This document shows, in pieces, positions 1-64,000 of a DNA stretch of 64,000 nucleotides. The translations under genes were made by a program, and so were the position numbers. Position 1 is the stretch's first letter. The number at the start of each line of letters is the position of its first letter. Source of the stretch: Sphingomonadaceae bacterium OTU29LAMAA1 (lineage in GTDB: Bacteria > Pseudomonadota > Alphaproteobacteria > Sphingomonadales > Sphingomonadaceae); NCBI GenBank assembly GCA_024072375.1, contig CP099617.1, positions 1,344,001-1,408,000 on the forward strand, read 5' to 3'. Below the pieces are notes generated by a model. That model did not search any database. It was not told the origin of the DNA and saw nothing but the letters and a program-made list of their open reading frames with translations.

Positions 1-483
1 GACAGGATCCCCACGTTGGACGAGACGGTTGGCGAAGGCGACGTGGTGCGGATCGGCACCGAAGTCGCCCATGTTCTGCATGTGCCCGGCCATACCGCCG
101 GCCACATCGCGTTCCACCTGCCCGATATCGGCGCGATCTTCACCGGCGACACGCTGTTCGCCATGGGCTGCGGTCGTCTGTTCGAGGGGACGCCGGCGGA
201 GATGTTCGCCAATATGCAGCGTTACGCGAGGTTACCCGACGATACGCAAGTCTATTGCGGGCATGAATATACACAGGCGAACGGCCGCTTCGCCCTTGCG
301 ATCGAACCGGACAACGCTGCGCTGGCCGCAAGGATGACGGATGTCGATGCGATGCGCGAACTCGGCGAACCGACCATCCCGACGACGATCGGACTGGAGC
401 GGGCAACCAATCCGTTCCTGCGGGCATTGACGCCGGAAGAACTCGGCGATCTGCGTCGGCGCAAGGACGAGTTTCGCGGCTGA
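1..483 (+). CDS. gloB: Hydroxyacylglutathione hydrolase (glyoxalase II), 3' part
   Basis: The frame is open from base 1, so the gene begins upstream of the window and about 160 C-terminal residues are visible. Glyoxalase II hydrolyses S-lactoylglutathione to D-lactate and glutathione in the cytosol. Visible metallo-beta-lactamase-fold motifs are HVPGHTAGH, FTGDTLFAMGCGRLFEGT (bridging Asp) and the metal-ligand His of YCGHEYT. These are followed by the family-specific C-terminal domain that binds glutathione, with TNPFLRA near the end. The first metal-binding motif (THxHxDH) must lie outside the window. The identification is firm; only the N-terminus is missing. Confidence 0.93.
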   Translation, partial: DRIPTLDETVGEGDVVRIGTEVAHVLHVPGHTAGHIAFHLPDIGAIFTGDTLFAMGCGRLFEGTPAEMFANMQRYARLPDDTQVYCGHEYTQANGRFALAIEPDNAALAARMTDVDAMRELGEPTIPTTIGLERATNPFLRALTPEELGDLRRRKDEFRG

Positions 484-511
484 ACCGTATCCCCGCCGCG
501 CGAAGGAGAGA

Positions 512-931
512 ATGATGACCATCAGACCATGGCTCGCCACCGCAATCGCGATTGCCCTCGCCAGCTGCGCACAGACGCCGAAGGAGCGGTTCGCCGCACA
601 GCAGGCGGATGCAGCCGCCGCGGCGAAGCTCGAACAGGCGCTGGCGGGACTGACGCCGGGTCCGTCCAACAACTGCCTGCCGCGCTATCCGACGACGCAG
701 GTACAGGCTTATGGCCCGACCCTCGTCTACACCGTCAGCCGCGGATTGAAGTTTCGCACCGATACCGCGGGCGGGTGCGAACGCGTCGGCCGCGGTGACA
801 TCCTCATCACGCGCCTGACCACGGGCCAGCTTTGCCGCGGCGATATTGGCACCACGGTCGACAGCGTCTCGCGCATTCTGACCGGTAGCTGCTCGTTCGG
901 TCCGTTCGTCCGCTACAGCAAGGGGTCGTGA
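512..931 (+). CDS. Small lipoprotein, DUF6491-like
   Basis: A 139-residue protein with a lipoprotein signal: a hydrophobic stretch, then ALASC, so Cys about 19 would be lipidated. An Ala/Lys/Glu-rich helix (residues 28-45) leads into a compact domain with four or more Cys and the motif QLCRGDIG. It is related to the next gene: both share C-x(n)-GGC or GAC, QLCR-D, and a final C-x-F/FT-F. This resembles the uncharacterised DUF6491 family, probably disulfide-stabilised in the periplasm. The RBS GAAGGAGAG precedes the ATG. No function is known; the family assignment is by eye. Confidence 0.75.
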   Translation: MMTIRPWLATAIAIALASCAQTPKERFAAQQADAAAAAKLEQALAGLTPGPSNNCLPRYPTTQVQAYGPTLVYTVSRGLKFRTDTAGGCERVGRGDILITRLTTGQLCRGDIGTTVDSVSRILTGSCSFGPFVRYSKGS

Positions 932-935
932 CACC

Positions 936-1298
936 ATGAGGACGCCGCTTCTGATCGCCGCCCTTGCGATGCCACTGCTGGCCGCCAAATCCGATCCGCT
1001 GGCGGGGCGCGTGGCGGGACCGGCGGCGCGCTGCATCAGCGTGTCCCAGACCAACGGTCCGTCGATCATCGACCGTAACACGATCCTGTATACCGAGGGC
1101 GCGGGAAACCGCGTGTGGAAGACGGGGCCGGTCGGGGCCTGTCCCTCGCTCGAACCGCTCAACACGCTCATCGTCGAGATCTATGGCGGTCAGTTATGCC
1201 GCAACGATCGCTTCCGCGTGCTGACGGCGGGGACAAGCATTCCCTCGGCCTATTGCCGCTTCACCGAATTCACGCCGTACACTAAGGTGAAGAAATAG
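936..1298 (+). CDS. Small secreted protein, DUF6491-like paralogue
   Basis: A 120-residue protein starting 4 bases after the previous stop, so the two are probably co-transcribed. It has a short cleavable signal peptide (MRTPLLIAALAMPLLAA) and no lipobox Cys. The rest carries the DUF6491-like pattern: RCISVSQ, DRNTILY, GACPSL, GGQLCRNDRF and AYCRFTEF. The Cys spacing matches the upstream lipoprotein, suggesting a tandem duplication in which one copy is membrane-anchored and one is soluble. The function is unknown. Confidence 0.75.
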   Translation: MRTPLLIAALAMPLLAAKSDPLAGRVAGPAARCISVSQTNGPSIIDRNTILYTEGAGNRVWKTGPVGACPSLEPLNTLIVEIYGGQLCRNDRFRVLTAGTSIPSAYCRFTEFTPYTKVKK

Positions 1299-1316
1299 CG
1301 CGCGGCAGGCCGTGCG

Positions 1317-2609
1317 TCACAGCACGAACCGGCTCAAATCCGTGTTCCGTGCGATCCCCGCCAGCTGCCGATCGACATAGGCGGCATCCACGATCACCGG
1401 CTCGGACCGGTCCTCGGCATCGAAACTGACGTCCTCCAGCAGCTTTTCCATGACCGTCTGCAAACGGCGCGCGCCGATGTTCTCGACCTGCCCGTTCACC
1501 TCCGCCGCGATCCGCGCGATCGCCGCGATACCATCGTCAGTGAAGCTCACTACGGCCCCCTCGGTCGCCAGCAGCGCCTTGTATTGCGCCGGCAAAGAGG
1601 CCTTGGTGTCCGACAGGATCGCGATGAAATCCTCCTCGGTCAGCCCCTTCAACTCTACCCGGATCGGCAGGCGGCCCTGCAACTCGGGCAGCAGATCGGA
1701 CGGCTTGGCGACGTGGAACGCGCCGCTGGCGATGAACAGGATATGGTCCGTCTTCATCGGCCCATATTTCGTCGCCACCGTAGTCCCCTCGATTAACGGC
1801 AGCAGGTCGCGCTGCACGCCTTCGCGACTGACCGATCCGCCGCGCACGTCGCTGACCGCGATTTTGTCGATCTCGTCGAGGAAGACGATACCATTCGCTT
1901 CTGCGTCCGCCAGCGCGGTCCGGCTCACCTCGTCCTGGTCGAGCCGCTTGTCGGCCTCTTCCTCGACCAGCTTGTCCCACGCTGCGCGCACGCTGATCTT
2001 GCGACGCTTCAGCTGCTGGCCGCCGCCGAACGACTTCATCATTTCGCCGAGGTTGATCATCTGCGGTGCGCCGCCCGGCACCTCGAACGGCATGGCGGGG
2101 GCCTGTTCCAGCTCGATCTCGATCTCGGTCTGGTCGAGGTGGCCGTCGGCGAAGCGCTGCTTGAAGCTCTCGCGCGTCGCCTGGCTGCTGTCCTTGCCGA
2201 CCAGAGCGTCGAGCAGGCGCTTCATCGCCGCCTCTTCCGCCTTGTCCTTCACCGCGACGCGGCGGCGTTCCTTTTCCAGCCGGATCGCTTCCTCGACGAG
2301 GTCGCGGGCGATCTGTTCTACGTCGCGGCCGACATAGCCGACCTCGGTGAACTTGGTCGCCTCGACCTTCACGAACGGCGCATCGGCCAATTTGGCGAGC
2401 CGGCGGCTGATCTCGGTCTTGCCGCAGCCCGTCGGCCCGATCATCAGGATGTTCTTGGGCGTCACTTCGTCGCGCAGATCGGCGGAAAGCTGCTGCCGCC
2501 GCCAGCGATTGCGCATCGCCACCGCAACGGCCCGCTTGGCATCGCGCTGGCCGATGATGTGGGCGTCGAGGGCGGCGACGATCGCCTTGGGAGTGAGATT
2601 CTGGTTCAT
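1317..2609 (-). CDS. hslU: ATP-dependent protease ATPase subunit HslU
   Basis: The unfoldase ring of the HslUV (ClpQY) protease. Using the ATG at 2609 ([15 protein letters not shown]) gives 430 residues, normal for the family. Walker [10 protein letters not shown] is at about residues 58-66, followed by the [18 protein letters not shown] pore-loop region. Walker B is [10 protein letters not shown], and the C-terminal sensor-2 helix contains [15 protein letters not shown]. The C-terminus ends in DLSRFVL, the tail that docks into HslV. An upstream in-frame ATG (2663) would add residues encoded by a palindromic repeat and is rejected. It lies downstream of hslV, with a 99-bp repeat element between them. 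Confidence 0.97.
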
Positions 2610-2621
2610 GGGTTTCTTCTT

Positions 2622-2720
2622 GCCCCTTCTCTTCAGAGGAGGGGTAGGGGGTGGAGGACTCATGGGCGGCAGCCGTTTTGGACAGGCCCCACCCCAACCC
2701 CTCCCCTGAAGGAGAGGGGC
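2622..2720. repeat. Palindromic intergenic element, family A copy 1
   Basis: This 99-bp unit lies between hslV and hslU. Its two 29-base ends (2622-2650 and 2692-2720) are near-perfect inverted repeats, and each end is itself a small hairpin (CCTCTTCAGAGG type core). It belongs to the same family as 6191-6291 and 26475-26576. In the hslVU transcript it would fold into a long stem between the two cistrons. Confidence 0.8.
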
Positions 2721-2729
2721 TTTCCGGCG

Positions 2730-3299
2730 TTACGTGTCGCTGTCCATCAGCTCGATCGTCGTGCGATCGTTGGTGTAGACGCAGACTTCGGCAGCGATCG
2801 CCATCGCCTTGCGGCATACGGTCTCGGCATCCGCCTCGTAATCGACCAGCGCGCGGGCGGCGGCGAGCGCGTAATTGCCGCCAGATCCGATCGCGGCGAC
2901 GCCATTCTCCGGCTCCAGCACGTCGCCGTTGCCGGTCAGGATCAACGTCACGTCCTTGTCGGCGACGATCATCATCGCCTCCAGATTGCGGAGGAATTTG
3001 TCGGTGCGCCAGTCCTTCGCCAGCTCGACCGCGGCACGCATCAGCTTGCCCTGATGGCGCTCCAGCTTCGCCTCGAGCCGCTCGAACAGCGTGAAGGCGT
3101 CGGCGGTCGCTCCGGCGAACCCGCCGATGACCTGTCCGTCCGCGCCGAGGCGTCGAACCTTCTTGGCATTGGGCTTCATCACGGTCTGGCCCATCGAAAC
3201 CTGGCCGTCGCCGATGACGACGACCTTGCCGTTGCGCCTGACCGACAAAATGGTGGTGCCATGCCAGACCGGCATGGAATGTGGATCGTTCCCGCTCAT
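2730..3299 (-). CDS. hslV: ATP-dependent protease proteolytic subunit HslV
   Basis: The threonine-protease dodecamer partner of HslU, cytosolic, degrading misfolded and regulatory proteins. The ATG at 3299 gives 189 residues. The N-terminus is [20 protein letters not shown]. As in other alphaproteobacterial HslV, a short propeptide ending HG would be removed to expose catalytic Thr15 (TTI). [10 protein letters not shown] and [11 protein letters not shown] are family signatures. An upstream in-frame ATG at 3377 lies in repeat-rich DNA and is not preferred. hslV is first in the minus-strand pair with hslU. Confidence 0.96.
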
Positions 3300-3616
3300 G
3301 ATGCGCGATGTAGGGTGGCGGAGGGTGGGGTGCAAAGGGGCGGGGTGAAGAAGGGGTCGTTCTCGCGGAGACGCCAAGCCGCGAAGAGGAAGAAGGTTGG
3401 TTCACGCGGAGACGCGGAGACGCGGAGACGCGGAGATCGAGATTGGCTGCGGCGCAGCCCTTCAACGCCGAAGCGGCTGCTCAGAGACGTACAGCCTGCG
3501 GCGCATCCTCTCTGCGTCTCCGCGTCTCCGCGCAAAAACCACCTTCTCAACTTCTTCTCCGCGCCTCCGCGTCTCCGCGTGAATCAACCTTCTTCACGTC
3601 CTCGCGTGAACAAGCT
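3300..3616. other. Non-coding stretch between holin gene and hslV
   Basis: These 317 bases hold no credible gene. They are dominated by an inverted-repeat element (3393-3592) with a short tandem array. The hslV promoter should be in its left part. Both flanking genes are on the minus strand. Confidence 0.7.
3393..3592. repeat. Inverted-repeat element with ACGCGGAG tandem units
   Basis: An element of about 200 bp whose ends are inverted copies of a 28-base sequence, AAGGTTGRTTCACGCGGAGA plus GACGCGGR (3393-3420 and 3565-3592, about 26 of 28 matching). Inside the left arm are four tandem ACGCGGAG units (3404-3435). A further inverted block, CGTCTCCGCGTCTCCGCG, is at about 3514-3531. There is no coding capacity. 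It resembles a small non-autonomous mobile or structural repeat. Confidence 0.75.
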
Positions 3617-3868
3617 CTACAGCTCCACTCCCCGCGCCTTCCCCCAGGCCCGGGCGGCGGTGTATCCCAGATACCCGGTCCCGAAGAGCGCGTACAATGG
3701 CTCCGGGATCGCCGACAGATACGCCCCCATTCCCCGCGCCATCGCCGCAGCCGTCGCCGGACTGACGGCTGCGATGACGCCGATCGGGATGGACCAGAGC
3801 AGCAGCGCATACATTACGTAGAGGAATGCCGGGCGTGCGCGACTGACCCAGGGGTCCCGCGGCGTCAT
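3617..3868 (-). CDS. Putative phage-type holin (3TM-like)
   Basis: An 83-residue protein with hydrophobic segments at about residues 14-35 (FLYVMYALLLWSIPIGVIAA) and 55-70, consistent with a small phage-type holin. Its ATG overlaps the stop of the upstream endolysin gene by 4 bases (ATGA), so the two are translationally coupled. A holin paired with a GH108 endolysin is the usual lysis arrangement of phages and gene transfer agents. No other phage structural gene is nearby. The family call rests on context and topology. Confidence 0.7.
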   Translation of the reverse strand: MTPRDPWVSRARPAFLYVMYALLLWSIPIGVIAAVSPATAAAMARGMGAYLSAIPEPLYALFGTGYLGYTAARAWGKARGVEL

Positions 3869-4404
3869 GCGATCCGCTCCGCGAGCCAGCCATACAGGAA
3901 GGCTTCGTTTGCCGGGCGACGTTCGGTAAGCGAGAGGTAGCGTTCGCCCTGCAACGCATCGATCGCCTTGACGAGAACCCGCTCGCCCGGCGTACCACGA
4001 CGGATCAGGAAGGCATCCAGCGCGGCAAGCGTATGCGAACCGACCATCTGATCCACCGTCAGGTCCGCAAAATCGCTCGCCCCCCGGTTGAGCGCGTTGA
4101 GTGCGCGCTGGAGAAAACCGGTGGCCACCGCCGTTCCCATGTTGACGCCGGTATCGAACATCTCGGCGGCGAGCGCGGGAGCCCGCAGCGCGATCCGGTC
4201 GAAGCGCGGCGTGCGCCAATAAACCGTTTCATAGATTGCGGCGGCGACCGGCCGGGGCAGATCGCGGATCGCGCCGTGATAGCCATTGGCGCGCGCGACC
4301 GCCGTGGTTATGCCCCATCGCGTGGCCCCGCCCCGATCGGCGGGGTGATCGACATACCCCCCTTCGCGAGCGATGATCTGGTCGACAAGCGCGGCGATGG
4401 TCAT
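3865..4404 (-). CDS. Endolysin, glycoside hydrolase family 108 type
   Basis: A 179-residue protein with the GH108 N-terminal signature IIAREGGYVDHPADRGG followed by TRWGIT. The catalytic Glu is in REGGY, as in phage muramidases formerly called secretion activators. The second half (FDTGVNMG, ATGFLQRALN, then DGxVG-like residues) matches the helical peptidoglycan-binding part of the family. The ATG at 4404 follows GGGGAGCC. There is no signal peptide, so release would depend on the downstream holin. It may serve a gene transfer agent located elsewhere in the genome; that role is inference. Confidence 0.85.
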   Translation of the reverse strand: MTIAALVDQIIAREGGYVDHPADRGGATRWGITTAVARANGYHGAIRDLPRPVAAAIYETVYWRTPRFDRIALRAPALAAEMFDTGVNMGTAVATGFLQRALNALNRGASDFADLTVDQMVGSHTLAALDAFLIRRGTPGERVLVKAIDALQGERYLSLTERRPANEAFLYGWLAERIA

Positions 4405-4709
4405 GATGCGGCTCCCCTGCTGTGCAGGTCGGGGGATCATGGCATTTCCAAATAGGACAGCGAATTTTTTCGACGCCCGTCGCGTGGTTACGGATCAACG
4501 GGTTGCGTCGACGACGGGACTGTCCGCGTCCAACAGGCATGTTGCGCCCCGGCATGAGGCGCGGTATCGGGGCGCTATTCGCAAGGACCCGGTGCAAATC
4601 CGGGTGGCTATTCCGGCCGCCGATCCGCCGGACAACATGATACCGCACGCAACATCATCCCATCGCCATGACGCGATGCCGGTTCGTGCGGTCCATGCGG
4701 ATTTTCTCC
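4405..4709. other. Divergent intergenic region, endolysin / SulP
   Basis: Promoters for both divergent genes must lie in these 305 bases. A 6-bp hairpin, ACCCGG-TGCAAAT-CCGGGT (about 4591-4609), resembles the P5/L5 part of cobalamin riboswitches or a tRNA T-arm. No other part of either RNA is recognisable. No gene is supported here. Confidence 0.5.
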
Positions 4710-6179
4710 ATGACCCTGTCCCTCTCCCGCTATCGTGCCGAATGGTACAGCGGTGCCGCCAATGCGCGCCGCGACGTGCTCGCCGGTATGGTCGGCACGT
4801 TCGCGCTAATCCCCGAAGTCATCGCCTTCTCCTTCGTCGCCGGCATCGATCCCGAAGTCGGCCTGTTCGCCTCGTTCGTCATCGGCATCGTCATCGCGGT
4901 GTTCGGCGGGCGGCCCGCGATGATTTCCGGCGCGGCCGGGTCGGTCGCACTGGTGGCGGCGGCGCTCGTTCATAGCCATGGCCTGTCCTATTTGCTCGGC
5001 GCGACGATCCTGGCGGGCGTGTTCCAGATCGTGTTCGGGCTGCTCAAGCTCGACGTGCTGATGCGCTTCGTCTCCAAGTCGGTGCGAACGGGCTTCGTCA
5101 ACGCGCTGGCGATCCTGATCTTTTCGGCGCAGGTGCCGCAGATGCTGGGCGTCAGCTGGCACACCTATGCGATGATCGGGCTGGGCCTCGCGATCATCTA
5201 CCTCCTGCCCCGCATCACGACCGCGATCCCCTCGCCGCTGATCTGCATCGTCGTGCTGACCGCGATCAGCATCGCCTTTCCGATGCCGTTGCATACCGTC
5301 GCCGACCTCGGGCGATTGCCGGCGTCGTTGCCGCACTTCGCTTTGCCCGCCCTGCCGGTCGAGTGGCGCACCCTCGGCATCATCGCGCCCTATGCGCTGG
5401 CGATGGCCGCGGTCGGCCTGCTCGAATCCCTCATGACCGCCAAGGTCGTCGACGAACTGACCGAGAGCAACAGCGACAAGGCGCAGGAATGCACCGGCCT
5501 TGGCCTCGCCAACGTCGCGGCGGGGATTTTCGGCGGCATCGCCGGCTGCGGCATGATCGGGCAGACCGTCGGCAACGTCCGCTATGGCGGGCGCGGGCGG
5601 CTGTCGACGCTGGTGGCGGGCGTCTTCCTGCTGGTGGTGATGGTGCCGCTACGCCCGTGGGTGGCGCAGGTGCCGGTCGCGGCGCTGGTCGCGATCATGA
5701 TCATGGTATCGGCCAGCACCTTCGCCTGGGGGTCGCTACGCGATCTCGGCCGGCATCCCAAGGTGTCGGGGCTGGTGATGCTGGCGACCGTCGCGGTGAC
5801 GGTGGCGACGCACGACCTGTCGATGGGCGTCGCGGTCGGCGTGCTGATGAGCGGCGTGTTCTTCGCGTTCAAGGTGACGCGGATGATGGACGTGACGGTG
5901 GGCTACGATGCCGCGACCGACACGCGAACGTACGACGTATCGGGGCAGGTGTTCTTCGCGAGTGCCGAGATCTTCGCGGACCGGTTCGACCTGCGCGACG
6001 ATGCGGCACGGGTGCGGATCGACCTGACCGCGGCGCATTTGTGGGACATCACCGCAGTGGCCGCGCTGGAGGACGTTGTCTCCAAGCTGCGCGCGCATGG
6101 CATCGCCGTGGAGGTCGTCGGCCTGAACGCCGCGAGCAGCGTGCTGGTCGACCGCCATGCACCGCTGGTGCTGGGCTAA
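4710..6179 (+). CDS. SulP-family anion transporter with STAS domain
   Basis: A 489-residue inner-membrane transporter of the SulP/SLC26 family. The SulP signature region runs DVLAGMVGTFALIPEVIAFS. It is followed by about ten to fourteen hydrophobic helices and the conserved SNSDKAQECTGLGLANV region. A C-terminal cytosolic STAS domain (last ~90 residues, from TYDVSGQVFFASAEIF) follows. Substrate may be sulfate, bicarbonate or another anion and cannot be told from sequence. The ATG at 4710 (MTLSLSRYRAEW) is preferred over one at 4668. It is monocistronic and convergent with sdhA. Confidence 0.88.
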   Translation: MTLSLSRYRAEWYSGAANARRDVLAGMVGTFALIPEVIAFSFVAGIDPEVGLFASFVIGIVIAVFGGRPAMISGAAGSVALVAAALVHSHGLSYLLGATILAGVFQIVFGLLKLDVLMRFVSKSVRTGFVNALAILIFSAQVPQMLGVSWHTYAMIGLGLAIIYLLPRITTAIPSPLICIVVLTAISIAFPMPLHTVADLGRLPASLPHFALPALPVEWRTLGIIAPYALAMAAVGLLESLMTAKVVDELTESNSDKAQECTGLGLANVAAGIFGGIAGCGMIGQTVGNVRYGGRGRLSTLVAGVFLLVVMVPLRPWVAQVPVAALVAIMIMVSASTFAWGSLRDLGRHPKVSGLVMLATVAVTVATHDLSMGVAVGVLMSGVFFAFKVTRMMDVTVGYDAATDTRTYDVSGQVFFASAEIFADRFDLRDDAARVRIDLTAAHLWDITAVAALEDVVSKLRAHGIAVEVVGLNAASSVLVDRHAPLVLG

Positions 6180-6183
6180 ACAC

Positions 6184-6214
6184 AAAAAAAAGCCCCTCCT
6201 CTTCAGAGGAGGGG
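6184..6214 (-). terminator. Intrinsic terminator of the sdhCDA transcript
   Basis: Read on the minus strand, a perfect hairpin (CCCCTCCTCT-GA-AGAGGAGGGG, 6193-6214) is followed at once by C and then eight T residues (complement of 6184-6191). The hairpin is one end of a family A repeat. It lies about 90 bases past the sdhA stop and would end the operon there. Confidence 0.85.
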
Positions 6215-6291
6215 TTGGGGTGGAGGAGTCATCGAGGGCTCACTCGGTGAGACATCACCCAACCCAACCCCTCCCCTGAAGGGGAGGGGCT
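6191..6291. repeat. Palindromic intergenic element, family A copy 2
   Basis: A 101-bp element between the convergent sulP and sdhA genes. The ends 6191-6219 and 6263-6291 are inverted repeats matching at 27 of 29 positions; each end is itself palindromic. The core contains CTCGGTGAGAC, also present in inverse orientation in copy 3 (GTCTCACCGAG near 26514). Confidence 0.85.
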
Positions 6292-6303
6292 CTCAGAAGA
6301 GGA

Positions 6304-8109
6304 TCAGTACACCCGCTTCTTCGGCTTGATGTACTCCACATCATCCGTGAGCGTGTAGTCGTGGACCGGGCGATAATCGATGGCGGTCGCACCACCCACG
6401 CCGCCCCAGCCGGTGAAGGTCGTGATCGTGTGCTTCATCCAGCCGGCGTCGTCGCGATCCGGATGATCCTCGTTCACATGCGCGCCGCGCGATTCCTTGC
6501 GGTTCGCCGCCGAATCGATCGTCACCACCGCCTGCGCGACCAGATTGTCGAGCTCCAGCGTCTCGATCAGATCGGTGTTCCAGATCAGGCTGCGGTCGTT
6601 GACCTGCACGTCCGCCATCTTCTTGTAGATGCCCGACATCAGCGACTGGCCCTCGGTCAGCAGCGCGTTGTCGCGGAACACGGCGCAATGCTTCTGCATC
6701 GTCCGCTGCATCTCGCCACGGATTTCCGCGGTGGGGATGCTGCCTGACGCGTTGCGGAACTTGTCGAGGCGGGTCAGCGATAGCTCTTCCGACCCCTTGG
6801 GCAGCGGGTTATGCGTACCGTTGGGCTTGCAGATGTCGGCGATACGCTTGCCGGTCGCGCGACCGAACACCACGAGATCGATCAGCGAGTTCGAGCCGAG
6901 ACGGTTTGCACCGTGGACGGAAACGCAGGCCGCCTCACCCACCGCGAACAGGCCCGGCACCACCGTGTCGGGGTTGCCATTGACGAGGTTGACGACCTCG
7001 CCGTGGAAGTTCGTCGGGATGCCGCCCATGTTGTAATGCACCGTCGGCGTGACCGGCAGCGGCTGGCGGGTCAGGTCAACACCCGCGAAGATCTTGCCGG
7101 TCTCGGTGATGCCCGGCAGCCGCTCGTGCAGCACCTTGGGATCGATATGGTCGAGGTGCAGGAAGATGTGGTCGCCGTTCTTGCCGACGCCGCGGCCTTC
7201 GCGCATTTCCATCGCCATCGACCGCGATACGACGTCGCGCGACGCGAGATCCTTCGCCGACGGGGCATAGCGCTCCATGAAGCGCTCGCCCTCGGAATTG
7301 GTCAGGTAACCGCCCTCGCCGCGCGCGCCCTCGGTGATGAGGACGCCTGCGCCGTAGATGCCGGTCGGGTGGAACTGGACGAACTCCATGTCCTGCAACG
7401 GCAGGCCGGCTCGCAGCACCATGCCGCCGCCGTCACCGGTGCAGGTGTGCGCCGAGGTCGCCGAGAAGTAGCAACGACCATAGCCGCCCGTCGCCAGCAC
7501 GGTGTTGTGGCTGCGGAAGCGATGGATCGAACCATCCTCCATGCACAACGCCACGACGCCACGGCACTGGCCGTTCTCCATGATGAGATCGAGCGCAAAA
7601 TATTCGACGTAGAAGTCGGCATCGTAGCGCAGCGACTGCTGGTACAATGTGTGCAGCATCGCATGGCCGGTACGGTCGGCGGCGGCACAGGTGCGCTGCG
7701 CGGGGGGACCTTCGCCCATGTTCTGCATCATGCCGCCGAACGGGCGCTGGTAGATGCGGCCCTCGTCCGTGCGGCTAAACGGCATGCCGGCATGCTCCAG
7801 CTCGTACACCGCGGCGGGTGCCTCGCGGACCATATATTCGATCGCGTCCTGGTCGCCGAGCCAGTCGGACCCCTTGACGGTGTCGAACATGTGCCAGGTC
7901 CAGTGATCCGGACCCATGTTGCCGAGCGATGCGGCGATGCCGCCCTGCGCCGCGACGGTGTGGCTGCGGGTCGGGAACACCTTGGTGATGCAGGCGGTCT
8001 TCAGCCCGTTCTGCGCGCATTCCATCACCGCGCGAAGGCCGGAGCCACCCGCGCCGACGACGACGGCATCATACGTGTGGTCGATGATCTTGTAAGCAGG
8101 GGCGCTCAT
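6304..8109 (-). CDS. sdhA: Succinate dehydrogenase flavoprotein subunit
   Basis: The catalytic subunit of complex II, oxidising succinate to fumarate with a covalently bound FAD. It has 601 residues, the usual length. The FAD-binding [12 protein letters not shown] is near the N-terminus. The flavinylation His is in SHTVAAQGG (about His50). Active-site motifs include HPTGIYGAG and [18 protein letters not shown]. Its start overlaps the sdhD stop by 4 bases. The operon order is sdhC-sdhD-sdhA; the iron-sulfur subunit gene does not follow. Confidence 0.98.
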
Positions 8110-8489
8110 GCGGCGGCTCCGAAGGCGACCTTGAGGATCGCGAAGATGGCAATCGCGGCGGTCGCGACGGTGAAGAAGTTGAGCAGCAGCATCGCGGCGA
8201 CCCGCTTCTCGTCATGCTGGTAATCCTCGATCACCACCTGCAAACCCAGCCGGAAGTGATAGAAGACCGACACGATCAGCAGGATCATCGGAATCGCCGC
8301 CCAGCTGTTGCGCAACCAGCTGTGGACCGCTTCGTAATCGTACCCGGGCATGCGCGCGACGGCGAAGACGAACCAGAGCGTCAGGAACAGGTTCGACCCC
8401 GCGGTGACGCGCTGGCGCCACCAGTGATGCGCGCCTTCCTTGGCGCTACCGAGGCCGCGGACGCGGCCGATGCTGGTGCCTGAACCCAT
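8106..8489 (-). CDS. sdhD: Succinate dehydrogenase membrane anchor subunit
   Basis: A 127-residue membrane subunit of complex II with three hydrophobic helices (about residues 32-46, 65-82 and 98-122). The heme/quinone-site motif [19 protein letters not shown] contains the conserved His and Asp-Tyr. The start shares one base with the sdhC stop (TAATG), and the end overlaps sdhA by 4 bases. This tight coupling supports stoichiometric synthesis. Confidence 0.95.
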
Positions 8490-8917
8490 TACTTCATCCC
8501 CAGATAAAGCCAGAACGCCGCGGTCAGGACGAACCCGCCAGCGATCACGATCAGGCTGAACATCTTGTTGCGCTTCAGTTCGAATGCCGCGCCCGCATCC
8601 ATGACGAGGTGGCGGACGCCGTTCAGCATGTGCGTGAAGAACGCATAGGTCATGCCGACGCCGACCAGCCAGCCGAGTACGTTCAGGTTGCCGGCATCGG
8701 TGGTGAACACGTCGCGGAACGTCGCATAGGCCTCCGCCCCCGCTGCGATCGCGGCCAGCCACCACACGAGCAGCACCGTGCCGACCGTCGCCATGCCGGA
8801 CCCGGTCGCACGATGGAGGATGGACACCAGCATATGCGGCCCCCAGCTGTAGTGGAGCTTCAGGAAGCCCGAAAAGAGATGCGGGCTGCGCGGACGCGCC
8901 GGATTACGGGATGCCAT
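8489..8917 (-). CDS. sdhC: Succinate dehydrogenase cytochrome b556 subunit
   Basis: A 142-residue membrane subunit. The family motif SILHRATGSG is at about residues 32-41, and the heme-ligating region is HMLNGVRHLVMDAG. There are three transmembrane helices. The ATG at 8917 (MASRNPARPRSPHLFSGFLK) is chosen because the family normally begins RPRSPHL about 8 residues in. An upstream ATG at 8977 is less likely. It is the first gene of the operon. Confidence 0.95.
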   Translation of the reverse strand: MASRNPARPRSPHLFSGFLKLHYSWGPHMLVSILHRATGSGMATVGTVLLVWWLAAIAAGAEAYATFRDVFTTDAGNLNVLGWLVGVGMTYAFFTHMLNGVRHLVMDAGAAFELKRNKMFSLIVIAGGFVLTAAFWLYLGMK

Positions 8918-9061
8918 GAACGGTCCTCGGGCAAAATCGAATGCATTGCCTATTAGGCCTGCCTTGCTGCGATGCAACCCATCGGCGCCACTCTAACTCC
9001 CCATTAACCACCCAGCGTTAGAACCGGCGACACAAACGTACGTCAATCGCCGGAGCCGCCC

Positions 9062-10423
9062 TTGTCCGACATCGCAATGCCACCGCCGGCCAGTATCGCC
9101 GCCGCGATCGACCTGAAGAGCCGCATCAAGGCTTTCGACGGAGGCGAGAACACGCTCGTCGAGCGCGCCGCCGAGCTGTGGACGATCATCGAACCCGATG
9201 CGGGCGACATCGTCGAGGCCTATTGGGCGCATTGGCGCCACGCCAATCCCGGTGCCGCCGAATGGACCCCGCTGGAGAACGAACGTCGCGTCACCGCCGG
9301 CGTCACGTATCTGCGCAACCGCTTCTGCCAGCTCGACGGCCGGCTGTGGGTCGAGTCGCTGGAGCGGGCGGTCGCCTCGGCATATCGTGCCGGTGTCTCG
9401 ACGATGGAGGTACTGGCGATGTCCTGCGCCAGCGACCGCGCCGCGCTGAAGGCATTGCGCGCCCGCCTGCCCATCGATGATGCGCGCCAGCACGCGCTGA
9501 CCGACGCGCTGATGCGGCTGTTCGGAATGGAAACCGAGCTGACCGTCGAATTGTTCGCCGGCTTTGCCGATTATAACGCCCGCATCGCCCGCGAACGCCT
9601 TGCATCCGAGTTTCGCGAGGGCATCGCGACCGCGGTCGAAACCGCGACCGATGAGGGTCATGCCTTGCGCGAGCAGGCCGAACGCAGCTCCGGCTCGGCG
9701 CGCGGCATGCTGGGCAAGGCGAGCGAAGTCGCTGCCGCCGCCGAACAATCCGCCGTCGCGATGCGCGAGGCCGCACAGACCGCCGCAGGCCTGATCCGCG
9801 CCATCGAGGACGCCCGTACCGAAGTGGAAGCCGCCGCCGAGATCGCCAGTCGCGCGAGCGTGCAGGCGACCAACGCGGTCGGCATGTCCGAGGCGTTGAG
9901 CGACCATGCCAAGTCGATCGAATCGATCCTGGGCCTGATCCGCGACATCGCCGGCCAGACCAATCTGCTGGCACTCAATGCGACGATCGAGGCGGCGCGC
10001 GCCGGCGACGCCGGTCGCGGCTTCGCCGTGGTGGCACAGGAGGTGAAGAGCCTCGCCAACCAGACCGCCCGTGCCACCGACGATATCGCCGCCAAGATCG
10101 CCTCGATCCAGTCGGCGACGCGATCGACCGTCGAGACCAACGCCAGCATCAAGACGACGGTGACCGAGGTACAGGAAAGCGCCGACCGCATCCGCTATGC
10201 GATGGAGGCGCAGGCGCAGACCGTCACCGCGATCACCGCAGCGGTCGACGAGACCGCCCTCGCCGCCGATTCGATGTCGAGCACGATCGCCGCGATCCGC
10301 GAGGATACCGAAACGGTCGCGGCCGAGATCGACAGCGTCGGCCGCGGTTTCGACCGGCTCGACGGACGATTGAACACCCTCAAGAACAGCGCCGGCGAAT
10401 TCGTCGCAAAGGTCGCTGCGTGA
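9062..10423 (+). CDS. Soluble methyl-accepting chemotaxis protein, globin-like sensor
   Basis: A 453-residue cytosolic chemoreceptor with no transmembrane helix or HAMP domain. Residues of about 20-170 form an all-helical sensor resembling globin-coupled receptors (protoglobin type). The remaining part is an MCP signalling coiled coil whose hairpin tip is [20 protein letters not shown]. Aligned by eye with HemAT-type sensors, the position of the proximal heme His (nine before Trp96) is Arg87, so heme binding is doubtful. The TTG at 9062 is preferred because GGAG lies about 7 bases before it; the next ATG is 9077. It is tandem with a close paralogue. Confidence 0.85.
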
Positions 10424-10442
10424 GGACGGAGAGGATGACTGA

Positions 10443-11807
10443 ATGGCACGCGCGTTGCTGTCGGAAACCGTAACGCCGGCGCGGCGCACGATCGTCGAGC
10501 ACCTGGGCGAGTATGACTGGGACGGATTGATCGCGGAAGCCTGCCGCGACATCTGCACGCTGCTGGACGGAGAGGATTATCGCCAGATCGCCGATCGATT
10601 CTGGCGGCATTACCTCTCTTTGCCCGCGACCCGGCATATTCGCCATGTCTTCACGGCCGAGCGGCTGGAACGTCGCGTGCGCGAAAGCGCCCGTTATGCC
10701 TTCCTCAAATACAGTGCGCCGTTCGACGAGGCATGGGTGCGGGTCGCGATCCAGCATGCCGAACAGTCGATGCAATCCGGCGTGCCCCTGCCGACGCTGC
10801 AGGCGGCGCTGGCGCAATCGCACAGCTTCACCTTGGCGACGCTGGAGCAGCGTTGCGTCGGCGATACCCCGCGACTGATCCGGCTTTGCGACGCCGTACA
10901 GCGTACCGCGCTCGTCGAATCGGACCTGATGACCGGCCATCTCGCCACGTTGCAGGCCGAAGCGGCCCGACAGGAACGCCAGACGCGGTCCGCGGCGTTC
11001 CGCGAGAGCATCGCCACATCGATCGAAGGCGCGGCGACGCTCGGCGCGCGCATCCGCGTGCAGGCCAACGCCGCCTCCGCCTCGACCCGCGAGGTGCTGG
11101 GCAAGGCGAGCGAGGTCGCTGCCGCCGCCGAACAGTCCGCCGTCGCGATGCGCGAGGCGGCACAGACCGCCGCCGGGCTGATCCGTGCGATCGAGGACGC
11201 CCGGACCGAAGTCGATTCGGCCGCCGCCATCGCGCTGCGCGCCAGCGGCCATGCAGGCGACGCGGTGCGCGCGAGCGAAATGCTCAGCGATCACGCCCAG
11301 TCGATCGAATCGATCCTGGGCCTGATCCGGGCGATCGCCGGCCAGACCAACCTGCTGGCGCTGAACGCGACGATCGAGGCGGCACGCGCAGGCGACGCCG
11401 GCCGCGGGTTCGCCGTCGTCGCGCAGGAGGTGAAGAGCCTCGCCAACCAGACCGCCCGCGCCACCGACGACATCGCCGCCAAGATCGCCGCGATCCAGCA
11501 TGCGACCCGCACGACCGTGGCGACCAACGCGAGTATCGAGGCGACCGTCGCCGAGGTACAGGAGAGTGCCGACCGCATCCGATTTGCGATGGAGGCGCAG
11601 GCCCACACCGTCACCGCGATTACTGCCGCCGTCGACCAGACCGCGCTGGCGGCGGACTCGATGTCGCATACGATCGATGCGATCCGGGCTGATACGCAGG
11701 CGGTGGCAGGCGAGATCGACAGTCTGGGCGCCGGCTTTGGCGAGGTGGGCGACCGGCTGGGCCAGTTGCGGGCATCGGCGGACAGCTTCTCGGCGAGCGT
11801 GGGCTAA
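10443..11807 (+). CDS. Soluble methyl-accepting chemotaxis protein, paralogue
   Basis: A 454-residue paralogue starting 20 bases after the previous gene, with a strong RBS (GGAGAGG, 8 bases before ATG). The N-terminal sensor (about 1-170) has diverged strongly. The signalling half is almost identical to its neighbour, including [20 protein letters not shown] and the tip [20 protein letters not shown]. The position expected for a proximal heme His (nine before Trp98) is Lys89. No transmembrane segment is present. No che genes are nearby, so it would feed a signalling array encoded elsewhere. Confidence 0.85.
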
Positions 11808-11930
11808 CCTCGATCCGCATCCGCAACGGGGAGTGGCGCGGCGAAGTTTTGAAAAAGGAGCTTCCTCCCCTCGGCAAGCCGGGGAGGATTCAGGTTGGCG
11901 CCGGCGGTGCCCCGGCTTAATGCCGCCGCC

Positions 11931-12626
11931 ATGTCCATGCTCCTTACCGGATCGAGCCGCGGCATCGGCGCGGCGATCTTCGAAACGCTCACCGGCGCCG
12001 GCGCTGCCGTCATCGGCCACGGCACCCGTAGCGGCATCCCCGCCGATTTCGCCGACCCCGCCGCACCGCTGGCACTGTGGAAGGCCGCGCTCGATCAGGC
12101 AGGCGGAACGATCGATGTGCTGATCAACAACGCCGGCGTGTTCGAGGCCAATCCCCTCGACCGCGAGCATGACGACTGGGTCGCGGACTGGGAGCGGACG
12201 ATGCGGATCAACCTGACCGCTTCCGCCGAACTCTGCCGCCTTGCCGTCCGCCACTGGCAGGAGCGCGGCACAGGCGGGCGTATCGTCAACATCGCCAGCC
12301 GCGCCGCCTATCGTGGCGACAGCCCCGCGCATTGGCATTACGCCGCCGCCAAGGCCGGCATGGTCGCGATGACCAAGACGATCGCACGCGGCTATGCGAA
12401 GGATGGAATCCTCGCCTTCGCGATCTGCCCCGGCTTCACGATGACCGGCATGGCCGACGATTACCTCGCCAGCCGCGGCGGCGACAAGTTGCTCGCCGAC
12501 ATCCCGCTCGGCAAGGTCGCCGATCCGCAGGAAGTGGCCGCGGTCGCCCGGTTCTGTGCGCTCGACGCGCCGGCATCGATGACGGGTGCGGTGCTCGACG
12601 TGAACGGCGCCAGCTATGTCCGCTGA
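11931..12626 (+). CDS. Short-chain dehydrogenase/reductase
   Basis: A 231-residue Rossmann-fold SDR. The cofactor loop TGSSRGIGAAI is at about residues 5-15, NNAGV follows around 65, and the catalytic Ser is in NIASRAAYRG. The Tyr-Lys pair is seen as YAAAKAG. The C-terminus GAVLDVNGASYVR resembles FabG-type enzymes that act on 3-oxoacyl or steroid-like substrates. The ATG at 11931 places the Gly-rich loop at the usual distance. It overlaps prmA by 11 bases, so the two are coupled. The substrate is unknown. Confidence 0.88.
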   Translation: MSMLLTGSSRGIGAAIFETLTGAGAAVIGHGTRSGIPADFADPAAPLALWKAALDQAGGTIDVLINNAGVFEANPLDREHDDWVADWERTMRINLTASAELCRLAVRHWQERGTGGRIVNIASRAAYRGDSPAHWHYAAAKAGMVAMTKTIARGYAKDGILAFAICPGFTMTGMADDYLASRGGDKLLADIPLGKVADPQEVAAVARFCALDAPASMTGAVLDVNGASYVR

Positions 12627-13560
12627 ATCGTGGAAGGTCACCCTGCCCTGCACCCGTGCCGAGGCGGAGGCGATCGACAGCGCGTCAGACCTTGCGATCG
12701 AGGCCGTGCTGATGACGACGGAGGAGGTCGAGGACGACGTCGAACGGTGGCGGCTCGATGCCTATATGGAGCATGAGCCCGATGCGACGATGCTCGCGCA
12801 CCTCCATGCGCTGGTGCCAAGCGCCTCTGCCAACGATCCCGTCGTCGTGCGGCTTGCCGACGAGGATTGGGTCACGCTGAGCCAGTCCGGCCTCGAACCT
12901 ATTCGGGAGGGACGCTTCGTGGTCCACACCAGTGCGCATCCGGCGGATGTGCCGGCAAGCGGCCGCGCTTTCCTGATCGAGGCGGGACAGGCGTTCGGCA
13001 CCGGTCACCACGGCACGACCAGCGGCTGCCTGGCGATGCTCGACGCGCTGGAGGTGGCTGGCGCGCGTTTCGCCAAGGTGATCGACGTCGGCACCGGCAC
13101 CGGCCTGCTCGCCTTCGCCGCGGTCGATCTCTGGCCGCAGGCGCAGGTGGTCGCCACCGATATCGATCCGGTTGCGGTGGACGTGACGCGCGAGAATGCC
13201 GCCTTGAACGCCATCGAGGACGTCGACCTGTTCGTCGCGGACGGCGCACGTCATCCGGACATCGATGCGCAGGCCCCTTTCGACCTCGTCATCGCCAACA
13301 TCCTCGCTGGCCCGCTGGTGTCGATGGCGCCCGAACTCGCAGCGATCGCCGATGCGGGTGCGACGATCTTGCTCGCCGGCCTGCTGGAAACGCAGCGCGA
13401 GACGGTGGTCGCCGCCTATGCGGCCTGCGGCTGCACGCTGGACGCGATCGATCGCCGCGGCGACTGGACCGTCCTGCGCCTCACCGCCGGGGCGGAGCGA
13501 TACGTCCCGACCGCGCCGTTCGATCCCAACGGCCGCGACGGCTGGGCGCTGGATCTGTAA
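12616..13560 (+). CDS. prmA: Ribosomal protein L11 methyltransferase
   Basis: PrmA trimethylates ribosomal protein L11 using S-adenosylmethionine. The 314-residue protein has an N-terminal L11-recognition domain. The conserved AGQAFGTGHHGTT is at about residues 124-136. The SAM-binding motif VIDVGTGTGLLAFAA follows, and the motif IV region is DLVIANILAGPL. Length and order match the family. It starts inside the end of the SDR gene. A 11-bp hairpin follows the stop. Confidence 0.93.
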   Translation: MSAESWKVTLPCTRAEAEAIDSASDLAIEAVLMTTEEVEDDVERWRLDAYMEHEPDATMLAHLHALVPSASANDPVVVRLADEDWVTLSQSGLEPIREGRFVVHTSAHPADVPASGRAFLIEAGQAFGTGHHGTTSGCLAMLDALEVAGARFAKVIDVGTGTGLLAFAAVDLWPQAQVVATDIDPVAVDVTRENAALNAIEDVDLFVADGARHPDIDAQAPFDLVIANILAGPLVSMAPELAAIADAGATILLAGLLETQRETVVAAYAACGCTLDAIDRRGDWTVLRLTAGAERYVPTAPFDPNGRDGWALDL

Positions 13561-13579
13561 GCCCACACCGGCCGATGGT

Positions 13580-13607
13580 CGTCATTCCCGCGCGGTCGGG
13601 AATGACG
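13580..13607. terminator. Bidirectional hairpin between prmA and phhA
   Basis: A perfect 11-bp stem, CGTCATTCCCG / CGGGAATGACG, with a 6-base loop sits between two convergent genes. The position fits a shared transcription end. No clear T-tract follows, so it may instead be a short repeat. Confidence 0.55.
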
Positions 13608-13622
13608 ATCGTGAGGCGAACA

Positions 13623-14495
13623 TTACCCCCGCGCCTTCATCCGCGCATACCGCTGCGTCCCGTGCGTCATGACCTCGTCGCCCGCGACGATCGCCGCGAC
13701 CGGAATATCGTCCTGCGCCTTCAACTGCTCGTACAACGGGGCGAAATCGGTTTCGACCGTTACCCGCAACAATTCGTCGAAGCTCGGGATCACGAAGTAA
13801 TTCTGCTGGAAATCGTCGATCCGGTATTCGGTCCGCATCACCCGCGCGATGTCGAACCCGATCCGGTTGGGGCTGGGATCGTCGAGCGCGAACTGGCTTT
13901 CGGCATAGCTCGACACGATGCCCGAACCATAGATCTTCAGCCCGTCGCCTTCGCGGATCAGGCCGAATTCGACGGTGTACCAGTACAGCCGCCCCAGATA
14001 TTTCAGCGCATCCAGCCCCAGCGCGCGCTGACCGCCACGGCCATAGGCTTCCAGATAATCTGCGAACACCGGGTCGGCGAGCATCGGCACATGGCCGAAG
14101 ACGTCGTGGAACACGTCGGGTTCCTGCAAGTAATCGAGCTGGTCGGGCCGCCGGATGAAGTTGCCCGCGACGAAGCGCCGGTTGGCCATGTGATCGAAGA
14201 ACACGTCGTCCGGCACCAGCCCCGGCACCGCCACAACCTGCCACCCGGTCAGCTTCATCAGCCGTTCGGACAGCTCGGCGAAATCGGGAATGCCCGGCTT
14301 CGACAGCTTGAGCACATCCAGCCCGCGCAGATACGCCTCCGATGCGCGCCCCGGAAGCAGTTGGGATTGACGCGCGAACAGGGTATCCCAGGTCGCATGA
14401 TCCTCGGCGCTGTAATGCTGCCAGTCCTGATCGATCGTCCAGTCGGTCGCGGCACCGTTGGGGGGCGTATCGAGAGCGTGCGATTCATCTGCCAT
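13623..14495 (-). CDS. phhA: Phenylalanine 4-monooxygenase
   Basis: A 290-residue bacterial phenylalanine hydroxylase, converting Phe to Tyr with tetrahydropterin, O2 and non-heme Fe(II). The iron ligands are visible: His130 and His135 in FHDVFGHVP, and Glu176 in YWYTVEFGL. Pterin-site residues lie around NFIRRPDQLDYLQEPD. There is no regulatory ACT domain, as expected in bacteria. No pterin carbinolamine dehydratase or hydroxyphenylpyruvate dioxygenase gene adjoins it. It is convergent with prmA. Confidence 0.96.
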   Translation of the reverse strand: MADESHALDTPPNGAATDWTIDQDWQHYSAEDHATWDTLFARQSQLLPGRASEAYLRGLDVLKLSKPGIPDFAELSERLMKLTGWQVVAVPGLVPDDVFFDHMANRRFVAGNFIRRPDQLDYLQEPDVFHDVFGHVPMLADPVFADYLEAYGRGGQRALGLDALKYLGRLYWYTVEFGLIREGDGLKIYGSGIVSSYAESQFALDDPSPNRIGFDIARVMRTEYRIDDFQQNYFVIPSFDELLRVTVETDFAPLYEQLKAQDDIPVAAIVAGDEVMTHGTQRYARMKARG

Positions 14496-14521
14496 GACCA
14501 GGGCCTAGCATAAGGTTTCGA

Positions 14522-15199
14522 ATGATACCAAGTCGTGTTCCCGCCATGATCCTGCACCGCTGGCTGGGCCGCGCGGCGATGCTGCTGGCGCTGCTGCTTG
14601 GCGGATACGGGACCGCGGGGCTGATCGGCGGCGCGATCCCGGCGAACGCGGGTTGGCGGCCACCGGCGCAGGGCGTGCGCATCTACGTCGAATCAAATGG
14701 AATCCACGTCGGCATCGTCGTGCCCAAGGTTGCTGGCGGCATCGACTGGCGCGGCCTGGCGCCGGGAGCAGACCTCGCGGACCGGCGTTATGCCGGTTAT
14801 GACCATCTCGCGATCGGCTGGGGCGAGCGCGCCTTCTTCCTCGACACGGCTACCTGGGCGGACTTGCGCCCACGCACCGTCCTCACCGCCGCACGCGGCA
14901 GCGATGCGACGCTCTTGCACGTCGAGCACGTCCCCGCGCCCCGACTGGCCGGTAACGTGCGCAGCATCGTATTGCGTCCGGCCGAATACCGCCGCCTCGC
15001 GGCATACATCCGGGCCAGCTTCGCGCCCTCGCGCGAGCGGCATCGGGGTTACGGCGCCAACGACGCCTTTTACGCTGGCACCGGCCATTACGACGCGATC
15101 CACACCTGCAACGCATGGGTCGGCGATGCACTGCGTCAGGCCGGCATACGCGTCGGTCGCTGGACCCCGTTTCCGGTGACGGTGCTCGGATGGTTCTAG
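14522..15199 (+). CDS. DUF2459 (TIGR02117) family exported protein
   Basis: A 225-residue protein matching the DUF2459 family, first noted near urease genes and uncharacterised. It has an N-terminal hydrophobic anchor or signal peptide (about residues 15-37), then YVESNGIHVGIVVP. The family residues GWGERAFFLDTATWADL follow, then FYAGTGHYDAIHTCNAW near the C-terminus, where His and Cys suggest a papain-like hydrolase fold. ATG is possible at 14522 or 14546. The 3' end overlaps the hydrolase gene by 10 bases. Confidence 0.8.
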   Translation: MIPSRVPAMILHRWLGRAAMLLALLLGGYGTAGLIGGAIPANAGWRPPAQGVRIYVESNGIHVGIVVPKVAGGIDWRGLAPGADLADRRYAGYDHLAIGWGERAFFLDTATWADLRPRTVLTAARGSDATLLHVEHVPAPRLAGNVRSIVLRPAEYRRLAAYIRASFAPSRERHRGYGANDAFYAGTGHYDAIHTCNAWVGDALRQAGIRVGRWTPFPVTVLGWF

Positions 15200-15978
15200 C
15201 CCGATTGCAGGCCGGCCTCGCCCGGTGGCAGGACCGGACGCCGCCGCACGCGCGGATCGGCACCGGCTTCCTGGCGCCGCCACCACCGCCCAAGGCGTTG
15301 GCGGCAAGCGAAGTCCCGCGCGTCGCATGGATGCTGGCGACCCGCTGGCGTCATGCCGCCGCGCTGGCGGCGGTGCCGCAGGGGCGCGGCGGCGCGGTGA
15401 TGATCCTGCCCGGGCTGTTCGACGCCGACGGGTCCAGCATCGTGCTGCGCCGCTTCCTCACCGGCATCGGCTATCGTGCGGAAGGCTGGGGTCTGGGCCG
15501 CAACCTCGGCATCAAGAGCGTCGGTATCGATGCCGAACGCCTGATCGCCCGGGTCGAGGCGCTGTACGCGCTGGCAGGCCCCGTCACGCTGGTCGGCGTC
15601 AGTCTGGGCGGCATCATGGCGCGGCTCGTCGCCCACCGCCGGCCGGAACTGGTCGCGCGGGTGGTGACGGTCAGCTCGCCCTACGCCGGCAGCGGCCGCG
15701 CCACCAACGTGTGGCGCGCATTCGAATGGGCGACCGGCGAGCGCGTCGACGACCCTGCCGTGATCGCCCGCAGCGAAGCGATCGCCGCGCCGCTCCCCGT
15801 TCCCTGCACCGCGATCTGGAGCCCGCGCGACGGCTTCGTCAACGGCTTCATCTGCCATGATCCGAGCGCACGGGCGGTCGAGGTGAACAGCGGCCATCTC
15901 GGCGTGCATATCCACCCCGAGGTGCTGATCGCGGTGGCGGCGGCGCTGGCGGACGATGCGGTGGTGCAGGACCGGTAG
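15190..15978 (+). CDS. Alpha/beta hydrolase
   Basis: A 262-residue alpha/beta-hydrolase-fold protein with the nucleophile elbow GVSLGG (Ser at about residue 138). The oxyanion region is MILPGLFDADGSS, Asp is in WSPRDGFV, and a late His in NSGHLGVHIHPE completes a plausible triad. The N-terminal part (about 1-60) is Arg/Ala-rich with a possible amphipathic segment. The ATG at 15190 overlaps the upstream gene. The substrate is not evident; lipase or esterase activity is likely. Confidence 0.8.
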   Translation: MVLARLQAGLARWQDRTPPHARIGTGFLAPPPPPKALAASEVPRVAWMLATRWRHAAALAAVPQGRGGAVMILPGLFDADGSSIVLRRFLTGIGYRAEGWGLGRNLGIKSVGIDAERLIARVEALYALAGPVTLVGVSLGGIMARLVAHRRPELVARVVTVSSPYAGSGRATNVWRAFEWATGERVDDPAVIARSEAIAAPLPVPCTAIWSPRDGFVNGFICHDPSARAVEVNSGHLGVHIHPEVLIAVAAALADDAVVQDR

Positions 15979-16012
15979 GGACGGCTCCGTCGCTCGCCCT
16001 CCAGGCCGCAGA

Positions 16013-16291
16013 TCAATACCCCGCGCGATACCCCGAATATTCGCACGCGCGGCGGTCGTCGGGATGCTGGCGGCACTGCTTCGCCGCCTCCTTGCGCTCG
16101 CGGCCTTCCTTCGCCTCCTGCTTGCGCATCTTGCGGCCGTAGTTCCGGTCCGCCTCCTCCTGGCTCGTCGTCGTCCAGTCGACCGCCTTGCCCGCGACCT
16201 GGAACGGCGCCTTCACGATCGAGGCGGCGGTGCTGATGCAGCCGCCCGTGGCGAGCAGCAGGGGAAGACACACGAGGGGAGCGATACGCAT
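16013..16291 (-). CDS. Small lipoprotein
   Basis: A 92-residue protein with a lipobox (LLATGGC, Cys18). The mature part is highly charged, with a basic helix (YGRKMRKQEAKEGRERKEAA) and two Cys near the C-terminus (QCRQH, ACEYSGYRAGY). The start codon abuts the GDPD stop (TAAATG), so it is the second gene of that transcript. Its function is unknown. Confidence 0.75.
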   Translation of the reverse strand: MRIAPLVCLPLLLATGGCISTAASIVKAPFQVAGKAVDWTTTSQEEADRNYGRKMRKQEAKEGRERKEAAKQCRQHPDDRRACEYSGYRAGY

Positions 16292-17344
16292 TTACCGATG
16301 ATCCTTTACCGCACGGCGGGTTTCCACGCCTGTTAGCGGGTAATCCGTGAAGAATCCGTCGATTCCAAGGCGCAGCGCGGACGCGATCTCGGCTGCGATA
16401 TCGCCGTGTGCCCCCGGCGCCTCGCCGCGACGAAACCGGGACGGCAGAAAGGTATTTTCGGCACGATACGTCCACGGGTGCACCCGCAGCCCCGCCGCAT
16501 GCGCGTCCGAAACCAGCGTCGTCGGCGCGTCGCCCGACCAGAGCTGCGCCTTGTCCGGCCCCAGCCCGTAGGCATAGGTCGCGATCTGACGCAGCCCGGC
16601 CGGCGTCAGCATCGCAGCATAGGACGACGCCGCACCGTCCGCCGGCCCACCCTGCCCCGCCACGAGCTGGATCAGCCGCACCGTCGTCAGCGCATGGATC
16701 CGCTTCAGGTTCGCCACCTCGAACGACTGGATGAAGACCGGCGCGTCGGCGCTGTCCCATCCCGCCGCCTTCAGCTGGTCGACCAGCAGGCCGTCGGTGG
16801 GATGGCCGATCCGCGCGAAATACGTCGGGTGCTTGGTCTCGGGATAGATGCCGACGTGCCGCCGCCTCGCCAGCGCGTTGATCTCGGCCAGCGTCGGCAC
16901 TTCGAATTGCCCGTCATATCGGGTGTTGTCGGCACGCAATTGCGGCAGGCGCTCCTTCGCCCGCAACGTCTTCAGCTCGGCCAGCGTGAAGTCCTCCACG
17001 AACCAGTCGGTCAGCACCTGCCCGTCGATCGTCTTCGTCGTGCGGCGCGAGGCGAACTCCGGATGCGCCGCAACGTCGGTCGTGCCGCCGATCGCATTCT
17101 CGTGCCGCGCGACCAGCACGTCGTCCCTGGTCGGCACCAGATCGGGCTCGATGAAGTCCGCGCCCTGATCGATCGCCAGTTCATAGGCGGCCAGCGTATG
17201 TTCGGGTCGCGACCCGCTCGCGCCACGATGGGCGATGACGATCGGGGCGGACAGGGGCGCGGTCATTGCGCGATCCTGCCCGTGTCCGGCGGTCGACGCC
17301 AGCACCCCGGCAGTGAGAGCGATTCGCAAAGCGGAAACCATCAT
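16292..17344 (-). CDS. Glycerophosphodiester phosphodiesterase
   Basis: A 350-residue secreted GDPD that would hydrolyse glycerophosphodiesters to glycerol 3-phosphate and an alcohol. It has a signal peptide in the first 25 or so residues. The catalytic signature is IAHRGASGSRPEHTLAAYE, followed by GADFIEPDLVPTRDD and ARHEN. The C-terminal active-site region is GIDGFFTDYP. It resembles periplasmic GlpQ-type enzymes. ATG at 17344 is chosen, with a second ATG three bases on. It is co-transcribed with the small lipoprotein. Confidence 0.92.
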   Translation of the reverse strand: MMVSALRIALTAGVLASTAGHGQDRAMTAPLSAPIVIAHRGASGSRPEHTLAAYELAIDQGADFIEPDLVPTRDDVLVARHENAIGGTTDVAAHPEFASRRTTKTIDGQVLTDWFVEDFTLAELKTLRAKERLPQLRADNTRYDGQFEVPTLAEINALARRRHVGIYPETKHPTYFARIGHPTDGLLVDQLKAAGWDSADAPVFIQSFEVANLKRIHALTTVRLIQLVAGQGGPADGAASSYAAMLTPAGLRQIATYAYGLGPDKAQLWSGDAPTTLVSDAHAAGLRVHPWTYRAENTFLPSRFRRGEAPGAHGDIAAEIASALRLGIDGFFTDYPLTGVETRRAVKDHR

Positions 17345-17407
17345 GGCCAGACGCGTTAGGGCCACGATCCTACACGGGTGAGACACCCGAACTCTGCGAG
17401 GCGGCGC

Positions 17408-17947
17408 ATGCATTTCACCATCAACGGCCAACCTTACGAAGCCGAACCCGATATCCGCACCTCGCTGCTCGATCTGTGCCGCGAACATCTCGGCCTGACG
17501 GGCAGCAAGAAGGGGTGCGATCACGGCCAGTGCGGCGCGTGCACGATGCTGGTGAACGGTCGCCGGATCAATTCCTGCCTCAGCCTCGCGGTGATGCATC
17601 AGGACGACGAGATCACGACGATTGAGGGCCTCGGCACGCCCGACAACCTGCATTCGCTGCAATCCGCCTTCGTCCGGCATGACGGCTATCAATGCGGCTA
17701 TTGCACCCCCGGCCAGATCTGCTCCGCGGTGGGCATGCTCGACGAGGTGCGGAAAGGCTGGGCGAGCCATGTGTCGAGCGACCTCGACGCGCCGAAGTTC
17801 GACGATGGCGAGATCAGCGAACGGATGAGCGGCAATCTGTGCCGTTGCGCCGCCTATCCGAACATCGTCGATGCGATCCGGGAGGTCGCGGAGGCCGAGG
17901 GCGTCGTCGATATCGCCCTTCGCCACAAGGTGGAGGCAGGGGCATGA
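17408..17947 (+). CDS. Molybdo-hydroxylase 2Fe-2S subunit (PaoA-like)
   Basis: A 179-residue electron-transfer subunit of a xanthine oxidase-family enzyme. The plant-type [2Fe-2S] cluster uses Cys37, Cys42, Cys45 ([13 protein letters not shown]) and Cys57. The second cluster motifs are QCGYCTPGQ and [11 protein letters not shown]. The ATG at 17408 follows GAGG, and an upstream GTG is less likely. Unlike E. coli PaoA there is no Tat signal, so the complex may be cytosolic. It overlaps the FAD subunit by 4 bases (ATGA). Confidence 0.92.
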
Positions 17948-18924
17948 AGACCTTCACCTACGCCAAGGCGGATAGCGCCGACACCGCCGTGCGTGACGCC
18001 CATGTCTCCGGCGCGAAATATATCGCCGGCGGCACCAACCTGCTCGACCTGATGAAATTGCAGGTCGAGACGCCGGAAAAACTGGTCGACATCAGCCGGC
18101 TTCCGCTGGGTGAGATTGAGGAACGCGAGGACGGCGGGCTGACGATCGGCGCGCTGGTGCCGAATTCCGACCTCGCTGCCGATCCGCGCGTCATCGAAAA
18201 ATACGAGGTGCTGAGCCGTGCGCTGCTCGCCGGCGCGTCGGGACAGTTGCGCAACAAGGCCTCGACCGGCGGCAACCTGCTCCAGCGGACACGCTGCTAC
18301 TACTTCTACGACACCGCCACGCCCTGCAACAAGCGCGAGCCCGGCACCGGCTGTTCGGCGATCGGCGGCTTCAACCGCGTGCTGGCGGTGCTCGGCACGT
18401 CGGAACATTGCATCGCGACGCACCCGAGCGACATGGCGGTGGCGATGCGCGCGCTCGATGCGACGATCATCACGCAAACGTTCGATGGCGATAAGCGCCG
18501 CATCTCGATCCACGACTTCTACCGTCTGCCCGGCGACACGCCCAATATCGAGACTGTGCTGCAACCGGGCGAACTGATCACCCATGTCGAGCTGCCCGCC
18601 CCGCCAAAGGGGAAGCAGGTATACCGCAAGGTCCGTGACCGCGCCTCCTACGCCTTCGCGCTCGTCTCGATCGCCGGCGTGGTCGGCGTCGAGGATGGCA
18701 AGATCGCCACCGCGGCCCTCGCCTTCGGCGGCCTCGCCCACATGCCGTGGCGTAACCCGGCGGTAGAGGCGGCGCTCATCGGTCAGGCGCCCTCGGACGC
18801 GGTGTTCGACGCCGCCGCCGACATCCTGCTGGCGGACGCCCGGGGCTATGGCTCGAACGACTTCAAGATCCCGCTCGCGCGGCGGGTCCTGATCGCCACC
18901 CTGCGCGATCTGACGGGAGAATAA
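17944..18924 (+). CDS. Molybdo-hydroxylase FAD subunit (PaoB-like)
   Basis: A 326-residue subunit of the CoxM/PaoB family with FAD-binding [11 protein letters not shown] and the [13 protein letters not shown] region. Cys118, Cys128, Cys137 and Cys156, including [18 protein letters not shown], match the extra [4Fe-4S] cluster of E. coli PaoB. This points to an aldehyde oxidoreductase rather than a classical xanthine dehydrogenase. It is tightly coupled with the FeS subunit upstream and the Mo subunit 3 bases downstream. Confidence 0.92.
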
Positions 18925-18927
18925 GGC

Positions 18928-21162
18928 ATGTTCGGCTTCGGCAGCGGCGACACTAACTCGCTCACCATGAACAAGAGCCACCCGGAAAGCCTGCTCGACA
19001 CGTCGGCGCAGGACATCATCGGCAAGCCGATCGACCGGATCGACGGCCCCAAGAAGGTGTCGGGCAAGGCGACCTATGCCGCGGAATACGCGCTCGATAA
19101 CGTCGCCTACGGCTTCCTCGTCCGCGCCACCGTCGGTTCGGGCAAGATCAAGACGCTCGATGCGGAGCGGGCCAGGGCGATGCCGGGCGTCATCGACGTC
19201 ATCACCGATTACGCCAGCTTCATCCGCAATCCCCAGCAGGGCGGCGAAACGACCGCACCGACGCAAGGGGTCGAGACCGTCGCCTATCACGGCGAGATCA
19301 TCGCGATCGTCATCGCCGAAAGCTACGAGGTCGCCCGCGACGCCGCGATGCAGGTGAAGGTCGACTACGAACCCGGCGAAGGCCGCTACAGCTTCCTCGC
19401 CCACCGCGAAGAAGCGGAAAAGCCCAAGCCGCAGCAGATCCCGCCGCACCACAGCCAGGGCGACATCGACAAGGCGATGGCGGAGGCGACGCACACGATC
19501 GACGTCACCTACACCACCCCCAGCCAGAACTCCGCCGCCATGGAACCGCACGGCAGCCTCGCGGTATGGGAAGACGGCGCGCTGACGCTGTACGGTGCAT
19601 ACCAGATGCCCGCGTCGGACAAGCAACAGCTCGCCAAGGCGCTCGGCGTGTCGGCGAGCAAGGTGCGCATCGTCGCGGCTTATGTCGGTGGCGGCTTCGG
19701 ATCGAAGCTCGGTATCGCCCCCGAAAGCGTCGCGGCGGCGATCGCCGCCAAGCGCCTGAACCGGCCCGTGAAGGCCGTGATGGCGCGCCAACAGGTGTTC
19801 GACGCCACCGTCCGCCGCTCGAACACCGAACAGCGCATGCGTTTGGGAGCCGACGCCAACGGCAAGCTCAGCGCGATCGGCCATGAGACGATCACGTCGA
19901 ACCTGCCGGGCGAGGATTTCTTCGAACCGGCCGGCATGGCGACGCACTTCCTCTACGAGGGCGAGAACCGCCTGATCACCCACGACATCGTCCGCCTCGA
20001 CTGGCTGCTGTCGGGATCGATGCGTGCACCCGGAGAGGCGGTCGGCCTGATCGCGCTCGAAGGCGCGATGGACGAACTCGCTGAGGTGATCGGCATCGAC
20101 CCGATCGAACTGCGCAAGCGCAACGAGCCGGCGGTCGATCCCGAAAAGAACATTCCCTATTCGTCGCGCTCGCTGATCCCCTGCCTCGACGCCGGCGCGG
20201 CGAAGTTCGGGTGGCGCAACCGCAAGCCTGCCGGCACCGATCGTCGCGGCGACTGGTTGTACGGCATCGGCGTCGCCTCAGCGGCCCGCTCGAACATGCT
20301 CCAGAAATCCGCCGCCAAGGTGTCGATCGATGGTCAGGGCAAGGCGATCGTCGAGACCGACATGACCGATATCGGCACCGGCACCTATACCATCCTTGGC
20401 CAGATCACCGCCGAGATCCTGGGCTTGCCGATCGAGGACGTCACCGTCCACCTCGGCGATACCGATGCGCCGGCGGGAGCGGGGTCGGGCGGGTCGTGGG
20501 GCGCGGCCTCGTCCGGCTCGTCGGTCTATCTCGCGTGCGAAGCGCTGCGCAAGAAGATCGCCAGGGCGATGGACGTGGATGAGGCCGGCATGACGCTGAA
20601 GGACGGCCTCGTCATCGCCGAGAACCGCAGCGTGCCGTTGCGCGAACTGGTCGGCAAGGGCATGGAAGCGACCGGCGAAATCACCGGCGGCCATCAGGAA
20701 AAGACGTTCAATCAGGCGAGCTACGGCGCGCATTTCTGCGAAGTCGCGGTCAACGCCGTCACCGGCGAGGTCCGCGTCAAGCGCATGCTCGGCGTCTTCA
20801 CCGCCGGTCGCATCCTCAACGAAAAGACCGCACGGTCGCAATGCCTCGGTGGCCTGACCTTCGGCATCGGTGCGGCGCTGTCGGAAGAACTGGTCCACGA
20901 TCCGCGCAACGGCAAGGTGGTGAACCGCGACCTCGCCGAATACCACATCCCGGTGAACGCGGACGTGCCGCAGCTGGAGGTCGAATTCCTGTTCGAACGC
21001 GATATCCAGGCCAACCCGCTTCACGCCAAGGGGCTCGGGGAACTGGGCATCTGCGGCGCCGCGGCGGCGGTCGGCAACGCGATCTACAACGCCACCGGCG
21101 TACGGGTGCGCGATTATCCGCTGACGCTCGACAAGCTGCTGGACGGTTTGCCGGCCATCTGA
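18928..21162 (+). CDS. Molybdo-hydroxylase molybdopterin subunit, copy 1 (PaoC-like)
   Basis: A 744-residue large subunit of a xanthine oxidase-family enzyme that binds molybdenum cytosine dinucleotide. Motifs include VGGGFGSK, GSMRAPGEA, TDIGTGTYTIL and GAGSGGSWGAASSGS. The catalytic Glu is in KGLGELGICG near the C-terminus. It completes a PaoABC-type trimer with the two upstream genes. The substrate is likely an aldehyde or N-heterocycle and cannot be fixed from sequence. A second large subunit follows after a repeat element. Confidence 0.93.
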   Translation: MFGFGSGDTNSLTMNKSHPESLLDTSAQDIIGKPIDRIDGPKKVSGKATYAAEYALDNVAYGFLVRATVGSGKIKTLDAERARAMPGVIDVITDYASFIRNPQQGGETTAPTQGVETVAYHGEIIAIVIAESYEVARDAAMQVKVDYEPGEGRYSFLAHREEAEKPKPQQIPPHHSQGDIDKAMAEATHTIDVTYTTPSQNSAAMEPHGSLAVWEDGALTLYGAYQMPASDKQQLAKALGVSASKVRIVAAYVGGGFGSKLGIAPESVAAAIAAKRLNRPVKAVMARQQVFDATVRRSNTEQRMRLGADANGKLSAIGHETITSNLPGEDFFEPAGMATHFLYEGENRLITHDIVRLDWLLSGSMRAPGEAVGLIALEGAMDELAEVIGIDPIELRKRNEPAVDPEKNIPYSSRSLIPCLDAGAAKFGWRNRKPAGTDRRGDWLYGIGVASAARSNMLQKSAAKVSIDGQGKAIVETDMTDIGTGTYTILGQITAEILGLPIEDVTVHLGDTDAPAGAGSGGSWGAASSGSSVYLACEALRKKIARAMDVDEAGMTLKDGLVIAENRSVPLRELVGKGMEATGEITGGHQEKTFNQASYGAHFCEVAVNAVTGEVRVKRMLGVFTAGRILNEKTARSQCLGGLTFGIGAALSEELVHDPRNGKVVNRDLAEYHIPVNADVPQLEVEFLFERDIQANPLHAKGLGELGICGAAAAVGNAIYNATGVRVRDYPLTLDKLLDGLPAI

Positions 21163-21209
21163 CCTCTGCTCACAGGTGTGCGATCAGATTGCCCACATCC
21201 TCCGTCACC

Positions 21210-21301
21210 CCGGACTCGTTCCGGGGTCCACGGTGCGGCAAGGGAAGGACTGGAGGCTCCAGCGTTTCCGCTGCCGTACGGTGGACCCCGGAACAAGCCG
21301 G
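21210..21301. repeat. Inverted-repeat intergenic element, family D
   Basis: A 92-bp element between the two Mo-subunit genes. Its ends, 21210-21240 and 21272-21301, are imperfect inverted repeats sharing a perfect GTTCCGGGGTCCAC block. A truncated relative sits at about 61423-61450 (CGTCACCCCGGACTAGTTCC). Confidence 0.8.
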
Positions 21302-21400
21302 TGTTGACGACACATTTCTGACAAGCCGCGAGAGGCACGATCTTTGCCCGACGCCTGCACCATCCTACATTAGCCGTACCCCGCTCCGGGCAAGGACCAG

Positions 21401-23599
21401 ATGCGCATGACCGACATGATGATGGACCGGGCGCACCGCCCCGCCGGCCTCGCGCGCGCGACGCAGAACCTGCTCGGCCAACCGATCCCCCGCGTCGAGG
21501 GGCCGGCCAAGGTCACCGGCACCGCTACCTACGCCTATGAAGCCGCACCCGACGGCACCGCCTACGCCGCCATCGTCGGCACCCCCATCGGCAGCGGGCG
21601 CGTGACCCGCATCGATACGTCCGCAGCCGAAGCCCTGTCGGGCGTCATCGCGATCATCCACGACGATCCCCGCATCGTCTCCGGCGGCAGCAACTCGCAG
21701 GCGCAGGCGCACAGCGATACCGACACCATCTTTCACTATGGCCAGCCCGTCGCGATCGTCGTTGCCGAGGATCAGGTGATTGCCCGCGAAGCCGCCGGAC
21801 TGGTCGTCGTCCACACCGAACCCGGCCAGAACCGCTTCGATCGCGACGCACAACCGGTGCAGACCGATCACGGCATCGGCTTCCTTCCCGCGATCGACAT
21901 CGGCGATCTCGACTCGGCGCTTGCCGATGCCGAGGTTACGCTCGACCAGAGCTACACCACCCCGGTCCATTTTCCCGCCGCGCTCGAACCGCACGCCAGT
22001 ACGGTGTCGTGGGATGCCGGCAAGCTCACCGTCCGCACCAGCAATCAGGTGATCGGCTCCGCCAGCGGCACGATCGCCACCGCCCTAGGGATCGACAAGA
22101 GCAATGTCCGGGTCCTCGCCCCCTTCGTCGGCGGCGGCTTCGGCGGCAAGACCGGCGTCGGGCCGGAGGTGATCCTCGCCGCGATCGCCGCCGACCGGAT
22201 CGGTCGCCCGGTCAAGGTCGCCCTGCCCCGCGCGCAGACGGCCTATCTCGTCCACCACCGCTCCGCGACGACGCAGCGGGTCCGCATCGGCGCCGACCGC
22301 AAGGGCCGCATCACCGCGTTCGCGCACGAAGGGGTCGCCGCGCAAAACGACGATGCCAGCTTCCTCGAACCCATCCCGTTCGGCTCGCTACCGCTCTATG
22401 CCGGCGCGAACCGCCGCTTCCGCACCGACCTGATCCGCCTCGATCTGCCCGCCACCGGCGCGGTGCGGGCGCCGGGCGAGGCGATCGGCACCTTCGCGGT
22501 CGAAAGCGCGATGGACGAGCTGGCAGAACGGCTCGATATCGATCCCGTCGAATTGCGGCGCATCAACGAACCCACCGTCGATCCGGTCAACGGCAAGCCC
22601 TTCTCCACCCGTCGCCTGCTCGACTGCTACGACGAGGGCGCTCGCTGCTTCGGCTGGGATGTCCGCGAAAAGCGCCGCGATGGCGAATGGCTGATCGGCC
22701 ACGGCATGGCGGCTGCATTGCGCGGCAACTTCACCGTCAATGCGCAGGCGCGCGTGCGTCTGGACACCGAAGGTCGTGCGGTGGTCGAATGCGACATGAC
22801 CGACATCGGCACCGGCACCTACACCATCCTCGCGCAGACAGCGGGAGAGATGCTCGGCCTGCCGGTCACATCGGTCGACGTCCGCATCGGCGACAGCGAC
22901 CTGCCCGCCAGCGCCGGTTCCGGCGGGTCGTTCGGGGCGGGCAGCGCCTGTTCGGCGACGGTGCTGGCGTGCGAGGACATCATCACCGAACTCGCCCGCC
23001 GGATGAACGCCGCGCCCGAAGACCTGACGTTGCACGATGGCTGCGTCACCGCCGGCGGCCGCAGCGTCGCGCTCGCCGACCTGATTCGCGGCGACCCGAT
23101 CGTCGCCACCGGCAAGACCGGTCCCGGCGCGGAAACCAAACGTACCAGCCAGGCGAGCCACGGCGCCCATTTCGTCGAGGTCGCGGTCAACGCCGTCACC
23201 GGCGAGGTCCGCGTCCGCCGCATGCTCGGCGTGTTCGACATCGGCCGCGTGCTGAATGCGAAGACCGCCGCGAACCAGCTGATCGGCGGCATGGTCTGGG
23301 GCCTGTCCTACGCACTCGGAGAGGAGGCGGTGGTCGACACCCGCAACGGCCATTTCGCCAACCCGGACTTCGGCGAATACCACGTCGCCGTCCATGCCGA
23401 CGTGCCGAAGATCGAGGTGCATTTCATCGAGGAGATCGACGACAGCGCCAATCCGGTGGGAGCGAAGGGCGTCGGCGAACTCGGTATCTCGGGAGCCGGC
23501 GCGGCGGTGGCCAACGCGATCTACGATGCGTGCGGGGTACGCGTGCGCGACTTCCCGGTAACGCTGGACAAGCTGCTGGCGGGATTGCCGAACCCCTGA
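21401..23599 (+). CDS. Molybdo-hydroxylase molybdopterin subunit, copy 2
   Basis: A 732-residue paralogue of the preceding large subunit. It has VGGGFGGK, GAVRAPGEA, DIGTGTYTIL, SAGSGGSFGAGS and the catalytic Glu motif KGVGELGISG. It has diverged throughout yet has the same architecture. No separate FeS or FAD gene accompanies it. It might share the upstream small subunits, giving two enzymes with different substrates. The start is the first of several ATGs (21401; alternatives at 21410-21422). Confidence 0.9.
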   Translation: MRMTDMMMDRAHRPAGLARATQNLLGQPIPRVEGPAKVTGTATYAYEAAPDGTAYAAIVGTPIGSGRVTRIDTSAAEALSGVIAIIHDDPRIVSGGSNSQAQAHSDTDTIFHYGQPVAIVVAEDQVIAREAAGLVVVHTEPGQNRFDRDAQPVQTDHGIGFLPAIDIGDLDSALADAEVTLDQSYTTPVHFPAALEPHASTVSWDAGKLTVRTSNQVIGSASGTIATALGIDKSNVRVLAPFVGGGFGGKTGVGPEVILAAIAADRIGRPVKVALPRAQTAYLVHHRSATTQRVRIGADRKGRITAFAHEGVAAQNDDASFLEPIPFGSLPLYAGANRRFRTDLIRLDLPATGAVRAPGEAIGTFAVESAMDELAERLDIDPVELRRINEPTVDPVNGKPFSTRRLLDCYDEGARCFGWDVREKRRDGEWLIGHGMAAALRGNFTVNAQARVRLDTEGRAVVECDMTDIGTGTYTILAQTAGEMLGLPVTSVDVRIGDSDLPASAGSGGSFGAGSACSATVLACEDIITELARRMNAAPEDLTLHDGCVTAGGRSVALADLIRGDPIVATGKTGPGAETKRTSQASHGAHFVEVAVNAVTGEVRVRRMLGVFDIGRVLNAKTAANQLIGGMVWGLSYALGEEAVVDTRNGHFANPDFGEYHVAVHADVPKIEVHFIEEIDDSANPVGAKGVGELGISGAGAAVANAIYDACGVRVRDFPVTLDKLLAGLPNP

Positions 23600-23602
23600 A
23601 TC

Positions 23603-23712
23603 ATTCCTCCCGTGCCAGAGGGAGACAAGCAACGAACGTGGTCGCTCGCGGAACCGCCCCCTCCACCATTCGCTACGCGAACGGTCCCCCTGCCTCGCTT
23701 CACGAGGGAGGA
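23603..23712. repeat. Intergenic element, family B copy 1
   Basis: A CCTCCC-rich imperfect palindrome of about 110 bp between the second Mo-subunit gene and the XdhC-like gene. Its core CCACCATTCG-N-CGAACGGTCCCCCT (23663-23691) recurs at 63509-63540, in both cases just before a start codon. Confidence 0.65.
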
Positions 23713-23727
23713 CCTGGAAAGAAGAAC

Positions 23728-24651
23728 ATGGCCGAAAACGATTCCGTCCTCACCGCCGCCCGCAACTGGCGGAACGAACCCCTCGCCCTCGCGACGGTCG
23801 TCTCCACCTGGGGCTCGGCCCCCCGCCCGCGCGGCAGCCACATGCTCGTCCACGCCGACGGGCGGTTCGAAGGCTCCGTCTCCGGCGGCTGCGTCGAAAG
23901 CGACATCCTTCAGACCGCCGCGGACGTCATCGCCGGCGCGCCGTTCCAGCTCAGGAACTACGGCGTCGCCGATGCCGCGGCATGGGAAGTCGGCCTGCCC
24001 TGCGGCGGTGAGATCGCGGTGATGGTGCAGCCGGTGTCCGCGGCAGGCTTCGATCCCGAACTGTTCGATCGCATCGCCGAAGCACGCGACCACGGTCAGG
24101 CGCTCACCGTCACCACCGATCTCGCCACCGGCCACAGCGACCTGCGTCCGGTCGAAACGGGCGAGGTGTTCGTCAACCGCTACGACCCGCCGCGCCGGTT
24201 GCTGATCGTCGGCGCGGTCCAGATCGCGCAGGCGCTCGCTGCGCTGGCCACCACGCTCGGCATCGACACGACCGTCATCGACCCGCGCGCGCGCTTCCTC
24301 ACCGAAGAGCGCTTTCCCGGCGTCACCCTCGACGACCGCTGGCCGGACGAGGCGATCGAGGCGCTGAAGCCCGGCCCCTCCACCGCCGTCGTCACGCTCA
24401 GCCACGATATCAAGATCGACGATCCCGCGCTGATCGCCGCGCTCGCCTTCAACGCCCCCTATGTCGGCGCGCTCGGCAGCCGCCGCAGCCACGCCGCCCG
24501 CCGCGAACGCCTCGCCGCCGCAGGGCTGTCGGCGGTTCAGATCGACCGCATCGACGCGCCGGTCGGCATCGATATCGGCGCGATCGGTCCATCGGAGATC
24601 GCGCTGTCGATCGCCGCCGCGATGGTGGGAGCGTTCCATGATCGCCGCTGA
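23728..24651 (+). CDS. XdhC/CoxF-family molybdenum cofactor insertion protein
   Basis: A 307-residue protein of the XdhC/CoxI family, which protects, sulfurates and delivers Mo cofactor to hydroxylases. The N-terminal XdhC_CoxI domain has GSAPRPRGSHMLVHADG, GSVSGGCVE and the Cys motif LPCGGEIAVMV. The C-terminal Rossmann domain runs RLLIVGAVQIAQALA to PYVGALGSRRSHAARRERL. It sits directly after the Mo subunits and overlaps the MocA-like gene by 14 bases, as expected of a dedicated maturation factor. Confidence 0.92.
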   Translation: MAENDSVLTAARNWRNEPLALATVVSTWGSAPRPRGSHMLVHADGRFEGSVSGGCVESDILQTAADVIAGAPFQLRNYGVADAAAWEVGLPCGGEIAVMVQPVSAAGFDPELFDRIAEARDHGQALTVTTDLATGHSDLRPVETGEVFVNRYDPPRRLLIVGAVQIAQALAALATTLGIDTTVIDPRARFLTEERFPGVTLDDRWPDEAIEALKPGPSTAVVTLSHDIKIDDPALIAALAFNAPYVGALGSRRSHAARRERLAAAGLSAVQIDRIDAPVGIDIGAIGPSEIALSIAAAMVGAFHDRR

Positions 24652-25252
24652 GGATTGCGTCCTCGTCCTCCTTGCCGCCGGCCGTTCGCTCCGCATGGGT
24701 GACGTCGGCAGCAAGCTGGACGAGCCGTTCCTCGGTCGCCCGCTCGGCCTGCACGTCGCGGTGGCGCTGGAGGACATACCCTTCATGGAGCGCGTCGCGG
24801 TCGTCGGTCAGGCGGATTGCGATTACGCCGCGCACGGCTTTACCATCGTCCGCAACGACGACCCTGGTCTCGGGATGGGCCGATCGGTTGCGCTCGGTGT
24901 GGACTGCGCCCGCGCACGCGGGGCGAAGGCGGTGGTCGTCGCCCTTGCCGACATGCCGCGCGTCACCGCCAGCCACATCTATACGTTGCTGGATGCCGCA
25001 GATGGCGAGGACGCCGTCGTCGCCTCCAGCGACGGCCGTTCCCCCAAGCCCCCGGCCGTGTTCGGCCGCGCGCGGTTCGACACGCTGCTGACGCTGGAGG
25101 GCGATGCCGGCGCCCGCGACATGGTCCGCGCCGGCAAGCACGTCGTGACGAACCCCGCGGAACTGATCGACGTCGACACGCCGGAGGAACTGGAGCGGTT
25201 GCGGGCGCTGGTGAACGCACCGGAGGCGTATACCCGGCGCCGTCACACCTGA
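24638..25252 (+). CDS. MocA-like molybdenum cofactor cytidylyltransferase
   Basis: A 204-residue NTP-transferase of the MobA/MocA type. It has LVLLAAGRSLRMGDVGSKLDE (nucleotide-binding signature), GLGMGRSVALG and VVVALADMPRV. PaoC-type enzymes need molybdopterin cytosine dinucleotide, made by MocA, so this position in the cluster fits. The activity could be guanylyl or cytidylyl transfer; the CTP preference is inferred from context. The start overlaps the preceding gene. Confidence 0.85.
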   Translation: MIAAEDCVLVLLAAGRSLRMGDVGSKLDEPFLGRPLGLHVAVALEDIPFMERVAVVGQADCDYAAHGFTIVRNDDPGLGMGRSVALGVDCARARGAKAVVVALADMPRVTASHIYTLLDAADGEDAVVASSDGRSPKPPAVFGRARFDTLLTLEGDAGARDMVRAGKHVVTNPAELIDVDTPEELERLRALVNAPEAYTRRRHT

Positions 25253-25262
25253 AGGCGTTTCC

Positions 25263-26468
25263 CTATTCGTGTCGCAACGCGTCGATCGGGTTCAGTGCCG
25301 CCGCCCGCCGCGCCGGGAAATAGCCGAACACCACGCCGATCACCGCCGATATCGCAAACGCGATCAGGTTGATCTGCAGGTCGAACGTCCATGGCACCTG
25401 CATCAACGGCGACAGCGCCAGGATAACCCCCTGCGCGATGATCAGCCCGATCACGCCGCCCAGGCATGACAGCGCCACCGCCTCGACCAGAAACTGCAAT
25501 AGCACCTCGCGCGCGACCGCGCCGATCGCCAGCCGGATGCCGATCTCGCGCGTCCGTTCGGTCACCGACACCAGCATGATGTTCATGATGCCGATGCCGC
25601 CGACGACCAGACTGATCGCCGCCACCGCCGCGACGATGCGGGTCAGCAGCGTGGTCGTGCCGGTCAGCGTGTCGGAGATCTGCTTGGTGTCGAAGATGTT
25701 GAAATCGTCGTCGCGCGCGCCCGTCAGATGCCGCCGCTCGCGCAGCAGATCGGTGATCGCCGCCTGCACGTTGCTCGTCTGGTAATCGGTGTCGACGCCG
25801 ACCAGCATCAGGCGCACGTCGCGGTTACCGGTGAAGCGCCGCTGCACCGTCTTGATCGGCATCACCACGACATCGTCCTGATCGCCGAAGCCGCCTTGCC
25901 CGCGTGTCGTCAGCGCACCGATCACGTCGCAGCTGATATTGCCCAGCCGGATACGCGCGCCGACCGGATCGGCCCCGCGAAACAGGTTCTGGCGCACGGT
26001 ATTGCCGATCAGGCACACGGCCTTCCCCGCCTCCTGCTCCGCCGGCGTCCAGTATCGCCCCAGCGCCAGCGGCCACGGCTGCACCGTCAGGAACGCGCTG
26101 GTCGTGCCGTTGATCGAGGTCGACCAGTTGGCGCCCTCGTAGATCGCCGTCGCCGAAGCGCTCGCCTGCGGCGCGACCGCAGTGACGCCCGCGACCTGCT
26201 GCGCGATCGCCTCGACGTCCTCCGGCTTGAAATTCGGCGGCTGCGGCCCGCCGCCACCACGACCGAAGCCCTGACCCGGCCGGATCTGGAGAATGTTGCT
26301 GCCGAGTGCGCTGATCTGCTGCTGCACCGCCGCCGTCGTCGCCTTGCCCAGCGTCACCATCGTGACGACCGCGCCGACGCCGATGACGATGCCCAGAATG
26401 GTGAGGAACGACCGCAACAGATGCCGCCGGATCGACCGCAACGCGAGGATGAGCGTGGTCCCGAGCAT
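25263..26468 (-). CDS. MacB-type ABC transporter permease (FtsX domain)
   Basis: A 401-residue inner-membrane permease. There is one N-terminal helix (SFLTILGIVIGVGAVVTMVT), then a large periplasmic domain (about 45-270). Three C-terminal helices surround GGIGIMNIMLVSVTERTREI, the diagnostic MacB motif. Here the ATPase is a separate protein, whereas E. coli MacB is a fusion. It is last in a four-gene efflux operon, with its ATG overlapping the ATPase stop by one base. Confidence 0.92.
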   Translation of the reverse strand: MLGTTLILALRSIRRHLLRSFLTILGIVIGVGAVVTMVTLGKATTAAVQQQISALGSNILQIRPGQGFGRGGGGPQPPNFKPEDVEAIAQQVAGVTAVAPQASASATAIYEGANWSTSINGTTSAFLTVQPWPLALGRYWTPAEQEAGKAVCLIGNTVRQNLFRGADPVGARIRLGNISCDVIGALTTRGQGGFGDQDDVVVMPIKTVQRRFTGNRDVRLMLVGVDTDYQTSNVQAAITDLLRERRHLTGARDDDFNIFDTKQISDTLTGTTTLLTRIVAAVAAISLVVGGIGIMNIMLVSVTERTREIGIRLAIGAVAREVLLQFLVEAVALSCLGGVIGLIIAQGVILALSPLMQVPWTFDLQINLIAFAISAVIGVVFGYFPARRAAALNPIDALRHE

Positions 26469-27295
26469 CAGGAAAGCCCCTCCTCTTCAGAGGAGGGGTT
26501 GGGGGTGGTGGGCGTCTCACCGAGACCAGCGCCAGATGACCCGGCAACCCCAACCCCTCCGTCGGAGAGAAGTGGCTTTTCCGGCTCCGGCATCTGACCC
26601 GGCCGATGCTGCGCCTCGATCCGCTCGACCAGCCCGTCCTTGAAGTGGATAACCGTCCGCGCGAACGCCGCCATGTCGGGCTCGTGCGTCACCATCAGCA
26701 CGGTAATGTTGCTGTTCTGGTTGAGGTCGGTCAGCAATTCCATGATCTCGACGGACCGTTCGGAATCGAGGTTGCCGGTCGGCTCGTCCGCCAGCAGCAC
26801 GTCGGGCTGCGTCACGATCGCTCGCGCGATGGCGACGCGCTGTTGCTGCCCGCCCGACAATTCGGCCGGGGTGTGATCCCACCAGCGATCCAGCCCGACC
26901 TTCGCCAGCGCCGCCATGCCCAGTTCCCGCCGGGCCTTCTTGTCCTCGCCGCGATACAGCAGCGGCAGCTCGACGTTCTCCAGCGCGCTGGTCCGGCTGA
27001 GCAGGTTGAACCCCTGAAACACGAAACCGAGATACCGTCGCCGCAGCAACGCACGCTGGTCGCGATCGAGCGTCTCGACGTGATGCCCGCGGAACAGGAA
27101 CGTTCCCCCCGACGGCACGTCGAGACAGCCGAGGATGTTCATCGTCGTCGACTTGCCCGACCCCGATGGCCCCATGACCGCGACGAAATCGCCCGCCTGG
27201 ATATCGAGGTCGACGCCCTTCAGCGCCTGGAACTGCGTCGCGCCCATCCCGTACACCTTGGTGACGTTGCGCATCGTGATGAGCGGCTCAGGCAT
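26468..27295 (-). CDS. MacB-type ABC transporter ATP-binding protein
   Basis: A 275-residue ATPase. Walker A GPSGSGKST is at about residues 41-49, then Q-loop FVFQGFNLL, signature LSGGQQQR, Walker B VLLADEPTG and the switch His in MVTHE. The catalytic domain ends near residue 235. About 35-40 further residues (EKPLLSDGGVGVAG onward, ending EEEGLS) are encoded by a family A palindromic element, so the tail is probably functionless low-complexity sequence. The start at 27295 gives MPEPLITMRNV. It is coupled with the permease gene. Confidence 0.92.
   Translation of the reverse strand: MPEPLITMRNVTKVYGMGATQFQALKGVDLDIQAGDFVAVMGPSGSGKSTTMNILGCLDVPSGGTFLFRGHHVETLDRDQRALLRRRYLGFVFQGFNLLSRTSALENVELPLLYRGEDKKARRELGMAALAKVGLDRWWDHTPAELSGGQQQRVAIARAIVTQPDVLLADEPTGNLDSERSVEIMELLTDLNQNSNITVLMVTHEPDMAAFARTVIHFKDGLVERIEAQHRPGQMPEPEKPLLSDGGVGVAGSSGAGLGETPTTPNPSSEEEGLS
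26475..26576. repeat. Palindromic element, family A copy 3, within a coding region
   Basis: About 102 bp with the same ends as copies 1 and 2. The left end 26475-26503 is intact; the right end (about 26548-26576) has diverged. It lies inside the 3' end of the ABC ATPase gene and keeps the frame open up to the stop that overlaps the permease ATG. Confidence 0.8.
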
Positions 27296-27408
27296 GCCGG
27301 TGCTCCGGCGCACGCCGGCGCCCACGACCAGACAGACGGTCGGCCTGCATGTCCCGCAGCCGTGGACTCCTGCCTACGCCGGAGGCCATGGGCACAAGGT
27401 CGACTGGC

Positions 27409-28791
27409 TTACTGCCCACCGGCCGCACCCTGCCGCCGCTGACCGCCGGCTCCGCTCCGCCGCGCTCCCGCCGCGCCGTCGCTGCCGCTCGACAGCTGGC
27501 CGGTGATCACCTGTTGCCCCGGCTTCAGGTTGCCGCCCAGCACTTCGGTCATCGTCCCGTTGCTGTCGCCGGTGACGACCTGCACCGGCTGCGGCTTGCC
27601 TTCGGCATCCTTGACGTACACCGTCTGGCTCGCCCCGCGCGCCAGCTTGGCGGTTCGCTCGGGCCGGTCGCGGCGCGGACGGAAGGTCAGCGATCCGGCG
27701 ATGCCGCCGCTCGATGCGCCCGCACCGGCAGCGGTCGGCTTGAACCGCAACGCCGCATTGGGCACCAGCAACACGTTCTGCCGGTCCGACGTGACGATGT
27801 CCGCGGTCGCGGTCATTCCCGGTCGCAATTGCAGCGATGGATTGGCGACGGTCAGGTCGGCGGCATAGCTCACCACCTGCCCGGTCGTCGCGGTCGTGGT
27901 CGTGGTGGAGGTCGAACTCGCCGAGCTGACCGTCAGGTTCGAACCCAGATCGACCCGCGTGATCTCCGCCGGGAACGTCCGCCCGGGAAAAGCGTCGACG
28001 GTGAAATTCGCCTTCTGCCCGACCTTGACCTCGCCGACGTCGGCCTCGTCGATCGCGACCTCCAGCTTCATCTTGCTGAGGTCCTCGGCGATCACGAACA
28101 GCGTCGGCGTGTTGAACGACGCCGCGACGGTCGCGCCCGGATCGATCTGACGCGCCAGAACGACACCGTTGACGGGCGAGCGGATGATCGCCCGCGCCCG
28201 CTGCGTCTGGCTCTGCGCCAGCGCCGCCTGCGATGCGGTGACGTTGGCCTGTGCGACCCGCAACGCCGCGACGCTGCGCTGGTAGTTCGCCCGGCCCGTC
28301 TGCAACTCGGTTCCCGACGGAACGCGGCCACCGGACAGCTTGAACACTTCTTCCAGCCGCGCCAGCTGCGCGCGGCTTTCGCCGACGGTCGCCTGCGCCT
28401 GATTCACCTGCGCCTGATTGGCCGCGATCTGCGCCTGTTGCTGGCGGATCTGATCCTCGATCTGTTCGGGATCGATCAACGCCAGCGGCTGGCCCGCCGT
28501 AACGCGGTCGTTGACGTCGACCACCACCTTGGTGACCAGCCCGGACAGCTGCGACCCCACCGTCACCTGGTTGGTCGGCGCCAGCTTGCCGGTCGCCGAC
28601 ACGGTCACCGTCAGATTGCCGCGCTCGGCCGCCTGCGTCGAGAAACCAGCCTCCGCCTTCGGCCCGAAACAGCTCTTCAGCAGCAACGCGAGCAGGATGA
28701 CGCCGATCGCGACGAACACCCATTTCAGGTAGCGCCGCCATACCGGAACCGGCTTTACGCCCAGGAAATCGTCGATCTGTTCGTCGGCCAT
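27409..28791 (-). CDS. MacA-type periplasmic adaptor (HlyD family)
   Basis: A 460-residue membrane fusion protein joining the inner-membrane MacB-type pump to the outer-membrane channel. It has one N-terminal helix (about residues 21-42), then a lipoyl half-motif (GSQLSGLVTKVVVDVNDRV). A long helical hairpin rich in Gln (about 110-185) follows. The second lipoyl half is IRSPVNGVVLARQIDPG, and beta-barrel domains complete it. A Gly/Arg/Ala-rich C-terminal tail is unusual. The start overlaps the outer-membrane protein stop. Confidence 0.93.
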   Translation of the reverse strand: MADEQIDDFLGVKPVPVWRRYLKWVFVAIGVILLALLLKSCFGPKAEAGFSTQAAERGNLTVTVSATGKLAPTNQVTVGSQLSGLVTKVVVDVNDRVTAGQPLALIDPEQIEDQIRQQQAQIAANQAQVNQAQATVGESRAQLARLEEVFKLSGGRVPSGTELQTGRANYQRSVAALRVAQANVTASQAALAQSQTQRARAIIRSPVNGVVLARQIDPGATVAASFNTPTLFVIAEDLSKMKLEVAIDEADVGEVKVGQKANFTVDAFPGRTFPAEITRVDLGSNLTVSSASSTSTTTTTATTGQVVSYAADLTVANPSLQLRPGMTATADIVTSDRQNVLLVPNAALRFKPTAAGAGASSGGIAGSLTFRPRRDRPERTAKLARGASQTVYVKDAEGKPQPVQVVTGDSNGTMTEVLGGNLKPGQQVITGQLSSGSDGAAGARRSGAGGQRRQGAAGGQ

Positions 28792-30269
28792 CAGCGGGTC
28801 TCGCCCTCGGGAGTTGGGGTTGCGCCGCGATCGGGCGCTTCGGGGATGACGCTCGCGTCCCAGCCACCGCCGAGCGCATTGTACAGCGCGATCAGCGCGG
28901 TCGCCTGATCCGACCGCGCCTGCACGAGGCCGTTCTGCGCGGACAGCAGCGCCGCCTCCTGCTGGTTGAGCGTCGTGAAATCGGTCAGGCCGCTGCGATA
29001 CTGGCTGCGCGCGAGGATCGCCGACGCGCTGGCGGCGTCATAGGCGATGCGGAATTGAGTCTCGCGCTGCCGCGCCGTGTCGAGCGCGACGATGGCGTTC
29101 TCGACATCCTCCAGCGCCGTCAGCACCGTACCGCGATAGGTGGCGAGTGCGGCGTCGGTCGCCGCCTCGCTCGCGCGGACCTGACTGCGCAGCCGCCCGC
29201 CGTTGAAGATCGCCTGCGTCAACCCGGCGAACAGGCCGCCGGTGATCGCATCGCCGATGTTGCCGATACTGGTCGCATTGGTGTTGATGTTGCCGGTGAT
29301 CGCCAGCGCCGGATACAGCCGCGCCTTGGCGACGCCGATCTGCGCCGTCGCCGCGGCGAGCGCCCGCTCGGCCGAACGCACGTCGGGACGCCGGCGCAAC
29401 GTATCCGCCGGGATACCGACGCCGACCGTCGCCGGCCCCTTCGGGATCGGCTTCGCCGCCGCCAGCGCGCCGCGCAGCGCACCTGGCGCCTGCCCGGTCA
29501 GTACGCCCAGCCGCGCAACCGACGCGGCATATTGCTGTTCGATCTGGGGGACGGTCGCGGCCGTTTGCGCCCGTTGGCTGCGTGCCTGTTCGACATCGAC
29601 CGAGGATACCAGCCCGGCCTGCACGCGAAAGCCGGCGATCTCCAGATTGTCGTCCTGTATCCCCAGACTGGCGCGCGCATTGGCGAGCTGCGCCTGATAG
29701 GCACGCGCCAGCACGTAATTGCGCGCGACCTCGCTCTCGACGGTCAGCAGCACCGTCGCATAATCGAACCCGCTCGCCTCGTATTGCGCCCGGCTGGCCT
29801 CGACCGTGCGACGGATCTCACCGAACAGTCCGACCTGGTAGCTGGCGGACAGACCGGCGGAAAAGCTGTTGGTGCCGCCCCCGCCCGTGTCGACCACCGT
29901 ACCGTCCGGCAGCGTGAACGAACGCCCGCCGCCACGCAGATTTTCGTTGCGCTGATAGCCCGCCGAACCCGACAGCGTCGGCAGCAGCGACGCCCGGTTC
30001 TGCACCAGCGCCTCGCGCGCCTGCCGCAATCGTGCGATCGCCTGCGCGATATCGGGATTGGCGAGCCGCGATTGTTCGACCAGCTGACCGAGCACGGGGT
30101 CGTCGAAGTTCGACCACCAGCGCGTCAGATCCTCCGGGCTTTGCTGTGCCGGCACCGAATAGCCGTCCGGCACGCCGAGATCGGCGGCGCTGTTCGGGCG
30201 ATAATCGGGACCGACGGTGCAACCGGCCAGCGCCGCGGTGGCGAAAAGAAGGGCAGGAACACGGACCAT
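28791..30269 (-). CDS. Outer-membrane efflux lipoprotein (NodT/TolC family)
   Basis: A 492-residue TolC-like channel with a lipoprotein signal (LAGCTVGPDY, Cys16), the usual NodT/OprM start. Two repeats of the OEP domain are visible. WWSNFDDPVLGQLVEQS begins repeat one, and LRRRPDVRSAERALAAATAQ opens repeat two. It is the first gene of the tripartite efflux operon: channel, adaptor, ATPase, permease. Substrate may be macrolides, lipopeptides or another amphiphile; this cannot be decided from sequence. Confidence 0.93.
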   Translation of the reverse strand: MVRVPALLFATAALAGCTVGPDYRPNSAADLGVPDGYSVPAQQSPEDLTRWWSNFDDPVLGQLVEQSRLANPDIAQAIARLRQAREALVQNRASLLPTLSGSAGYQRNENLRGGGRSFTLPDGTVVDTGGGGTNSFSAGLSASYQVGLFGEIRRTVEASRAQYEASGFDYATVLLTVESEVARNYVLARAYQAQLANARASLGIQDDNLEIAGFRVQAGLVSSVDVEQARSQRAQTAATVPQIEQQYAASVARLGVLTGQAPGALRGALAAAKPIPKGPATVGVGIPADTLRRRPDVRSAERALAAATAQIGVAKARLYPALAITGNINTNATSIGNIGDAITGGLFAGLTQAIFNGGRLRSQVRASEAATDAALATYRGTVLTALEDVENAIVALDTARQRETQFRIAYDAASASAILARSQYRSGLTDFTTLNQQEAALLSAQNGLVQARSDQATALIALYNALGGGWDASVIPEAPDRGATPTPEGETR

Positions 30270-30361
30270 AGCCTATCATGTGCTGAGCACACCGCGCGCC
30301 GTCCAGCGATTTTATGTCGCAATTTGTCTCTTGGTCATGTCAGCGCCGACACATACCGCTT

Positions 30362-31153
30362 CTATCGCCCCGTGAAGGCCGGCTTCCGCTTCTGAAGGAA
30401 CGCCATACCGCCCTCCAGCGAATCCGCCGATGCGCGTGCCGTCCGCTGCGCTTCCGCCTCCGCCAGCAACGCCGTCGGATAGTCGCTGTCCAGCGCCCGG
30501 CCCAGGGCCTGCCGCATCAGCCCGAGCGCGACCGTCGGCCCTGCCGCCAGCCGGGTCGCCAACGCCAGTGCTTCCGTATCGAGCGCGTCGTCCGCGACGA
30601 CCTTGTGGATCATCCCCCACTCCAGCGCCTTCGCCGCCGGAACCCGCTCGCCGAGCATCATCATCTCGGCGGCCCGCGCGCGTCCGATCAGCCGCGGCAG
30701 CATCCAGGACGCGCCGCCATCGGGCACCAACCCGATATTGACGAAGGCCTGCAAAAAATAGGCCTCCGCACTAGCCACACAAAAATCCACCGCCAGTGAC
30801 AGCGAGCAGCCGATTCCCGCCGCCGGGCCACGCACTGCGCTGACCACCGGGACGCCCAGTTCGGCTATGGCGGTGATCGTCGGATTATAATGCTGCGTGA
30901 GTGCGGCATACGTCGTCTCGCCCGGATCGTCGCTGCCCAGCGCGCCGCCGCCGACGTCCGCCCCCGAACAGAACGCCCGCCCCGCCCCCGCGATCAACAC
31001 CGCGCGCGCGCCGTCCAGATTATCGAGAGCGGCCCGTAGTTCGTCGAACATGGCCGGCGGCGCCGCATTCAGCCGCTCGGGCCGGTTCAGCGTCAGCACC
31101 AGAACGTCGCCACGCGCCTCGGCCAGAATGTGCCGGTAGGTCATCAGACTCAC
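30362..31153 (-). CDS. Enoyl-CoA hydratase/isomerase family protein
   Basis: A 263-residue crotonase-fold enzyme. The first oxyanion-hole motif is GAGRAFCSGADVGG, and the second is VSAVRGPAAGIGCSLSLAVD. Glu expected in the NIGLVPD segment is replaced (FVNIGLVPDGGAS), and Asp (PDGG) is retained, as in PaaG-like isomerases. It might act on 2-enoyl-CoA or phenylacetyl-CoA-type intermediates. ATG is at 31153 or 31144. It is a single gene beside tRNA-Arg. Confidence 0.88.
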   Translation of the reverse strand: MSLMTYRHILAEARGDVLVLTLNRPERLNAAPPAMFDELRAALDNLDGARAVLIAGAGRAFCSGADVGGGALGSDDPGETTYAALTQHYNPTITAIAELGVPVVSAVRGPAAGIGCSLSLAVDFCVASAEAYFLQAFVNIGLVPDGGASWMLPRLIGRARAAEMMMLGERVPAAKALEWGMIHKVVADDALDTEALALATRLAAGPTVALGLMRQALGRALDSDYPTALLAEAEAQRTARASADSLEGGMAFLQKRKPAFTGR

Positions 31154-31195
31154 CCCCGCTGTGCGCAGCGCGCCATGGTCGGGACTGCGATGATG

Positions 31196-31272
<77 letters not shown>

Positions 31273-31317
31273 CTGGAGACGGCGCGTAGCAAAGGGTCGC
31301 ACGCTACGCCAGTGGGA

Positions 31318-31983
31318 TTATGCTACCGCATCTGCCGCAACGGACTTCGGTGGCGGCGTCTTCGGTTTGTACACACACAGGTCGGCGACGATACAACGCC
31401 AACATTCCGGCCGCCGCGCCTTGCAGACGTAACGCCCGTGCAGGATCAGCCAGTGATGCGCGTGAAGGCGAAAGGGCTGCGGCGTTGCTTTGTCGAGCGT
31501 CGTCTCGACGGCTAGCGGCGTCTTGCCGCGGGCAAGACCGGTACGGTTGCCGACGCGGAAGATATGTGTGTCCACGGCAAACGTCTCCGCACCGAACGCG
31601 ACGTTCATCACGACGTTCGCCGTCTTGCGCCCTACGCCGGGCAGCCGTTCCAGCGCGGCACGATTCGCCGGAACCGCGCTGTCATGTTCCGCGATCAGCG
31701 CTTCCGACAAGGCAATGACGTTCTTCGCCTTGGTATTGAACAGCCCGATCGTCCGGATGTGCTGCTTCAGCGCGTCAAGCCCGAGCGCCACCATCTGCTC
31801 CGGTGTCTCCACCTTCGGGAACAGCGCGCGCGTCGCCTTGTTGACGCCGGCATCGGTCGCCTGCGCCGACAGCACCACGGCGACGAGCAACTGATAGGCA
31901 TTGTTCGATTCGAGTTCGGTTTCCGGGTGCGGATTGGCCTCCGCCAGCCGCCGGTAGAGCTCGAAGACGTCGGCCTTCTTCAC
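31318..31983 (-). CDS. nth: Endonuclease III
   Basis: A DNA glycosylase/AP lyase that excises oxidised pyrimidines. With a GTG start at 31983 it has 221 residues. The helix-hairpin-helix is LERLPGVGRKTANVV with catalytic Lys120, and catalytic Asp138 is in AVDTHIFRV. The [4Fe-4S] cluster is C-x6-C-x2-C-x5-C at Cys187, 194, 197 and 203. No closer ATG exists in frame. GTG is preferred because the next gene upstream (dapB) ends at 31997. Confidence 0.95.
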   Translation of the reverse strand: MKKADVFELYRRLAEANPHPETELESNNAYQLLVAVVLSAQATDAGVNKATRALFPKVETPEQMVALGLDALKQHIRTIGLFNTKAKNVIALSEALIAEHDSAVPANRAALERLPGVGRKTANVVMNVAFGAETFAVDTHIFRVGNRTGLARGKTPLAVETTLDKATPQPFRLHAHHWLILHGRYVCKARRPECWRCIVADLCVYKPKTPPPKSVAADAVA

Positions 31984-31996
31984 AGGTCCGTTGCCT

Positions 31997-32725
31997 TCAC
32001 AGGCCCAGCACGTCGCCCATGCGGTAACGCCCTGCCGGCTGCCGCGCGATCCACATCGCGGCGCGTACGGCCCCCTTGGCGAAGATGCTGCGATCCTGCG
32101 CCAGATGCGCCAGCTCGATCCGCTCTCCCTCGCTGGCGAACACGACATTATGGTCGCCGATCACCGATCCGCCGCGCACCGAGGCCATACCGATCGTTCC
32201 CTCGGTCCGAGCGCCGGTCAGCCCGGCGCGGCCATCGACGCGCAGTTCGGACAGAGTCGTCCCCCGCCCTGCCGCCGCCGCTTCACCCAGCAGGATCGCG
32301 GTGCCGGACGGCGCATCCACCTTGTGCCGGTGGTGGCTCTCGACGATCTCGATATCCCAATCGGTGCCGAGCTTCGCCGCGGCGTCGCGAACCAGCTGCG
32401 CCAGCAGCGTCACCCCGAGCGAGGTGTTGCCGGTCTGGAGCACCGCGATATCCGCCGCTGCCGCATCGATTGCGGCATGCTGTGCCTGTGTCAGCCCGGT
32501 GGTGCCGATCACCAGCGGTGTACCCGCGGCGCGCGCGATAGCGAGATGCGCCTCAAGCGCCGACGGTGTCGAGAAATCGACCAGTACGTCCGCCACCCGC
32601 GCGAGCGCCGCAGGATCACCGCCCGCATCGACGCCGCCGGCCAGCCTCGCCCCCTCTGCCGCGATCTGTTCGGCGATGGCACGCCCCATGCGACCGCTGC
32701 TGCCGTAGATGCCGATCGCGGTCAT
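31997..32725 (-). CDS. dapB: 4-hydroxy-tetrahydrodipicolinate reductase
   Basis: A 242-residue enzyme of the diaminopimelate/lysine pathway, reducing HTPA with NAD(P)H. The dinucleotide-binding GIYGSSGRMGRAI is at residues 4-16. The catalytic signature ESHHRHKVDAPSGTA is present. The substrate-binding region is near RTEGTIGMASVRGG. The ATG at 32725 begins MTAIGIYG. It is followed by nth 13 bases later and is divergent from the sirtuin gene. Confidence 0.96.
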   Translation of the reverse strand: MTAIGIYGSSGRMGRAIAEQIAAEGARLAGGVDAGGDPAALARVADVLVDFSTPSALEAHLAIARAAGTPLVIGTTGLTQAQHAAIDAAAADIAVLQTGNTSLGVTLLAQLVRDAAAKLGTDWDIEIVESHHRHKVDAPSGTAILLGEAAAAGRGTTLSELRVDGRAGLTGARTEGTIGMASVRGGSVIGDHNVVFASEGERIELAHLAQDRSIFAKGAVRAAMWIARQPAGRYRMGDVLGL

Positions 32726-32889
32726 GCGCGTCCTCCGACACGGCAGGAAACGGACAAGCGCTGGCGGGAGAACATCATGGGCGGCTTGTGGCATAAAGCA
32801 TGCGCCGGGGACAGGCAGCGCGCGCAAGGTCCGCCAAACGTGGTGCCTTTTCCGCTGTACCGATACGGGATGGCAGCTACGCTGTACCG

Positions 32890-33594
32890 ATGAATAGCGT
32901 CCGCAATATCGTCGTCCTGACCGGAGCAGGCATCTCCGCCGAATCCGGTATCGCCACCTTTCGGGGGCCGGGCGGGATGTGGGAGGGCCATCGCGTCGAG
33001 GACGTGTGTACGCCAGAGGCGCTGGCGCACGACCCGGCGCTGGTACACCGGTTTTACGATCTCCGTCGGGCGGCGCTGGCGACCGTCGAACCGAACGCGG
33101 CACATCATGCGCTGGCACGGCTCGACCGGGAATGGCGCGGCGAGTTGCTGATCGTCACGCAGAACGTCGACGACCTGCACGAGAGGGCAGGTACGCGCCG
33201 TCTGCTGCACATGCACGGGGCGCTGCAATCGGCGCTGTGCGCGGCATGCGAAGAACGCCGGCACTGGATGGATGCGCTGCCCGTCGGGTCGCGCTGCGAT
33301 GCGTGCGGCGCAGCGGCGTTACGGCCCGATATCGTGTTCTTCGGCGAAATGCCCTATCGGATGGAGCGGATCGAAACGGCACTGGCGCAGGCCGACCTGT
33401 TCGTATCGATCGGCACGTCGGGTGCGGTCTACCCCGCGGCGGGATTCGTCCAGCTGGCGGATGCCTGCGGCGCCGATACGCTGGAGCTGAACCTAGAACG
33501 GTCGGCGGGCAGCGATAGCTTTGCCGAAACGCGCCTCGGGCGAGCCGGCGAGCTGGTGCCGGAATGGGTCGAGGCGGTGCTCGGCGCCGCCTGA
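32890..33594 (+). CDS. cobB: NAD-dependent protein deacylase (sirtuin)
   Basis: A 234-residue class III deacylase. NAD-binding GAGISAESGIATFRG is at about residues 12-26, then TQNVDDLHERAG, and the catalytic His109 in HMHGAL. A structural zinc site uses Cys117, Cys120, Cys136 and Cys139. Tyr and Arg in the YDLRR region (56-60) match the acyl-specificity pocket of CobB/SIRT5-type enzymes, which favour desuccinylation. The ATG at 32890 is chosen as an N-terminus close to the NAD motif. It is divergent from dapB. Confidence 0.93.
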   Translation: MNSVRNIVVLTGAGISAESGIATFRGPGGMWEGHRVEDVCTPEALAHDPALVHRFYDLRRAALATVEPNAAHHALARLDREWRGELLIVTQNVDDLHERAGTRRLLHMHGALQSALCAACEERRHWMDALPVGSRCDACGAAALRPDIVFFGEMPYRMERIETALAQADLFVSIGTSGAVYPAAGFVQLADACGADTLELNLERSAGSDSFAETRLGRAGELVPEWVEAVLGAA

Positions 33595-33597
33595 CGC

Positions 33598-34497
33598 CTA
33601 TTCCACCCAGTCGAGCCCCAGATCCTTGTAGACGTCGCGATCCTCGTCCCAGCCGGGCTTGACCTTGACGTGCAGGTAGAGGTGGACCGGCCGGCCCATG
33701 ATGCCCGCCAGCTCCGTCCGCGCGCGCGCACCGATCTCCTTGATACGGCTGCCGCCCTTGCCGAGTACGATCGCACGCTGCGTCGGGCGCTCGACGAGGA
33801 TCTGCTGGTGGATCTCGACCGATCCGTCCTCGCGTTCGCTATACTTCTCGGTTTCCACCGTGCTTGCGTACGGCAGCTCGGCATGCAGTTGAAGATACAG
33901 CTGCTCGCGCGTCACCTCCGACGCCAGCGCGCGCTCGGTCGCGTCGGACACCTGATCCTCGGGATAATGCCATGGTCCCGTCGGCATCGCCGCGGCGAGT
34001 GCGGACTTCAGCTCTGGCAGGCCGTCGCCGGTCTGAGCCGAGACGAACCACGTATCGGCGAAGTGCATCAGCGCATTCAGCTTCTCTGCGTGGAGCAGCA
34101 GCTTCGGCTTGTCCGCGACGTCGACCTTGTTGAGGATCAAGATCTTCGGCTCGGGGCGATCCTTCAGCGCCCCGGCGATCGCGGTGACCTTGGACCCGAT
34201 GCCGCCCTTGCCGTCAACGACGAGCGCGATCATGTCCGCGCCCTCGGTGCCGCTCCACGCGGCCGACACCATTGCGCGGTCGAGCCGACGCTGCGGTTCG
34301 AAGATACCGGGCGTGTCGACCAGCAGGATTTGCGCATCCCCCTCGATCGCGACGCCGAGCAGCTTGGTCCGCGTCGTCTGCGCCTTGGGGCTGACGATCG
34401 CGACCTTCTGTCCGACGAGCGCGTTCACCAGCGTGGACTTGCCGGCGTTGGGTGCACCGACGACGGCGACAAGGCCGCAATGTTGATTTTGGGTCAT
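33598..34497 (-). CDS. era: GTPase Era
   Basis: An essential GTPase for 16S rRNA maturation and 30S assembly. It has 299 residues from the ATG at 34497 (MTQNQHCGLVAVVG), matching the family N-terminus. G1 is GAPNAGKS, G3 DTPGIF and G4 LNKVDV. The C-terminal KH domain includes GKGGSRIKEIGARARTEL. An alternative ATG at 34551 overlaps the rnc stop (ATGA) but would add 18 residues not typical of Era. It is the last gene of lepB-rnc-era. Confidence 0.96.
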   Translation of the reverse strand: MTQNQHCGLVAVVGAPNAGKSTLVNALVGQKVAIVSPKAQTTRTKLLGVAIEGDAQILLVDTPGIFEPQRRLDRAMVSAAWSGTEGADMIALVVDGKGGIGSKVTAIAGALKDRPEPKILILNKVDVADKPKLLLHAEKLNALMHFADTWFVSAQTGDGLPELKSALAAAMPTGPWHYPEDQVSDATERALASEVTREQLYLQLHAELPYASTVETEKYSEREDGSVEIHQQILVERPTQRAIVLGKGGSRIKEIGARARTELAGIMGRPVHLYLHVKVKPGWDEDRDVYKDLGLDWVE

Positions 34498-34547
34498 GGT
34501 CGCTTCTTTGGGGGGCTTGGGAGTGGAGGGCAAGGCGAGCGCTTCGC

Positions 34548-35216
34548 TCATCCGGTCAGCTTCGCCAGCAGCGCCTTCGCTGCCGCGGTTTCCGCTACCT
34601 GCTTGTTCGCGCCCTCGGCCGTCGCGTCGGCAAAGGTACCGATCCTGACCTGTACCTTGAACCGCGGAGCATGATGCGGCCCGCTACGGTCGATCACGAA
34701 ATATTCCGGGGTGCGCCGGCCCGCCGCGGCGGCCCATTCCTGCAGGGCGGATTTCGGATGCTGCGGCGCCTTGTGGCCGCTCTGGACACGGGCACCCCAG
34801 GCCTTGCGGACGAAGCTGCGCGCGCCATCCAGGCCGGTTTCGCGATACCAGGCGCCGATCAGCGCTTCCATCACGTCACCCAGGATATTGTCGCTTTCAT
34901 ATGCGCCATCGTCGCGAGCCTGCTTGCCGAGGCGCAGGTAGGCTCGCACGCCCATCTCCCGCGCCACGTCGGCGCAGACCGCACCGGTGACCAGAGCATT
35001 GAGCCGCTTGGACAATTGACCCTCGGGCTCGGTGGGGAACAGCTCCCACAGCCATTCCGCCATGACGAGGCCGAGCACACGGTCGCCAAGGAATTCCAGC
35101 CGCTCGTAATTCTCGGCCGCCTGACTGCCATGCGTCAGCGCCCGTTCGTAGGGTTTCAGGTCGGCAGGCTTGCGACCGAACGTCGCGCTCAGCCAACCGG
35201 ACAGATCGCTGCTCAG
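34548..35216 (-). CDS. rnc: Ribonuclease III, probable CTG start
   Basis: A double-strand-specific RNase that processes rRNA and mRNA, with an N-terminal catalytic and C-terminal dsRNA-binding domain. The signature ERLEFLGDRVLG and the later DVMEALIGAW supply the acidic metal ligands. dsRBD is at about 150-222. No ATG, GTG or TTG lies at the expected place. A CTG at 35216 overlaps the lepB stop (CTGA), follows GGGAGAGG, and gives the usual spacing to the ERALTH motif. The next options, TTG at 35258 or ATG at 35276, would overlap lepB by 40-60 bases. Confidence 0.9.
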   Translation of the reverse strand: MSSDLSGWLSATFGRKPADLKPYERALTHGSQAAENYERLEFLGDRVLGLVMAEWLWELFPTEPEGQLSKRLNALVTGAVCADVAREMGVRAYLRLGKQARDDGAYESDNILGDVMEALIGAWYRETGLDGARSFVRKAWGARVQSGHKAPQHPKSALQEWAAAAGRRTPEYFVIDRSGPHHAPRFKVQVRIGTFADATAEGANKQVAETAAAKALLAKLTG

Positions 35217-36040
35217 AAGCCCTCTCCCACGCGGCTCCAGCGAGCGGCGGTGAACCAACTGAACGGGTTGATCCACGACGCATTGCCGTCGGTGGAGAAG
35301 AAGGTCACGACCGCCTTGCCCTCGATCCGCTCCATCGGGATGTAACCCATGCCGATCGGCGCCGGGAAACGGCTGTCGGCGCTGTCGTCGCGGTTGTCGC
35401 CCATCAGGAACACGTTGCCGGCGGGTACGGTGTACAGGCCGGTGTCGTCGGCCTGCGGAATATCCGCCTGATCAAGCACCATATAGCTTTTGCCATTGGG
35501 CAAGGTCTCGCGAAACCGGGGATAGCGGCAGACGGGAGCACCGGCGGCATCGACGTCCTGGAAGCTCGCACCGCATTTTTCGGCGTCGAAATTGCCGGTC
35601 AACGGCAGGACGAAATCCGCGACGCGCTGCTTGGGAATGGCTTTCCCGTTCAGGATCACCTGACCGCGGCGCACCTGGATCGTATCGCCCGGCAGGCCGA
35701 TGACGCGTTTTATCACGTCGTGATCGTCCGGCTCGGGCGACCGGAACACGACGACATCGCCGCGGGTCGGGTCACGGCCCAGAATGCGCCCGGGGATCAG
35801 TGGTACGCCATAGGGCAGCGACCAGCGCGAGTAGCCATAGTTCCACTTGGTGACGAACAGATAGTCGCCGATCAACAGTCGCGGCAGCATCGATTCCGAG
35901 GGGATCGAAAAGGGCGCGAAGATGAAGCTGCGCAAGATCAGCACCGCCAGCGCGAGCTTCACCAGGAAGCGCATCGTCTCGTTAAGTTCGGAGCGCTGCG
36001 GTTTCGGTTCGGCAGCGGCTATCGCGGGGGTCTCGTCCAT
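35213..36040 (-). CDS. lepB: Signal peptidase I
   Basis: A 275-residue type I signal peptidase that cleaves signal peptides at the periplasmic face. There is one N-terminal transmembrane helix (about residues 24-44). Catalytic Ser50 lies in IPSESM and the general base Lys111 in DVIKRVIG. GNVFLMGDNRDDSADSR is the conserved box E. It is the first gene of lepB-rnc-era, linked to rnc by an overlapping stop and start. Confidence 0.96.
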   Translation of the reverse strand: MDETPAIAAAEPKPQRSELNETMRFLVKLALAVLILRSFIFAPFSIPSESMLPRLLIGDYLFVTKWNYGYSRWSLPYGVPLIPGRILGRDPTRGDVVVFRSPEPDDHDVIKRVIGLPGDTIQVRRGQVILNGKAIPKQRVADFVLPLTGNFDAEKCGASFQDVDAAGAPVCRYPRFRETLPNGKSYMVLDQADIPQADDTGLYTVPAGNVFLMGDNRDDSADSRFPAPIGMGYIPMERIEGKAVVTFFSTDGNASWINPFSWFTAARWSRVGEGF

Positions 36041-36168
36041 AGATGCGGAGCCTTAGCGCTCCCTGCGCGTCCTGAGTAGTCGTTCCGCGCGGACCGACAG
36101 GACTTGTCCTGTAACACAGGTTCGATACGGAGCTGTCACGAACACCCCCTCCCCGAAGGATGGATATA

Positions 36169-37659
36169 ATGAGCGACTGGACCGCGATCGAAGCCCTGCC
36201 CTCCCCGAAGCTCACCGAGCTGTTCGATCAGGACGGCGAGCGGCTGTCGAAGTTCAGCCTTGACGTGGCCGGCATCCATTTCGACTGGTCGAAGACGCAT
36301 CTGACCACCGAGGCGGTAGATGCCTTCGCTGCGCTCGCCAGGGTGCAGGATCTGGCTGGCAAGCGCGATGCGATGTTTGGTGGCGAGCATGTCAACGTTA
36401 CCGAGGACCGCCCGGTCGAACACACCGCCGAGCGCGGCGAAGGCAATGCCGAGAGTGTCGCGCGCGCTCGCAAGTTCCATGAACGGATGCGCTCGCTGAT
36501 CGACGCAATCGAAGGCGGCGCGCTCGGCGACATCCGCCACGTGCTGCACATCGGTATCGGCGGATCGGCGCTAGGGCCGCATCTGCTGATCGACGCATTG
36601 GGGCGCGAGGATGCGCGTTACGACGTGGCGATCGTCTCCAACGTGGACGGTGTCGCGCTGGAGGATGCGATCAAGGATTTCGATCCTGCTGCGACGCTGC
36701 TGGTGCTCGCCTCCAAGACCTTCACCACCAAGGAAACGCTGCTCAATGCCCAGTCGGCGCTGCAGTGGATGACCGAACATGGCGTCGAGGACCCGTACGG
36801 CAAGGTCATCGCGCTGACCGCCGCTCCGGACAAGGCGATGGAATGGGGCGTTGACGAAACCCGCATCCTGCCGTTCGGCGAGGGGGTCGGCGGGCGCTAT
36901 TCGCTCTGGTCGTCGATCGGCTTCCCCGCGGCGATCGGCCTCGGCTGGGGCGCGTTCGAGGAATTGCTGGAAGGCGCGGCGGAAATGGACCGCCATTTCC
37001 GCCTGACCGCGCTGCATGAGAATGCGCCGGCGCTCGCCGCCTTCGCCGACCTTTATTATACGCAGGTTCGCCACGCCGAGACGCGCGCGCCCTTCGCCTA
37101 TGATGAACGGCTGCGCCTGCTGCCGAGTTACCTCCAGCAACTCGAGATGGAGTCGAACGGCAAGGGCGTGAAGATCGACGGCACGCCGGTCGGTCGGCTG
37201 ACCGCGGCGATCACCTGGGGCGGCGTCGGCACCGACGCGCAACATGCTGTGTTCCAGCTGCTGCATCAGGGGACGCATCTGGTCCCGGTCGAGTTCATCG
37301 CAGTGATCGAACCGGGCGATACGCTGGCCGAGGATCACCACCGTGAATTGCTCATCAATGCCTTCGCGCAGGGCGCCGCGCTGATGAAGGGCAAGCAGGT
37401 CGACGACCCCGCGCGCAGCTATTCGGGCGATCGGCCGTCGTCGACGCTGCTGCTCGATGTGCTCGACCCTCGGACGCTCGGCGCATTGATCGCCTTCTAC
37501 GAGCATCGCGTGTTCGTGAACGGCGTGCTGCTGGGAATCAATTCGTTTGATCAGTTCGGCGTCGAGCTGGGCAAGGAAATGGCCAAGGCCGCGGACAAGG
37601 GCGGACAATCGTTCGACCCCTCCACCGAGGATCTGATTCGCCGCGCCGGTCTGGATTGA
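36169..37659 (+). CDS. pgi: Glucose-6-phosphate isomerase
   Basis: A 496-residue glycolytic isomerase interconverting glucose 6-phosphate and fructose 6-phosphate. Phosphate-binding GIGGSALGP and the SKTFTTKET segment are seen. The PGI signature 1 area is around GRYSLWSSIGFPAAI, the catalytic Glu region follows, and signature 2 has the Lys/His in GVLLGINSFDQFGVELGK. The ATG at 36169 has GAAGGA 8 bases upstream; one at 36160 would abut it. Confidence 0.96.
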   Translation: MSDWTAIEALPSPKLTELFDQDGERLSKFSLDVAGIHFDWSKTHLTTEAVDAFAALARVQDLAGKRDAMFGGEHVNVTEDRPVEHTAERGEGNAESVARARKFHERMRSLIDAIEGGALGDIRHVLHIGIGGSALGPHLLIDALGREDARYDVAIVSNVDGVALEDAIKDFDPAATLLVLASKTFTTKETLLNAQSALQWMTEHGVEDPYGKVIALTAAPDKAMEWGVDETRILPFGEGVGGRYSLWSSIGFPAAIGLGWGAFEELLEGAAEMDRHFRLTALHENAPALAAFADLYYTQVRHAETRAPFAYDERLRLLPSYLQQLEMESNGKGVKIDGTPVGRLTAAITWGGVGTDAQHAVFQLLHQGTHLVPVEFIAVIEPGDTLAEDHHRELLINAFAQGAALMKGKQVDDPARSYSGDRPSSTLLLDVLDPRTLGALIAFYEHRVFVNGVLLGINSFDQFGVELGKEMAKAADKGGQSFDPSTEDLIRRAGLD

Positions 37660-37694
37660 TGGCGTCGATCGGGATCCTCGTGCGTTGAGCGACG

Positions 37695-38078
37695 ATGATC
37701 CCGATCCTGCTCGCCGCGGCGCTGGCCGCGCCATCGACGGTCGCCGACATGCGATGGCAGAAACGTGTGCTGCTACTAGCTGCGCCGACACCCGACGATC
37801 CCGGCATCGCAGCCCAACGGCAGGCGCTGGTCGGTTGGGATGCTGAGGCACTGGAACGGGATCTTGCCATCGTGACGGTGATCGGCGACCGCGTCTTTGG
37901 GTCGACCGATCCAGGGCCGAACTTGCGCGCGCGATATCGGATACCGGCAGGCCGGTTCGTTGCGATCCTGATCGGCAAGGATGGCGGCGAAAAGATGCGC
38001 GCGGCGAAGCCCATCGCGCCGCAGGTATTGGCGGAGGCAATCGATGCGATGCCGATGTGGCGCGCGGGACAGCACTGA
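37695..38078 (+). CDS. DUF4174-family secreted protein
   Basis: A 127-residue protein with a short signal peptide (MIPILLAAALAAPSTVA). A thioredoxin-like domain follows, beginning MRWQKRVLLLAAPTPDD and containing ERDLAIVTVIGD and VAILIGKDGGEKMR. This matches the uncharacterised DUF4174 family. No CxxC active site is present, so it is not a disulfide oxidoreductase. It lies 35 bases after pgi and may be co-transcribed. Confidence 0.75.
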   Translation: MIPILLAAALAAPSTVADMRWQKRVLLLAAPTPDDPGIAAQRQALVGWDAEALERDLAIVTVIGDRVFGSTDPGPNLRARYRIPAGRFVAILIGKDGGEKMRAAKPIAPQVLAEAIDAMPMWRAGQH

Positions 38079-38131
38079 TTGCAGATCCGTCGGATGTTCG
38101 ACTATGAGTATTGCCGCGGCGGAAGATACAC

Positions 38132-38356
38132 ATGCGGATCGACATCAACGATTGGCGAGTGACCGATGCCGCAGCCCGCAATGATCGCCACTTGCGCAGT
38201 CAAGGCATCACGGTCGGCAAATCGATCGATAAGCTGATCGCCAAACGCTGCATTATCGACCGACCGCCCCTACTTTACAGTGTTCGGGACTTCGATCCCG
38301 TCATTCAGCATCTCGGCCCGCGGTCGGCGATGGACCTTGCTAGCGGAGTGAATTGA
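38132..38356 (+). pseudogene. VapC (PIN-domain toxin) C-terminal remnant
   Basis: This frame encodes about 74 residues resembling only the C-terminal half of VapC RNase toxins: LRSQGITVGKSIDKLIAKRC, then LLYSVRDFDPVIQHLG. The conserved Asp of the TIDxLIA segment and of the DRDFD segment survive. The N-terminal catalytic Asp and Glu motifs and any VapB antitoxin gene are absent. It is interpreted as a decayed toxin-antitoxin locus. Its stop overlaps the start of gor. Confidence 0.65.
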
Positions 38357-39702
38357 TGGCCGACTATGATTACGATCTCTTCGTCATTGGAGCAGGGTCG
38401 GGCGGCACCCGGGCGAGCCGCGTCGCCGCTGCGCATGGCGCTAGAGTAGCCGTGGCGGAGGAATATCGCGTCGGTGGCACCTGCGTGATCCGGGGCTGCG
38501 TGCCGAAGAAGCTGCTGATCTACGGTGCCCATTTCGCCGAAGATCTGAAGGATGCAAAGCGCTTCGGCTGGCAGGTGCCGGACCAGTGCGACTTCGACTG
38601 GAAGACGCTGCGTGACAACGTGCTGGAAGAGGTCGACCGGATCAACGGCGCCTACACCCAGACGCTGGAGAACCACGGCGTCGAGATCATCCACCAGCGC
38701 GCGACGATCACCGGTCCGCACAGCGTCCGGTTGGCGGATGGGACGGAAAAGACGGCGGAGCGTATCCTCGTCGCGGTCGGCGCGCGGCCGGCCGTCCCGC
38801 CATGTTCCGGCGCCGAACACGGCATCACCAGCAACGAAGCGTTCCATCTCGACGCCCTTCCGAAGCGGGTACTGATCGCCGGTGCCGGGTATATCGCCAA
38901 CGAATTCGCCGGCATCTTTCACCAGCTCGGCGCACACGTCATCATCATGAACCGGACGCAGGACATCCTGCGCGGTTACGACCTGTCGATCCGCGATCGC
39001 CTGCTCCAGATCAGCATGATGAAGGGATTGGAATTCAAGTTCGATGCGAATTTCGAAGGCATCGACAAGGGTGAGGACGGGTGCCTCACGGTCCGTATGT
39101 CCGGCCATGAGCCGGTGACGGTGGACATGGTGATGTTCGCAACCGGCCGCGTGCCGAACACCGAGGATCTCGGACTGGAAGATGCCGGCGTGACGCTGGA
39201 AAAGGGCGCGATCGTCGTCGACGAGCATAACCGTTCCAACATCGACAGCATCTTCGCGATCGGCGATGTCACCAATCGCATCCAGCTGACGCCGATCGCG
39301 ATCCGGGAGGGGCAGGCGTTCGCCGACACCTATTATGGCAACAAGCCGACGGTCGTCGATTACGCCAACATCCCGTCTGCGGTCTTCAGCCATCCGCCGC
39401 TCGCCGGCGTCGGCATGACCGAGAGCGAGGCCAAGCAGAAGCTGGGGTCGGTCAGCGTCTATTCCTCGGACTTCCGGCCGATGAAGAACGTGCTGGCCGG
39501 CCGCAACGAACGGGCGCTCTACAAGATGGTGTGCGATGGCGAGACGGGACGGATCGTCGGCCTCCACATGATCGGACCCGACGTACCGGAAATCCTGCAA
39601 GCCGCAGCGATCGCGGTGAAGGCCGGCCTGACCAAGGCGCAGTTCGACGAGACGGTCGCGCTCCACCCGACGATGGCGGAAGAACTCGTGTTGATGAAGT
39701 AA
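38356..39702 (+). CDS. gor: Glutathione-disulfide reductase
   Basis: A 448-residue NADPH-dependent flavoenzyme regenerating reduced glutathione. FAD-binding IGAGSGGTRASR, redox-active Cys43 and Cys48 (GGTCVIRGCVPKK), and the NADPH motif GAGYIANEFAGIFHQLG are seen. FAIGDVTNRIQLTP and the catalytic His-Glu pair in ALHPTMAEE follow. The position after GAGYIA with R in NRTQDILRGYD fits NADPH preference. ATG at 38356 is preferred to a TTG three bases earlier. Confidence 0.95.
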   Translation: MADYDYDLFVIGAGSGGTRASRVAAAHGARVAVAEEYRVGGTCVIRGCVPKKLLIYGAHFAEDLKDAKRFGWQVPDQCDFDWKTLRDNVLEEVDRINGAYTQTLENHGVEIIHQRATITGPHSVRLADGTEKTAERILVAVGARPAVPPCSGAEHGITSNEAFHLDALPKRVLIAGAGYIANEFAGIFHQLGAHVIIMNRTQDILRGYDLSIRDRLLQISMMKGLEFKFDANFEGIDKGEDGCLTVRMSGHEPVTVDMVMFATGRVPNTEDLGLEDAGVTLEKGAIVVDEHNRSNIDSIFAIGDVTNRIQLTPIAIREGQAFADTYYGNKPTVVDYANIPSAVFSHPPLAGVGMTESEAKQKLGSVSVYSSDFRPMKNVLAGRNERALYKMVCDGETGRIVGLHMIGPDVPEILQAAAIAVKAGLTKAQFDETVALHPTMAEELVLMK

Positions 39703-39735
39703 GCTTCGCCACACGACCGTCGGGCAAGCCAAGCA

Positions 39736-39763
39736 ACCCGGGACGCCGTAAGGCGCTCCGGGT
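39736..39763. terminator. Hairpin between gor and enoyl-CoA hydratase
   Basis: ACCCGG-GA-CGCC, loop GTAA, GGCG-CT-CCGGGT: a 10-bp stem with a 2-base internal mismatch between two convergent genes. The position suggests a shared transcription end, although no T-tract is seen. Confidence 0.45.
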
Positions 39764-39816
39764 GACGACATCGGCGTTGACGGTGAGGTGGCTCGACGAC
39801 CGCCGACGATCGTTTC

Positions 39817-40611
39817 TCAGGCTCCGACGAAGCGCCCGGGGCGGCGTTCGTTCACCGCCCTCACCCCTTCGGCGAAGTCTCCGGTCTTCTGCAGCCACGC
39901 CTGTTCCGCCAGCTCGTGATCGGTCTGACGCTGCACCAGATCGAACAGATCGCCGCGCATCGTCGCGCGGGTCGATCGGACCGCGAGCGGCGCACCGGCG
40001 GCAATCTCCTGGGCCAACGCCAGCGCCTCGGCGCGCAGGCGATCGGCGGACGCCAGCACGTCGACCAGCCCCCATTCCGCCGCCTGCTCGCCTTTGATCC
40101 GTCGCGCGGTCAGGTTCATCAGCAACGCGCGCTGGCGTCCGACGACCCGCTCCAGCACCGCCGAAATACCGAAGCCGGGATGGAAACCCAGCGCCACGAA
40201 ATTGGCGACGAAGCGCGCTTCGGGCGCAGCGACGCGGAAATCGGCGACGAGCGCGAGACCCAGCCCCGCTCCCACCGCAGCCCCCTGCACCGCAGCGACT
40301 ACCGGCGTCTGCACGGCGTACAATCGTGCCGCCGCCACATAGAACGGGTTACGGCTGCCGGCAGGTTGATCTTCGGCCACCGGATTGTCGCGCGCCAGAT
40401 CGGCACCGGCGCAAAAGATCCGGCCATCCGACTGGAGTACGATCGCGCGCACGTCCGGATCGGCATCCGCGGCAGAGAATGCCGCCCCGATCGCCTCGAT
40501 CGTCGCGAGATCGGCGAAATTGTGGGGTGGCCGCGCAAAGGTCACGATTGCGACATGGCCGTCCCGAACGACCTGGATGGACGGTGCTGAAGCGGATGGG
40601 GCGTTGCTCAT
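39817..40611 (-). CDS. Enoyl-CoA hydratase/isomerase family protein
   Basis: A 264-residue crotonase-superfamily enzyme with the oxyanion-hole motif SDGRIFCAGADLAR and VVAAVQGAAVGAGLGLALVAD. The usual catalytic Glu of the second motif region (ALGFHPGFG) is absent, as in several isomerase or hydrolase branches. The exact reaction is uncertain; a role in acyl-CoA catabolism is likely. It is monocistronic, with a 370-base gap upstream that also serves the divergent TonB receptor. Confidence 0.88.
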   Translation of the reverse strand: MSNAPSASAPSIQVVRDGHVAIVTFARPPHNFADLATIEAIGAAFSAADADPDVRAIVLQSDGRIFCAGADLARDNPVAEDQPAGSRNPFYVAAARLYAVQTPVVAAVQGAAVGAGLGLALVADFRVAAPEARFVANFVALGFHPGFGISAVLERVVGRQRALLMNLTARRIKGEQAAEWGLVDVLASADRLRAEALALAQEIAAGAPLAVRSTRATMRGDLFDLVQRQTDHELAEQAWLQKTGDFAEGVRAVNERRPGRFVGA

Positions 40612-40981
40612 CGTGACATTGTGCCGTGTCGCGGATGCACATGCCAGCCATCAAGCGTCGAAAGCACCGTTGCAGCAATATCACGGTCGTGGACAGAAGT
40701 GGCTCCGGTTCGGAACCGTAATGGTTTTCGCCGTATTGAACTGGTGTTGTCGGACACTCCACCATAAGGGAGCGGCCCTTCGACACGATAGAGGCGGACC
40801 ACCGCCCGATCACACCATGGGACGGAGCGTCTTGCTCCACTCCGGGGAGGGATGAACAGGGCGCGGTGGCCGGCACCATCGCTTCCCCGACGGCCGGACG
40901 GGATATCGGCCGCAGCTCCTTTCCCCGGTCGCAGGATAACAGCTGCATTCGCCGCCGGGCGGATCGCGCAGGGGAACAGAC
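40612..40981. other. Divergent intergenic region, enoyl-CoA hydratase / TonB receptor
   Basis: These 370 bases hold no credible gene. A small hairpin, CGGTTCGGAACCG, is at about 40709-40721. The long space before the receptor suggests a regulated promoter and an extended 5' leader. AGGGGAA lies about 6 bases before the receptor ATG. Confidence 0.6.
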
Positions 40982-43939
40982 ATGAAGACCACCACGATCG
41001 TGGCGCTGCGCGCCGCACTTGCCACCACCACCGTCCTTGGCGGCATCGCGATGACCGCGCCGGTCGCGGCGCAGACCACGACCGCGCAGGTACGCGGTCA
41101 GGTTCGCGGCGCGGATGGCGCGCCCGTCGGGGCCGCAACGGTGACCGCCGTCAGCACCGCGACCAATCAGACCTTCCGCGCGACCAGTGACGCGAACGGC
41201 AGCTATACGCTGAACGGCCTGCGTCCGGGCGAATACCGCATCACGATCGCGGGTGCCGACGGGTCGGTGTTCGAGCGCGTTGTGGTGGTCGGCGTCGGCC
41301 AGTCCGCCACACTCGATGCCACGCTCGGCGCTGCACAGACCGAGACGACGACGGTACCCGGCGGAACCACAGCGGGCGATAACGGCGAGATCGTGGTCAC
41401 CGGCAGCCGTCTGGTCGAGACGCGTACCAGCGAAGTCGCGACCAACGTCAGCCAGACGCAGATCCGCACGCTGCCGCAGACCGATCGCAACTTCCTGTCG
41501 TTCGCCGCGCTGGCTCCCGGCGTCCGCTACAACGACAGCGAAACCGACAAGGGCTTCAGCTCGGGCGCATCGACGGCCAGCCAGGTCAACGTGTTCGTCG
41601 ACGGCATCAGTCTGAAGAACAAGCTCCGCGAGGGCGGCGTCGCCGGTCAGCAGAACAGTCGCGGCAATCCGTTCGGCCAGCTTGCCGTGCAGGAATTCCG
41701 TGTTCTGACCCAGAACTACAAGGCGGAATACGAGCAGGCCGGCGCGGCAGTCATCACCTCGGTGACCAAGTCGGGCACAAACGAATTCCATGGCGAGGTC
41801 TTCGGCCAATACACCGACAAGAAGCTGAGCGAGAAGGCCTTCCTCGACAAGCTCAACAACCGTCCCGAACCCGCGTTCGAGCGCAAGCAATACGGCATCG
41901 CGCTGGGCGGCCCGATCATCAAGGACAAGCTGTTCTTCTTCGGCACGTACGAAGGCAACGATCAGGATCGTGCCTTCAACGTCGCCTCGACCGCCTCGGC
42001 GACGCAGCGGGCGGACTTCGAACGGATCAGCGGACGTCGCCTGAACGAATTTGAAGGCGCGTTCGTCAGCCCGTTCCGCGGCGACTTCTACTTCGGCAAG
42101 CTGACCTTCACGCCGGATTCGAACCAGGTGTTCGACCTGTCGTACAGCCGTCGCTCGGAAACCGATATTCAGGGCTTCGGTGGTAACACCTCGTTCTCGG
42201 CGGCTGAGAACAAGATCAATACAGTCGATACCTATCTGTTCAAATGGACGTACACCGGCGATAACTTCGTCAACGAAGTCAACGTCAACTATCTCAACTA
42301 CAAGTTCAGCCCGACCTCGTTGAACCCCGACCTGCCACAGTTCGACTACCAGGGCATCATCGTGTTCGGCGGCAAGGATTCGACCCGCCGCGAAGTCCAG
42401 CAGAGCTACACCCTCCGTGACGACGTGACGTGGACCGCGATCGACGGTCACACGATCAAGGTCGGCGGTCGCGTCGAGGTGACCGACATCGAATTCAACA
42501 ACCAGTCGTTCATCCAGCCGCGCTACACCTTCACCACGGCCGGCGCGAACACGCCGAACGACCTTACCGACGACACCAACATCTCATTCCCGGCCGAAGC
42601 ACGCCTTGGCCTGGGCAACGGCCGCATCTTCGGTGCGAACACCCAGCTCGGCTTCTATGCCCAGGACGATTGGGACGTCACCGATCGACTCCAGTTGAAC
42701 GTCGGTGTCCGCTACGATTACGAAACGAACGGCTTCAACAATCATTACGTCACACCCGGCCGGGCCGCGGCGGCGTTGCGCTCGTTGCCCAGCACGTTCT
42801 ACTTCAATCCCGAGGATTACATCACGGACGGCAACGATCGTTCGCCGTTCAAATGGGCATTCGCGCCGCGCTTTGGCTTTTCGTGGGACATCAACGACGA
42901 CCAGAGCACCGTCATCTTCGGCGGCGCGGGCCGGTACTATGATCGCAACAACTTCAACAACACCGTCGACGAACTCAGCCGGACGATCAATCCGATCGGC
43001 CTGTTCCGCTTCTCGGCGACCGGCCTGCCGCGCAACGGCCAGCCGACGGTCCCGTGGAACCCGTCTTACCTGACCCGTGACGGTCTGCTGGCACTGGCGG
43101 CGACTTCGACACAGGGCCTGCCGGAACTGTTTGCGGTCAAGAACGACGCCAAGCCTCCGGTCAACGACCAGTTCAGCCTCGGCGTCCGCCAGAAGGTCGG
43201 TGTATTCCAGGCATCGGTGACCGCGTCCTACCAGCGCGGCCGCAACGGCTATACCAACCTGTTTGCGACCCGTCAGAACAACGGTCTGGGCGGTTGCTGC
43301 AACACAGCCAGCGCGATCCGCAACGGCTATGCCAACGTCATCGTCGGCTATGACGGCCTCGATACCCGGTACAAGGCGATCTACTTCACGCTCGACAAGA
43401 ACTACACGCAGGCGAGCGGCTGGGGCGTCAACATCGCCTACACGCTGGGCAAGGCCGAGAAGAACGGCGGCGATCTGTTCAGCCTCGATGGTCTGACGCC
43501 GGACGGCTACGGCTGGCGCAACAGCCCGGGCGACGAACGTCACCGGGTCGTGCTGTCGTCGATCATCGACCTGCCGCTGAACTTCCAGTTCTCGACCCTG
43601 ACGACGCTGGGTTCGGGTTCGGCGTATAACGTTACCGACGGAACGCGCGGCACGGATAGCGGTGCCGCTCTGCCGACCACCTTCTATCCGATCAAGAACT
43701 GCATCAAGGGCCTGTTCGCTTTCTGCGAAGTAAACCTGACCTTGGCCAACAAGACCAAGATCTTCGGCAACCACGAAGTGGAGCTGGCGCTCGACGTCCT
43801 TAACGCCTTCAACAATAAGAACTTCAGCGGATTCGATGGCTTCTTCAGCGCAAGCGATCCGCTGATCCGCACAGAGATCGGCACCAGCACGATCACCCTG
43901 CCCCGGCGCCTTCAGCTGCGCGCCGGATATCGCTTCTGA
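40982..43939 (+). CDS. TonB-dependent receptor, Oar-like with CarboxypepD_reg domain
   Basis: A 985-residue outer-membrane receptor. The signal peptide ends near residue 31 (VAAQ). Residues of about 35-105 form a carboxypeptidase regulatory-like (SusC-type) domain: VRGADGAPVGAATVTAVSTA and LRPGEYRITI. A plug domain follows with EIVVTGSRL and IRTLPQTDRNFLSFA. A long beta-barrel ends in RRLQLRAGYRF, with the terminal aromatic needed for BAM insertion. It lies 76 bases before a GH144-like glucanase, so oligosaccharide uptake is plausible. A hairpin terminator follows. Confidence 0.93.
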   Translation: MKTTTIVALRAALATTTVLGGIAMTAPVAAQTTTAQVRGQVRGADGAPVGAATVTAVSTATNQTFRATSDANGSYTLNGLRPGEYRITIAGADGSVFERVVVVGVGQSATLDATLGAAQTETTTVPGGTTAGDNGEIVVTGSRLVETRTSEVATNVSQTQIRTLPQTDRNFLSFAALAPGVRYNDSETDKGFSSGASTASQVNVFVDGISLKNKLREGGVAGQQNSRGNPFGQLAVQEFRVLTQNYKAEYEQAGAAVITSVTKSGTNEFHGEVFGQYTDKKLSEKAFLDKLNNRPEPAFERKQYGIALGGPIIKDKLFFFGTYEGNDQDRAFNVASTASATQRADFERISGRRLNEFEGAFVSPFRGDFYFGKLTFTPDSNQVFDLSYSRRSETDIQGFGGNTSFSAAENKINTVDTYLFKWTYTGDNFVNEVNVNYLNYKFSPTSLNPDLPQFDYQGIIVFGGKDSTRREVQQSYTLRDDVTWTAIDGHTIKVGGRVEVTDIEFNNQSFIQPRYTFTTAGANTPNDLTDDTNISFPAEARLGLGNGRIFGANTQLGFYAQDDWDVTDRLQLNVGVRYDYETNGFNNHYVTPGRAAAALRSLPSTFYFNPEDYITDGNDRSPFKWAFAPRFGFSWDINDDQSTVIFGGAGRYYDRNNFNNTVDELSRTINPIGLFRFSATGLPRNGQPTVPWNPSYLTRDGLLALAATSTQGLPELFAVKNDAKPPVNDQFSLGVRQKVGVFQASVTASYQRGRNGYTNLFATRQNNGLGGCCNTASAIRNGYANVIVGYDGLDTRYKAIYFTLDKNYTQASGWGVNIAYTLGKAEKNGGDLFSLDGLTPDGYGWRNSPGDERHRVVLSSIIDLPLNFQFSTLTTLGSGSAYNVTDGTRGTDSGAALPTTFYPIKNCIKGLFAFCEVNLTLANKTKIFGNHEVELALDVLNAFNNKNFSGFDGFFSASDPLIRTEIGTSTITLPRRLQLRAGYRF

Positions 43940-43946
43940 CCTGCAC

Positions 43947-43972
43947 GGGCGGCCTTTTCCCAAAGGTCGCCC
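43947..43972 (+). terminator. Hairpin after TonB receptor
   Basis: GGGCGGCCTTT, loop TCCC, AAAGGTCGCCC forms an 11-bp stem with one G-T pair, just past the receptor stop, followed by GCTCCTTT. It is probably an attenuating terminator before the glucanase gene. Confidence 0.6.
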
Positions 43973-44015
43973 GCTCCTTTCCGGTTCTGCGTAACAACAT
44001 GAGGCGTTTGCGCCG

Positions 44016-45434
44016 ATGATCGACAGACGACACCTTCTCGGCACCGGCGGGCTGGCGCTCGCCGGGGTGGTGGGCGGTTGCGCCACAACGCGAGCGCCCT
44101 CTCCTGCGTCGGCCAACGCGCCACTCGATCTGATTGCCGATCTTCAGGAACGCAGCTTCCGCTTCTTCTGGGACACCACCGATCCCGCCACAGGGTGGGC
44201 GCCCGATCGCTGGCCTACCCCCAGCTTCTCCTCGATCGCCGCGGTCGGGTTCGCGCTCACCGCCTATCCGGTTGGCGTGGTCAACGGCTGGATCACCCGC
44301 GAACAGGCCCGCGCCCGCACCCTCGCCACGCTGGAATGGTTCGCCGCCGCACCTCAGGGGTCGGGTGCCGACGATGCCAGTGGCCACAAGGGCTTCTTCT
44401 ATCACTTCCTGGGCGTGACCAAGGGGTTGCGCTTCGCGCGTGCCGAACTGTCGACGATCGATACCGCGCTGCTGATCGCCGGGGTTTTGTTTGCGGGAAC
44501 GTGGTTCGACGATCGCACCGATCCTGCCGAGGCGCGGATCAGGACACTTGCCGACCAATTGTATGTCGCGATCGACTGGACGTGGATCGTCCCGCGGCCG
44601 CCGTTCCTCTCGATGGGCTGGCACCCGGAAAGCGGCTTCATCCCTTCCGACTGGAATATCTATAATGAGGGGATGCTGATGTACCTCCTCGCGATCGCAT
44701 CGCCGACGCACCCGCTGCCGCCCGCAACATGGGGTGCGCTGACGCAGCGTTTCGAAGCGGCGTGGACCGATCGCTGGGGCGAACCGTACCTGCATTATCC
44801 CCCCCTGTTCGTGCATCAGTACAGCCACGTCTGGATAGATTTCCGCGGCATCCAGGATCCCTTCATCAAGTCGAAGGGTATCGATTATTTCGAGAACAGC
44901 CGCCGCGCGGTGCGCAACCAGCGCGCCTATGGCATCGCCAATCCCGGCGGCTGGGTCGGCTATGACAAGGATTGCTGGGGCTGGACCGCATGCGACGGCC
45001 CCGGAGATTTCAAGCTGACGCTACGTGGCCGTCAGCGTCAATTCTTCAGCTATTCCGAACGGGGTCCGGGCACGCGCGACGACGGTACGATCGCGCCGAC
45101 CGCCGCCGCCGGGTCGATCGCTTTCGAACCGGAGCTGGCCGCCACCTGTCTCCGCACGATGCACCAGCGTTACGGCGAAGGAATCTACGGCAAATACGGT
45201 TTCCTCGATTCGTTCAATCCGACGCTGACCGACGCGAACGCACCGTTGAAACACGGGCAAATCGTGACTGGCACTGGCTGGGTCGACAAGGATTATCTGG
45301 GAATCGATCAGGGTCCGATCGTCGCGATGATCGAGAACCAGCGGACCGGCCTGATCTGGAAGACGATGCAGCGCAATCCGCATCTGCGCCGCGGACTCGA
45401 GCGGGCAGGCTTTCGTGGCGGCTGGCTGGGATAA
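44016..45434 (+). CDS. GH144-like glucanase (glycoamylase domain), Tat-type lipoprotein
   Basis: A 472-residue protein with DRRHLLG followed by a hydrophobic stretch and lipobox VGGC (Cys22), i.e. a Tat-type lipoprotein signal. The rest is one glycoamylase (PF10091) domain: LQERSFRFFWDTTDPATGW, SIAAVGFALTAYPVG, GFFYHFL, and YNEGMLMYLLAIASPTHPLP. Members of this domain characterised so far (GH144) cleave beta-1,2-glucan; the family is often labelled glucoamylase. Its position after a TonB receptor suggests periplasmic breakdown of imported glucan. Confidence 0.85.
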   Translation: MIDRRHLLGTGGLALAGVVGGCATTRAPSPASANAPLDLIADLQERSFRFFWDTTDPATGWAPDRWPTPSFSSIAAVGFALTAYPVGVVNGWITREQARARTLATLEWFAAAPQGSGADDASGHKGFFYHFLGVTKGLRFARAELSTIDTALLIAGVLFAGTWFDDRTDPAEARIRTLADQLYVAIDWTWIVPRPPFLSMGWHPESGFIPSDWNIYNEGMLMYLLAIASPTHPLPPATWGALTQRFEAAWTDRWGEPYLHYPPLFVHQYSHVWIDFRGIQDPFIKSKGIDYFENSRRAVRNQRAYGIANPGGWVGYDKDCWGWTACDGPGDFKLTLRGRQRQFFSYSERGPGTRDDGTIAPTAAAGSIAFEPELAATCLRTMHQRYGEGIYGKYGFLDSFNPTLTDANAPLKHGQIVTGTGWVDKDYLGIDQGPIVAMIENQRTGLIWKTMQRNPHLRRGLERAGFRGGWLG

Positions 45435-45502
45435 CACCTCTTCCAACATTGCGGACCGCCGCCTAGAGAGGATGCATACCCGATCCTCGAAGGGCCTGCA
45501 TC

Positions 45503-46699
45503 ATGCGTGAAGCTGCGATCGTCTCCACCGCCCGCACCGCCATCGGAAAAGCGTATCGCGGCGCCTTCAATGCGACCGAAGCGCCGGTCCTGGCCGGCCA
45601 TGTGATGAACGCCGCGGTCGAACGGGCGGGGATAGACCCGGCGCGGATCGACGACATCTTCTGGGGCGTCGGCAATCAATGGGGCACGACCGGCGGCAAT
45701 GCCGGAAGGATGGCGGTGTTCGCCGCAGGCCTGCCGCAAAGCGTGCCGGCGTTCACGCTCGATCGCAAATGCGGGTCGGGCCTCACCTCCGTGGCATTGG
45801 CGGCGCGCACCATTATGTGCGGCGAGGCGGATGTCGCGCTCGCCGGAGGCATGGAATCGATCAGCCATACCGTGACGAAGGACGCGGCCCGCTACGTCAA
45901 CCGTAGCGTTGTCGACCGGGAACCCGCCGCGTACATCCCGATGATTGAAACGGCCGAGATCGTCGCGCAACGCTACGGGATCACGCGCGCCGCTCAGGAC
46001 GAATATGCCGCGATGAGCCAGCAACGCGCCGCCGCCGGACTGGCCCGCGGCGCCTTTTTCGAAGAGATCGTGCCGATCACGGTCGAGCGCGCGCTGTTCG
46101 ACAAGGGTGGCAATCGCACCGGCAGCGAGACGATCACCGTGTCTGCCGACGAAGGCATCCGCGCGGATACGACTGTTGAGGGGCTTGCCGGGTTGAAGAC
46201 GGTATGGGCCGGCGGTGACTTCACCGGTCCCGGCACCAGCGTCACTGCCGGCAATGCCAGTCAGTTATCCGACGGCGCGTCTGCGCAATTGCTGATGGAC
46301 CGCGCGACGGCCGAGGCAGAAGGCAAGGATATCCTCGGCATCTACCGCGGCTTCCAGTCCGCGGGCTGCGGTCCGGACGAAATGGGCATCGGCCCCGTCT
46401 TCGCCGTACCGAAGCTCCTCGATCGCGCCGGACTGTCGGTGGCGGACATCGGCCTGTGGGAACTCAACGAGGCGTTCGCATCGCAATGCCTGTATTGCCG
46501 CGATACGCTGGGGATCGATCCCGACCGCTATAATGTCAACGGCGGTGCGATCGCGGTGGGGCATCCGTTTGGCATGACCGGCAGCCGCCTGATAGGCCAT
46601 GCCCTGATCGAGGGCCGCAAGCGTGGCGTTCGCTATGTTGTGGTGACGATGTGCACGGCAGGGGGCATGGGAGCGGCCGGGCTGTTCGAGATCGTCTGA
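45503..46699 (+). CDS. Acetyl-CoA C-acyltransferase (thiolase)
   Basis: A 398-residue thiolase, condensing or cleaving acyl-CoA with acetyl-CoA. The nucleophile is Cys90 in DRKCGSG. NEAFASQ, the catalytic His in [14 protein letters not shown], and the second Cys in CTAGGMG complete the active site. It could serve beta-oxidation or acetoacetyl-CoA metabolism. It is monocistronic downstream of the glucanase. Confidence 0.93.
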
Positions 46700-46784
46700 C
46701 GCTGGATGGCGTTTATCGATACCAGCAACGGCGTGGTGTGCCCGTTTTGGACATTGTTCATATTGCTGAGGTAAGGTTCTCCTC

Positions 46785-47207
46785 ATGCGGAGAACACAAC
46801 GATTAGCCGCGATCATCGCGACCCTGTATTTCGCGGGTCCGGCCGACGCCGGGCCGGATCTGGAGCGTGATCGTATGTATGCAGCGACGGGTGCACGGCA
46901 ACAGGCGTATTTCGTCGAACGGCTGAAGCGACTGGCCGCCGCCATCGACCGAAGCAGGGGACGCGGAGCCATCGCGCGCGCACCGGCTATGTTCATGCGT
47001 CAGGACCTGGATCGCGTCTGGCAGGAACTGAACAGGATACTCGCGCTCGACGGGCGGCTGCGCGCGCAGCAATATGCGAGCTGCGCCGCGATGCTATCCC
47101 GAATCGAACGCCGCCTGATCGAGGCCGGGTCGCAACGCGGCACGGCCCCGATCGCTACCGGCGTCAGTCGGCGAACAGCAGGACCGGCGTCTCCAGCTGC
47201 TTCTTGA
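46785..47207 (+). CDS. Small exported hypothetical protein
   Basis: A 140-residue protein with a signal peptide (MRRTQRLAAIIATLYFAGPADA) and a mostly helical mature part rich in Arg and Ala, containing one Cys. No family is recognised. Its last 44 bases overlap the convergent E2 gene. Reality is moderately supported by the signal peptide and the AGGTTCTCCTC leader, but the C-terminal 15 residues look like shadow sequence. Confidence 0.5.
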   Translation: MRRTQRLAAIIATLYFAGPADAGPDLERDRMYAATGARQQAYFVERLKRLAAAIDRSRGRGAIARAPAMFMRQDLDRVWQELNRILALDGRLRAQQYASCAAMLSRIERRLIEAGSQRGTAPIATGVSRRTAGPASPAAS

Positions 47208-48528
47208 GCGCCTGAACATAGCTGGCCGCGTCCCAGCCGTCGACAACGCGGTGGTCGCAACTGATCGACAGGTTCATCAGCTTCGCGCGCCGGATCTCGT
47301 CGCCCCGCCCCGTAAATACCGGGCGTTCCACGATCTTGTTGGGGCCGATGATGGCAACTTCCGGGCGGTTGATGACCGGAGTCGTCGCGATACCGCCGAG
47401 CGGTCCCAGAGATGTCACGGTGATCGTACCGTTTCCGAGTTCGTCCGGCTTCAGCTTGTTCGCACGCGCAGCCTCGGCCAGGCGGGTGATCTCGGTCGCG
47501 AGTTGCCAGACGTTCTTGTCCTGCGCATCGCGGATCACCGGCACGGTCAGCCCGGCGTCCGTCTGCGCCGCCATGCCGAGGTGGACGCGGCCCGATCGCG
47601 TGACCATGCCGGCCTCGTCGTCGTAGCGCGCATTGAGCATCGGGAATTCGGGCAACGTGCGGCAAATCGCGACGATCAGCAGCGGCAGCATCGTCAGCTT
47701 CGGGCGTTGGCCACGGTGATCGTTCAGGTCGGCGCGCATCGCCTCCAGCGCGGTGACGTCGATTTCATCGACGTACGTGAAGTGCGGGATGTAGCGCTTC
47801 GACGCCGCCATGTTCTCCGCGATGCGACGGCGCATGCCGATGACGCGAACCTGCTCATCGGGGCGCGCGCGCGACGCACCGGGGGACTGATAGCCCTGCC
47901 CGGCATTGTAACGCAGATACGCGTCGAGATCGGCGTGGCGCACGCGGTCGACGTCGGTCTTCACCTGGGCAAGGTCGATACCGAGGTCCTTTGCCCGCGC
48001 GCGGACTGCGGGCGATGCGAGGACATGCTCCCTCTCCCCTTGTGGCAGAGGGAGGGGGCCGCCAACGGCGGAGGAAGGGTGAGGGGGACTTTGATGGGCG
48101 GGCTCGCTTGCGCCACTCCCCCTCAGCTTCCCACTCGACTGCGCCGGGAGAGCCCCTTGCTCTGCCACAAGGGGAGAGGAGATTTTAGCCTCTTCGACCC
48201 CTGGGTTCTCCGCCTCATACTGCTGGGCGACCTCGGCCTGCTCCGGGCTGGGCGGCGCAACCACCACGTCGCCATCCTCGTCCGCCGCATCGGTTTCGAT
48301 GACCACCAGCGCGGCACCGATCGCAACCTGATCGCCGACCTCGCCCGCCAGTTCCACGACTACGCCCGATACCGGCGACTCCATCTCGACCGTCGCCTTG
48401 TCCGTCATCATGTCGGCGATGTTCTGGTCTTCCTCGACGCGGTCGCCGATCGCGACGTGCCATGCGACGATCTCGGCCTCGGCGATGCCTTCGCCGATGT
48501 CGGGCAGCTTGAAGGTGAAGCGAGCCAT
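47164..48528 (-). CDS. bkdB: Branched-chain 2-oxoacid dehydrogenase E2 (dihydrolipoyl acyltransferase)
   Basis: A 454-residue lipoyl acyltransferase core of the branched-chain 2-oxoacid dehydrogenase. The lipoyl domain (residues 1-78) carries Lys44 in MTDKATVEME. A peripheral subunit-binding domain (about 171-208) follows: ASPAVRARAKDLGIDL. The catalytic domain ends with the His-Asp motif SCDHRVVDGWDA. Residues of about 116-168 are encoded by a 149-bp palindromic element inserted in frame in the linker. The start shares one base with the E1 beta stop. Confidence 0.95.
   Translation of the reverse strand: MARFTFKLPDIGEGIAEAEIVAWHVAIGDRVEEDQNIADMMTDKATVEMESPVSGVVVELAGEVGDQVAIGAALVVIETDAADEDGDVVVAPPSPEQAEVAQQYEAENPGVEEAKISSPLVAEQGALPAQSSGKLRGSGASEPAHQSPPHPSSAVGGPLPLPQGEREHVLASPAVRARAKDLGIDLAQVKTDVDRVRHADLDAYLRYNAGQGYQSPGASRARPDEQVRVIGMRRRIAENMAASKRYIPHFTYVDEIDVTALEAMRADLNDHRGQRPKLTMLPLLIVAICRTLPEFPMLNARYDDEAGMVTRSGRVHLGMAAQTDAGLTVPVIRDAQDKNVWQLATEITRLAEAARANKLKPDELGNGTITVTSLGPLGGIATTPVINRPEVAIIGPNKIVERPVFTGRGDEIRRAKLMNLSISCDHRVVDGWDAASYVQALKKQLETPVLLFAD
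48031..48179. repeat. MITE-like element with 20-bp inverted ends inside bkdB
   Basis: A 149-bp segment bounded by perfect 20-bp inverted repeats, CCTCTCCCCTTGTGGCAGAG (48031-48050) and its complement (48160-48179). It lies wholly within the E2 coding frame and adds about 50 residues to the linker. The left half resembles other G/C-rich elements of this genome. No transposase gene is present. Confidence 0.85.
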
Positions 48529-49586
48529 TATGCGTCCTTCATGATCTTCTTGAGGGCCTGGCCGATGCGGACCGGCCCCGGAAAATATGCCCATTCCAGG
48601 CTGTGTGGATACGGCGTGTCATAGCCGGTGACGCGCTCGATCGGCGCTTCGAGGTGATAGAAGCAGCGCTCCTGCACCAACGCCGACAGCTCCGCGCCGA
48701 AACCGCTGGTGCGCGTCGCCTCGTGCACGATCATGCAGCGACCGGTCTTCTTTACCGACGCCTCGATCGTCTCGATATCGAGCGGCACGAGCGTGCGAAG
48801 GTCGACGATCTCGGCGTCAACGCCATGCTCGGCCATCACCGCGGTGCAGACGTGCACCATCGTGCCGTAGCAGAGCACGGTCAGCGCCTCGCCCTCTCGC
48901 ACCACCGCCGCCTTGCCGAGCGGAACCTTGTAGTAACCGGTCGGTACCGCACCGGCGTCATGCTTCGACCAATTCTCGGCCGGCTTGTCCCAATAGCCGT
49001 TGAACGGGCCGTTGTAGATGCGCTTGGGTTCAAGAAACAGGACCGGATCGTTATCCTCGATCGCGGCGATCAGCAGCCCCTTGGCGTCATAGGGGGTCGC
49101 CGGGATCACCGTCTTCATGCCCGACACGTGCGTGAAGATGCCCTCGGGCGACTGCGAGTGCGTTTGCCCGCCGAAGATGCCGCCGCCGTAGGGCGAGCGG
49201 ATCGTGATCGGGGAGGTGAACTCGCCTGCCGAGCGATACCGCAGGCGCGCCGCCTCGCTGACCAGCTGGTCGAGCGCAGGGTAGATATAGTCGGCGAACT
49301 GGATTTCCGGGACCGGGCGCAGGCCATAGGCACCCATGCCGATCGCAACGCCCATGATGCCCGTCTCGGTGATCGGCGTATCGAACACGCGCGTCTTGCC
49401 GTGCTTCGCCTGCAAGCCGGCGGTGGCGCGGAAGACACCGCCGAAATAGCCGACGTCCTCGCCCATCACCAGCACGTTCGGATCGCGGGTCATGCAGATG
49501 TCGAGCGCGGAGTTGATCGCCTGGATCATGTTCATGCGGGTGGTGTCGGCCGACGGTTCCGGCATGTCAGGCTGGTCCTGCATCAT
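48528..49586 (-). CDS. bkdA2: Branched-chain 2-oxoacid dehydrogenase E1 beta
   Basis: A 352-residue beta subunit of the thiamine-diphosphate E1 component. The transketolase-like pyrimidine-binding domain has GEDVGYFGGVFRATAGL and FDTPITETGIMGVAIGM. SPYGGGIFGGQTHSQSPEG and the C-terminal domain with VDLRTLVPLD follow. The ATG at 49586 has GAGCGAGGG about 5 bases upstream and starts 12 bases after the E1 alpha stop. An ATG at 49613 would overlap E1 alpha. Confidence 0.95.
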   Translation of the reverse strand: MMQDQPDMPEPSADTTRMNMIQAINSALDICMTRDPNVLVMGEDVGYFGGVFRATAGLQAKHGKTRVFDTPITETGIMGVAIGMGAYGLRPVPEIQFADYIYPALDQLVSEAARLRYRSAGEFTSPITIRSPYGGGIFGGQTHSQSPEGIFTHVSGMKTVIPATPYDAKGLLIAAIEDNDPVLFLEPKRIYNGPFNGYWDKPAENWSKHDAGAVPTGYYKVPLGKAAVVREGEALTVLCYGTMVHVCTAVMAEHGVDAEIVDLRTLVPLDIETIEASVKKTGRCMIVHEATRTSGFGAELSALVQERCFYHLEAPIERVTGYDTPYPHSLEWAYFPGPVRIGQALKKIMKDA

Positions 49587-49597
49587 CGCGCCCTCGC

Positions 49598-50884
49598 TCA
49601 CTTGCGTGCCCATGGCCGGCCGCTCGCTTCTTCTTCCGCCATCATCTGGGCCTGCTGTTCGCGCAAATGCCACGGCATCTCCTCGAACACGCCCTCGAAC
49701 AGGGTATCGAGCGGCTGGTGCAGGCCGTGGCCGAGAATACCGTTCTTCTCGGCTTCCTTCTGCTCGGCCTTGACGTACTCGGCCAATTCCCTGTCCTGCG
49801 CCGCGTGGCGCTCCTCGTCCCATTCGCCAATGGTGATGAGGTGGTGCTTCAACCGCGCGACCGGATCGCCCAGCGGCCATGCCGTCGGTTCGCCGGCACT
49901 GCGATACTGGGTAGGATCGTCGGAGGTCGAATGACCCTCGGCCCGATAGGTGAAATGCTCGATCAGCGTCGGGCCGGCGTTGGTCCGCGCACGCTCGGCG
50001 GCCCACATCGTCGCGGCATAGACCGCCAGCGCATCGTTGCCGTCCACCCGCAGCCCGGCGATGCCGTAGCCGATGGCACGCGCGGCGAAGGTCGTCGCCT
50101 CGGCGCCGGCGAACCCGGAAAAGCTGGAGATCGCCCATTGGTTGTTGACGACGTTGAAGATCACCGGCGCGCGATACACCGCGGCAAAGGTGCAGGCGGA
50201 ATGGAAGTCGCCCTCCGCGGTCGATCCCTCGCCGCACCACACCGCGGCAATCCGCGTGTCGCCCTTTGCGGCGGACGCCATCGCCCACCCGACGGCCTGC
50301 GGATATTGCGTGGTGAGGTTGCCCGAGATCGAGAAGAACCCGTGGTCGCGCGCCGAATACATGATCGGCAGCTGCTTGCCCTGCAACTTGTCGCCGCGGT
50401 TCGAATAGATCTGGTTCATCATCTCGACCAGCGGATAGCCGCGCGAGATCAGCAGGCCCTGCTGACGATAGGACGGGAAGCACATATCCTCGAAATCGAG
50501 CGCCTGCGCCGCGGCGATCGACACCGCCTCCTCGCCTGTCGCTTTCATGTAGAAGCTGGTCTTGCCCTGCCGCTGCGCGCGAAACATTCGCTCGTCGAAG
50601 GCACGAAGCAGCGCCATGTTGCGCAACATCCGGCGCAATACATCGGGCGACAGCTTCGGATCCCATGGCCCGACCGCCCTGCCTTCTTCGTCGAGAACAC
50701 GAACCATCGTGTACGCGAGTTCGGTGAAATCGTGTGCGGAATCCGCAGTATCGGGACGTCGCGCCGAACCAGCAGGCGGCACGTCCACACCGACGAAATC
50801 GACGGCATCGCCTGGCCGGAACTTGGGTTCCGGCACGTGCAGCGTAAGCGGCTGCAAATTGGCGCGAGGATGCTCGCTGGCCAC
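49598..50884 (-). CDS. bkdA1: Branched-chain 2-oxoacid dehydrogenase E1 alpha
   Basis: A 428-residue alpha subunit that decarboxylates branched 2-oxoacids from Val, Leu and Ile with thiamine diphosphate. The cofactor motif begins CGEGSTAEGDFHSACTFAA (about 218-236) and closes at VNNQW. Conserved FPSYRQQG and YSARDHG segments are present, and TYRAEGHSTSDDPTQYR is the phosphorylation-loop region of the family. It is first in a bkdA1-bkdA2-bkdB operon; no E3 gene follows. Confidence 0.96.
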   Translation of the reverse strand: MASEHPRANLQPLTLHVPEPKFRPGDAVDFVGVDVPPAGSARRPDTADSAHDFTELAYTMVRVLDEEGRAVGPWDPKLSPDVLRRMLRNMALLRAFDERMFRAQRQGKTSFYMKATGEEAVSIAAAQALDFEDMCFPSYRQQGLLISRGYPLVEMMNQIYSNRGDKLQGKQLPIMYSARDHGFFSISGNLTTQYPQAVGWAMASAAKGDTRIAAVWCGEGSTAEGDFHSACTFAAVYRAPVIFNVVNNQWAISSFSGFAGAEATTFAARAIGYGIAGLRVDGNDALAVYAATMWAAERARTNAGPTLIEHFTYRAEGHSTSDDPTQYRSAGEPTAWPLGDPVARLKHHLITIGEWDEERHAAQDRELAEYVKAEQKEAEKNGILGHGLHQPLDTLFEGVFEEMPWHLREQQAQMMAEEEASGRPWARK

Positions 50885-51063
50885 GTGTCTCTCTCCTCTA
50901 CGTCCGGCGAGGGTCGCCGACGCTGTTGATTGATCCTGTTGCGCCGTTGTAATTAAATTTCAAGCGGGTTTTATGGTGCGCGGGACGTACCGAATGGAAC
51001 GCAGGATGTGCAGCGACGCTCCGAGCTCCTCCCCCGCTAAAGCGAGGGAGGAATCACAGCGAC

Positions 51064-52065
51064 CTACTCCACCGTCTGCTCGATAACGCCAAAGATCGGG
51101 TGATGCTTGTCATCCTCCGCCCAGATGCGGATCGTATCCCCCTTCTTCAGGAACGGCGTCACCGGTTTGCCTCCGGCGATCGTCTCGACCGTGCGGATTT
51201 CTGCGAGACAGGAATAACCCACGCCACCCGCTTCGATCGTCTGTCCGGCCCCGCCATCCGGTCCGCGGTTCGAAACGGTGCCAGAGCCGACGATCGTTCC
51301 GGCCCCCAGCTTCCGCGTCTTCGCCGCATGCGCGACCAGAGTGCCGAAGTCGAAGGTCATGTCCTCACCCGCCTCGGCGCGGCCGAACGGCTTGCCGTTC
51401 AGGTCGACCATCAGCCTGCGGTGCAGCTTGCCGCCCTGCCACCACTCGCCCAGCGCATCCGGCGTCACGAACACCGGCGAAAAAGCGCTCGCGGGTTTGG
51501 ACTGGAAGAACCCGAAACCCTTGGCGAGTTCGCCGGGGATCAGGTTGCGCAAGGACACGTCGTTGGTCAACCCGACCAGTCGTACGGCGGCCAGCGCCTC
51601 GTCCCGGCTGGCGCCCAGGGGCACATCGCCGGTGACGACCACCACCTCGCCCTCGAGATCGCATCCCCAGGCCTCGTCGGCGAGCGGGATCGGATCGCGC
51701 GGGCCGAGGAAGCCGTCCGATCCGCCCTGGTACATCAGCGGGTCATGCCAGAACGTCTCCGGCATCTCGGCGGCGCGTGCCTGTCGCACCAGCGCGACGT
51801 GGTTCACATAGGCCGATCCATCCGCCCATTGATAGGCGCGCGGCAACGGCGCTGCCGCGTCGTGTTCGTGGAACCGTTCGCGCGGGATGACCGCATGCTC
51901 CAGATCGGTCGCGAGATTCAGCAGGTCGGGAAGCAGCCGGTCCCAATCGTCGAGCGCCGCTTGCAGGGTCGGCACGATATGGCCTGCGTCGGCATACCAG
52001 GCGAGATCGTTCGATACGACGACAAGCTTGCCGTCACGTCCATGCTTCAGGCTGGCGAGTTTCAT
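51064..52065 (-). CDS. Fumarylacetoacetate hydrolase family protein
   Basis: A 333-residue FAH-fold enzyme with the metal-site residues in CDLEGEVVVVTGDVPLGAS and GLTNDVSLRNLIPGELAKGFGF. The C-terminal active-site region is GSGTVSNRG. The length and N-terminal domain (MKLASLKHGRDGKLVVVS) match bacterial fumarylacetoacetases that end tyrosine catabolism. 2-keto-4-pentenoate or acylpyruvate hydrolase activity is also possible. The ATG at 52065 is preferred. It is divergent from acyl-CoA dehydrogenase. Confidence 0.88.
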   Translation of the reverse strand: MKLASLKHGRDGKLVVVSNDLAWYADAGHIVPTLQAALDDWDRLLPDLLNLATDLEHAVIPRERFHEHDAAAPLPRAYQWADGSAYVNHVALVRQARAAEMPETFWHDPLMYQGGSDGFLGPRDPIPLADEAWGCDLEGEVVVVTGDVPLGASRDEALAAVRLVGLTNDVSLRNLIPGELAKGFGFFQSKPASAFSPVFVTPDALGEWWQGGKLHRRLMVDLNGKPFGRAEAGEDMTFDFGTLVAHAAKTRKLGAGTIVGSGTVSNRGPDGGAGQTIEAGGVGYSCLAEIRTVETIAGGKPVTPFLKKGDTIRIWAEDDKHHPIFGVIEQTVE

Positions 52066-52126
52066 GCAGGCATCCTCTTGTCGTTGAACTGCCTGTGTAT
52101 CGGCTCCGCCACGGCCGTGCACCGGA

Positions 52127-52168
52127 AAAGTAACACGCGATACCTATCGCCATAACATTTGTTACTTT
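52127..52168. promoter_or_regulatory. Candidate operator with nested palindromes
   Basis: A perfect 9-bp inverted repeat, AAAGTAACA (52127-52135) and TGTTACTTT (52160-52168), encloses a second perfect palindrome, GCGATACCTATCGC (52137-52150). It lies between the FAH-family gene and the divergent acyl-CoA dehydrogenase gene. The position fits binding sites for one or two dimeric regulators. No regulator gene is adjacent. Confidence 0.6.
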
Positions 52169-52231
52169 GTACTTGACGGGTGACGCTGGGGTCCGCAGCC
52201 TCTCCGCCAAACGGAAGATGGAGAGATCGCC

Positions 52232-53386
52232 ATGACGCTCGACGATGTCGCGGGACGGTTCGCCTATGGCGAGGATCATGAGGCATTCCGCCAGACGGTG
52301 CGCAGTTTCCTGCGCAAGGAAGGCGTGCCGAACGTCACCGACTGGGAAGCGAACCGGCTGGTGCCCCCGTCGTTCTGGCGACAGGCGGGCGAGGTCGGCA
52401 TGCTATGCCCGACGGTGCCCGAGGCATATGGCGGCCTCGGCCTCGACTTCGGCTACAACGCGATCGTCAACGAGGAGCTGACCTACAACGGCGTCCCCGC
52501 CGGCTTCACGCTGCAGTCCGACATCGTCGTCGGCTATCTCGAGCATTACGGGTCGGACGAGCAGAAGCGATACTGGCTGCCGCGCATGGTGTCGGGCGAG
52601 ACGATCAGCGCGATCGCGATGACCGAGCCGGGGACGGGCAGCGACCTTCAGGCGATCCGCACCTCGGCGAAGCGCGACGGCAATCATTACGTCGTCAACG
52701 GCAGCAAGACCTACATCACCAACGGCCAGAACGCCGACCTGATCCTGGTCGTCGCCAAGACCGATCCGGCGGCACAACCCGCCTACAAAGGCATGTCGAT
52801 CATCCTCGTCGAGGCGGACCGCGAAGGCTTTCGCCGCGGCCGCAAGCTCGACAAGATCGGGCAGGAGGCGGCGGACACGTCCGAATTGTTCTTCGACGAC
52901 GTGCGCGTGCCGATCACCAATTGCCTCGGCGAAGAGGGCAAGGGCTTCGTCTATCTGATGAGTCAGTTGCCACAGGAACGTCTGTCGATCGCGGTCGGCG
53001 CACAGGCCTCGTCCCAGAAGGCGTTCGACGAGACGGTCGCCTTCACCAAGGATCGCAAGGCGTTCGCCGGTGTGGTCTTCGATTTCCAGAACACCCGTTT
53101 CGTCCTGGCAGAGCTCGCGGCGAAGCTTCAGGTCGGCTGGGCGCATCTCGACTGGGCGATCCGCCGCCATCTGGACGGCAAGTTGACCAACGAGGAGGGC
53201 GCCGCGGCGAAGCTGTGGCACACCGACCTGCAATGGGAGGTGATGGACGCCTGCCTCCAGCTGCATGGCGGTGCGGGATATATGAACGAATATCCGATCG
53301 CGCGGGCATGGCGCGCCGCGCGGGTCAGTCGCATTTACGGCGGCACGAACGAGATCATGAAGGAGGTGATCGGCCGCAAGCTATAG
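52232..53386 (+). CDS. Acyl-CoA dehydrogenase
   Basis: A 384-residue flavoprotein of the acyl-CoA dehydrogenase family, introducing a trans-2 double bond into acyl-CoA. Signatures include IAMTEPGTGSDLQAIRT (FAD site), YITNGQNAD, and QLHGGAGYMNEYPIARAWR with the C-terminal YGGTNEIMKEVIG. The catalytic Glu candidate is in the TNEI loop. The sequence resembles the medium/long-chain and isovaleryl-type branches; the exact chain preference is unclear. The bkd operon nearby suggests branched-chain catabolism. Confidence 0.93.
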   Translation: MTLDDVAGRFAYGEDHEAFRQTVRSFLRKEGVPNVTDWEANRLVPPSFWRQAGEVGMLCPTVPEAYGGLGLDFGYNAIVNEELTYNGVPAGFTLQSDIVVGYLEHYGSDEQKRYWLPRMVSGETISAIAMTEPGTGSDLQAIRTSAKRDGNHYVVNGSKTYITNGQNADLILVVAKTDPAAQPAYKGMSIILVEADREGFRRGRKLDKIGQEAADTSELFFDDVRVPITNCLGEEGKGFVYLMSQLPQERLSIAVGAQASSQKAFDETVAFTKDRKAFAGVVFDFQNTRFVLAELAAKLQVGWAHLDWAIRRHLDGKLTNEEGAAAKLWHTDLQWEVMDACLQLHGGAGYMNEYPIARAWRAARVSRIYGGTNEIMKEVIGRKL

Positions 53387-53408
53387 GCGGGATCGCCCGG
53401 CGAGGTCA

Positions 53409-54974
53409 CTATGCCCGGATCGTACCGCTCCGCAATTCCCGGACGACGCTGTCCGTAGACACGCGCAGGCTACGCGCATGCTCCGACAGCCGCGCCGCCG
53501 CCTCGCGCACTTCGGCCGACAGCGTGCCGGCGGTGTTCGCCGCCGCGGCGACGTCGCCGATCCGCTCCTCGATCGTCTTCGCGCCCGCCGCCGCCTCTCG
53601 CACGCTGCGTTCGATCCGGGTCGCGGCATCGCGCTGGCCCTGCATCGCCGTCCGGATGTCCGCCGTCGCGATCGCCACGCGCGAGACCGCGGCGGATGCC
53701 TTGCCGAGATCGTTCGCGGCGGTGTCGACGCCATGTTCGACGCTGGCGATCAGCGCCGCGATCTTGTCCGTCGTGCGGCTGGTCGCGGACGCCAGTTGCT
53801 TGACCTCCCCCGCCACCACCGAAAAGCCGACGCCCGCGGCCCCGGCCCGCGCGGCCTCGATCGTCGCGTTCAACGCGAGCAGGTTCGTCTGGGCGGCGAT
53901 GCCGTTGATTTCGCCGACGAAGCCGTTGATCGCACCGGCACGGACGGCGAGATCCTGCACCGCCCGATCGCCATTGGCGGCATTGTCCTGCGCGGTGACG
54001 GTCAAGGCGCTTTGCTCTTCCGCACTGCGCGCGACGCTGGCGATGGTGTTGGCGAGGTCGACCACATCCCGCTGCACGCCGCGTACCGCTTCCGCCGCCT
54101 TGGTCGCCCCTGTCGCCGCATCGTTGGCGCGACGGCCGGTATCGGCGGCGATCGCGTTGAGCGACGTCGCCGACCCCTCCAGGCGGCCGGAGGCTTCCTC
54201 CAGCGCAACGGCGACCTCGACGACCGTCGCTTCCATGCCGGCAGCAAGCGTCAGCAGCTCGGCATGACGGCGCGCCTTGATCCGGGCTTCCGCTGCATTG
54301 CGTTCGCGCCGTTCGTGCATCTCTCTCGCTTCGGCGCTGCGTGCCGCATCAAGTGCGGCAACCGCCCGCTCGCGCGCTTGCGCCGCCACGGCGCGTTCGG
54401 TATCCGCCGTCGCCGCCAGCCGCTCGCTTTCGACCCTTGCCACGTCTTGCTTCGTCAGCAGACGCAGCAGTTGCTCCGCCGCATAGCTCAGCGCGATCGT
54501 CTGCAAACCGACCGCCGCGGCATGGAATAGGACGCGGCCGGTATCGGTCTGGCCACCGGCGAACACCAACGCCGGCATCACCAGATCCAGCGTCAGATGA
54601 TGCACGGCGATCAGCACCGCCGCGAGCACGATCGGCCGCCAGTCGCACAGCAGCACGAGCATCGACAGGCCCACGAAGAAGAACATATGGCCGTCCATCT
54701 GCCACGGCCCGCCCGCCAGCAATATCACCAGCAGCGCCGGAAGCAGCGCCAGCACGACGGCAATGGACAGCAATGCCGGCAGATCGGCGCGACCCTGCAG
54801 CGCCATCCGGGTAGGCAGCAGCAGGAACAGTCCGCCGATCACCGGACAGACGAGCGCGATGCCATGCCCGATCCCGATCGCCATGACGGCGAGCGCCGTG
54901 ACACAGAGCCACCCGAACAGCACGAGCTTGCGCACACCGCCCGCACGCAAGGCATAGACCGAATCGACCGTCAT
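53409..54974 (-). CDS. Membrane methyl-accepting chemotaxis protein, His-rich multi-helix sensor
   Basis: A 521-residue chemoreceptor with about six transmembrane helices in residues 17-170 and no periplasmic sensor domain. The membrane part has the pattern [10 protein letters not shown] (His96), CDWRPI (Asp111), AVHHLTLD (His125, His126) and LFHAAAVG (His151), which could bind heme or metal. A coiled coil leads to the MCP domain with tip [20 protein letters not shown]. Its ATG overlaps the upstream small gene's stop (ATGA). Its ligand is unknown. Confidence 0.9.
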
Positions 54975-55291
54975 GCCGCCGCCTCCTTCCCGCAGATCAC
55001 CGCCGGCGCTCCGAGCGTCAGCACGCCCTTCGAGAGCAACGGCCATGCGAGGCTCATCAGGCGCCCGCGAACCAGCAGACTGCCCCGCGTCGGCCCGGCC
55101 GCGACGATCAAAGCGCCATGGCGCACCGCTATGTCCGCCGGGGAGCGGTCAGACCGGAGCGGTACGAGCAACAGATCGCCCTCGATCGGCGGCGCCAGGG
55201 CGAATGCGGGGACCAGCACCATCGCTGCCGCCACCTGCCATGCGGTTGCGAGCCAAGGGTATGATCGGGCGTGTCGACCGGAAAGAACCAT
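54971..55291 (-). CDS. Small protein coupled to a chemoreceptor
   Basis: About 106 residues from the ATG at 55291 ([20 protein letters not shown]), or longer if an upstream start is used. It has a hydrophobic N-terminal stretch ending VPAFALAPP, which looks like a signal peptide, followed by a short domain of about 70 residues. [33 protein letters not shown] and PAVICG are recognisable repeats of small hydrophobic strands. No family is recognised. Its stop overlaps the chemoreceptor ATG, so the two are probably translated together and may act together. Confidence 0.6.
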
Positions 55292-55509
55292 AATGGTCAC
55301 ATACGGCCAGGCTGGTTTCCCGAAGGTAAACGCCGCGCCAACCAACAGCGGCTAACGGTCCGTCGACACTACATAAAAGACGGCGTCGACGTGCTGCACT
55401 GCGCTATTTCCCGCATTGTTGCGCCGCCGGTTTGCAAGACGCGTTTGCTGAATATCCGGCCGGTCGCATGCATGACGGACGGCCAAAATCCCATACGGCA
55501 GACAGCAGG

Positions 55510-55537
55510 ATGGCTCCGATGCGAGCATCGGAGCCAT
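55510..55537. terminator. Perfect 13-bp hairpin
   Basis: ATGGCTCCGATGC and GCATCGGAGCCAT face each other across two bases, giving a 12-13 bp stem. It lies about 70 bases beyond the autotransporter stop and may end its transcript or be a short repeat. It has no T-tract. Confidence 0.5.
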
Positions 55538-55555
55538 CACGTTGCGTTCGGCTGT

Positions 55556-55597
55556 CACATGCGGTCGCTCGCCCGGGCAAGGCAGCGACCGCATGTG
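55556..55597 (-). terminator. 14-bp stem-loop after the autotransporter gene
   Basis: CACATGCGGTCGCT and AGCGACCGCATGTG flank a 14-base loop. The stem ends 12 bases past the autotransporter stop codon (minus strand). It is likely to protect the 3' end or to terminate transcription with the next hairpin. Confidence 0.6.
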
Positions 55598-55609
55598 GCT
55601 ATGCCGCGA

Positions 55610-58600
55610 TCAGAACTTGAACTTGACCGCGCCGCGATACGCCTGGTTGCGGACGTCGTCGCGTTCGATCGTCGTGTCCGCGCTCAGCGACAGTTCGAAC
55701 ATGCCGCTCGAATAGGACAGCCCCGCCGCGATCTCGCCCCAGTTGCGATCCTGGCTCGTCAGCGCGAAGCCCGCCGGCGCGGTGCCGCCGAAGAAGTTCG
55801 CGGTGAACACACCCGGCTGGTTCTTGAAGTCGTGGACGAAATAGGCCGAGGCGAACGGCTTGAGCACCTGACCACCCGCGATCTGCAACCCTGCACGACC
55901 CTGATGGCTTTCCAGTTCGTACCGGTCGAACCGCAGCGCACCGTTCCCGCCGGTCTCCACCGTCGGGGTGAAGCCGACGCGGTTGATCCGGCCGGCGACG
56001 CGCGGCCCGATCTGGAAACCGCCGACGTCGAACATCTGCGCCACACCGACCTCCGCCGACACCGCGAGCGCATTGTCGCGACTGCGCAGGTTCGACGTGG
56101 TGCCGACGATCGACACGGTGCGATTGGTGCGTGCCTGGAACACGCCGCCGCTCACCTGTGCGTCGAGCACCTGACCGCTCGGGCTCTGCGCCTTGGCGAA
56201 CAGCGTTCCCTGGAACAGCTCGCCACGCGCGCTCTGCGCCACGCCGCCGGTGCTGCCGTCGAGCTTGGTGTAGCCGAAGCCGAAGCCGATCACGCCATTG
56301 TCGCCGGCCTTCGCCTCGATCCCGCTGACCACATAGAAGCCGTCGAAATCGTCACGGCCACCGAATGGCCGTGCATCGCGCAGGCTGCGGCTGTCGCCGT
56401 CGACATAGCCGCCTGCGATGAAGACGTTGACGTTCTCGGGCAGCACGCCCTCGCGGACCGTGGTCGACGTCGTGTCGCTCGCGGTCGCCTGCGTCGCCGG
56501 CAGGTCGCTCGCCATCAGCGAGGCAAACTGCAACGGCTGACCGGTCATGGTCAGCGTTCCGCCCATCGTTTCGCTGGCGTCGATACCGGCGAGGTGCTGG
56601 CGATAGAAGCGCGACATATTCTCGGTCGCGACCGTGGCCATGCCGAACTTCAGCGGCGTGGTGCGCGGCGCGAAGCCTTCCAGCGTCGACTGGATCGTCG
56701 CCGCATTCTGAAGGTCAAGGATGCCGTACAGGCCGGACAGGCTGCCATAGTTCGCGGCGCGGTTACGATCGAGCAGGCCGGCGAACGCGGTCTGGATCGG
56801 CGTGGCGGCGACGACGCTGGCATAGGTGCCCGCGACGATCCGCGCCTGTACGCTGTTCGCCGAATAGACGAACTGCGGGGTCAGGATCGCGGACAAGGCG
56901 GCCGGCGACTGGAACGTGCCGGAGATGCCGCCCGCGGCGGTCAGGATGGTGTAGACGTCGTTGAAGCGGATCGTGTGTCCGGCCACCGCGGCGAAGCCGA
57001 CGCGTCCACCGATGTTGGCGAGACCATCGGTGGTGCCGTTGCGGACCACGGCGATGCTGTCCGACGATCCGTTCGGACCGACATCCACCAGCACCGTGCT
57101 GGCCGATGCCAGGATCAAGTTGCCGCCGACGGTCAGCGTGCCGATCGTCCCCGTCGTCCCCGGCGCGATCATGCCCGACACGTTGGTGAGGAACGGCGCA
57201 TTGAACCGGCCGGAACCGGTGATCATGCCACCCAGGTTCATGTAGTCGCCGCGGCTGTTGATGATGCCGTTGTTGTCGACGACGCCGGTCACCTGCGTGA
57301 CGCCCATCAGGCTGGTCAGCGATCCGCCGGACGTGACCGCAAGCCGGGCGGTGCTGCCCGCGACGGTGAAGCGATCGATCGTCACCGCGGTGTTGAGCGT
57401 CGTCGTTCCCGCGGCCGTCAGCGAGACGTCGTAATAGCGCGCGCTCACCTTCGTCACCCGGTTCGGATCGACGTTGTTGGGGACGAAGTTGGTCGCACCG
57501 GGCAGACCGTTGGCCGGCGTCGGCGCTGGAGTTGCGACGACGGCCAACGGAGCGGCCTCGCCGGCCTGTGCGACGTTCTCTCCCCCGACCAGCAGCGATG
57601 CGTCGGCGCGCGTCGGCTGGCTGGCGTTCTCGACCCCGATCCCGGTGCCGACGATCGCAGCCGTATCGGCGTTGGTTGCCGGAACCGTGCCCGATCCCGC
57701 GACCGGCTGGCCGTTGATGAACTCGATGCCGGTCTTGAGATCCTGACAGTCACTGACCGTCGCGGTCTCGAAGCAGACCTTGCCGAACTTGTTGGCGTCC
57801 CCCGCGATGCCCGCACCCGTCAGGGTCGGCAGGCCGTTCGCCAGCTGGCCGTTGACGATCACCTGATAATTGGGATCGAGCGCCGTCACCCAGCGCGACG
57901 CGTCCGTCCACAGGCCGTCGCCGGCCTTGGTCTGCGCATAGCGATAGGGATTGTTCGCGACCACATAGTCCCAGAACAGGTAGAGCGGCTGGTAGAAGCT
58001 TTCCGTTCCGTACGAGCCGAACGGCTGCGCGGCATAGAACCGGCTGCCACCCGACAGCACGCCGATCACGACCTGCTTCGCGAACGCCCGGTCGAGGATC
58101 AGCGGGCCACCCGAATCGCCGCCTGCCGTGGTGCCCTCGTTGGGCAGCGCGTTGTCCTTGAACAGGTTGAAGTCGTACGGGCTCTTGGCGGCCGTGCCAC
58201 GACGCGGATCGTCCATGTCGAGCTGGTACAGGTTCTGCGGCAGGCCGCTGGTCGAACCGAAGATGAAGGCATCGCGATCGTTGAACGATCCGAGGATACC
58301 GATCGTGTTCTCGGCGATACGGCGGCGGTAATCGACGGCCAGCGTGTCGCCGGTGGTCGTCGTCGCGGTGCCGCTGCGCCCATAACCGGTGATCGTGACG
58401 TGATAGCCGGTTCCGGTAGTGTCGCTGATCGACGCAGGGGCCGGCAGAGCGGAGAACAGCAGCGCCCAGGTCGGCACGTTCGCCGCTGGCGTATCGAGCG
58501 TCGCGATCGCGACGTCCGCCTGCAGGAAGTTCTGTGCGAGACCGAGCTTCAGCGAGTCGGCGTTATAGACGACCTGATTCACGTTATAGAGGAAATTGGA

Positions 58601-59227
58601 GGTGCTGGTTTTGAACTGGTTGGCGTTGGCCGCGCCGGTGGCCGTCGTCGCCAGATACCAGTCGCGCACTGCGGGCAGGTTATTCGCCTGGAAACCGAAG
58701 GCGATCGGGATGCCGCCGCCGGCGGAGCCATACTGCCACGGGTCCTGCGCGCCGGTGCCTGCGCTGTTCTCGTTGACGCAATGCGCGGCGAAGATCACGG
58801 TGCGCGGGTTGATGAGCGTGCCGGTGCAGACGCCGATGCCGTCGGCATAGGCGATCGTCATGTTGCCGACGCCGTTGACGCTGGTGCCGAGATCGAGCGA
58901 CGTCGTCGACGTGCCCGGCTGGCGGATGACGATGTTCGGCTCGTTCTGCAGCGACGACAGCGGCAGCGCGCGGTTCTGCTCGACCATCGCGCCGAGGTTC
59001 GCGAGCGGCGTCAGCGTCACGCCCTGTGCGATGTTGTCGACGAACACCGGCCGCTCCGAGTGGGCGATCGTGTCCAGACCGGAGATCGAAAGCCGGCCGG
59101 TGGCCTGCGCGACATTTTCCACCGATGTCGGTGCGACCTGCGCATGCGCCATCGTCGGCAGCGCGATCAGAGCAGTGGATGCGAGAAGCGCGCGGCGCGC
59201 GGCGCCACGGATTGCGGTGTCAGCCAT
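55610..59227 (-). CDS. Autotransporter with trypsin-like serine protease domain
   Basis: A 1205-residue type V secretion protein. The signal peptide ends near MAHA (residue 29). A trypsin-like protease domain shows VIFAAHC (His149), Asp candidate in QADVAIATLD (about 238), and GGDSGGPL (Ser372). A passenger of about 450-900 has beta-helix-like repeats rich in Thr, Gly and Asn. The C-terminal 300 residues form the beta-barrel, ending AYRGAVKFKF with terminal Phe. It may self-cleave or degrade host or environmental proteins. The ATG at 59227 is preferred over one at 59314. Confidence 0.9.
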   Translation of the reverse strand: MADTAIRGAARRALLASTALIALPTMAHAQVAPTSVENVAQATGRLSISGLDTIAHSERPVFVDNIAQGVTLTPLANLGAMVEQNRALPLSSLQNEPNIVIRQPGTSTTSLDLGTSVNGVGNMTIAYADGIGVCTGTLINPRTVIFAAHCVNENSAGTGAQDPWQYGSAGGGIPIAFGFQANNLPAVRDWYLATTATGAANANQFKTSTSNFLYNVNQVVYNADSLKLGLAQNFLQADVAIATLDTPAANVPTWALLFSALPAPASISDTTGTGYHVTITGYGRSGTATTTTGDTLAVDYRRRIAENTIGILGSFNDRDAFIFGSTSGLPQNLYQLDMDDPRRGTAAKSPYDFNLFKDNALPNEGTTAGGDSGGPLILDRAFAKQVVIGVLSGGSRFYAAQPFGSYGTESFYQPLYLFWDYVVANNPYRYAQTKAGDGLWTDASRWVTALDPNYQVIVNGQLANGLPTLTGAGIAGDANKFGKVCFETATVSDCQDLKTGIEFINGQPVAGSGTVPATNADTAAIVGTGIGVENASQPTRADASLLVGGENVAQAGEAAPLAVVATPAPTPANGLPGATNFVPNNVDPNRVTKVSARYYDVSLTAAGTTTLNTAVTIDRFTVAGSTARLAVTSGGSLTSLMGVTQVTGVVDNNGIINSRGDYMNLGGMITGSGRFNAPFLTNVSGMIAPGTTGTIGTLTVGGNLILASASTVLVDVGPNGSSDSIAVVRNGTTDGLANIGGRVGFAAVAGHTIRFNDVYTILTAAGGISGTFQSPAALSAILTPQFVYSANSVQARIVAGTYASVVAATPIQTAFAGLLDRNRAANYGSLSGLYGILDLQNAATIQSTLEGFAPRTTPLKFGMATVATENMSRFYRQHLAGIDASETMGGTLTMTGQPLQFASLMASDLPATQATASDTTSTTVREGVLPENVNVFIAGGYVDGDSRSLRDARPFGGRDDFDGFYVVSGIEAKAGDNGVIGFGFGYTKLDGSTGGVAQSARGELFQGTLFAKAQSPSGQVLDAQVSGGVFQARTNRTVSIVGTTSNLRSRDNALAVSAEVGVAQMFDVGGFQIGPRVAGRINRVGFTPTVETGGNGALRFDRYELESHQGRAGLQIAGGQVLKPFASAYFVHDFKNQPGVFTANFFGGTAPAGFALTSQDRNWGEIAAGLSYSSGMFELSLSADTTIERDDVRNQAYRGAVKFKF

Positions 59228-59630
59228 CGTCGTATTAAACCCCTGTTTATCCGCCGCTCTCCCAAGCGGCTTATCGGATGGCGGCGACCGTATCGGTGGG
59301 CCGATGCGTGTCAAGGCAAGAAGCCGGCCGGGCGGGCTTTCGAACCAGATCGGACCAGAGTGTTGATAGAGTGCAACACTTCATGTTGGTCGCGTAACGG
59401 CTTTCGGCATCCGTCTTGACTTTTGCCGCAGCGCAGCGCACATGGCGCTCAATCGAGGCGTCATGCAGCGTGAACGGGTCGGCCTAGCGCCAACCCCGGC
59501 TCCGCCTCGGTCGATACGCTCAGGGCTTCCCTATTCACGCGGGGTGTCAGTTTCCCCCGCCCCCTGCGAGCCGTTTCCACCCATGGATTCCGGCGCGCGG
59601 GTCAGGCCCCGTTTTGAAGGCTAACTACCC
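59228..59630. other. Divergent region, autotransporter / DEAD-box helicase
   Basis: These 403 bases contain promoters for both genes and a long helicase leader. GTGTTG-N8-CAACAC (59360-59379) is a possible operator. The only -35-like hexamer is TTGACT near 59415, with no convincing -10 partner. No gene is credible here. Confidence 0.55.
59360..59379. promoter_or_regulatory. Operator-like 6-bp inverted repeat
   Basis: GTGTTG, 8 spacer bases, CAACAC: a perfect dyad between divergent genes, with a further half-site (GTTG) just downstream. It could be a regulator binding site. No direct evidence of function. Confidence 0.35.
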
Positions 59631-61016
59631 ATGTCATTCGCCAACCTCGGCCTCGCCGAGCCCCTCGTCCGTGCGCTCGAAGCCAAGGGCTACACCACCC
59701 CCACCCCGATCCAGGCGCAGTCGATCCCGATCCTGCTTGAAGGCGGCGACCTGCTCGGCATCGCGCAGACCGGCACCGGCAAGACCGCCGCGTTCGTGCT
59801 GCCGTCGATTCAGCGCCTGACCGAGAACCAGAAGCGCGTGCTGCCGACGCATTGCCGCATGCTCGTCCTTGCGCCGACGCGCGAACTCGCCAGCCAGATC
59901 GCCGACAATGCGCGCGGCTACGGCCAGTTCAGCAAGCTGTCGGTCGCAACCGTGTTCGGCGGCACCAGCATCAACAAGAACCGTCAGGACCTCAGCCGCG
60001 GCGTCGACATCCTCGTCGCCACGCCGGGCCGCCTGATCGATCTGGTCGAGCAGGGCATGTGCAACCTGTCGATGATCGAGATCCTGGTGCTCGACGAAGC
60101 CGACCAGATGATGGACCTCGGCTTCATCCACGCGCTCAAGAAGATCGTGCGGATGATCCCGCGCAAGCGCCAGACCCTGTTCTTCTCGGCGACGATGCCG
60201 GTCGCGATCCGCGAGCTGGCCAACCAGTTCCTGCATGAGCCTAAGACGGTGTCGGTCGTCCCCGCATCGACCACCGCCGAGCGCGTCGACCAGTACGTCA
60301 CCTTCGTCAACCAGTCGGAGAAGCAGGCGCTGCTGACGATCGTGTTGCAGGACCCGACGATCAATCGCGCATTGGTCTTCACCCGCACCAAGCACGGCGC
60401 CGACCGCGTCGTGAAGCTGCTGGCGGGCAACGGCATTCCGGCGAACGCGATCCACGGCAACAAGAGCCAGGGCCAGCGCGAGCGCGCATTGGGCGAGTTC
60501 AAGGACGGCAAGACCAAGGTGCTGGTCGCCACCGACATCGCCGCGCGCGGCATCGACGTGTCGGGCGTCAGCCACGTCATCAACTTCGAACTGCCGAACG
60601 TCGCCGAGCAATACGTCCACCGCATCGGCCGCACCGCGCGTGCGGGTGCCAGCGGCATCGCTGTCGCGTTCTGCGCGGATGACGAGCGTCCGTACCTGAA
60701 GGATATCGAGAAGCTGACCCGCCAGAAGGTTGCCGTGCAGCCGCTGCCGGAGAACTTCCAGGGACTGTCGAACGAGATCAAGGCGACCCGCGTCAAGGCG
60801 ATCGGTGCCGATCCCGCCCCGCGCGCCGACCTGCCGCGCGGCCAGCGCCAGCCGGCGCGGCCGCGCGCGACGCATGCGCCGACCGCAACGCGCAACTACG
60901 CCAACGCCAGCCGTGGCGGTCAGCGTAGCGGTAGCGGCGGTGGTTCGGGTGGTGGCGGTCGCGGCCGTTCGGGCGGCGGTGGTGGTCGCGGCCAGGGCAG
61001 CGGCGCGGCGCGCTGA
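59631..61016 (+). CDS. DEAD-box ATP-dependent RNA helicase (RhlE-like)
   Basis: A 461-residue RNA helicase. Q motif is around YTTPTPIQAQSIP, Walker A AQTGTGKT (45-52), Ib TPGRL, motif II DEAD (155-158), SAT, and motif VI HRIGRTARAG. A C-terminal tail from about residue 395 is Arg/Gly/Ser-rich (GGRGRSGGGGGRGQGSG), as in RhlE-type and cold-shock helicases. It probably acts in ribosome assembly or mRNA decay. The long 5' leader suggests post-transcriptional or cold regulation. A terminator follows. Confidence 0.94.
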   Translation: MSFANLGLAEPLVRALEAKGYTTPTPIQAQSIPILLEGGDLLGIAQTGTGKTAAFVLPSIQRLTENQKRVLPTHCRMLVLAPTRELASQIADNARGYGQFSKLSVATVFGGTSINKNRQDLSRGVDILVATPGRLIDLVEQGMCNLSMIEILVLDEADQMMDLGFIHALKKIVRMIPRKRQTLFFSATMPVAIRELANQFLHEPKTVSVVPASTTAERVDQYVTFVNQSEKQALLTIVLQDPTINRALVFTRTKHGADRVVKLLAGNGIPANAIHGNKSQGQRERALGEFKDGKTKVLVATDIAARGIDVSGVSHVINFELPNVAEQYVHRIGRTARAGASGIAVAFCADDERPYLKDIEKLTRQKVAVQPLPENFQGLSNEIKATRVKAIGADPAPRADLPRGQRQPARPRATHAPTATRNYANASRGGQRSGSGGGSGGGGRGRSGGGGGRGQGSGAAR

Positions 61017-61040
61017 TCCTTCTTCCCTGCTGACGCATGA

Positions 61041-61079
61041 CGGCCCGGTGAGCTTCGCTTGCCGGGCCGTTTGCTTTGG
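61041..61079 (+). terminator. Intrinsic terminator after the helicase gene
   Basis: ACGGCCCGG and CCGGGCCGT pair across an extendable inner stem (AGC-TTC-GCT), and TTGCTTT follows. It lies 25 bases past the helicase stop. Confidence 0.75.
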
Positions 61080-61130
61080 GCTCGCAACCGACGTGAACCT
61101 CAGGCATTCTCCCGTCGAAGGAGAGCCAAT

Positions 61131-61397
61131 ATGGACGTGTCCACCACGCCGATCGCCGAACGGATCGCCCGCGTACTTGCCGGGCAGCGGATAAGCGTCA
61201 ACGCCGGCGGCGACGCCGAGAGCGCCGGGGATCAGGTGGACAGCGCGTGGCGCGATTACCTGCCTGATGCGCTGGCCGTGTTGCGGACGCTACGCGAGCC
61301 GGATCAGGCAATGGCCGCGGCGGGTGATCCGGCAGTATGGGAGCGGATGGTGCTGGCAGCGATCAAGGAGTCGAAGCCGGTCAGCGTGGTTCTGTAG
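61131..61397 (+). CDS. Small conserved hypothetical protein
   Basis: An 88-residue acidic cytosolic protein with a good RBS (AAGGAGA, about 7 bases before ATG). It starts MDVSTTPIAERIARVLAGQR and is mostly helical, with WRDYLPDALAVLRTLREPD in the middle. No known family or motif is recognised. It lies after the helicase terminator, so it has its own promoter. Confidence 0.6.
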   Translation: MDVSTTPIAERIARVLAGQRISVNAGGDAESAGDQVDSAWRDYLPDALAVLRTLREPDQAMAAAGDPAVWERMVLAAIKESKPVSVVL

Positions 61398-61494
61398 CTC
61401 CGCGGTCGCCCCAACGCTTCCGTCACCCCGGACTAGTTCCGGAGTGACGAAGGATGTTCGGTGGGCCTTTACGCCCAAACATCACAGTTGCCAC

Positions 61495-62160
61495 TCACGC
61501 AACGACGCTCAGCCACTCCCCCGCATCCGCCCTCTCGCTCCGCAGCGCATTGGCCGGCGCATCGATGTCCTCGAACCCGATCGCCACGCCACAGAACAGC
61601 ATCCGTCCCTCCGGCAGCCCAAGCGTCACCCCCACCGTCCCCGGAAACATCGCCCAGCATTCCTGCGGACACGTCGCCAGCCCCGCCTCCACCGCAAGCA
61701 GCATCAGCGTCTGGAGGTACATGCCGAGGTCCGACCATTGCGGCGGCCCCATTTCCCGGTCGACCGAACAGAAATACGCCGCCGGCGCCCCGAAGAAGCG
61801 GAAGTTCTCCGCGAACCAGCGCCGCCGGGCATCCCGATCCGCCCGCGGGATGCCGAGGTGGCCGTACAGCGCCTCCCCCACCTCCGAGCGCCGCGCGCGA
61901 TAAGGATCATCCAGCTCTAGCGGATAGACCGCATAGCCCGGCGTCTCCGTCTCGCCGCGCATCAGCTTCGCCGCGACAATAGCCTTCAGTCGCGCCAGAG
62001 CTTCGCCGTGAACGATATGCACGTGCCACGGCTGCAGGTTGCCCCCGGACGGCGCCCGCGCCGCCGCCTCCGCCAGCCCGCGCAGCGTCGCCAGCTCGAC
62101 CGGCGTATCCAGGAACCCGCGCACCGATCGCCGCGCCTGCACCGCGTCCCGCACATCCAT
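61495..62160 (-). CDS. Nitroreductase family protein
   Basis: A 221-residue FMN-dependent oxidoreductase. The N-terminal FMN-binding signature is RRSVRGFLDTPVE, then AAARAPSGGNLQPWHVHIV. The dimer-interface half contains DLGMYLQTLMLLAVEAGLATCPQECW. It would reduce nitro compounds, quinones or related substrates with NAD(P)H. The function is broad and the substrate unknown. It is divergent from a thiolase. Confidence 0.9.
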   Translation of the reverse strand: MDVRDAVQARRSVRGFLDTPVELATLRGLAEAAARAPSGGNLQPWHVHIVHGEALARLKAIVAAKLMRGETETPGYAVYPLELDDPYRARRSEVGEALYGHLGIPRADRDARRRWFAENFRFFGAPAAYFCSVDREMGPPQWSDLGMYLQTLMLLAVEAGLATCPQECWAMFPGTVGVTLGLPEGRMLFCGVAIGFEDIDAPANALRSERADAGEWLSVVA

Positions 62161-62230
62161 ATCGATCCCCTTGCGCTTCGCCGCCGATTACGCGACACAG
62201 CACCACAATAACAAGAGTTATGGAGAGAGG

Positions 62231-63403
<1,173 letters not shown>

Positions 63404-63412
63404 CCCGCCACG

Positions 63413-63560
63413 TTCCTCCCCCGCAGGGGGAGGTGGCGCGGCGAAGCCGTGACGGAGGGGGAGGTAAGCGGCGACTTTCTGTATCAAGCGCGTCGCTTAC
63501 CTCCCTTTCCACCATTCGGCTGACGCCGAACGGTCCCCCTCCCCCTCGCGGGGGGAGGAA
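63413..63560. repeat. Intergenic element, family B copy 2
   Basis: About 148 bp with inverted G/C-rich ends (CCTCCCCCGCAGGGGGAGG at the left, CCCCTCGCGGGGGGAGG at the right). It contains TGGCGCGGCGAAG, shared with 11832-11844, and the core CCACCATTCGGC found again at 23663. It lies between the thiolase and SDR genes, about 22 bases before the SDR start. Confidence 0.7.
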
Positions 63561-63582
63561 TGCAGAGAAAGAGGTAACCAGC

Positions 63583-64000
63583 ATGATCATCACCGACACC
63601 ACAGCCGCCATCGTCACCGGCGGTGCCTCCGGCCTCGGCGCCGCGACCGCCCGCGCGCTCGCCGCCAAGGGGGCAAAAGTCGCGATCTTCGACCTGCAAT
63701 GCGAAAAGGGCGAGGCGCTCGCGGCCGAGATCGGCGGCGTCTTTTGCGAGGTCAACGTCACCAGCGACGACAGCGTCGATGCCGGCTTTGCCCGCGCTCG
63801 CGAGGCGCACGGTCAGGAATCGGTGCTGGTCTGCTGCGCCGGAACCGGCAACGCGGTGAAAACCGCCAGCCGCTCGAAAGAAGACGGCAGTATCAAGCAC
63901 TTCCCTCTGGAAGCGTTCAACTGGCTCATCCAGATCAATCTCGTCGGGACGTTCCGCTGCGTCGCCAAGTCGGCGGCGGGGATGCTGACGCTGACGCCGG
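63583..64000 (+). CDS. SDR-family 3-hydroxyacyl-CoA dehydrogenase-like, 5' part
   Basis: The first 139 residues of an SDR that runs off the window. The NAD-binding VTGGASGLGAAT is at about residues 11-22, then LVCCAGTG and a long insertion (SRSKEDGSIKHFPLEAFNW) typical of type II 3-hydroxyacyl-CoA dehydrogenases (HSD10-like). The catalytic Tyr-Lys lies outside. ATG is preceded by GAAAGAGG. Its place after a thiolase supports a beta-oxidation role. Confidence 0.82.
   Translation, partial: MIITDTTAAIVTGGASGLGAATARALAAKGAKVAIFDLQCEKGEALAAEIGGVFCEVNVTSDDSVDAGFARAREAHGQESVLVCCAGTGNAVKTASRSKEDGSIKHFPLEAFNWLIQINLVGTFRCVAKSAAGMLTLTP

What the first reader, a model, noticed from the sequence alone, without database searches (positions are those of the whole stretch)
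9062..11807. Tandem soluble chemoreceptors with globin-like sensors lacking the heme His
Two adjacent cytosolic MCPs have nearly identical signalling halves and divergent helical sensors. By-eye alignment to HemAT-type globin-coupled receptors places Arg87 and Lys89 where the proximal His should be. They may sense something other than heme-bound gas, or form heterodimers. The near-identity of the signalling halves suggests gene conversion.
Basis: partly seen in the sequence, partly recalled or inferred. Interest (0 to 1): 0.5.

Follow-up and report, generated by a model that had tools for sequence, protein, structure and literature searches.

The report
Twin chemotaxis receptors with heme-less globins
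Two neighbouring genes make soluble bacterial navigation receptors whose sensing parts look like oxygen-binding globins but lack the residue that holds the heme, so they probably sense something other than a heme-bound gas; in related bacteria their signalling parts have repeatedly been copied from one gene to the other.

Summary
Two tandem soluble MCPs (A 9062-10423, B 10443-11807) have divergent sensors (20% aa identity) and similar signalling cores (85%). Both sensors are predicted with confidence as globin-coupled-sensor (GCS) globins (best PDB match AfGcHK: Z 18.4 for B, 15.7 for A; HemAT 16.4 and 14.2). None of 70 related sensors has His at F8; 45 of 45 curated canonical ones do. The heme set (B10 Tyr, HW, F8 His) is replaced by another conserved set. 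At 31 of 35 inspected loci the sdh genes lie upstream, divergently. Gene conversion of the core is clear in other tandem pairs (core dS 0.03-0.16, sharp edges) but not recent in this genome (dS 0.55). Most likely: heme-independent cytosolic chemoreceptors for a small ligand or cell state. Ligand, heme content and heterodimers are untested. Heme-less sensor globins are known (RsbR; perhaps Atu0514), so this is a new variant of a known kind.

The parts
9062..10423 (+). Gene A: soluble MCP, 453 aa, TTG start
   Evidence: ORF list; MCPsignal 114.8 bits; TTG with upstream CCGGAG also seen in relative L004
9107..9559 (+). Globin-like sensor of A (about residues 16-166)
   Evidence: AF2 pLDDT 92.0, pTM 0.84; VIA Z 15.7 to 5ohe_A, rmsd 2.5, 150 aligned
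9380..9382 (+). Ala107 of A, aligned with the proximal F8 His
   Evidence: joint alignment; numbering
9320..9322 (+).
9707..10342 (+). Signalling core of A (residues 216-427), containing the block homogenised in relatives
10443..11807 (+). Gene B: soluble MCP, 454 aa, 19 bp after A
   Evidence: ORF list; MCPsignal 108.4 bits, Protoglobin 21.7 bits, below the cut-off of 25
10485..10946 (+). Globin-like sensor of B (about residues 15-168)
   Evidence: AF2 pLDDT 90.4, pTM 0.81; VIA Z 18.4 to 5ohe_A, rmsd 2.3, 152 aligned
10767..10769 (+). Ser109 of B, aligned with the proximal F8 His (His105, one turn earlier at F4, is the nearest His)
10707..10709 (+).
11094..11729 (+). Signalling core of B (about residues 218-429)
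6304..8977 (-). sdhA, sdhD, sdhC, divergent from A; conserved neighbours of these receptors
   Evidence: ORFs; tblastn synteny; gene names are recalled from the translations
11895..13560 (+). SDR-family gene and prmA-like gene downstream, also conserved neighbours
   Evidence: gene names are recalled from the translations

Best explanation
A and B are cytosolic chemoreceptors built like HemAT (N-terminal globin-fold sensor, C-terminal MCP hairpin). Their globins belong to a lineage that lost heme ligation long ago: His F8, Tyr B10 and the E-helix His-Trp pair are replaced, and a new set of conserved residues (Trp B10, Tyr, Lys/Arg near the end of helix E, Trp in helix F, Glu) took over. The sensor most likely works heme-independently: a small, probably apolar ligand or a conformational cue in the former heme cavity shifts the dimer's helical bundle, and the hairpin passes this to CheW/CheA. 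Tandem duplication gave two sensors on one type of output. In several lineages gene conversion keeps the output block matched while the sensors diverge. Shown by computation: architecture, predicted fold, loss of the heme residues across the sampled family, homogenised cores in relatives, conserved locus beside sdh. Inferred: absence of heme, the kind of ligand, signalling to CheA.
For: Fold: AF2 plus Foldseek/VIA, GCS globins first for both. Homology: hhalign probability about 98% over 153-160 columns against 45 canonical protoglobins; profile of 53 relatives matches the GCS globin 2w31 at E 3.7e-4 and AfGcHK at 0.0049; 40 of 53 relatives match Pfam Protoglobin at E<=1, best 3.5e-9. Residue loss: F8 His in 0 of 70 non-redundant relatives against 45 of 45 canonical rows; B10 Tyr 45/45 becomes Trp 47/53. 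His-less rows are one side of a branch, SH-aLRT 98, in a quick tree of 100 rows. Sensor dN/dS 0.10-0.37 between the window and four relatives. Machinery present: CheR, CheW-domain and flagellin genes. Homogenised cores. Precedents, passages read: RsbR non-haem globins and a fatty acid in a B. anthracis homologue (PMC4976288); HemAT senses ethanol without heme (PMC7542364); Atu0514, a globin MCP said to lack conserved globin residues, whose deletion weakens chemotaxis (PMC10851874, PMC8466855).
Against: No heme or ligand measurement. AF2 alignments held only 12 rows, and cavity volume could not be measured. B has His105 at F4, one turn before F8, and His is the commonest residue there (16 of 53; Asn 11), so an unusual heme ligand is not excluded. 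A alone has no Pfam globin match (11.6 bits). The sdh neighbourhood may be mere synteny: the SDR gene on the other side is present as often (31 of 35 each).
Confidence: 0.75

Rival explanations
1. The sensors still bind heme through a different axial ligand (for example His105 at F4 of B, or the conserved Tyr of helix E) and sense gases like other GCS.
For: His is the commonest residue at F4 (16 of 53) and Tyr stands at the old His of the HW motif in 42 of 53; a site-swapped GCS globin with Lys-His heme ligation is in print (PMC4476040, title and start of abstract in the listings).
Against: F4 is Ala in A and Asn, Ala, Tyr or Ser in 30 of 53; B10 Tyr and the HW pair are lost as well. The Tyr column is the only candidate kept in most rows.
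Confidence: 0.1
2. The sensors bind nothing; they are dimerisation and array-organising modules, like the role suggested for Atu0514 in Agrobacterium.
For: Deletion of atu0514 weakened taxis to four unrelated chemicals, and its protoglobin is said not to bind them (PMC8466855, passages).
Against: Two divergent sensors are both kept under purifying selection (dN/dS 0.10-0.37) on one type of output, and a new residue set is conserved, which fits separate sensing tasks better.
Confidence: 0.2
3. The sensors carry another tetrapyrrole, such as a bilin, like phycobiliproteins or photoglobins.
For: Foldseek lists phycobiliprotein chains for both models, below the best GCS globins; A has Cys89 followed by Gln-Leu-Asp near the end of helix E.
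Against: CXRD or CXQD occurs in 1 of 81 sensors scanned, not in A or B; Cys89 is absent in several A sensors such as L009 and L010; no B12-binding domain in the Pfam scan of A or B.
Confidence: 0.03
4. The similarity to globins is only a common helical-bundle arrangement.
For: A has no significant Pfam hit on its own; helical models often score middling Z.
Against: GCS globins rank first for both models, Z 15.7-18.4, with 150 or more residues aligned nearly gaplessly; profile-level sequence homology with the same register.
Confidence: 0.02

Closest known systems
HemAT-type globin-coupled chemoreceptors (HemAT-Bs, HemAT-Hs, Atu1027)
   Same: Soluble; globin fold plus MCP output; the core aligns with the same spacing around the tip as His-bearing GCS MCPs of the same class (L099, L107)
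   Different: No proximal His, no B10 Tyr, no HW pair; cannot hold heme in the usual way
Atu0514 / MCP514 of Agrobacterium (che-operon MCP with protoglobin and HAMP)
   Same: Globin-type soluble MCP reported to lack conserved globin residues (passages of PMC10851874 and PMC8466855)
   Different: Has a HAMP domain and lies in the che operon; A and B lie beside sdh, away from the che genes. Sequence relation not tested
RsbR / pXO1-118 type non-heme globin sensors of Bacillus
   Same: Globin fold without heme residues; RsbR N-terminus (2bnl) matches model A at Z 11.3, rmsd 2.9, 128 aligned
   Different: Other output domain in RsbR (STAS); no Rsbr_N match among the families listed in Pfam scans
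Campylobacter Tlp2/Tlp3/Tlp4
   Same: Paralogous chemoreceptors with divergent sensors and identical signalling domains (passages of PMC9769880)
   Different: Periplasmic dCache sensors

Membership tests
Globin-coupled sensor (heme) | N-terminal globin fold of sensor-globin type | tested here: met
   AF2 models, Foldseek and VIA, by prediction only
Globin-coupled sensor (heme) | Proximal F8 His | tested here: not met
   Ala107 / Ser109; 0 of 70 relatives
Globin-coupled sensor (heme) | Distal B10 Tyr | tested here: not met
   Trp55 / Trp54; Trp in 47 of 53
Globin-coupled sensor (heme) | Binds heme | not testable with these tools
   needs protein
MCP chemoreceptor | MCP signalling hairpin with conserved tip | tested here: met
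   PF00015 at 114.8 and 108.4 bits; tip [17 protein letters not shown]
MCP chemoreceptor | Chemotaxis machinery in the genome | tested here: met
   CheR 3, CheW-domain 4, flagellin 2 matches
RsbR-type non-heme globin protein | STAS output domain | tested here: not met
   MCP output instead
RsbR-type non-heme globin protein | Globin fold lacking heme-ligating residues | tested here: met
   (fold by prediction)
Photoglobin | Fusion to a B12-binding domain | tested here: not met
   no such Pfam hit in A or B
Photoglobin | CXQD bilin-type motif | tested here: not met
   absent in A and B; CXRD/CXQD in 1 of 81 sensors
Tandem pair with recent gene conversion | Cores of A and B in one genome closer than orthologous cores at synonymous sites | tested here: not met
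   window pair dS 0.554: above all four A-A values (0.384-0.457), below three of four B-B values (0.543-0.716). Met for L016 and L017; L010, L012, L013 and L023 have low A-B dS (0.031-0.164) but no orthologue dS was computed for them

The most novel reading that the evidence does not exclude
A large clade of heme-free globin chemoreceptors, encoded at a conserved locus divergent from succinate dehydrogenase, in which the old heme cavity was rebuilt around a conserved Trp-Tyr-Lys/Arg-Trp-Glu set to sense a metabolic cue. Recurrent gene conversion keeps the output blocks matched so that tandem sensors can share arrays or form heterodimers.
Probability: 0.3. Interest if true: 0.65.

Novelty: new variant of a known kind. 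Interest (0 to 1): 0.45.

Why it matters
Globin MCPs are usually read as oxygen receptors. Here a widespread set has lost the heme residues (F8 read in 70 non-redundant sensors), and close relatives of A and B stay under purifying selection, so 'globin MCP = aerotaxis' would mislead for these bacteria. The family profile matches 71 of 199 sampled Sphingomonadaceae genomes (F8 was not read in all of these, and at least one match is a canonical sensor). The tandem pairs are also a clean natural case of an output module homogenised while the sensors diverge, and the conserved Lys/Arg and Trp columns give direct targets for mutagenesis.

Tried and rejected
Rejected: Arg87/Lys89 as the proximal position. 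Rejected: recent gene conversion in the window pair. Rejected: photoglobin membership. NCBIfam gave no globin model for A, B or the 53 relatives. Single-sequence phmmer of each sensor against PDB gave one hit each, neither a globin (E 1.7 and 0.045). RsbR N-terminus is not among the 50 listed VIA rows for model B, which says nothing either way.

Rows dropped: one search kept only ORFs with a typed tip motif. One search removed receptors whose 120-residue core equals another's, which hid converted paralogues; one search recounts 81 non-redundant sensors without that rule (70 nearer the family profile: 0 His; 11 nearer the canonical one: 9 His, 1 Phe, 1 cut short; some of these 11 are also among the 45). 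Of 53 canonical rows, 8 were left out: 7 were MCP pieces picked by mistake, whose F8 was not read, and 1 was a partial row (it has the His). Only the 30 best matches of each were fetched as loci. The His-less and canonical sets were gathered by different queries, so the clean split in the tree (quick method, long branches flagged, 41 of 97 inner branches open) is partly expected.

Against the conversion reading: in the protein tree of cores L016 and L017 group by gene rather than by genome, and L013/L023 do not group by genome; grouping by genome for L016, L017 and L023 is in the DNA tree only.

No paper on these sphingomonad receptors or on gene conversion between chemoreceptor genes was seen in the listings of searches; the library holds open-licence papers only, and the photoglobin paper was not held.

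Full report
What is there. Two adjacent genes on the + strand, A (9062-10423, 453 aa) and B (10443-11807, 454 aa), encode proteins with an N-terminal helical sensor and a C-terminal MCP signalling domain. Neither has a transmembrane-strength segment. The five named relatives found are Sphingomonas records. The genome has nine MCP-domain matches, three CheR, four CheW-domain and two flagellin matches. It has no protoglobin above the Pfam cut-off; B (23.2 bits) and A (11.6) are the only weak hits.

Sensor fold. As single proteins, B hits Pfam Protoglobin weakly (21.7 bits, cut-off 25) and A does not. AlphaFold2 models from 12-row alignments are confident (B pLDDT 90.4, pTM 0.81; A 92.0, 0.84). 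In the PDB, GCS globins come first for both: B to AfGcHK Z 18.4, rmsd 2.3, 152-153 aligned, and to HemAT Z 16.4; A to AfGcHK Z 15.7, rmsd 2.5, 150 aligned, and to HemAT Z 14.2 (Foldseek). Independently, an alignment of 53 relatives matches 45 canonical protoglobins over 153-160 columns by hhalign at about 98% probability (the single-pair E-values are not calibrated against a database). The 53-row profile finds GCS-type globins in the PDB by sequence (2w31 E 3.7e-4, anti-anti-sigma factor 7o0i 0.0032, AfGcHK 0.0049). 40 of the 53 match Pfam Protoglobin at E<=1.

The proximal position. In canonical sensors the His lies four residues before the Gly of HxRIGL and is present in 45 of 45 rows kept. 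In the window family the same column holds Ala (34), Ser (9), Ile (6), Met (2), Thr (1) and Gly (1), and never His, in 53 rows. A recount on 81 non-redundant sensors gives 0 His among the 70 nearer the family profile, and 9 His, 1 Phe and 1 cut short among the 11 nearer the canonical profile. The window residues are Ala107 (A) and Ser109 (B). The structural ranges agree: AfGcHK 7-158 aligns nearly gaplessly with B 15-168 and A 16-166, and the AfGcHK proximal His, recalled as residue 99, then falls at or next to these positions.

More than one residue has changed. So the heme-contact set is gone and another set is conserved. Sensor dN/dS between the window and four close relatives is 0.10-0.37, which indicates function. 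In a quick tree of 100 sensors the 55 His-less ones form one side of a branch (SH-aLRT 98), consistent with one old loss; long branches and the way the sets were gathered limit this.

Distribution and locus. With the family profile, 71 of 199 Sphingomonadaceae genomes (38 of 96 genera) match at E<=1e-5; at least one of these matches, in G031, is a canonical sensor also found. In a class-wide sample of 240, 11 genomes match: the window's own, one of its genus, and 9 others. The ten matches in those 9 are weak (26-40 bits), all nearer the canonical profile, nine with His and one with Phe at F8, so no clear family member was seen outside in that sample. In an order-wide sample 54 of 196 match at E<=1e-10, 8 of them in other families of the order (their F8 was not read). 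Of 35 loci inspected, chosen among the matches, 31 have sdhC-sdhD-sdhA in divergent orientation upstream of the receptor(s): 13 of 15 and 18 of 20. In three of these (L157, L158, L168) the gap is 2-3 kb, in L147 0.76 kb. The misses are L003, L148, L172 and L171; L171 is cut by a contig end 0.7 kb upstream. An SDR gene lies downstream in 31 of 35 (14 of 15 and 17 of 20). Two tandem receptors are seen in the window's genus (not in L148) and at some loci of other genera, one at most of the rest. A link to respiration is a hint only, since the downstream gene is equally conserved.

Gene conversion. For 13 tandem pairs, sensors within a genome are 17-24% identical while cores are 77-97%. In the sensor protein tree 11 of 13 A sensors form one clade (support 1.00), apart from L013 A and L023 A. 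In the DNA tree of cores, A and B group by genome in L009 (0.98), L010 (1.00), L012 (1.00), L016 (0.999), L017 (0.97) and L023 (1.00). In the protein tree of cores this holds for L009, L010 and L012 only, while L016/L017 group by gene. Synonymous divergence is the clearest test. In L016 and L017, two related species, A-B cores within each genome differ by dS 0.064 and 0.102, but A-A and B-B cores between them by 0.42 and 0.44, and A-A and B-B sensors by 0.75 and 0.70. Core A-B dS is 0.031 in L010, 0.050 in L012, 0.161 in L013, 0.164 in L023, but 0.471 in L009 and 0.357-0.474 in L003-L007. Sliding windows of 30 codons in L010, L012 and L016 show 96-100% DNA identity over a block of roughly 180 codons, dropping to about 40-60% on both sides at the same places. 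In the window pair A-B core dS is 0.554, inside the orthologue range (A-A 0.384-0.457, B-B 0.543-0.716), and in the DNA tree the cores of W and L003-L007 group by gene (A 0.97, B 0.95). L007 A has a 40% identical sensor on a 98% identical core compared with window A, which looks like a sensor exchange.

How it most likely works. By analogy with HemAT, which senses ethanol through its globin without using the heme (PMC7542364, abstract and passages), and with the non-haem RsbR globins, one of whose B. anthracis homologues was crystallised with a fatty acid (PMC4976288, passages), the former heme cavity probably takes another small ligand, or the domain relays a conformational state. The signal would pass through the long last helix of the sensor (residues 142-191 of B in the model) into the hairpin. 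Signalling to CheA is inferred from the intact tip and the presence of che genes. Atu0514 is the closest described case: a soluble globin MCP said to lack conserved globin residues, whose deletion weakens taxis to several chemicals (PMC10851874, PMC8466855, passages). Whether it belongs to the same family was not tested.

Verdict. Well supported by sequence and prediction as heme-less globin chemoreceptors; new, as far as the searches named under Tried and rejected show, as a clade with its own conserved residues and a repeatedly homogenised output block, but a variant of a known kind. The ligand, heme content and partner choice need experiments.

Noticed in passing
G000:C2:3414906-3415574 (L137), 3327480 (L135), 2855285 (L136), outside the window: Three very short MCP-like proteins (238, 271 and 225 aa open frames): a PAS-like domain by eye (two) or a His-less globin-like sensor (one) joined to little more than the MCP hairpin tip.
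   Followed up: partly
G000:C2:2251377-2252585 (L068/L133), outside the window: A further MCP with a divergent globin-like sensor; Tyr at the F8 column.
   Followed up: partly
window about 53532-53978, minus strand (L134): Another MCP in the window, in a 579 aa open frame with strongly hydrophobic N-terminal segments, probably a multi-pass membrane receptor.
   Followed up: no
L183 (G410:C29:185923-186333): A sensor otherwise close to canonical protoglobins (117 bits to the canonical profile) has Phe at the proximal His position: perhaps an independent loss of the heme ligand.
   Followed up: no
L007:2570-3946: Gene A of this Sphingomonas has a core 98% identical to window A but a sensor only 40% identical: a likely sensor exchange.
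   Followed up: partly
L006:2585-5359 and L012:100-2826: Open frames of 924 and 908 aa run through the tandem region in the reading frame of gene B; probably an effect of high GC.
   Followed up: no
L091 (G006:C3:608088-608560): A canonical protoglobin match is split between two overlapping stretches in different frames, probably a frameshift.
   Followed up: no
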